The position numbers were made by a program, and so were the translations under genes. Positions 1 to 20,645 of a stretch of 20,645 nucleotides of DNA are shown piece after piece (position 1 is the stretch's first letter; each line of letters starts with the position of its first letter). Origin of the DNA: a virus; IMG/VR virus record IMGVR_UViG_3300044623_000172, positions 1 through 20,645 of that record; one strand, given 5' to 3'. The notes under the pieces were generated by a model, which did not search any database, had not been told where the DNA came from, and worked only from the letters and a program-made list of their open reading frames with translations.

Positions 1-462
1 TCTACGGACGGTAATGGCTCGCTCTGTTCCTTTTGCGTCATCGGTTCTTGCGATGGTTTGATCAACTTGAGCATCGAGTTGAGTAAGTTCTTTACGATTT
101 GCATTGATATTTTCCTTTTCTGTTTTAATTTTCTCATCAATCAATGCTAATTTAGACTGAACATCTCCAGTAGGAATTGCTTGGTCTAAATGTGCCTTTG
201 ATAAGAATCCGAAAATGCCCATAGATGTTAATAACATTAACACTATTAAAGCACCCACAAAGTATGACTTCATCAATGCTGGAATTTCTTTCCAGTTTCG
301 ATAAAGCCATGATGCAACTACGAGTTTCGATGCTTCAAGCAACGAACCCATAAGAGCAATCGGTACTACAGCTGCAGCAAAGATTGCGATGAGACCCATC
401 ACTGCGTAATATGCAGCAAGAGCCGACAACGATAGTGCAACTGTAAAAAGTAAATATGTCAT
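1..462 (-). CDS. membrane plus coiled-coil protein, C-terminus off the window
   Basis: Open reading frame of 154 codons with no stop before the left edge, so the protein is partial. The start ATG at 462 overlaps the stop of the GIY-YIG-like gene in an ATGA junction, which decides the start and suggests translational coupling. The first ~90 residues are very hydrophobic, with probable membrane segments near residues 3-25, 27-50 and 68-90, separated by a short basic/aromatic stretch (SWLYRNWKE). From about residue 100 it becomes a charged, helical, probably coiled-coil region rich in K, E, Q and D, ending in GTERAITVRR at the edge. Similar membrane/coiled-coil proteins are, as I recall, common in T4-like marine phages, where they have no known function. 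Possible roles are an inner-membrane scaffold or a virion component; the sequence does not decide. Confidence 0.85.
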   Translation of the reverse strand, partial: MTYLLFTVALSLSALAAYYAVMGLIAIFAAAVVPIALMGSLLEASKLVVASWLYRNWKEIPALMKSYFVGALIVLMLLTSMGIFGFLSKAHLDQAIPTGDVQSKLALIDEKIKTEKENINANRKELTQLDAQVDQTIARTDDAKGTERAITVRR

Positions 463-884
463 AGTTTGTTTTTAATATGAGAGCCATGGACTCGGACAGA
501 AATCTGTCCATTGTAGTAGTCATCTGTCTCCAACACCTTTCGTGCAAACTGTTCTCGTGCTTCTATGTAAGAACATTCAGCTTTGGATTTACAAAAGAAA
601 AGAATCTCACGAACAAAGTTATCTTTGCCGAGAGACTCTACATCTTTATTTAGTTCTATACTTGAACCATAGTACTCCATCCAATCAGAGTCTATTTTAC
701 TACGAATCTTTTTTCGTTTCTTTGTTCCGTTTTTCTGCTTCACCATCTTGTATGTAGTTTTGGAAAACTTGGATAGTTTCTTACCCACATACATACGACT
801 ACTGGACTTGTTCGTAATTAAATAAACAAATCCAACGCAGTCTTCAGGTAGTTCTTCAATAAGTTCGTTATTATAAAGCCACAT
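459..884 (-). CDS. GIY-YIG-like endonuclease family protein
   Basis: 141 aa. The N-terminus carries a GIY-YIG-type core: FVYLI (residues 19-23) for the first strand and MYVGKK (31-36) for the second, so the classical GIY reads F-V-Y and YIG reads Y-V-G. A strongly basic insert (residues 46-63) follows, then DWMEYYGSS (68-75), E108/E111 in the helix where the family has its metal-binding Glu, and N125 in the DYYNGQ segment where a conserved Asn is expected. The length fits stand-alone phage members such as the T4 Seg homing nucleases, but the ordered tail and lack of a separate DNA-binding domain leave the role open. It could be a homing, recombination-linked or host-DNA-degrading enzyme. No clear Shine-Dalgarno precedes ATG 884. 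The ATGA overlap with the next gene suggests the two are expressed together. Confidence 0.72.
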   Translation of the reverse strand: MWLYNNELIEELPEDCVGFVYLITNKSSSRMYVGKKLSKFSKTTYKMVKQKNGTKKRKKIRSKIDSDWMEYYGSSIELNKDVESLGKDNFVREILFFCKSKAECSYIEAREQFARKVLETDDYYNGQISVRVHGSHIKNKL

Positions 885-894
885 TAGAATAATC

Positions 895-910
895 AGTAGT
901 GTAAACTACT
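895..910 (-). repeat. perfect 6-bp inverted repeat in the leader of the GIY-YIG-like gene
   Basis: AGTAGT and ACTACT flank a 4-nt loop, 11 nt upstream of the GIY-YIG-like start codon. There is no T-run after the stem on either strand, so it is not an intrinsic terminator. It could be a small 5'-UTR hairpin or a binding site for a dimeric regulator, or chance. Confidence 0.35.
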
Positions 911-917
911 ATTTATT
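910..917 (-). promoter_or_regulatory. possible T4-like late promoter (AATAAATA)
   Basis: AATAAATA matches 7 of 8 bases of the T4 late element TATAAATA. It overlaps the stop codon of the zinc-ribbon gene and would give a leader of about 20 nt for the GIY-YIG-like gene. The AT-rich background makes chance matches likely. Confidence 0.25.
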
Positions 918-1059
918 CTTCCTCTTCGTAATCGTCTTCTTCGTAAATATCAGCAGAGCACACAGGGCAGTAAACGATATCTTCTATTCGTTCTTCTGAC
1001 TTGAGGATAATCTTACCTCTCGCCTGACATTCATTACATTCAAAAATCTTAGTTGTCAT
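913..1059 (-). CDS. 48-aa zinc-ribbon protein with acidic tail
   Basis: A short gene read directly from the sequence: ATG at 1059, TAA at 913-915. It begins MTTKIFECNECQARGK and contains two CxxC knuckles, C8/C11 and C33/C36, separated by 21 residues, the layout of a small zinc ribbon. The last ten residues are almost all acidic (EEDDYEEEE). The start overlaps the end of the desaturase gene by 11 nt, fitting the packed operon. Zinc ribbons of this size in phages can bind nucleic acids or act as adaptors on polymerases or nucleases; nothing here picks one. The acidic tail argues against simple DNA binding and would suit a protein-protein contact or DNA mimicry. Function unknown. Confidence 0.72.
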   Translation of the reverse strand: MTTKIFECNECQARGKIILKSEERIEDIVYCPVCSADIYEEDDYEEEE

Positions 1060-1759
1060 TTTTGACCCTTGCTAATTTTAAATTCTCTAATATCTTAAAC
1101 CACATCCAACCAATGTCGAACTCAAACCATCGTCTGCTTAATTTAGGGTTTGCTGGTTCAGCGTGATGATTGTTATGCAGTTCTTCACCACCAATTATGA
1201 TTCCAAGCATTGATATGTTCTTTGAACGATCTTTGGTATCAGTGTTACGATAACCAAACCAATGCCCAACACCATTAACTATACCTGCTGCCCAGAAAGG
1301 AATCCAAATCATTTGAATACCCCATAGAAGCAGACCAATCCAACCAAACAAAATAATATTGATGGCTAACATAATCATGATACCTGCTCTGCTATGTTTA
1401 GAGTAGATGTTATTTTCCATCCAATCATCTGGAGTTCCAACTCCGTATTGATCAACCATTGCTTTATTTTTACTGGCTTCATGATAAAGTAAAGCACCAC
1501 CAAACACCACTCTCCAAATACCATAGACATGAGGTGAATGCGGATCACCTTCTTTATCAGAGTTCTGATGATGCTTACGATGTATGGCTACCCACTGTTT
1601 AGTTACCATACCAGTAGTTAGCCACAACCAGAAACGCATGAAGTGCGCAACAGCTGGATGGAAAGTTATTCCTCTGTGTGTCTGTCCTCTATGAAGATAT
1701 AGAGTGACACACACAATTGTAATGTGTGTCATGAGCAACAGATAGATTAATTCTATCAC
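1049..1759 (-). CDS. membrane fatty-acid desaturase (acyl-CoA/acyl-lipid delta-9 type)
   Basis: 236 aa. All histidine boxes of the membrane di-iron desaturases are present: HRGQTH (H23, H28), HRKHH (H60, H63, H64) and HNNHH (H195, H198, H199). The extra metal-ligand histidine of the delta-9 family is also there, in NGVGHWFGYRN (H166). Membrane stretches lie near residues 1-20, 38-52 and 125-162. Family members put a double bond into an acyl chain using O2 and an external electron donor; no ferredoxin or cytochrome b5 domain is fused here, so the host would supply electrons. At 236 aa it is shorter than many bacterial homologues, mainly at the termini. The start is GTG at 1759, overlapping the NrdB stop (GTGA), so it sits in the nucleotide operon. 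Best read as an auxiliary metabolic gene that alters host membrane lipids during infection; that role is inference. Confidence 0.93.
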   Translation of the reverse strand: MIELIYLLLMTHITIVCVTLYLHRGQTHRGITFHPAVAHFMRFWLWLTTGMVTKQWVAIHRKHHQNSDKEGDPHSPHVYGIWRVVFGGALLYHEASKNKAMVDQYGVGTPDDWMENNIYSKHSRAGIMIMLAINIILFGWIGLLLWGIQMIWIPFWAAGIVNGVGHWFGYRNTDTKDRSKNISMLGIIIGGEELHNNHHAEPANPKLSRRWFEFDIGWMWFKILENLKLARVKNDN

Positions 1760-2748
1760 GCTGCTTTACCCCATACATCACCCCATGTGCCAGACAAAGC
1801 ACCTTTAGCATAATCAGTCACACGATTCTCAAAGAAGTTTCCGTGTACTGGTGCATTGATCATTTCTTCAACCCATGGTAGTGGATTCTTTTTAACTTTA
1901 AAGATACCCTTCATGCCAAGAGAAATTAGACGACGATCTGCAATGTAACGAATATATTGTTTAACATCCGATGCAGACAGTTCACGCATATCACCAGCAT
2001 GGTAGCAGAGATCAATAAACTTATCTTCTAACTCTACCATTCTCTCAGCGATTGTATATATCTTGCTCTTTAGTTCATCATTCCAGATCTCAGGATTCTC
2101 TTTGATATACTCACGGAACAACTTAATCATCGACTCAGCGTGGATTGTTTCATCGGCAATAGACCAAGTAACAATTTGACCCATACCTTTCATAAGACCA
2201 TGACGAGGAAAATTAAGAAGCATAATAAAAGAACTGAATAACTGCATACCCTCAGTAAAAGCAGAGAATACAGCGATATGCTCAGCAGTGCTAGCAATTG
2301 TCCCATTTCTACTAGAAATGTCGAGAACATAATCATGTTTATCTTTCATCTCCTGATATTCTAGAAACTGATTGTATGTGGTCTCAGGCAAACCCAATGT
2401 TTCAATCAAGTGTGAATACGCAGCAATGTGTAATGCTTCTCTTGCTGCAAAACCCATCAACATCATTCTTATTTCAGGTTGTGGGAAATAAGGCAAATAA
2501 TTATTAACATAACCACCAGCAACATCAATGTCTCCTTGAGTGAAGAATCGGAAGATGTTTGTGAGGAATTGTTTTTCTTCATTTGTTAGTTTCTTTTTCC
2601 AATCTTTAACATCTTCTGCCATTGGAACTTCTGAATGTAACCAATGTGCTTGTTCATGTTTCAACCAAGCATCATATGCCCATGGATAGTTGAATGGCTT
2701 GAAGTATGTTCTTTGATCTGTTAGTCTTGATTTTGTTTTAGTTATCAT
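1756..2748 (-). CDS. nrdB: ribonucleoside-diphosphate reductase small (beta) subunit
   Basis: 330 aa from ATG 2748. This start is chosen because AAGGA, overlapping the nrdA stop, sits at good spacing before it; a longer frame opens at 2778 inside nrdA but has no ribosome site. It is a class I R2 ferritin-like protein holding the diiron-tyrosyl radical centre that starts catalysis in NrdA. Ligands are visible at family spacing: D73, E104 and H107 (REALH), E166 (FTEG), E200 and H203 (DETIH). Y111 lies seven residues after E104, exactly where the radical tyrosine of E. coli NrdB (Y122) lies after E115, so a normal tyrosyl radical is predicted. The gene is one base downstream of nrdA, giving equal expression of the two subunits. 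Confidence 0.96.
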   Translation of the reverse strand: MITKTKSRLTDQRTYFKPFNYPWAYDAWLKHEQAHWLHSEVPMAEDVKDWKKKLTNEEKQFLTNIFRFFTQGDIDVAGGYVNNYLPYFPQPEIRMMLMGFAAREALHIAAYSHLIETLGLPETTYNQFLEYQEMKDKHDYVLDISSRNGTIASTAEHIAVFSAFTEGMQLFSSFIMLLNFPRHGLMKGMGQIVTWSIADETIHAESMIKLFREYIKENPEIWNDELKSKIYTIAERMVELEDKFIDLCYHAGDMRELSASDVKQYIRYIADRRLISLGMKGIFKVKKNPLPWVEEMINAPVHGNFFENRVTDYAKGALSGTWGDVWGKAA

Positions 2749-2749
2749 T

Positions 2750-4546
2750 TTATCCTTCGCAAGCCATGCATGCGCCATCCTCGGTAGTTAATGCAGTTAA
2801 GTCAATTTCTTTGATAATGTCTCGTTCAATTCGCTTTGATACCTTGTCTGCTTTGGCGATCTTATCACTACGGCAGTAGTACATAGTCTTCAATCCAGAC
2901 TTCCATGCTTGAAAATGCACGGCATGAATATACTTGATGTGACTATCTGGTCTAAAGAATACATTTAACGATTGTGCTTGATCGATATGTTGTTGCCTGT
3001 CGGAAGCGTGTTGAATGACCCAACGCTGGTCGATTTCCATAGAAGTCTTGAAAACATCTTTCTCCCATTCTCCCAGCCAATCCAAGTGCTGAACACTACC
3101 ATCATTCGCAATAATCGAACTCCATATTTCTTGGACATCTGCCTTGGGATTTGAAATAACATAATCAGTAACGACCTTATCAAGATACTTATTTTTATTT
3201 AAGTGAGAACCCGATAAAGTGTCTTGACGATAAGCGTTAGCCCTATAAGGTTCAATACTAGGAGAGGTATTGCCCATAAGAATGGAAGAACTAGCATTGG
3301 GAGCAATTGCCATGAGATGGCTGAACCGATTGCCAGTGCCTTGAGCATCAGGAGCCTCACCTCTCTCCATTCCAAGTTCTTTGTTAGCGACATCTAGTTT
3401 CTCTCTTATATTTTTAAAGATACTTTTGTTTTTACCAACTGCCAGTGATGATTCCCACGGAAGATTATTCTTCTGTAGATATGCATGCCAACCTAACGCA
3501 CCAACACCGATACTTCTTTCACGAGTTGCTGAGTACTTTGCACGCTTAATTGTGGAAGGAGCATGATCAATAAAATACTGAAGAACATTGTCAAGCATTT
3601 CCGCAACATCACGAAGGAACTGTGGTTCGTCTTTCCAGTCATCATAATACTCCAAATTCAAAGATGATAAACAACATACTGCTGTTCGTTTCTCATTTGT
3701 TGGCAGAATAATCTCTGAGCATAGATTTGATTGGTGAATCTCTAAACCAAGATCCTTTAACCATTGTGGCATTTTACGATTTGATTCATCAATAAAATGT
3801 AGGTATGGTTCACCTGTCATCATACGCATCTCGAGGATTCGTTGCCATAATTCTTTGGCTGATACAGTCTCACGAATTTCATTGGAAGCAGGATCGACTA
3901 ATTTCCAAGAGTCATCAAACTCTGGATCAATCATACACTGTTCAATGATTTCCATAAACGCATCTGGAATGTTAATCCCGTGATGCATGTTCAGAGTGCG
4001 CATATTCTGGTCGCCTGTCGGCTTGCGCATCTCTAAGAAATTAATAATATCTGGATGGCTGATATCGAGATAAGCAGCATAACTGCCACGACGAGTGCGA
4101 CCTTGCCGATATGCCAGACTTGACGCATCGTACATTTTGAGGTGAGGCATAACACCAGTAGATTTGTCATCTGCCGAACGAATACCAAAACCAATCCCAA
4201 CACCGCCACCAAGCATAGAAAGCCAATTAGTTTCACTAAGATTATCAACTAAACCCTCCGCAGTATCTTCAATATAGTTAAGGAAACATGATATAGGAAG
4301 ACCACGCTTACTACGACCAAAAGATAAAATGGGAGTAGAATAAGAGAGCCAATGCTTACTGCTGTACTCATATAACCTTTGCGCATGTTCTGGATTACTC
4401 CCAAATTTATTTGAAACAAAAGCAAATCTTTCTTGAGGACTTACCTCATCATCTTTCATATAAGATTCTTTTAATCGAATCATTCCTAACTCATCAAACA
4501 GATTATCACGAGTGTAATCTACCGTTATGCCATGCACAAGTTCCAT
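2750..4546 (-). CDS. nrdA: ribonucleoside-diphosphate reductase large (alpha) subunit, class I
   Basis: 598 aa from ATG 4546, chosen because GGGG lies 6 nt upstream; a TTG four codons earlier is possible. It reduces ribonucleotides to deoxyribonucleotides for phage DNA synthesis. Active-site marks: C87 in LPISCF, the N-x-C-x-E core in NLCSEI (N274, C276, E278), the second redox cysteine in AVCCLSS (291/292), the radical-relay Tyr pair in TMYYCRS near the C-terminus, and the C-terminal CxxC tail (C593, C596) that receives electrons from thioredoxin or glutaredoxin. It is much shorter than E. coli NrdA (761 aa): the N-terminus goes straight into the catalytic domain, so the ATP-cone that shuts the enzyme off with dATP is missing. 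That fits a virus that wants unrestrained dNTP supply. It follows thyX by 18 nt and abuts nrdB. Confidence 0.97.
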   Translation of the reverse strand: MELVHGITVDYTRDNLFDELGMIRLKESYMKDDEVSPQERFAFVSNKFGSNPEHAQRLYEYSSKHWLSYSTPILSFGRSKRGLPISCFLNYIEDTAEGLVDNLSETNWLSMLGGGVGIGFGIRSADDKSTGVMPHLKMYDASSLAYRQGRTRRGSYAAYLDISHPDIINFLEMRKPTGDQNMRTLNMHHGINIPDAFMEIIEQCMIDPEFDDSWKLVDPASNEIRETVSAKELWQRILEMRMMTGEPYLHFIDESNRKMPQWLKDLGLEIHQSNLCSEIILPTNEKRTAVCCLSSLNLEYYDDWKDEPQFLRDVAEMLDNVLQYFIDHAPSTIKRAKYSATRERSIGVGALGWHAYLQKNNLPWESSLAVGKNKSIFKNIREKLDVANKELGMERGEAPDAQGTGNRFSHLMAIAPNASSSILMGNTSPSIEPYRANAYRQDTLSGSHLNKNKYLDKVVTDYVISNPKADVQEIWSSIIANDGSVQHLDWLGEWEKDVFKTSMEIDQRWVIQHASDRQQHIDQAQSLNVFFRPDSHIKYIHAVHFQAWKSGLKTMYYCRSDKIAKADKVSKRIERDIIKEIDLTALTTEDGACMACEG

Positions 4547-4564
4547 ATATAGCCCCAAAATTTA

Positions 4565-5233
4565 TTATAGTTTTACTAATTCGTTCGCCAGAGGAAATAC
4601 CTCAGCAATTACCTTTGCGCATTGTCGTGCGACTTCTTGGTGTTCCTTCTGTGTACCATTTGCCGATCGTAATTCAATGAAGTGGATCCATGATCGTATA
4701 GTGCCATTCATGTATAAACGAGAAACAGTTAGTCCTTCTGGCAGTACTGCTCTTGCTTGTTCTTTGGCAATCCCATTTTCGATTGCCCATGCATATGCTT
4801 CTTCGGCTTCTCTAATTACTCGCTTCTGTCTTTCTTCCCACCATGTTGCCAATGCTAGATTTGTATTCTCAACGCTATTTTGACGATTCTTCGTATCTTG
4901 AAGTCGGGCTTCTCTAAGAACGAAAGATAAGTCTTTTGTTGGATCAGCATATCGCTGGCTAAATTCTTGGAACGAAAAAGAACGATGTCGCAAGATTTGT
5001 CTTGCTATGTCACGAGTAGTTTCAATTTCTAAACAAGCACTGACCATTTCTAGTGGAGACCAATGCTGATGTTTAATTAAATACTTAATTAACTTCTCTG
5101 ATGTATCTGTGTTGAACTGGTTGCTGGGATTACTAACTCTTGCGCAAAAGGCAACTAACTCTTGCACATCTACTAAACCTTCTTCAAACATTTCATCTGA
5201 AGGTTTACTATAACTTACCATTCTGACATTCAT
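4565..5233 (-). CDS. thyX: flavin-dependent thymidylate synthase
   Basis: 222 aa from ATG 5233, chosen because it forms an ATGA overlap with the primase stop and has GGA 7 nt before it; ATG 5245 is an alternative adding four residues. The ThyX signature RHRX7S is complete: R82-H83-R84 to S92, within RHRSFSFQEFSQRY. Upstream lies the HQHWSPLEM segment (residues 55-63), and the C-terminal half has the TQKEHQEVARQ region matching the family's Q-x-E-I-R substrate-binding helix. The enzyme methylates dUMP to dTMP using FAD, NADPH and methylenetetrahydrofolate. Placed between primase and nrdAB it completes a DNA-precursor operon. The length is typical for phage ThyX and nothing looks damaged. Confidence 0.96.
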   Translation of the reverse strand: MNVRMVSYSKPSDEMFEEGLVDVQELVAFCARVSNPSNQFNTDTSEKLIKYLIKHQHWSPLEMVSACLEIETTRDIARQILRHRSFSFQEFSQRYADPTKDLSFVLREARLQDTKNRQNSVENTNLALATWWEERQKRVIREAEEAYAWAIENGIAKEQARAVLPEGLTVSRLYMNGTIRSWIHFIELRSANGTQKEHQEVARQCAKVIAEVFPLANELVKL

Positions 5234-6261
5234 AGTTTTTTCCATGTACTAAATTTCAATTTTGCTTCCATACCAGAGTAGGTGTTTGTATTTATGACTT
5301 CTGTAATCTCATCGGCAGTCATTTCGCCATGTAAAATCATTTCATTCACATCTTTCTGTTCTATGTGTTCTGGAAACATACAGACAGAATAACCTAAATT
5401 GATATACTTCTCTAACTGTTTGACAATGTCTTTATTTCGTGGTTCATTGTCCATTACAATCGTTGCATTAGCAAGAATACTCCTAATAGTAGGGGTATCA
5501 AAACTTGCTCCTGAAACAGCCACTGCATTCGGTAAAAATAGCGAGTCAATTGGTCCTTCAACAACAATAATTCGTTTAGCATAATCAATCCTTTCAAGTC
5601 CATAAATTTTTTCCTGAGTTTCATCCACCTTGATGGTATAATACTTAGGCTCTTCATTTCCATACGCTCTAGCCTGATAAGCAAAACACTTACCAGCATT
5701 AGTAAAGAATGGAATAATCATCCTTGGGTGTTCGTCTTGTATTGGCTCTTGGAATTTAGCGATCACTGAGTTAGTGTATGCTTTAAACTTTGGAGCAAAG
5801 TACAAGAGACTCCATCTGTCCTTTGGAATCTTTCTTTTAACTACATACTGAACAGCAGGATGTGTCAGTGGTAGTTTATCTAGTCTTGTGAGAGACGAAA
5901 GAATATCATCTTCCAGAAGATCTTCTGGTATTGTCTCAATAACTACTTGTGTTTCAGAGATATCTTTGTGGTCATTGTATCGTGTTGCACCAGACTTATA
6001 TCGTTCAAGCACATACTCATCATACAACTTCGTATCAACATACTTAATTAGATTGCCGATGTTCGTACCGTAACCACAGTTGTGACACTTTACAAATAGA
6101 TCTGCCTTTGCACGATAGATGTAACCTCGTGCCTTCAATTTATTAGATGTGCTATCCCCACAGACTGGACATGAATAGTTCCAGAGATAGTCTTTCTTTT
6201 GTTTGAAGTTTCGCAAGCGACCGCCCAGAATTTGGGCATACTTTGCATCAATGTATAACAT
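5230..6261 (-). CDS. DNA primase (phage gp61-like, zinc ribbon plus Toprim)
   Basis: 343 aa. The N-terminal zinc ribbon is C31-x2-C34 (CPVCGDS) and C59-x2-C62 (CHNCGYG). The Toprim core follows: VVEGPIDS with catalytic E235, VMDNEPRNK with D271, and KDVNEMI with D304, in the E...DxD-like order of DnaG/gp61-type primases. It makes the RNA primers for lagging-strand synthesis, with the replicative helicase encoded elsewhere. At 343 aa it is the size of T4 gp61, and there is no fused helicase domain. The start is well supported: GGAG lies 7 nt before ATG 6261, and a consensus promoter sits just upstream, so this gene heads the operon primase-thyX-nrdA-nrdB-desaturase. Confidence 0.9.
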   Translation of the reverse strand: MLYIDAKYAQILGGRLRNFKQKKDYLWNYSCPVCGDSTSNKLKARGYIYRAKADLFVKCHNCGYGTNIGNLIKYVDTKLYDEYVLERYKSGATRYNDHKDISETQVVIETIPEDLLEDDILSSLTRLDKLPLTHPAVQYVVKRKIPKDRWSLLYFAPKFKAYTNSVIAKFQEPIQDEHPRMIIPFFTNAGKCFAYQARAYGNEEPKYYTIKVDETQEKIYGLERIDYAKRIIVVEGPIDSLFLPNAVAVSGASFDTPTIRSILANATIVMDNEPRNKDIVKQLEKYINLGYSVCMFPEHIEQKDVNEMILHGEMTADEITEVINTNTYSGMEAKLKFSTWKKL

Positions 6262-6280
6262 TACAAATCTCCACTAGTAG

Positions 6281-6315
6281 AGTATAATTATACCCCAAAC
6301 ATTCTTGCAAAGCAA
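6281..6315 (-). promoter_or_regulatory. sigma70-type promoter for the primase-thyX-nrdAB operon
   Basis: The -10 box TATAAT (6287-6292) is perfect. TTGCTT (6310-6315) lies exactly 17 bp upstream as a weak -35 (3 of 6). It follows directly after the terminator of the tail-spike gene and precedes the primase ribosome site, so position and sequence agree. The palindrome TATAATTATA spans the -10. It probably works with unmodified host RNA polymerase, as an early or middle promoter. Confidence 0.72.
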
Positions 6316-6326
6316 GTTTTATAAAA

Positions 6327-6354
6327 GATAAAACCACCCGAAGGTGGTTTTATC
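6327..6354 (-). terminator. intrinsic terminator after the tail-spike gene
   Basis: Perfect 12-bp inverted repeat (GATAAAACCACC / GGTGGTTTTATC) with a 4-nt loop that reads UUCG in the minus-strand transcript, closed by C-G, the very stable cUUCGg tetraloop. A T-rich tract (TTTTAT) follows the stem in the direction of transcription. It lies 23 bp after the tail-spike stop and separates the structural/lysis unit from the replication operon. The stem is symmetric, so weak termination from the other strand is also possible. Confidence 0.92.
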
Positions 6355-6376
6355 TGCAACATTATATACTAAAATA

Positions 6377-7486
6377 TTAAGAAACAAAACTAGGTGTGGA
6401 ATCAATCACTGCACTGGTGATTGCACTACTAATTTTATCAGTATATCCAGGTAAAAAGTAAAGATTAGCATAGTATAAAGCTGTACCAGCTACACCAGAA
6501 ATTGCTCTATTTGAAGCATCTCCTGCAGGCACTCTAAACGAAACTGTACCTACAACTGCTGTAGCAGTTGCTGCTCTTAGAATAATTCCATGTGAAGTTG
6601 CAGAAGTAGTAGTAATCATTGATGTTGCCATAGTTAGTACACCACCAGCATACACATCTATTGCGTATGAACCACCACACTCAATTTCACTGTTTCTTAT
6701 GTTACAAGTACCACCATCAACACCAATTGCTGCTACTCCTGAACCAGAAGTTTCTAGTGAATCAATATTGGCAGTTCCTGCTGCAATGTTAAGACAATGA
6801 TAATGCCCAGAACCATTATGACTTAGTTTAGTATCATTGCAATGTAAGGAAGATCCTGTGCCTGTATTTGTCATGTTAATACCATGGACATTACCATTGG
6901 CAGTAATCCAAACATCTTTTAGGTATAATCTTTGTGGATAAGAACCAGGAAATGTTAATACAGAAGTGCCAGAAGAACCAATTAGTTCAATCCCTTGTAT
7001 AGCAAAGTGGTTTTCTGAGATACTAACATTTGGACCAGTGAATGTTAGATTACCATAAAATATTATAGGAGCATGAGTTCCAGAACTGTTATCACCAACT
7101 AGAAAAATATGTCCTTTACTAAATGTCACTGCTTCTGCAGAAGCAGAAGTATTTCCACTGACTAATACTATGTAAATTGGATTAGAAGAACTTGCCACTA
7201 AAGCAGCAGCAGTGTATGCAGCCTGCAATGTCTTAAATGGAAACTCTCTTGATCCAGTAGCAGTGTAGGTATCTACTCGCTTATAATCAACATACATGTG
7301 ACTTGTCACAATATCAGATGACTCGTACTCTGCTAATGAAACAAATATACCACCTGCAGTCACACCATCTGAAACTCTAAGAGCACCAGTGGATGGATCA
7401 TAGAAAATTTCGCCTTGAGTACCGATATAAGCAGTAGCAGATCTGCCACCCATCTTATCAGCAAATAGTTTGAATGTTGCTGCCAT
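6377..7486 (-). CDS. tail spike/fibre-like virion protein with Mtd-like N-terminus and beta-helix
   Basis: 369 aa. Residues ~13-50 (IGTQGEIFYDPSTGALRVSD and the following DG-T-GG turn) match the small module that opens many phage tail fibres and the Bordetella-phage Mtd protein. Residues 66-95 (a VDTYTATGSREFPFKTLQAA stretch) resemble the first coil of a pectate-lyase-type right-handed beta-helix, and the rest is Gly/Ser/Thr/Ala-rich with repeating short beta strands, as in spikes. No catalytic residues of a depolymerase could be picked out, so binding rather than cleavage is as likely. The gene is last in the lysis/structural unit, 15 bp after the XhlA-like gene, and is followed by a strong terminator. 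A role in host recognition is inferred. Confidence 0.75.
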   Translation of the reverse strand: MAATFKLFADKMGGRSATAYIGTQGEIFYDPSTGALRVSDGVTAGGIFVSLAEYESSDIVTSHMYVDYKRVDTYTATGSREFPFKTLQAAYTAAALVASSSNPIYIVLVSGNTSASAEAVTFSKGHIFLVGDNSSGTHAPIIFYGNLTFTGPNVSISENHFAIQGIELIGSSGTSVLTFPGSYPQRLYLKDVWITANGNVHGINMTNTGTGSSLHCNDTKLSHNGSGHYHCLNIAAGTANIDSLETSGSGVAAIGVDGGTCNIRNSEIECGGSYAIDVYAGGVLTMATSMITTTSATSHGIILRAATATAVVGTVSFRVPAGDASNRAISGVAGTALYYANLYFLPGYTDKISSAITSAVIDSTPSFVS

Positions 7487-7501
7487 TTATTTTCTCTTTT
7501 C

Positions 7502-7858
7502 TTATTTTAAATACTTTATAATTTCGGCTAAATTTCCAATAATAAAACCTATTACACCAGAACCACCGATTACATACCATTTCCACTGCTCGAGAGCGGA
7601 TACTCTGGTATTCATCTTTTCCAAATCTTGCACAACATCTTTCTTAATTTCAGCATGTTGATCTTGCGAGATTTGAGCATTTGCTTGCATCTTATGCTCG
7701 ATGCGTGTTTGCATGTCGTCGATCTTATCCACGATTTCTCTATTAGAAGTTGTGATACGAGAGTGAATCTCTTTTATGTCAGATTTCAATTCTTTAACAT
7801 CTTCTTTGATGCCGTCTACTTGTGCTTCCAATTTGGCGAGTCTCTCTGGGGATTCCAT
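7502..7858 (-). CDS. XhlA-like coiled-coil protein with C-terminal membrane anchor
   Basis: 118 aa. Residues 1-90 form a continuous amphipathic helix with heptad-like spacing (LAKLEAQVDGIKEDVKELKS and onward), followed by a single hydrophobic segment at about 94-114 (WYVIGGSGVIGFIIG) and a short basic tail. This layout, and the opening phrase, match the haemolysin XhlA family, which in phages sits in lysis cassettes and is proposed to help holins or anchor lysis proteins at the inner membrane. The start ATG 7858 directly abuts the o-spanin stop. A classical holin with two or three membrane passes is not seen nearby, so this could carry out or assist that step; that is inference. Confidence 0.7.
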   Translation of the reverse strand: MESPERLAKLEAQVDGIKEDVKELKSDIKEIHSRITTSNREIVDKIDDMQTRIEHKMQANAQISQDQHAEIKKDVVQDLEKMNTRVSALEQWKWYVIGGSGVIGFIIGNLAEIIKYLK

Positions 7859-8125
7859 TTATTTTACGCTCTCAAAAATGTTTTTCTGCGTGTTGTACCA
7901 CTCAACCCAAGTGTCAACTTTAATTTTGCATTCATGATATTGCCCGTAGTTGTCCACAACGACTTTCAAAACTTCACTTAACTTTTCAGTAGGATCTGTA
8001 GTCTTTAAGTCAGGACATGCTTCCATAAGTTGTTTTGGGACTTCTGGAAAGTTTCTCTTAACAGGTGTCGTAATCAGACATCCCGATAACAACACAACAA
8101 TAGGTAAAACTAAAAGAAGTTTCAT
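7859..8125 (-). CDS. o-spanin-like outer-membrane lipoprotein (Rz1-type)
   Basis: 88 aa. A lipoprotein signal peptide is clear: basic MK start, hydrophobic core, and lipobox LLSGC with the lipidated Cys at residue 16. The mature part is ~72 aa, with two further cysteines (C38 and one in the YHECKIK segment) and a helical C-terminus. O-spanins sit in the inner leaflet of the outer membrane and pair with an inner-membrane i-spanin to fuse the two membranes at lysis. The start overlaps the stop of the upstream i-spanin-like gene by 4 nt (ATGA), a usual spanin-pair arrangement. Unlike lambda Rz1 it is not proline-rich and not nested inside its partner. Confidence 0.75.
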   Translation of the reverse strand: MKLLLVLPIVVLLSGCLITTPVKRNFPEVPKQLMEACPDLKTTDPTEKLSEVLKVVVDNYGQYHECKIKVDTWVEWYNTQKNIFESVK

Positions 8126-8574
8126 TTCTTACCTACTGCAGCTTGATTTAAAATATCAACTGTATCAGCAGTTATCTTACACTGCGAATCAATCTTCACT
8201 TCAACTGTCTTAATCTTTTCTTGTACGACTATTTGTGTTTCTTTAACAACTTTGACTCTGTCTTTATAGACAGTGACAATCTTCTCATTTACTTCTTTAG
8301 ACTTCTGTTCAGATATTGCAATCTTGGCTTCTAACTCTGCAACTCTTTCTCTCCATGCCATCTCAACAGAGTATCCACCTTTGAAGTAAACACCTGCCAC
8401 TAAAAGCACAATGCTTATCACTTGTATTAGTAAATGATAAGGTGCAATGGTTGGAATCCAACGAACTACAAAACCAAAGAAAAACGATGCAACGAATCCA
8501 ATAATGCCAGTGATTAAGATAATGTTAATTATCCACACTAAGAAGGCATCAGGGAAAAACGCTAACATCCACAT
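8122..8574 (-). CDS. i-spanin-like inner-membrane coiled-coil protein (Rz-type)
   Basis: 150 aa. Two membrane segments lie near residues 10-36 and 46-66, followed by a long charged coiled coil (about 70-132) rich in E, K and V, including KVVKETQIVVQEKIKTVEVK. A cysteine at about residue 132 could form a disulfide-linked dimer, as in other spanins. The typical i-spanin has one N-terminal membrane pass, so the second pass is unusual and would set its topology differently; it may equally combine spanin and holin-like functions. The strong ribosome site GGAGG precedes ATG 8574 by 7 nt. Position immediately before the lipoprotein supports the pairing. Confidence 0.7.
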   Translation of the reverse strand: MWMLAFFPDAFLVWIINIILITGIIGFVASFFFGFVVRWIPTIAPYHLLIQVISIVLLVAGVYFKGGYSVEMAWRERVAELEAKIAISEQKSKEVNEKIVTVYKDRVKVVKETQIVVQEKIKTVEVKIDSQCKITADTVDILNQAAVGKK

Positions 8575-8576
8575 TA

Positions 8577-9113
8577 TTAAACCTCCACTGGTTTCGGACG
8601 ACGAATCATTCCTGCGATAGTGGATGCTTGACCAGCTTTGTATTTCTTAATTTCTTTTGGACCAATCTTTGGTTCATTGGTAGATACTGCTGCACCAGTG
8701 ACATTGGCAATACCGTCTTCTTCAAGAAACTTCTTAACGATAATCTCTTCTTCAACAAGAGACACTCTATTATCCAACATCTTCATGATATTGTCAAACT
8801 TTTCTTGTAGCATTGCAGTTGAACGATTACCTGACTCATATTGTTCTTTAACTAACCAGAGTGCAGCAACTAGAGATTTCATTTTACTCTCAGCACCTGG
8901 AAGTCTATTGATAATTTTCTTTACATTGAACACTAAACGATTCAAGTAAGTGTATGCATCTCTTTCTTGAGATGATTGCAGAGTAGTTGCTTTGCGAATG
9001 TTCTTACCCTTAGCATCAATGATACCCAGTTTGAATGCTTCTGTGTCCTCAAAGTTAGTGACTAACATTTTGAGAACTCGATATGCAATTAAATTGTCTA
9101 CTATGCGAGCCAT
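8577..9113 (-). CDS. conserved phage protein, function unknown
   Basis: 178 aa; not recognised by function. It begins MARIVDNLIAYRVLKMLVTN and is mostly predicted helical to residue ~130, with mixed charge and no membrane segment, signal peptide or cysteine cluster. The C-terminal 45 residues are Gly/Pro/Lys-rich and basic, probably extended. Similar small helical proteins occur beside lysis and structural genes in T4-like marine phages as I recall, without assigned roles. The start ATG 9113 shares one base with the stop of the upstream gene (TAATG), and AGGA lies 8 nt before it. A virion or assembly role is the simplest guess from position. Confidence 0.8.
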   Translation of the reverse strand: MARIVDNLIAYRVLKMLVTNFEDTEAFKLGIIDAKGKNIRKATTLQSSQERDAYTYLNRLVFNVKKIINRLPGAESKMKSLVAALWLVKEQYESGNRSTAMLQEKFDNIMKMLDNRVSLVEEEIIVKKFLEEDGIANVTGAAVSTNEPKIGPKEIKKYKAGQASTIAGMIRRPKPVEV

Positions 9114-9493
9114 TAAATTTTCCTAAGTGTTGATATAATCGTTTCATCCAAGACTATATCAGACAAAATAATACCGTATTCTGGTAACTCTGCTGGCATT
9201 CTATCGAGGTATACTAGAAATGTAACTAATACATCCCAACAAGATTTGTCAATTTTATGAAACAGCATTCTTGTTGCTGAATCACCGAAGATGTTATAAA
9301 GAACAATAATGTGATTGAGGATTAATCGCTCTCGCAGTTCATCATAATTTTTATATCTGGAAAGTAACTTCTTAAGATATAAGAACTTCTTTATGTCTTC
9401 TTCAAATTCTTGTAGGCTATGGCACTGCGGATTATCGTAGTGATGCATTGCGTATACAAGAAAGTTACCTTCATTTAGTTTTTCACTAACCAT
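9113..9493 (-). CDS. small conserved phage protein (DUF7207-like), function unknown
   Basis: 126 aa. The N-terminal phrase NFLVYAMHHYDNPQC (residues ~10-24) and the following EEFEEDIKKFLYLKKLL helix resemble a small family I recall from T4-like marine phages (DUF7207; I am not certain of the accession). The rest is helical, with a well-spaced Leu/Ile pattern and two more cysteines. No enzyme motif is seen. The gene starts 17 nt after the terminator stem of the structural gene upstream and is joined to the next gene by a TAATG overlap, so the two probably form a unit. Its role is unknown. Confidence 0.78.
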   Translation of the reverse strand: MVSEKLNEGNFLVYAMHHYDNPQCHSLQEFEEDIKKFLYLKKLLSRYKNYDELRERLILNHIIVLYNIFGDSATRMLFHKIDKSCWDVLVTFLVYLDRMPAELPEYGIILSDIVLDETIISTLRKI

Positions 9494-9509
9494 ATTATCT
9501 TCAAAAAAG

Positions 9510-9532
9510 AAAGGGAGAACAACTCTCCCTTT
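9510..9532 (-). terminator. intrinsic terminator after the mosaic structural protein
   Basis: 9-bp stem AAAGGGAGA / TCTCCCTTT with a 5-nt loop, followed in the minus direction by TTCTTTTTTG. It lies 16 bp past the stop of the 425-aa gene and just before the next gene. Good stem plus U-run makes this a convincing rho-independent terminator. Confidence 0.88.
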
Positions 9533-9541
9533 TACATTATG

Positions 9542-9549
9542 TATTTATT
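9542..9549 (-). promoter_or_regulatory. possible late promoter element (AATAAATA)
   Basis: Matches 7 of 8 bases of the T4 late element and overlaps the tandem stop codons of the 425-aa gene. A transcript starting ~6 nt downstream would carry the terminator hairpin in its leader, which argues against it or implies control by that hairpin. Confidence 0.18.
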
Positions 9550-10825
9550 AGCTATCTCTGAAGGCTACATCGTCAGATTGGTCACCAGTCATTGAACCCA
9601 TGGCAACTAATGTTTCATACTGAACACGACCAGCACGACCACCAGTACCAACAGTACGACGAACCCAACCAGCATGTTGCGAACCACCAACAGCACCATC
9701 ACCTAGTGCAGCAGTAGCAGTTGCTTGGTCAGCAGTTGCTTGAAGTTCAAAGTACTGAGCACTATTACCAGTGCCAGAAATTAGAACGAGTGTAAATGGA
9801 GCATATGTCAAACCAGTTGGTGTACCAGCTGTAGTAACAATAGCAACATCAGCTTCAGTGGTTAGTGTAAAACCAGTGACAGATGGTGATGTACCAGTAA
9901 CAGCAGAAACAGTATAGATAGTTCCTGTTGCATAACTAGTAATAGTGCCAGTTCCACCTAGTGTACCAGTAATTCTAATACGATCACCAACTGCTAGGGT
10001 AGTTGCAGTACAAGTAAACTGACCACCAGTACCAGAAATAGCAACACCAGCAAGAGCAGTACGACCTGCAGCTGCATCTGCAGTAGTTGCTAGACGGAAA
10101 GTGCCTGCAGCTAAACCAAGAGCAGATACGAAATACTCAGTATCATTTGATAAACCAGTGATAGCAGTAGAACCAGCATGGAAATACTTAACTGAGTCAG
10201 CAGCAACTAAGCCGTGAGTAGCATAAGCGATTTGCTCAGTAGCAATTGTAACACTACCTGTAGGAATAACACGACGAGGTTTAGCAATAGTAACAGTTGG
10301 TGCTGAAGTATAAGCAGTACCAGTATTAGTTACAGCGATTGACGAAACTGCGCCACCAGAGATAGATGCAGTGGCTGCAGCAGAAGAACCACCACCGCCA
10401 GAGAATGTAACTGCTGGAACTTCTAGGTAACGAGTTTTACCAGAAGCAACTGATACAGCGGAAACATTGTCTCCACCAGATACAGCTTCAGTAGCGTCAA
10501 CACCGAATACTAAACCAGATCTGCCCATTGAAAATGTGTCGGCAGAGCCGTGTGCCACATATACAGGTTTCTCAGATAGAGTATAAGAAGTGCCACCAGT
10601 TACAGTAGTAACTAAACCTTTACCATTGTTTGTACCATTGATAACTTTAGCCACAGTGTTAGATGTGATTGTAACGATTTGATAATCTACACCACCAGCG
10701 ATGATATAGTTACCTACTTTTGATTCAGTTGTAAACAGCGTAGATGTACCAGTCACTACACCAGTATCGGCGATAGCGATTGTTCCAGTTGCTGATTTAG
10801 AGTCTTTGTTGCCCCATAGTGCCAT
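9548..10825 (-). CDS. mosaic beta-rich virion structural protein
   Basis: 425 aa, very rich in Thr, Ala, Gly, Ser and Val. The opening MALWGNKDS and the closing GWVRRTVGTGGRAGRVQYET to VAFRDS region resemble structural proteins of T4-like cyanophages and other marine phages. Between them lie shuffled beta modules: ~140-185 (SGGAVSSIAVTNTGTAYTSA then PTVTI), ~195-265 (THGLVAADSVKYFHAGST then AITGLSNDTEYFV), and ~275-345 (VGDRIRITGTLGGTGTI to PTGLTY), each found in many tail and decoration proteins. No signal, membrane or catalytic motif is seen. An excellent ribosome site (AAGGAG, 8 nt before ATG) and its own terminator point to high late expression. The exact place in the virion is not known. 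Confidence 0.8.
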   Translation of the reverse strand: MALWGNKDSKSATGTIAIADTGVVTGTSTLFTTESKVGNYIIAGGVDYQIVTITSNTVAKVINGTNNGKGLVTTVTGGTSYTLSEKPVYVAHGSADTFSMGRSGLVFGVDATEAVSGGDNVSAVSVASGKTRYLEVPAVTFSGGGGSSAAATASISGGAVSSIAVTNTGTAYTSAPTVTIAKPRRVIPTGSVTIATEQIAYATHGLVAADSVKYFHAGSTAITGLSNDTEYFVSALGLAAGTFRLATTADAAAGRTALAGVAISGTGGQFTCTATTLAVGDRIRITGTLGGTGTITSYATGTIYTVSAVTGTSPSVTGFTLTTEADVAIVTTAGTPTGLTYAPFTLVLISGTGNSAQYFELQATADQATATAALGDGAVGGSQHAGWVRRTVGTGGRAGRVQYETLVAMGSMTGDQSDDVAFRDS

Positions 10826-10854
10826 TTTGTGTCTCCTTAGATTTGGACTTTAAT

Positions 10855-12738
10855 TTATTTATTCATTAGTTTTGAAGTGCCTGTAATCTTACGAGCACCA
10901 GATTTTGCCCCAGCTGGGCGACCACGACCACGCTTTTCAGCTGCTGGCTTTATTGGTTTTTTGTCATCATAATCATCTGCGCCTTCTGGATCAGTGTAAC
11001 TTGCTCCATAAGAACGACCTTTAATTTGAGTAACTCCGCCTGGACCTGGAGTGTACTCTAACATAAACTCTTTATACGAAACTTTGTTAGAGATTAAATT
11101 ACCTTCGTCATCGAAAGATTCTTTAACTGGTTTCTTTACCTTCTTAACTGCTTCCCATTTTTCTTCATGGGCAGCATCTCCAGCTGCATTTACTTTAACT
11201 TCTACTGACTTTGCCTCATTCATTTCAGAGTGCATGTAGTCAGCTGCAGTTTGGATATAGTCAGTGGCAAGAGTAATCTTAGATTGAACCCATTCTGGCA
11301 TGTCAGTGTCTGGCTTTAGAATTTCTTTGATCATTTCAGCACATCTTGTTAGAGTTGCCAATTGATTCAAAGCCATGTCACCTTCGTAACCATACTCTTG
11401 TTCGTCTTTTTCTTCTTTAATCTTATTGGTTGGCATACCATTGATTGGTTTGCGTGAATCTTTCAACGCTTTATTCTCTGGTGTACCCTTGATATATTTT
11501 CTATCTGGAACTGGAGCAACAGGTGCTTGTTCATTGGCTTTTGCCATTTTCTGCATTGCTTGTCCAGCAAGGTTTGCTGCTTTACCAGAACCTTGTTTAT
11601 TCTCAGTAGATTTCTTCCAGTCACCTTCGTATTTGAAAGAGATTAGTTTACCTGATTTATCTTTTGTAGTTGTCATCTTGTCTTCACTGCGCAGAGCACG
11701 ACCGATTGCTACATTATGATCTCTAGCAGTTTTATGTTTTGGATCAGCATCTGGAACTGGGTTGTTAAGTTTATAACGAGCACCACGAGAAGCATCCATA
11801 GTTTTACGCATCATAGCATTTTGTTTGTTGCGCTCTTCCAAAGATTCAAATTCTTCGTTGGCAGTTTTAGCTGCATCTTTAAAGTCGCTTGCGCTTGGAG
11901 CACCTTCGCTTCCAGGTTTGCGCATTCTTTCACCAGAGCCAGCTTCAATACGCTTTTTCTTAGCATGAATATTCGCATAGAGTCCTGGTTTTGCTTCTTC
12001 AATCTGCTCAACTTCTTCTGTTGTTTCATAAACACGAGAAACTTCTTTATGATTAACTGTCTTAGCAGTATATGTGCCCTTTTCATCTTTGGCTCGAATT
12101 GTACCAGTAGAAGGGATTTTGTCTGCTTCTTTTTTAAATTTTTCAGTAGCCTTTAACGCTCCAGAAGAAAATGCACCTTCATCGATCTCAACTTCTTCAC
12201 CCATGTTTAGAGTTCTTCTTTTGTTAGCAATTAAAGCACCTTTGGCTTTACCAGATTTCATAAGGTTACTTAACTTTTGACGAGCAACTGATTTATTGCT
12301 AATATCGTCAAGTGTATTAAGTTTAGTCTTCATGCGATGAATTTCATCTAGCTCTTCTGTTTCTTCGCTAAAATGACTATAAGGAACTGTAGTCTTGGTA
12401 GATGTCTTGTTAGAAGTAAAGTGAACATCTTGAACATCACGATGAACATTTACTTTAGCACCAGTCTCATCTTTAAAAGAAGTTTTTTCACCATGTTTTA
12501 AATTTCTAATTGCTTCTTGATGTTCTGGATGTAAAGGATATGAATGACTGGCTCCGTGATGAACAGTCATCACCTTACCCCCTTCATACTTCTGTGTCTT
12601 CACAGTTGCTTCTTCTAACTGTTCAGTTTCTTCTTTACGCAAAAGTTTAAAGTCATGAGAATCGATTTGACCATTCTTATTCTTATCGATGTTATGCTGT
12701 TTACCCTTCAACGCTTCCATAAATGATTTGAATTCCAT
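10855..12738 (-). CDS. large modular internal-virion-type protein with EF-hand and repeated LxE linkers
   Basis: 627 aa, highly charged, no membrane segment. It begins MEFKSFME, like other proteins in this cluster (possible capsid-targeting peptide). An EF-hand loop follows at residues 18-29 (DKNKNGQIDSHD: D18, N20, N22, Q24, D26, D29). Five acidic linkers, at 36-44, 125-133, 181-188, 241-249 and 295-303, share E-E-x-E-x-[LI]-[DE]-E and separate small basic modules of ~55-90 aa. One of these (249-293, KPGLYANIHAKKKRIEAGSG then ERMRKPGS) resembles a module I recall in other marine viruses. Residues ~453-508 form a helical module (DMPEWVQSKITLATDYIQTA); the C-terminus is Arg/Gly/Lys-rich (RGRGRPAGAKSGARK), probably DNA-binding. 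It starts 2 nt after the Dps-like gene, with GGGGA upstream. No enzyme activity recognised; an internal head or core protein is the best guess. Confidence 0.82.
   Translation of the reverse strand: MEFKSFMEALKGKQHNIDKNKNGQIDSHDFKLLRKEETEQLEEATVKTQKYEGGKVMTVHHGASHSYPLHPEHQEAIRNLKHGEKTSFKDETGAKVNVHRDVQDVHFTSNKTSTKTTVPYSHFSEETEELDEIHRMKTKLNTLDDISNKSVARQKLSNLMKSGKAKGALIANKRRTLNMGEEVEIDEGAFSSGALKATEKFKKEADKIPSTGTIRAKDEKGTYTAKTVNHKEVSRVYETTEEVEQIEEAKPGLYANIHAKKKRIEAGSGERMRKPGSEGAPSASDFKDAAKTANEEFESLEERNKQNAMMRKTMDASRGARYKLNNPVPDADPKHKTARDHNVAIGRALRSEDKMTTTKDKSGKLISFKYEGDWKKSTENKQGSGKAANLAGQAMQKMAKANEQAPVAPVPDRKYIKGTPENKALKDSRKPINGMPTNKIKEEKDEQEYGYEGDMALNQLATLTRCAEMIKEILKPDTDMPEWVQSKITLATDYIQTAADYMHSEMNEAKSVEVKVNAAGDAAHEEKWEAVKKVKKPVKESFDDEGNLISNKVSYKEFMLEYTPGPGGVTQIKGRSYGASYTDPEGADDYDDKKPIKPAAEKRGRGRPAGAKSGARKITGTSKLMNK
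10856..10863 (-). promoter_or_regulatory. possible T4-like late promoter for the 425-aa structural gene
   Basis: AATAAATA (7/8 match to TATAAATA) overlapping the stop codon of the 627-aa gene. The predicted leader is ~25 nt, containing AAGGAG. A dedicated late promoter would suit a gene with a strong ribosome site and its own terminator. Confidence 0.35.
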
Positions 12739-12740
12739 TC

Positions 12741-13187
12741 TTATTCCCCAGTAGTTTTTAGGATGGATCTTAGCATCCAGCCGTGTTTCTTATGCGCATC
12801 TAATCTAGAAGCCACAAAATCAGCAAAACCTTGCTCTTTTGCAACAGTCAGTAGATCGAATAACTTATTTAGGCGAACAATGCTTTCGTTGTTCGCTGCA
12901 AGTAAATCAGCCAGCATTGTCTCTGGAGTGTGTCCAACATTCCCTGCATCTATAGACTTATGAACATAAATCTCGTCTAGGTTTCTTGGAGCATACTCGT
13001 TCATTGCACGGATCTCTTCTGCAAATGGATCGACTGCACCATAGAGTTCTTCGTATAGATTACCGAAGAATTCGTGTAGTTGAGGGAAGTCTTTACCTTC
13101 CACATTCCAGTGATAAGAGTGTGCCTTGAAATACATCAAAAATGTATTGCTTAGACAGACTCTTGCTTCTAATAATGTTTCGTTCAT
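12741..13187 (-). CDS. Dps-like ferritin-family protein
   Basis: 148 aa from ATG 13187, chosen because it lies one base past the stop of the upstream gene and begins right before the conserved first helix; the longer frame to 13238 would overlap that gene by 50 nt. All four ferroxidase residues of E. coli Dps (H51, H63, D78, E82) are matched with identical spacing: H26 in SYHWNV, H38 in QLHEFF, D53 and E57 in DPFAEEIR. Dps proteins form hollow 12-mers that oxidise and store iron using H2O2, and many protect DNA. The Lys-rich N-terminal tail that lets E. coli Dps bind DNA is absent. It lies between a DUF6321-like gene and the 627-aa modular gene, not with metabolic genes, so a virion-linked or DNA-protecting role in infection is possible. 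Confidence 0.92.
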   Translation of the reverse strand: MNETLLEARVCLSNTFLMYFKAHSYHWNVEGKDFPQLHEFFGNLYEELYGAVDPFAEEIRAMNEYAPRNLDEIYVHKSIDAGNVGHTPETMLADLLAANNESIVRLNKLFDLLTVAKEQGFADFVASRLDAHKKHGWMLRSILKTTGE

Positions 13188-13188
13188 C

Positions 13189-13569
13189 TTAACAGTTCCA
13201 CTTTCTAAGTGCGAGTGCTTTACGACTTGGCTCGCCATTTGGTTTCTTCATTGAACCTTCCATGCCACCCATTCGTGCACAGAAAGATTTTCTACGATTT
13301 GCTGCTTTGCTTCCAGCTTTTAATTCAGATGGAGGAGTGGTAACTGGTGCTTGTAAATTAGCACCTTTAGCATTATATGCGTCACGACCTTTTTGAGTCA
13401 GACCACCAGTAGAACTCTTGTGTCCTTTGGCATCAACTGCTGCTTCTTGAACAGTTTCTTCTTTAACACAAGATCCAGGTGCACATGGTTTAGTTCCTGG
13501 AACTCGCTTGTGACCTTTCCAGCAATCACAGGACTCATTTAAATATTCTGCAAATGATTTAAAAGACAC
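13189..13569 (-). CDS. small Cys/basic phage protein, DUF6321-like C-terminus
   Basis: 126 aa from GTG 13569, supported by AAAGGAG about 9 nt upstream, and overlapping the end of the 740-aa gene by 11 nt. It starts MSFKSFAEYLNES, a peptide shared in form with its neighbours (possible capsid-targeting and protease site, L-N-E). A Cys/Gly/Pro-rich segment follows (CDCWKGHKRVPGTKPCAPG, with four cysteines). From ~residue 54, the run GGLTQKGRDAYNAKGANLQA, then PPSELKAGSKAANRRKSF and the closing ALALRKWNC match the family I know as DUF6321, widespread in phages, function unknown. The C-terminal part is strongly basic and would suit nucleic-acid contact. Confidence 0.85.
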   Translation of the reverse strand: MSFKSFAEYLNESCDCWKGHKRVPGTKPCAPGSCVKEETVQEAAVDAKGHKSSTGGLTQKGRDAYNAKGANLQAPVTTPPSELKAGSKAANRRKSFCARMGGMEGSMKKPNGEPSRKALALRKWNC

Positions 13570-15781
13570 TTGGCATTGCTCCTTTAGTTACTTTACCATG
13601 AGACATTCTAGACTTTTCTACTTTACGAACTCTAGAAACTAATTTCTGAGCAACACGAGAGATAATATCTTTTCTCTTTGACATCATTTTTTCAATTCGT
13701 TCTTTTTCACCAATAGAAACTTTAGCAGGATCACGACCACGAAGCATTCTCTTCTTCATTAGTTTAATCGCCAATCTTCTTGCTCGTTTATTAATAGTTG
13801 CTGGGTTTGAGAATCTCTTTAATGCAATCTTAGTTGAACGACCACGCTTTGCAGAAGTCTTACGGAGACGAATCTTACCTTTCATTCTTTCTGTGCGAGA
13901 AAGAACTTCCATTAGATCATACTTGGCTTCTTCTTGTAGTGGTGGGATTTCTTCACCATCGTCATCATACACTAAAACGATTTCATCTTCTTCATAGAGA
14001 TCTTCAATGTCTTGATCAGTAACAGAGTCTACCATTTCTTCAATTTCTGCATCAGTAAAATCTTCTTTGAAGAATGGGTCTTTTGACATTGTTGAGTCAG
14101 TACCAACTCCAGGTCTTTGTTCGCCACAAGCACACTCGTGTTTACCACATTTTGGACAAACTGCTTTCTCACCAGAAAATGCCTTACGAGCAGTTTCAAT
14201 ATTCTTTAGTTTAGTGGCAATAATTTTATGTCCACGGGATTCTTCTAAATCAGCTTCTTCATGTAGATCTGCACCAACAGTTTTATGTGGTGATCTTTTA
14301 ACATGATCTACAAAGTTCTTAGCATCACTATGTGATTTGAATTTGAAGAAAGCACCCTTATCTGAGTGACCATCGAATTCACCACCATGTGTTTTAGCAC
14401 CAGACATTACATGTTCGACATCTTTGTCATGAGGTTCTTCACCATACTTGCTACCATCATCAACATGGACGATATGTTCTTCGTCTAGTTCTTCTTTCAT
14501 TTGACCATGTTTCTTTAGATCATTATCGAATTGTTTGTTGGTTGCTTTGTTGATACCTTTAAATCGTTTGTCACCTTTGGCATAGTCACCAGAGGCATCA
14601 GCTGCTTTAGCAGATGCAGCTGCACCTGTTTTATATCTTGCTAGTAGATCAGTTGATAGTTCATTAATGTTTTCTTTTTCTTGTGTATGCTTAGCATCAA
14701 GAGTTTCTTTTTCTTTAGCGTGTTTGAGAGCCAACTGCGCTTTCATTCTCTCTTTAGCAACTTGATCTACATCTTCTGTTTGATATTTAACTTTCATATG
14801 TCGAAGATGGTGAGCACTTCCAGGAACTAATGTATGACCAACTTCACTTGGATTATATGTGTTTAACTCTTCAGTATCGTCTTCATCAGTAAGATGCGAC
14901 TCTTTCATGTTGTAATTATAGAATGTCAAGAAACCTTTAGTCTTACCAGCTGGCTTAGTGATGTCTTGTTTAGCACCAGTATCTGATGTAGATGGCTCTA
15001 GTTTATCTGTGCCGTTTGGTTGTATGACTGCTTCTTTCATTTCTTTTTCTTCCGTAGGTTTAACATCTTGAATCCATTTGGAAACGAGATTGCCTGACTG
15101 TTCTTTTAATAGTAAATGATTTGAACCACGCTTAACGATTGTAAACAAATCACCATTTGATTCTACAATGTCACCTTCATTAAAAATCTCTCCACGAAAA
15201 TATTCTTCACGGAGTTTATTTTTAACTAAAATTAAGTTTTCTTTGACTGGTTCTAAACCTAAGCCAATGCGGACATCGTTCATTAGACGACGACCATCAA
15301 GTTCACGAATGTTGCTTGGTAGCTTCTTTTTAAATTCTTCGTACAATCCTTTAATCGCCAACTGCTTCATTTTAGCAAAGTTGACATCAGGATTCTTTTC
15401 CGTGATTGGAATAATTTGGATGGAGGTATTTTCTTTAACAAGTTTCTTTAGTTTATCGACTTGTTCGCTTCCAGTAACTATTACAATCTTCTTGTATTTC
15501 TTACCCAAATCTTCTAGAAGGTTATTGATCTTAGACTCGTTCACAGATTGGAACTTAGTCTTAGGGAACATTAACTTGAGGTATTGTTCCTTCTTCTCTT
15601 CTTGAATTAGGCTATCTTTAGTGGATGCGTAGATGACATGGTCAGTATTCTTTTGCTCTGACAGTCTATTGACAGTCTTAACCATTAATTCATGTGCTGT
15701 AGTTGGAGGATCGAAATCTCCGAAGGCACAAACTAAGGTTGTTGACGGTAGTTCTTTGATTAGTTGTCTATAATCTTTCAT
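13559..15781 (-). CDS. multi-module protein: HxGH-type nucleotidyltransferase-like domain, SH3-like and basic domains
   Basis: 740 aa from ATG 15781. That start gives MKDYRQLIKE, close to the T4 capsid-targeting peptide MKTYQEFIAE; ATG 15790 adds three residues and has no ribosome site. Residues ~17-155 have a cytidylyl/adenylyltransferase-type Rossmann fold, with FGDFDPPTTAHE (20-31) in place of the usual GxFxPxHxGH; the first His and the Gly are replaced, so activity is uncertain. ~194-240 is an SH3/KOW-like module (EIFNEGDIVESNGDLFTIVK). Further modules are joined by I-N-E (372-374), L-D-E (432-434) and L-E-E (512-514). Four cysteines (542, 545, 550, 552) could bind zinc. The last ~120 residues are very basic and helical (TINKRARRLAIKLMKKR), likely DNA- or RNA-binding. 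Probable internal virion protein; no pathway can be named. Confidence 0.78.
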   Translation of the reverse strand: MKDYRQLIKELPSTTLVCAFGDFDPPTTAHELMVKTVNRLSEQKNTDHVIYASTKDSLIQEEKKEQYLKLMFPKTKFQSVNESKINNLLEDLGKKYKKIVIVTGSEQVDKLKKLVKENTSIQIIPITEKNPDVNFAKMKQLAIKGLYEEFKKKLPSNIRELDGRRLMNDVRIGLGLEPVKENLILVKNKLREEYFRGEIFNEGDIVESNGDLFTIVKRGSNHLLLKEQSGNLVSKWIQDVKPTEEKEMKEAVIQPNGTDKLEPSTSDTGAKQDITKPAGKTKGFLTFYNYNMKESHLTDEDDTEELNTYNPSEVGHTLVPGSAHHLRHMKVKYQTEDVDQVAKERMKAQLALKHAKEKETLDAKHTQEKENINELSTDLLARYKTGAAASAKAADASGDYAKGDKRFKGINKATNKQFDNDLKKHGQMKEELDEEHIVHVDDGSKYGEEPHDKDVEHVMSGAKTHGGEFDGHSDKGAFFKFKSHSDAKNFVDHVKRSPHKTVGADLHEEADLEESRGHKIIATKLKNIETARKAFSGEKAVCPKCGKHECACGEQRPGVGTDSTMSKDPFFKEDFTDAEIEEMVDSVTDQDIEDLYEEDEIVLVYDDDGEEIPPLQEEAKYDLMEVLSRTERMKGKIRLRKTSAKRGRSTKIALKRFSNPATINKRARRLAIKLMKKRMLRGRDPAKVSIGEKERIEKMMSKRKDIISRVAQKLVSRVRKVEKSRMSHGKVTKGAMPSVF

Positions 15782-15808
15782 ACGATCCATCTATAAAGTA
15801 GTACATAT

Positions 15809-15815
15809 TATTTAG
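15809..15815 (-). promoter_or_regulatory. possible late promoter element (CTAAATA) for the 740-aa gene
   Basis: CTAAATA in the 46-bp gap before the 740-aa gene, within the 10-mer CCTAAATAAT that recurs at 20463-20472. Late promoters of T4-like cyanophages have been described with this kind of sequence. The predicted leader is ~22 nt. TATAAAC just upstream (15820-15826) is an alternative. Confidence 0.4.
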
Positions 15816-15827
15816 GAGTTTATATCC

Positions 15828-16064
15828 TTACATTACAGCTAGCATGCCCTGTGCTGCAGCAACGATCCAACGACAGGCGATTTCGTCTGAGGCTAGTTCT
15901 TGTTGTGCACGGATGTCAGCTATCTCTTGTAGAAGGAATGCATACTCTTCAGAAGTTAATTGTCCTGCTGCATAGTTCTCGTGGATTACTAGGAGTTCGT
16001 TTGCCAATGATGCTGCTGGACCACCTAGTCCAACCTGTTCTCTTAATTCGTTTAAGATACTCAT
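15828..16064 (-). CDS. small conserved phage protein, function unknown
   Basis: 78 aa from ATG 16064, chosen because AAGGG lies 8 nt upstream and the ATG follows the lipoprotein stop by one base; a longer frame to 16085 overlaps the lipoprotein. It is a compact, acidic, mostly helical protein (MSILNELREQVGLGGPAASL and onward), Ala/Leu/Glu-rich, with no membrane segment or cysteine cluster (one Cys in the EIACRW segment). Not recognised by function. The pattern LLxIHENYAAGQLTSEEYAF suggests a helix-loop-helix bundle that could be a small virion or chaperone component. It lies between a lipoprotein and the 740-aa protein. Confidence 0.75.
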   Translation of the reverse strand: MSILNELREQVGLGGPAASLANELLVIHENYAAGQLTSEEYAFLLQEIADIRAQQELASDEIACRWIVAAAQGMLAVM

Positions 16065-16065
16065 T

Positions 16066-16413
16066 TTATCTACCCTTCCAAGCATCGATGGTTACATCGA
16101 CTCGTGTTTTATTAAGTTTAACAATACTCTCGCAGAATAAAGCACTCTTGCTTTCTTTGGCTTTCTTTAATGCTTCTTCCATCTTGCCGAATGCATCCGA
16201 TTGAGGATCACCTCGTTCGAAAGAGTAAACTTTGAGAGTTTCTACTTTGTCCAAAACTGGTTGCCAATTGGACTTATCTTCACAGCTAATCTTACTTAGT
16301 CCTACTTTAATCTCGATTGCTTGACCAAACATAACTGGGTCATGTGGCTTGGGAAAGATTACTGCACAGCCAGAAAGAACTACTAATGATAGTGCTAGGA
16401 TTAATCTTTTCAT
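16066..16413 (-). CDS. phage lipoprotein, function unknown
   Basis: 115 aa. The signal peptide MKRLILALSLVVLSGC ends in a lipobox (VLSGC) with the lipidated Cys at residue 16. The mature part is ~100 aa, mixed alpha/beta, with two cysteines (in KISCEDKS and ALFCESIV) that may form a disulfide in the periplasm. No known domain recognised. It is joined by ATGA overlap to the 602-aa gene, so it is made together with the presumed packaged proteins. Options are a superinfection-exclusion lipoprotein, a second o-spanin-like protein, or an envelope factor; its distance from the lysis cluster (about 8 kb) makes exclusion at least as likely as lysis. All of these are inference. Confidence 0.78.
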   Translation of the reverse strand: MKRLILALSLVVLSGCAVIFPKPHDPVMFGQAIEIKVGLSKISCEDKSNWQPVLDKVETLKVYSFERGDPQSDAFGKMEEALKKAKESKSALFCESIVKLNKTRVDVTIDAWKGR

Positions 16414-18218
16414 TTCATCGCTTTCCTTAGGTCGTTGTAAAGAGCATCTTTATGTTCTGGTTTCATCTGACTTGATAGATGAGAATGGAATTCTTCTTTC
16501 TTACCTGCTGATGCTAACCCTCTTAACTTAGTTCCAGAGACACCCTCAACACCTTTAGCATTTTCGTCTCGTTTACCAGCGTTCTCAAATGTAATGTCCT
16601 TAAAGTTATACTCTCCATGAGCACCTTTAACTCCATTATATTTCTTGAGTAGATCAGCCATTGGTTTACGATCTTCACCACCAGCAAAGTGTAGATGAGT
16701 CACACCTTGTTTATGTAAGTCTGCTGCTTGTTGAAGGATAGTTGGACTTTGTTTATCAGCAACTTTGATATTAGTTCCAGGGAATGCATTTTGCGCATGC
16801 ATTAATTTTTGCTCAGGAGAAAGAGGATTCTTTGCTTTCTTCTTTTCAGCTGCAGTTGTATCTTGAGAACCAGATAGAACTAGAGTATGTCCACCACCGA
16901 ATTTCTTGGCAGTGTTCTGCATATGTTGAACAAGTTTCTCATGACCAGCAGTTGGTGGGTTCATACGACCAAATGCGATTGTATGATGATTATCAGAAGC
17001 ATTAGTATTACCTTCTTGTGCTCCACGAGACTTCAACAGATTCTGACGAGCAAACTCTGCACGATTGACCAACTTGGTTGGCTCTGTTACACCATTGTGA
17101 GTATGATTGTAAACAAAACCTTCTGGTTTGGAAGCAACCCCACCGATAGAATGCTCATATCCACCTTCGTTTGATTCAAGACTATTGACCAATTCATTCT
17201 TGGCATTGGCAAGATGACCATGCATCTTTAGTAGATTGTCGTAGTGTTCTTTGTTCTTGTCAATGTGTGCCAATTGAGCACCAGCATTATCCATAATCTC
17301 TTGCTTCTTGGCAGGAGTTTTAATCTTTTCGAACTTTTTCTTCAACTGAGAAGAAACATGGTCTTTAAAACCATCGCTGGAAGGAGTTTCCCCTGTACGA
17401 ACTGTTTGATTGATGTAGGTTGCTAGATGTCCTGCTTCACCACTATGCTCTGCGTGAATTGCTTTATACATCTTGGCACCATGAGTCTCATGAATAGTCT
17501 TGGCTTTGGATAATTCTCCAAGCACTTTCTGTTGAGACTGTTCAGAGTACTTTGCACCTGCAGCATCGTAGCTGGCAGTGTGGTGATAGATGTCTGAGTG
17601 AGAGCCGAAGTCACCTTCAGAAACATTACCAGTTGCACGCATGTTGCTTAGGTTAGTTCCTTCGTATTTGGTATGAGTAACTAAACCAAATTTAGATTTG
17701 TTAATTGATGCAGCTTTATCACCCTTTGCACCATAAGTGATAGTGTTCGGTGTGAAAGAAGTTTTGTCTCCTTCTTTCTTAAGATCAGGTTTAGTGAACA
17801 TCACATCACCTTGGAATACACCTTTCTTTGGTGCAATCTTTGGTGCATGTTCTAATGCTGCTTTAAGTTTTTCTACAAGACCTGGAGCATGTCCATGATT
17901 CTTCTCAACATCTTCAGGTGTATAATTTAGTTTTGGATTTTTATTGAAGGCAGACTTTGATGCAACAAAGAATTTACCATTCTCTGGGTGGTGTCCATAA
18001 ACCAAAGATGGCGAACCATCGTACTTCATCGTCAGTTTGTTGGAGTTCATACCTTGTTTGGTATGGAAGTGTGCACCATGTAGAGCATTATACGCATGAT
18101 TGAATCCGTCTGCTCCATGGAACAGTGGACGATCCTCAGCGTGAGTAATGTGTTTGAGTTTTGCACCTTCTTCGGTCGGTGCACCTTCAGTCAAAAAGTC
18201 TTTAAATCCTAGCATCAT
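16410..18218 (-). CDS. fusion: ligase-like covalent nucleotidyltransferase plus HxGH adenylyl/cytidylyltransferase
   Basis: 602 aa (601 if the second of two tandem ATGs is used). The N-terminal M-L-G-F-K-D-F-L-T-E resembles the T4 capsid-targeting peptide. Residues ~55-190 plus ~362-392 look like the ligase/capping-enzyme superfamily: motif I KYDGS (nucleophile K65), a motif-III-like VFQGDVMF (134-141), motif IV PEGFV (E366) and motif V TKLVNR (K382), with a helical insert at ~215-350. Residues 411-570 form a nucleotidyltransferase with a complete FGRMNPPTAGH (416-426) and VSGTKLR (560-566, the ISSTxxR equivalent), as in NMN adenylyltransferases. Chemistry could be RNA/DNA end processing or NAD-type coupling; not determinable here. 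A consensus promoter precedes the gene, with predicted +1 at its ATG. The assignment of the N-half is inference from motifs. Confidence 0.8.
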   Translation of the reverse strand: MMLGFKDFLTEGAPTEEGAKLKHITHAEDRPLFHGADGFNHAYNALHGAHFHTKQGMNSNKLTMKYDGSPSLVYGHHPENGKFFVASKSAFNKNPKLNYTPEDVEKNHGHAPGLVEKLKAALEHAPKIAPKKGVFQGDVMFTKPDLKKEGDKTSFTPNTITYGAKGDKAASINKSKFGLVTHTKYEGTNLSNMRATGNVSEGDFGSHSDIYHHTASYDAAGAKYSEQSQQKVLGELSKAKTIHETHGAKMYKAIHAEHSGEAGHLATYINQTVRTGETPSSDGFKDHVSSQLKKKFEKIKTPAKKQEIMDNAGAQLAHIDKNKEHYDNLLKMHGHLANAKNELVNSLESNEGGYEHSIGGVASKPEGFVYNHTHNGVTEPTKLVNRAEFARQNLLKSRGAQEGNTNASDNHHTIAFGRMNPPTAGHEKLVQHMQNTAKKFGGGHTLVLSGSQDTTAAEKKKAKNPLSPEQKLMHAQNAFPGTNIKVADKQSPTILQQAADLHKQGVTHLHFAGGEDRKPMADLLKKYNGVKGAHGEYNFKDITFENAGKRDENAKGVEGVSGTKLRGLASAGKKEEFHSHLSSQMKPEHKDALYNDLRKAMK

Positions 18219-18224
18219 ATTACT

Positions 18225-18253
18225 ATTATACCCTAAGTTGCAATTATTGTCAA
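18225..18253 (-). promoter_or_regulatory. perfect-consensus sigma70 promoter, predicted leaderless start
   Basis: TTGACA (18248-18253), 17-bp spacer, TATAAT (18225-18230): both hexamers match consensus exactly. Counting six bases past the -10 places +1 at 18218, the A of the first ATG of the 602-aa gene, and no ribosome site lies upstream. It sits in the only sizeable gap of the right-hand gene block. Confidence 0.85.
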
Positions 18254-18279
18254 GCGATAACCCTACGGAATTGAGGGGA

Positions 18280-19518
18280 TTATTGCAGCTTGAAAGTGCC
18301 TACTGCGCTCTTGTGAGCACCAGAGGATGATTTAATCGTATAGCGAGCAGCAACTACTGGCTTGTTAGTCTTAGCATGGATACCCTTAATGGTAACTGAT
18401 GTTCCTTTTCCTGGAACTACATGTAAAGAGTCTGGCTTAAATTGCGATAGATGTTCATCGGCTAAACTGTGCATTGGTTTGATCACAGATTCTGCTTCTC
18501 CGTTATCTTTAACTTTACTGTGCACAACTGTATGAGGAATATGAGTATTTGGTGATACATTCTGACGAATGATATTTGCTAGATCTTCTGACTTGTGTTG
18601 CGCCATACCTGTAGCAAACGATTGAGTCATTTGAGTTCTTGCGGCAAGATTAGATGCACGAGCAGTTGATGCTCTTTGACTTGCTTGTTGACGGAATGCT
18701 TCTTGTTTCTTTTCTGGTAGTGCGTCGTGTGCTTGGATAAATTTGTCCAAGTGTTCATGCATGATTTTCTTTTTACCAGAAAGTTTCTTACCTGCTTGCA
18801 TTGCAGCAAGACCTTCAGCATGTTTCTGACGAATGTCGTTGATGGGCATTTCGTCAATCTTAGTTTGAATGTTTCTTTGATCTGCTGAGCCAGTGTATCC
18901 CATTTTCTCCATGGCATCAGTATGATGTTGCATTGGAGCACCAAGAGATCCAGATGATAGTTTAGCAGTTTTCTCTAATGCATCAAGTCCTGGATTACGA
19001 TAGTTCGGTTCTTGTGAACCATACTTAGCAGAGATGCCATGATGTCCGACTGGCTTACCTTCTTTATCGTGTAGTGTAACAATCAAGTCAGCATTAGAGT
19101 TTACATCTTTAACACCAGTAGTCTTTTCGTGGTCACCAGCAACATTCGCTTTGTCAGCATTGGATGTCCAGTGAACATTACCGATGTGCGCATGGTCACC
19201 AATATGTCCTTGGTCTTGCATGCTTTGTTTAAATGCTGCTGCAGATTGTTTTGCATGACGATCAATTTCGTCATATGCTGCAGCTGGAATCTTTTCTCTT
19301 AGTTTATCGTGTACTTGTTCTGGAGTACCAGCATGGTCTGGGTTGTCAGAGAAAGAACGATGATGCTCTGGAAGTTTAGTTTCAGGATGTAGATGTTTTG
19401 CTAAAAGTATCTCATGGAGTTTACCTTTATCATCTGAATCAACTGATGAAGATTCTGCTTCTAACAGCAAGTCTTCATTTAGTGCTTCTTCTTTAAGAAA
19501 TAATTTGAAATTTAACAT
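18280..19518 (-). CDS. PD-(D/E)XK-like nuclease-fold protein with capsid-targeting-like N-terminus
   Basis: 412 aa. The start M-L-N-F-K-L-F-L-K-E matches the ten-residue targeting pattern, ending in an L-K-E protease-type site. The probable nuclease core runs ~30-180: E36 in the KLHEILLAKHL helix, VHWTS (115-119), the metal-binding strand NADLIVTL with D144, and GISAKYG with K165, then YRNPGLD. The D...SxK order is the variant of the PD-(D/E)XK signature in which the acidic residue is replaced by Ser. The 303-aa protein just upstream has the same motifs in the same order. Residues 180-300 are helical, His/Gln/Ala-rich; 310-412 form a separate basic beta domain. The start is 4 nt after the upstream stop. 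A DNA nuclease or restriction-like role is inferred. Confidence 0.72.
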   Translation of the reverse strand: MLNFKLFLKEEALNEDLLLEAESSSVDSDDKGKLHEILLAKHLHPETKLPEHHRSFSDNPDHAGTPEQVHDKLREKIPAAAYDEIDRHAKQSAAAFKQSMQDQGHIGDHAHIGNVHWTSNADKANVAGDHEKTTGVKDVNSNADLIVTLHDKEGKPVGHHGISAKYGSQEPNYRNPGLDALEKTAKLSSGSLGAPMQHHTDAMEKMGYTGSADQRNIQTKIDEMPINDIRQKHAEGLAAMQAGKKLSGKKKIMHEHLDKFIQAHDALPEKKQEAFRQQASQRASTARASNLAARTQMTQSFATGMAQHKSEDLANIIRQNVSPNTHIPHTVVHSKVKDNGEAESVIKPMHSLADEHLSQFKPDSLHVVPGKGTSVTIKGIHAKTNKPVVAARYTIKSSSGAHKSAVGTFKLQ

Positions 19519-19522
19519 ATGT

Positions 19523-20434
19523 TTACCATGGATCCCCAGAGAGTTTTAAAGATGATGCCATCTTTTCTGACTCGAATTTAAAACGAATCTTCATAATCTT
19601 TTTTTCACCAGCTTTTACGCCAATTGATTCGTTGCCTACTTTTTCTAAAGTGATGGGATACTTTGATAACGCATCTAATTTCTCGTTTTTCACTGGATCC
19701 ATCACTGTTGCTTTATAGGGAGGTTTACTTCCCTGTCCTGTAACTTTAATATATGGAGGATACTGCACCTCAGCATCCATCCAATCAGAGAGAAGATATT
19801 TTAACAACTCTTGTTGTTTAAATTTTAACAGTCTCTCTAATAATTTATCTCTCATACCTGACATCATTTTAACACCAATCTCCTCAGTCTCTTTTTTGAC
19901 TTCTGGATGTGTTCTAATAAAAACTTTTCTCTCTGTCGCAGGGTTGGGTAACTTAAATCTAGTTATAGTATCTTGCAATAATAATTTGTATTCATTGGCA
20001 AGAGACATAGTAAGATTAGTATCAATAGTTCCAACACCTGGATTCTTAAATCCAATATCACCTGATCCTTGAGTTGCTTTAGCAGACAATCCTAAAAACC
20101 CATCTGCTGGACCATCATTAAATTTAACCAATATATCAGTTGGATTCTTTTTCTGGTCTACGAATCTACCAACTGCTGATGTCATAGAGTTAGGTCTAGC
20201 AGTCCACCAAACTTTATTAACGAATCCTTTGTATTTATTGTCTTTAGCCCAATCAATAAAATACTCTGCCATTGCTCTGGCTTTACCTTCAGCATCTGCT
20301 ACTTCTTCTGGCTTGGCTTGCTTTACACGCTGATCGTATTGTAATTTAGCAGACGAGTCAAACCATTTATCACCTGCTAAAACATAGCCTGTATAAATTT
20401 CGTTAATGTCTGATAATACGGTGTTTGCAGTCAC
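19523..20434 (-). CDS. PD-(D/E)XK-like nuclease-fold protein, relative of the 412-aa neighbour
   Basis: 303 aa from GTG 20434, supported by AGGA six nt upstream. Motifs in order: E12 in NEIYTGYVLAG (helix A), KVWWTARP (74-81), NPTDILVKF with D100, GLSAKATQGSGDIGFKNPG with K119. D100 to S117-A-K119 is a PD-x(n)-SxK variant of the restriction-endonuclease fold. The C-terminal half (~150-303) is helical then beta-rich and basic, with no motif recognised. Unlike its neighbour it has no FKxF-type start peptide. Similar proteins, with the WWTARP and SAK phrases, occur in T4-like marine phages as I recall, without known function. Nuclease activity is predicted, not shown; loss of the acidic active-site residue could also mean DNA binding only. 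Confidence 0.75.
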   Translation of the reverse strand: MTANTVLSDINEIYTGYVLAGDKWFDSSAKLQYDQRVKQAKPEEVADAEGKARAMAEYFIDWAKDNKYKGFVNKVWWTARPNSMTSAVGRFVDQKKNPTDILVKFNDGPADGFLGLSAKATQGSGDIGFKNPGVGTIDTNLTMSLANEYKLLLQDTITRFKLPNPATERKVFIRTHPEVKKETEEIGVKMMSGMRDKLLERLLKFKQQELLKYLLSDWMDAEVQYPPYIKVTGQGSKPPYKATVMDPVKNEKLDALSKYPITLEKVGNESIGVKAGEKKIMKIRFKFESEKMASSLKLSGDPW

Positions 20435-20463
20435 GAAAGTTCCTAAAAAGATCCCAGTAAGGA

Positions 20464-20645
20464 TTATTTAGGACGACGAGATGCTCTGATAGTTCTCTGG
20501 TATTTACGATCCCACTTGGCAATCTGCTGCATTAGTTTAGGAATTGCAGCGTTATTACGATAGTCGTAATTGAATGCTTTGAGGATGTAATTGAGAGTGG
20601 AAGAATCTTTAGAGTTCTTGGCTCTATTGATTAGTTCTTCTGTGG
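20464..20645 (-). CDS. C-terminal end of a gene running in from the right, function unknown
   Basis: The last 59 codons of a minus-strand gene, stop TAA at 20464-20466, open at the right edge. The visible part is basic and helical (SSTLNYILKAFNYDYRNNAA, then AKWDRKYQRTIRASRRPK), ending in a Lys/Arg-rich tail. Codon use and the tight 29-nt spacing to the next gene fit the rest of the block. Too little is present to assign a family. Confidence 0.75.
   Translation of the reverse strand, partial: TEELINRAKNSKDSSTLNYILKAFNYDYRNNAAIPKLMQQIAKWDRKYQRTIRASRRPK
20465..20471 (-). promoter_or_regulatory. possible late promoter element (CTAAATA) for the 303-aa gene
   Basis: CTAAATA overlapping the stop codon of the upstream gene, part of the 10-mer CCTAAATAAT also seen at 15807-15816. 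The predicted leader is ~25 nt and contains AGGA. Confidence 0.38.

Follow-up and report, generated by a model that had tools for sequence, protein, structure and literature searches.

A candidate capsid-targeting leader on predicted payload enzymes of a Kyanoviridae-like T4-type myovirus

Genes and N-terminal leaders at the locus

The window analysed here, a 20,645-nucleotide (20.6-kb) stretch of viral DNA, carries on one strand five genes, P1 to P5 (Table 1), whose N-termini and coordinates had been listed in an earlier note made from the sequence alone and all match the window. That note claimed that all five begin with capsid-targeting (CTS) peptides of the T4 type. When the leader is defined by aromatic or hydrophobic residues at positions 4 and 7, an aliphatic residue at 8 and Glu at 10, it is exact in P3, P4 and P5, is present in P2 after a two-residue extension, and fails in P1. 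The N-terminus of P2 is MSFKSFAEYLNE, read from a GTG codon with AGGAG upstream, and its homologues begin two codons further on, with a ten-mer of canonical form (MKSFTDYLNE, MKKFTDFINE, MKSFKSFLEE); we therefore read P2 as MS followed by FKSFAEYLNE, with Glu at position 12. The suggestion that P1 and P2 share a leader one residue shorter does not hold, as P2 has the canonical form behind MS and P1 has its Glu at position 8. This Glu-8 form is retained only in close relatives of P1, distant ones having a longer form or none, and none of 50 unique homologues reached the full leader score. Thus P2 fits the original claim better than had been supposed, while P1 is suggestive only and its membership in the group uncertain.

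Table 1. Genes and candidate leaders in the window
Feature	Positions	Strand	Description
P1, 627 aa	10855..12738	-	Short leader-like MEFKSFME, then EF-hand-like loop
P2, 126 aa, GTG start	13189..13569	-	Candidate leader MS-FKSFAEYLNE (two-residue extension), then DUF6321
P3, 740 aa from 15781 (743 aa from 15790)	13559..15790	-	Candidate CTS leader, NMNAT/cytidylyltransferase-like domain, long C-terminal modules
P3 CTS-like leader MKDYRQLIKE	15752..15781	-	At least 3/4 motif positions in 50/59 unique homologues
P4, 601/602 aa	16410..18218	-	Candidate CTS leader, DUF6267 (ligase-like motifs), NMNAT-like domain
P4 CTS-like leader MLGFKDFLTE	18186..18215	-	At least 3/4 motif positions in 71/74 unique homologues
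P5, 412 aa	18280..19518	-	Candidate CTS leader, predicted PD-(D/E)XK nuclease body
P5 CTS-like leader MLNFKLFLKE (residues 1-10)	19489..19518	-	Motif positions kept in 52/53 unique homologues

The bodies behind these leaders are diverse. P4 combines DUF6267 (Pfam PF19782, 4.9e-89, 299.8 bits against a gathering cut-off of 27) with a C-terminus that is well supported as a predicted NMNAT/NadD-type nucleotidyltransferase, having matches to the Rossmann fold of NadD at probability 1.00 (8aih, E 3.9e-4), a phrog_3041 match (1.6e-43) and, in its [HT]xGH motif, invariant T422, G424 and H425. Also invariant are KYDG (64-67), GD, EGFV (365-368) and K381. The earlier description of P4 as a ligase/adenylyltransferase fusion is borne out for its adenylyltransferase half by the NadD fold and [HT]xGH motif; the ligase half is suggested by sequence motifs, and no ligase appears among the PDB fold or profile matches listed. 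A homologous NMNAT-like domain occurs in P3, where residues 11-249 match phrog_3041 (6.7e-25) and, below the cut-off, Pfam CTP_transf_like; the [HT]xGH position reads TTAH in P3 and TxGH in many relatives. P2 carries DUF6321 (PF19846, 2.4e-23, 83 bits against a cut-off of 28.5), and the EF-hand match in P1 is below the cut-off (E 0.058).

P5 gave no match in Pfam, by sequence in the PDB, or by tblastn in annotated phage records, and searches of solved structures with P4 and P5 profiles returned nothing useful. The best PDB folds for P5 are the restriction enzymes MspI (probability 0.97, E 0.006) and HinP1I (0.96, E 0.012), both with low TM. Together with the invariant residues E36, D144, S163 and K165, of which D144 and S163xK165 form a candidate D...(D/E/x)xK active site, these matches give moderate support to the nuclease fold first proposed for this protein, and we predict that P5 is a PD-(D/E)XK nuclease. 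In AF2 models of P4 and P5 the leaders are low-confidence tails on ordered bodies, with pLDDT below 50 for residues 1-6 and 8-17 of P4 (helix 2-9) and residues 1-19 of P5 (helix 4-9).

Frequency and conservation of the leader

The exact motif stands at the start of 17 of 2,284 genes in 11 genomes, compared to a mean of 0.74 and a maximum of 4 in 300 shuffles. Three of these genes lie in the window, where 0.014 would be expected (residues 2-13 shuffled, every candidate start), although this count is post hoc because the motif was derived from those very genes; the ten other genomes supply 14 genes that count independently, the mean of 0.74 covering all 11. A slightly wider form of the motif occurs at internal codons at a rate of 2e-4. 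We also considered whether P1 and P3 might be polyproteins with modules joined by [LI]-x-E sites for cutting by gp21. Relative to shuffled sequences such sites are in excess in P3 (z 3.5) and P5 (z 3.1) but not in P1 (0.8) or P4 (0.1), and a polyprotein organisation is therefore not supported as a general feature.

Among IMG/VR homologues of P2-P5, conservation falls on leader columns 4, 7, 8 and 10, with drift at 2, 3, 5, 6 and 9. In T4, mutagenesis of the CTS showed that residues 4 and 7 are required for targeting and 8 and 10 for cleavage (PMC9026906), so the alignment of N-termini that had been suggested as a check finds the leader retained at the residues that matter in T4. Changes at motif codons are mostly synonymous in P4 and P5, where the intervening codons vary freely, and the trend is weaker in P3. 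In 33 homologues of P5, F7 and E20 are invariant and F4 and E10 at least 90% conserved, with L18-L-E20 forming a second candidate cut site. Position 10 of P3 is Q in four and G in one of the 50 homologues that keep at least three of the four positions, making processing doubtful in those relatives. About ten relatives of P4 begin one codon upstream (MILGF..., MVLGF...) and have no Met at the position of 18215, so that the motif does not decide between the two starts of this gene as had been proposed.

The leader is common to non-homologous bodies, including further families in relatives, and the sets of cargo vary strongly from one relative to another. A full leader score was found in 30 of 33 fused NMNAT-DUF6267 proteins; where the two are separate, NMNAT proteins usually have a leader of their own (full score 37/60), and DUF6267 proteins reach the full score in 22 and come near it in 13 of 48. 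In HTVC008M, Syn9 and S-PM2 few or none of the homologues bear it. The 20.6-kb window, a fragment from which absence in the genome does not follow, has no match to the Pfam S77 protease. The gp21-type (S77) protease that the earlier note had said to look for is present, with conserved motifs GEL[GN]HP and GVS[ST]R, in nine reference phages and in a near-complete relative of 163.6 kb (G001), which also encodes gp22 and gp23. Its gp23 has a matching cut site, ELNE|A, compared to FLTE|A in T4 and FLSE|A in Melnitz.

Virion proteomics of relatives and alternative explanations

Virion mass spectrometry has been published for several cultured relatives and can be compared with the leader, although detection in a virion does not establish that a protein lies inside the head or is injected. 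S-CREM2 has just three strict-motif proteins, a SAM hydrolase, a kinase and a cytidylyltransferase, and these are exactly the three 'regulatory' proteins reported from its virion (p = 0.012); with a relaxed motif, partly tuned after the S-CREM2 N-termini had been viewed, all six proteins at annotated starts are reported as detected (p = 1.3e-4). The NMNAT homologue has the leader and is reported from the virion in S-CREM2 (ORF154; PMC10665884), S-SCSM1 (SSCSM1_91; PMC9602691), S-SZBM1 (SSZBM1_140; PMC9146016) and S-SM1 (SSM1_190; PMC3037559), contradicting, for homologues, the absence from virions that the earlier note had named as grounds against its proposal. In S-PM2 the homologue lacks the leader and is undetected. 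DUF6267 proteins without a leader in S-CREM2, S-SCSM1 and S-SZBM1 do not appear among the virion proteins listed. Leaders in S-CREM2 include MKNFSSFLTE in ORF154 and MKRFDAFLTE in ORF14, and Melnitz_15 bears a leader as well. Several proteins of the payload cluster, including SSCSM1_90 and SSZBM1_139, are reported as detected yet have no leader, which indicates that it is not the sole route into the virion. No NMNAT homologue was found in S-CBWM1 with phrog_3041.

We propose, with a probability of about 85%, that P2-P5 are CTS-directed, gp21-matured internal-head (ejection) proteins of a Kyanoviridae-like T4-type myovirus. Because the leader is the address tag shared with T4, and the tagged proteins of relatives are mostly non-structural and found in virions, packing of an enzyme payload together with the DNA is very probable for this phage, and its injection likely.

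The leader may instead bring the proteins to the prohead core in the service of head assembly, with no role as injected effectors. T4 core proteins are likewise gp21 substrates, and near terL a conserved leader-bearing gene of 106 aa has a product that is missing from the MS-positive proteins of S-SCSM1 and S-SZBM1. We nevertheless regard this as unlikely, since homologues persist in mature virions in the four reports cited above, the bodies are predicted metabolic and nucleic-acid enzymes, and the cargo differs so strongly between relatives. Less probable still is a function unrelated to the capsid, in which the helix would serve to dock each protein onto a phage or host partner (the replisome, a membrane or the sliding clamp). 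The helix is amphipathic and the cluster adjoins genes for replication (in Syn9, S-PM2, Melnitz and HTVC008M it lies downstream of gp41/MazG), but the four conserved columns are those of T4, the leader tracks reported virion detection in five phages (the four named and S-PM2), and two of its bearers in S-CREM2, the kinase and the SAM hydrolase, are encoded far from the replication genes. Contamination by abundant proteins of the lysate, a concern that the S-SCSM1 authors themselves raise (PMC9602691) and that would make the detections uninformative on packaging, has a similarly slight probability, as detection is repeated across four phages and goes together with the leader, and leaderless DUF6267 proteins are unlisted for the same phages. 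Inheritance of a now functionless leader by duplication of one ancestral gene might be imagined from the homologous domains of P3 and P4, but is negligible given the lack of mutual similarity among P2, P5 and further cargo families and the constraint on the motif codons of P4 and P5.

A proposed route for the payload and comparison with known systems

Under our proposal of packaged internal-head proteins, each protein would dock on the prohead core through the aromatic or hydrophobic residues at positions 4 and 7 of its short N-terminal helix, as suggested by the genetics of T4 and by conservation of the same columns here. Cleavage by the gp21 protease at [LIV]-x-E would then follow, behind Glu10 or, in P2, Glu12, with Glu20 of P5 as a possible further site, and the freed proteins would remain among the packaged DNA, the reported presence in virions being that of homologues in relatives. 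They would finally enter the host with the DNA and may act before phage transcription. The cargo would comprise the NMNAT-DUF6267 fusion with its nucleotidyltransferase and ligase-like motifs, the second NMNAT-like protein, the predicted nuclease and the DUF6321 protein, for which our best guess is a role in NAD+ and nucleic-acid metabolism and in takeover or counter-defence at entry.

More broadly, we incline to the view that aquatic T4-like phages share a plug-in capsid tag with which each lineage may deliver its own enzyme kit before phage gene expression, the cargo being readable from the tag. Kits in such a reading include NMNAT with a ligase-like protein, a restriction-type nuclease, kinases, SAM hydrolase and, in S-CREM2, even Cas9. 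Proteomic studies of cyanophages have repeatedly detected NMNATs, kinases and uncharacterised proteins in the virion with no mechanism to account for their loading, and a short predictive leader would replace the label 'virion-associated, reason unknown' by a sorting signal open to test. With it, effectors that are injected might be catalogued from metagenome-derived genomes, and it points to new candidates for programmable packaging tags and for early counter-defence enzymes among aquatic viruses of very high abundance. We found no published CTS for this phage group in the open literature, where one paper mentions 'capsid targeting' in passing with cyanophages.

The closest likeness is to T4 IPII, IPIII and gene 61.1 (CTS MKTYQEFIAE), with a ten-residue leader, aromatic or hydrophobic residues at 4 and 7, an aliphatic residue at 8 and Glu at 10 (PMC9026906); as in T4, phages encoding leader-bearing proteins have gp21, as seen in relatives. 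The likeness is one of sequence, cleavage and packaging being predicted here, and no Pfam or PHROG match connects the bodies with the internal proteins of T4, which are small and basic whereas the cargo here consists of large multidomain enzymes and P2 has its two-residue extension. The cyanophage NMNAT/cytidylyltransferase T4-GC190 and its neighbours share a homologous adenylyltransferase domain, often the same leader, and the same type of cluster, but here the NMNAT is fused to DUF6267. In the accessible portions of the four virion papers such proteins are treated as virion-associated NMNATs and a targeting leader goes unmentioned (PMC10665884, PMC9602691, PMC9146016, PMC3037559). Ejection proteins of the SPN3US/phiKZ type also have N-terminal propeptides, removed after Glu by a related prohead protease (PMC5694885), as is predicted for the payload proteins described here; those propeptides are mostly longer than 100 residues, whereas the present leaders have about ten, as in T4.

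Leader frequency and genomic setting

The earlier note had proposed that five minus-strand proteins (P1 to P5) begin with a leader resembling the T4 CTS (MKTYQEFIAE), and their start sites agree with it in sequence and coordinates. The exact motif, M-x-x-[FY]-x-x-[FL]-[LI]-x-E, opens 17 of 2,284 ORFs in 11 genomes, compared to 0.74 expected when residues 2–13 were shuffled at every candidate start (maximum 4 across 300 shuffles). T4 has three matches (two internal proteins with MKTYQEFIAE and a 54-aa gene with MKTFKEFIKE), as do the window and its near-complete 163.6-kb relative G001, whose three are orthologues of P3, P4 and P5.

The 20,645-bp record is a fragment of an incomplete virus genome, with NrdA/NrdB, ThyX, primase-like and SegE-like genes. 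Among annotated phages, those closest to its cluster belong to the Kyanoviridae (Melnitz, HTVC008M, C48C1, cyanophages), and G001 shares the gene order from desaturase through P5, inserted genes aside.

Features of the window and of cyanophage relatives
Genome	Coordinates	Feature	Observation
Window	7502-8574; 16066-16413	Small lipoproteins	Lipobox-like starts; adjoin membrane-anchored proteins; resemble holin/spanin genes
Window	10855-12738	P1	EF-hand-like loop DKNKNGQIDSHD directly after short leader; AT-hook-like stretch near C-terminus (residues 602-613); both below Pfam cut-off
Window	12741-13238	Dps/ferritin-like protein	No leader; between P2 and P1, overlaps P2 end
Window	13189-13569	P2	C-terminus ...ALRKWNC, similar to ...CKARRRWNC of MS-positive S-CREM2 ORF137
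Window	15781 (start)	P3	
Window	18218/18215 (start)	P4	
Window	19518 (start)	P5	
Window	19523-20434	303-aa protein upstream of P5	GLSAKATQGS...NPG, similar to P5 GISAKYGS...NPG
S-CREM2 (OR473000)	7704-10313	Cas9-like nuclease	PLRFASFMAE at residues 17-26
S-CREM2 (OR473000)	10310-10546	Small protein	
S-CREM2 (OR473000)	10579-12846	Kinase	
S-CREM2 (OR473000)	12843-13331	Small protein	
S-SCSM1	44215-44535	terL-adjacent 106-aa protein	MK[ST]FK[SQ]F[LM]SE
S-SZBM1	about 122311-122628	terL-adjacent 106-aa protein	MK[ST]FK[SQ]F[LM]SE

One leader, different bodies

P4 had been called a ligase/adenylyltransferase fusion. Structure search placed a NadD/NMNAT fold in its C-terminal half; for the DUF6267 part, invariant KYDG, EGFV and K381 suggest a predicted ligase-type nucleotidyltransferase, with no ligase among the structure matches listed. 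The N-terminus of P3 is NMNAT-like, possibly degenerate (TTAH where TxGH is expected). For P5, earlier taken for a nuclease-fold protein, the best fold matches are MspI/HinP1I, at a modest score, and E36, D144, S163 and K165 are invariant. The body of P2 is DUF6321, which may be a C-terminal module common to virion proteins. The 303-aa protein is perhaps a second, leaderless nuclease-like protein, and the Dps/ferritin-like protein could be a DNA protector packaged by another route.

Relatives that encode NMNAT and DUF6267 as two proteins usually have a leader on each; fused, they share a single N-terminal one. As read from these sequences, the leader goes with the end of the polypeptide. It is also carried, at the same loci, by nine or more additional sequence clusters that resemble none of P1–P5. 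In P4 and P5, AlphaFold gives low confidence to the first 17–19 residues and predicts a short helix among them, as expected of a detachable leader.

Among unique IMG/VR homologues, three or all four of the key positions (4, 7, 8, 10) are kept in 52/53 for P5, 71/74 for P4, 50/59 for P3 and 30/36 for P2; ORF starts as a whole reach this level in 8% of cases and internal windows in 6%, bearing out the N-terminal conservation on which the proposal depended. Glu occupies position 10 in 52/52, 70/71, 45/50 and 30/30 of these, respectively. Change at the key codons of P4 and P5 was mostly synonymous, unlike that at the codons between them: synonymous:nonsynonymous pairs (pair counts rather than independent events, omitting leaders outside the motif) were 2537:1210 at the key codons of P4 and 1025:6811 at intervening codons, and 799:216 and 467:1169 for P5. 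P3 showed a weaker contrast, 1223:1865 and 750:2628. P1 falls short of the conservation seen in P2–P5. The P2 leader, previously thought one residue short, is a canonical ten-mer behind a two-residue extension (MS-FKSFAEYLNE), since relatives' ten-mers (MKSFTDYLNE, MKKFTDFINE, MKSFKSFLEE etc.) align two residues in; P4 relatives also show a one-residue extension (MILGFRDFLTE).

Protease and virion proteins of relatives

A gp21-type prohead protease, sought here beyond the fragment, is present in 9/9 reference phages and in G001 (order gp20, gp21, gp22, gp23). The G001 gp21, aligned to that of T4, keeps GEL[GN]HP and GVS[ST]R, and around the gp23 cut site G001 has ELNE|A (FLTE|A in T4).

For homologues, published virion mass spectrometry (S-CREM2, S-SCSM1, S-SZBM1, S-SM1) contradicts absence from virions. 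In S-CREM2 the strict motif marks 3/213 ORFs (SAM hydrolase, APH/ChoK-like kinase, cytidylyltransferase), exactly the three 'regulatory' virion proteins of PMC10665884 Table 3 (hypergeometric p 0.012). A relaxed motif, partly tuned on S-CREM2 N-termini, matches six annotated starts, 6/6 virion-positive (p 1.3e-4), and a seventh at an alternative GTG. S-SCSM1_91 (MKSFLQFLKE) and S-SZBM1_140 (MRFRQFIIE) are virion-positive, as is S-SM1 GC190 (MKKFSAFLNE); the leaderless S-PM2 counterpart was undetected (PMC3037559). There are exceptions: some virion proteins of these clusters lack the leader, and the conserved, leader-bearing terL-adjacent protein, which may belong to the core and be broken down on maturation, is absent from the S-SCSM1 and S-SZBM1 virion lists. 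All four genes of the S-CREM2 block are MS-positive and three have leader-like starts; S-CRM01 g128/g129 look similar (MKKLDQFLTE; LDSFIKEAA). A packaged Cas9, if true, would be remarkable.

Proposed role and comparison with T4

The leader would dock its protein on the prohead core and be cut after its Glu, the protein being retained in the head and ejected with DNA into the host. Phages can reconstitute NAD+, and we speculate that an NMNAT entering with the DNA might restore NAD+ against NAD-depleting defences. The CTS in T4 and virion NMNATs in cyanophages were already known; apparently new here are the tie between them and the leader on DUF6267, DUF6321 and nuclease-like families. Our search of the openly accessible literature found neither reported, and an earlier description of either is possible.

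T4 tolerates nucleases in its head: fusions to EcoRI and to staphylococcal nuclease have been packaged (PMC9026906). Ten residues of the T4 CTS suffice, positions 4 and 7 targeting and 8 and 10 processing, and Asp at position 10 leaves targeting intact while blocking cutting (PMC9026906). Judged by alignment, the columns conserved in the P2–P5 leaders, 4, 7, 8 and 10, coincide with these functional residues of T4.
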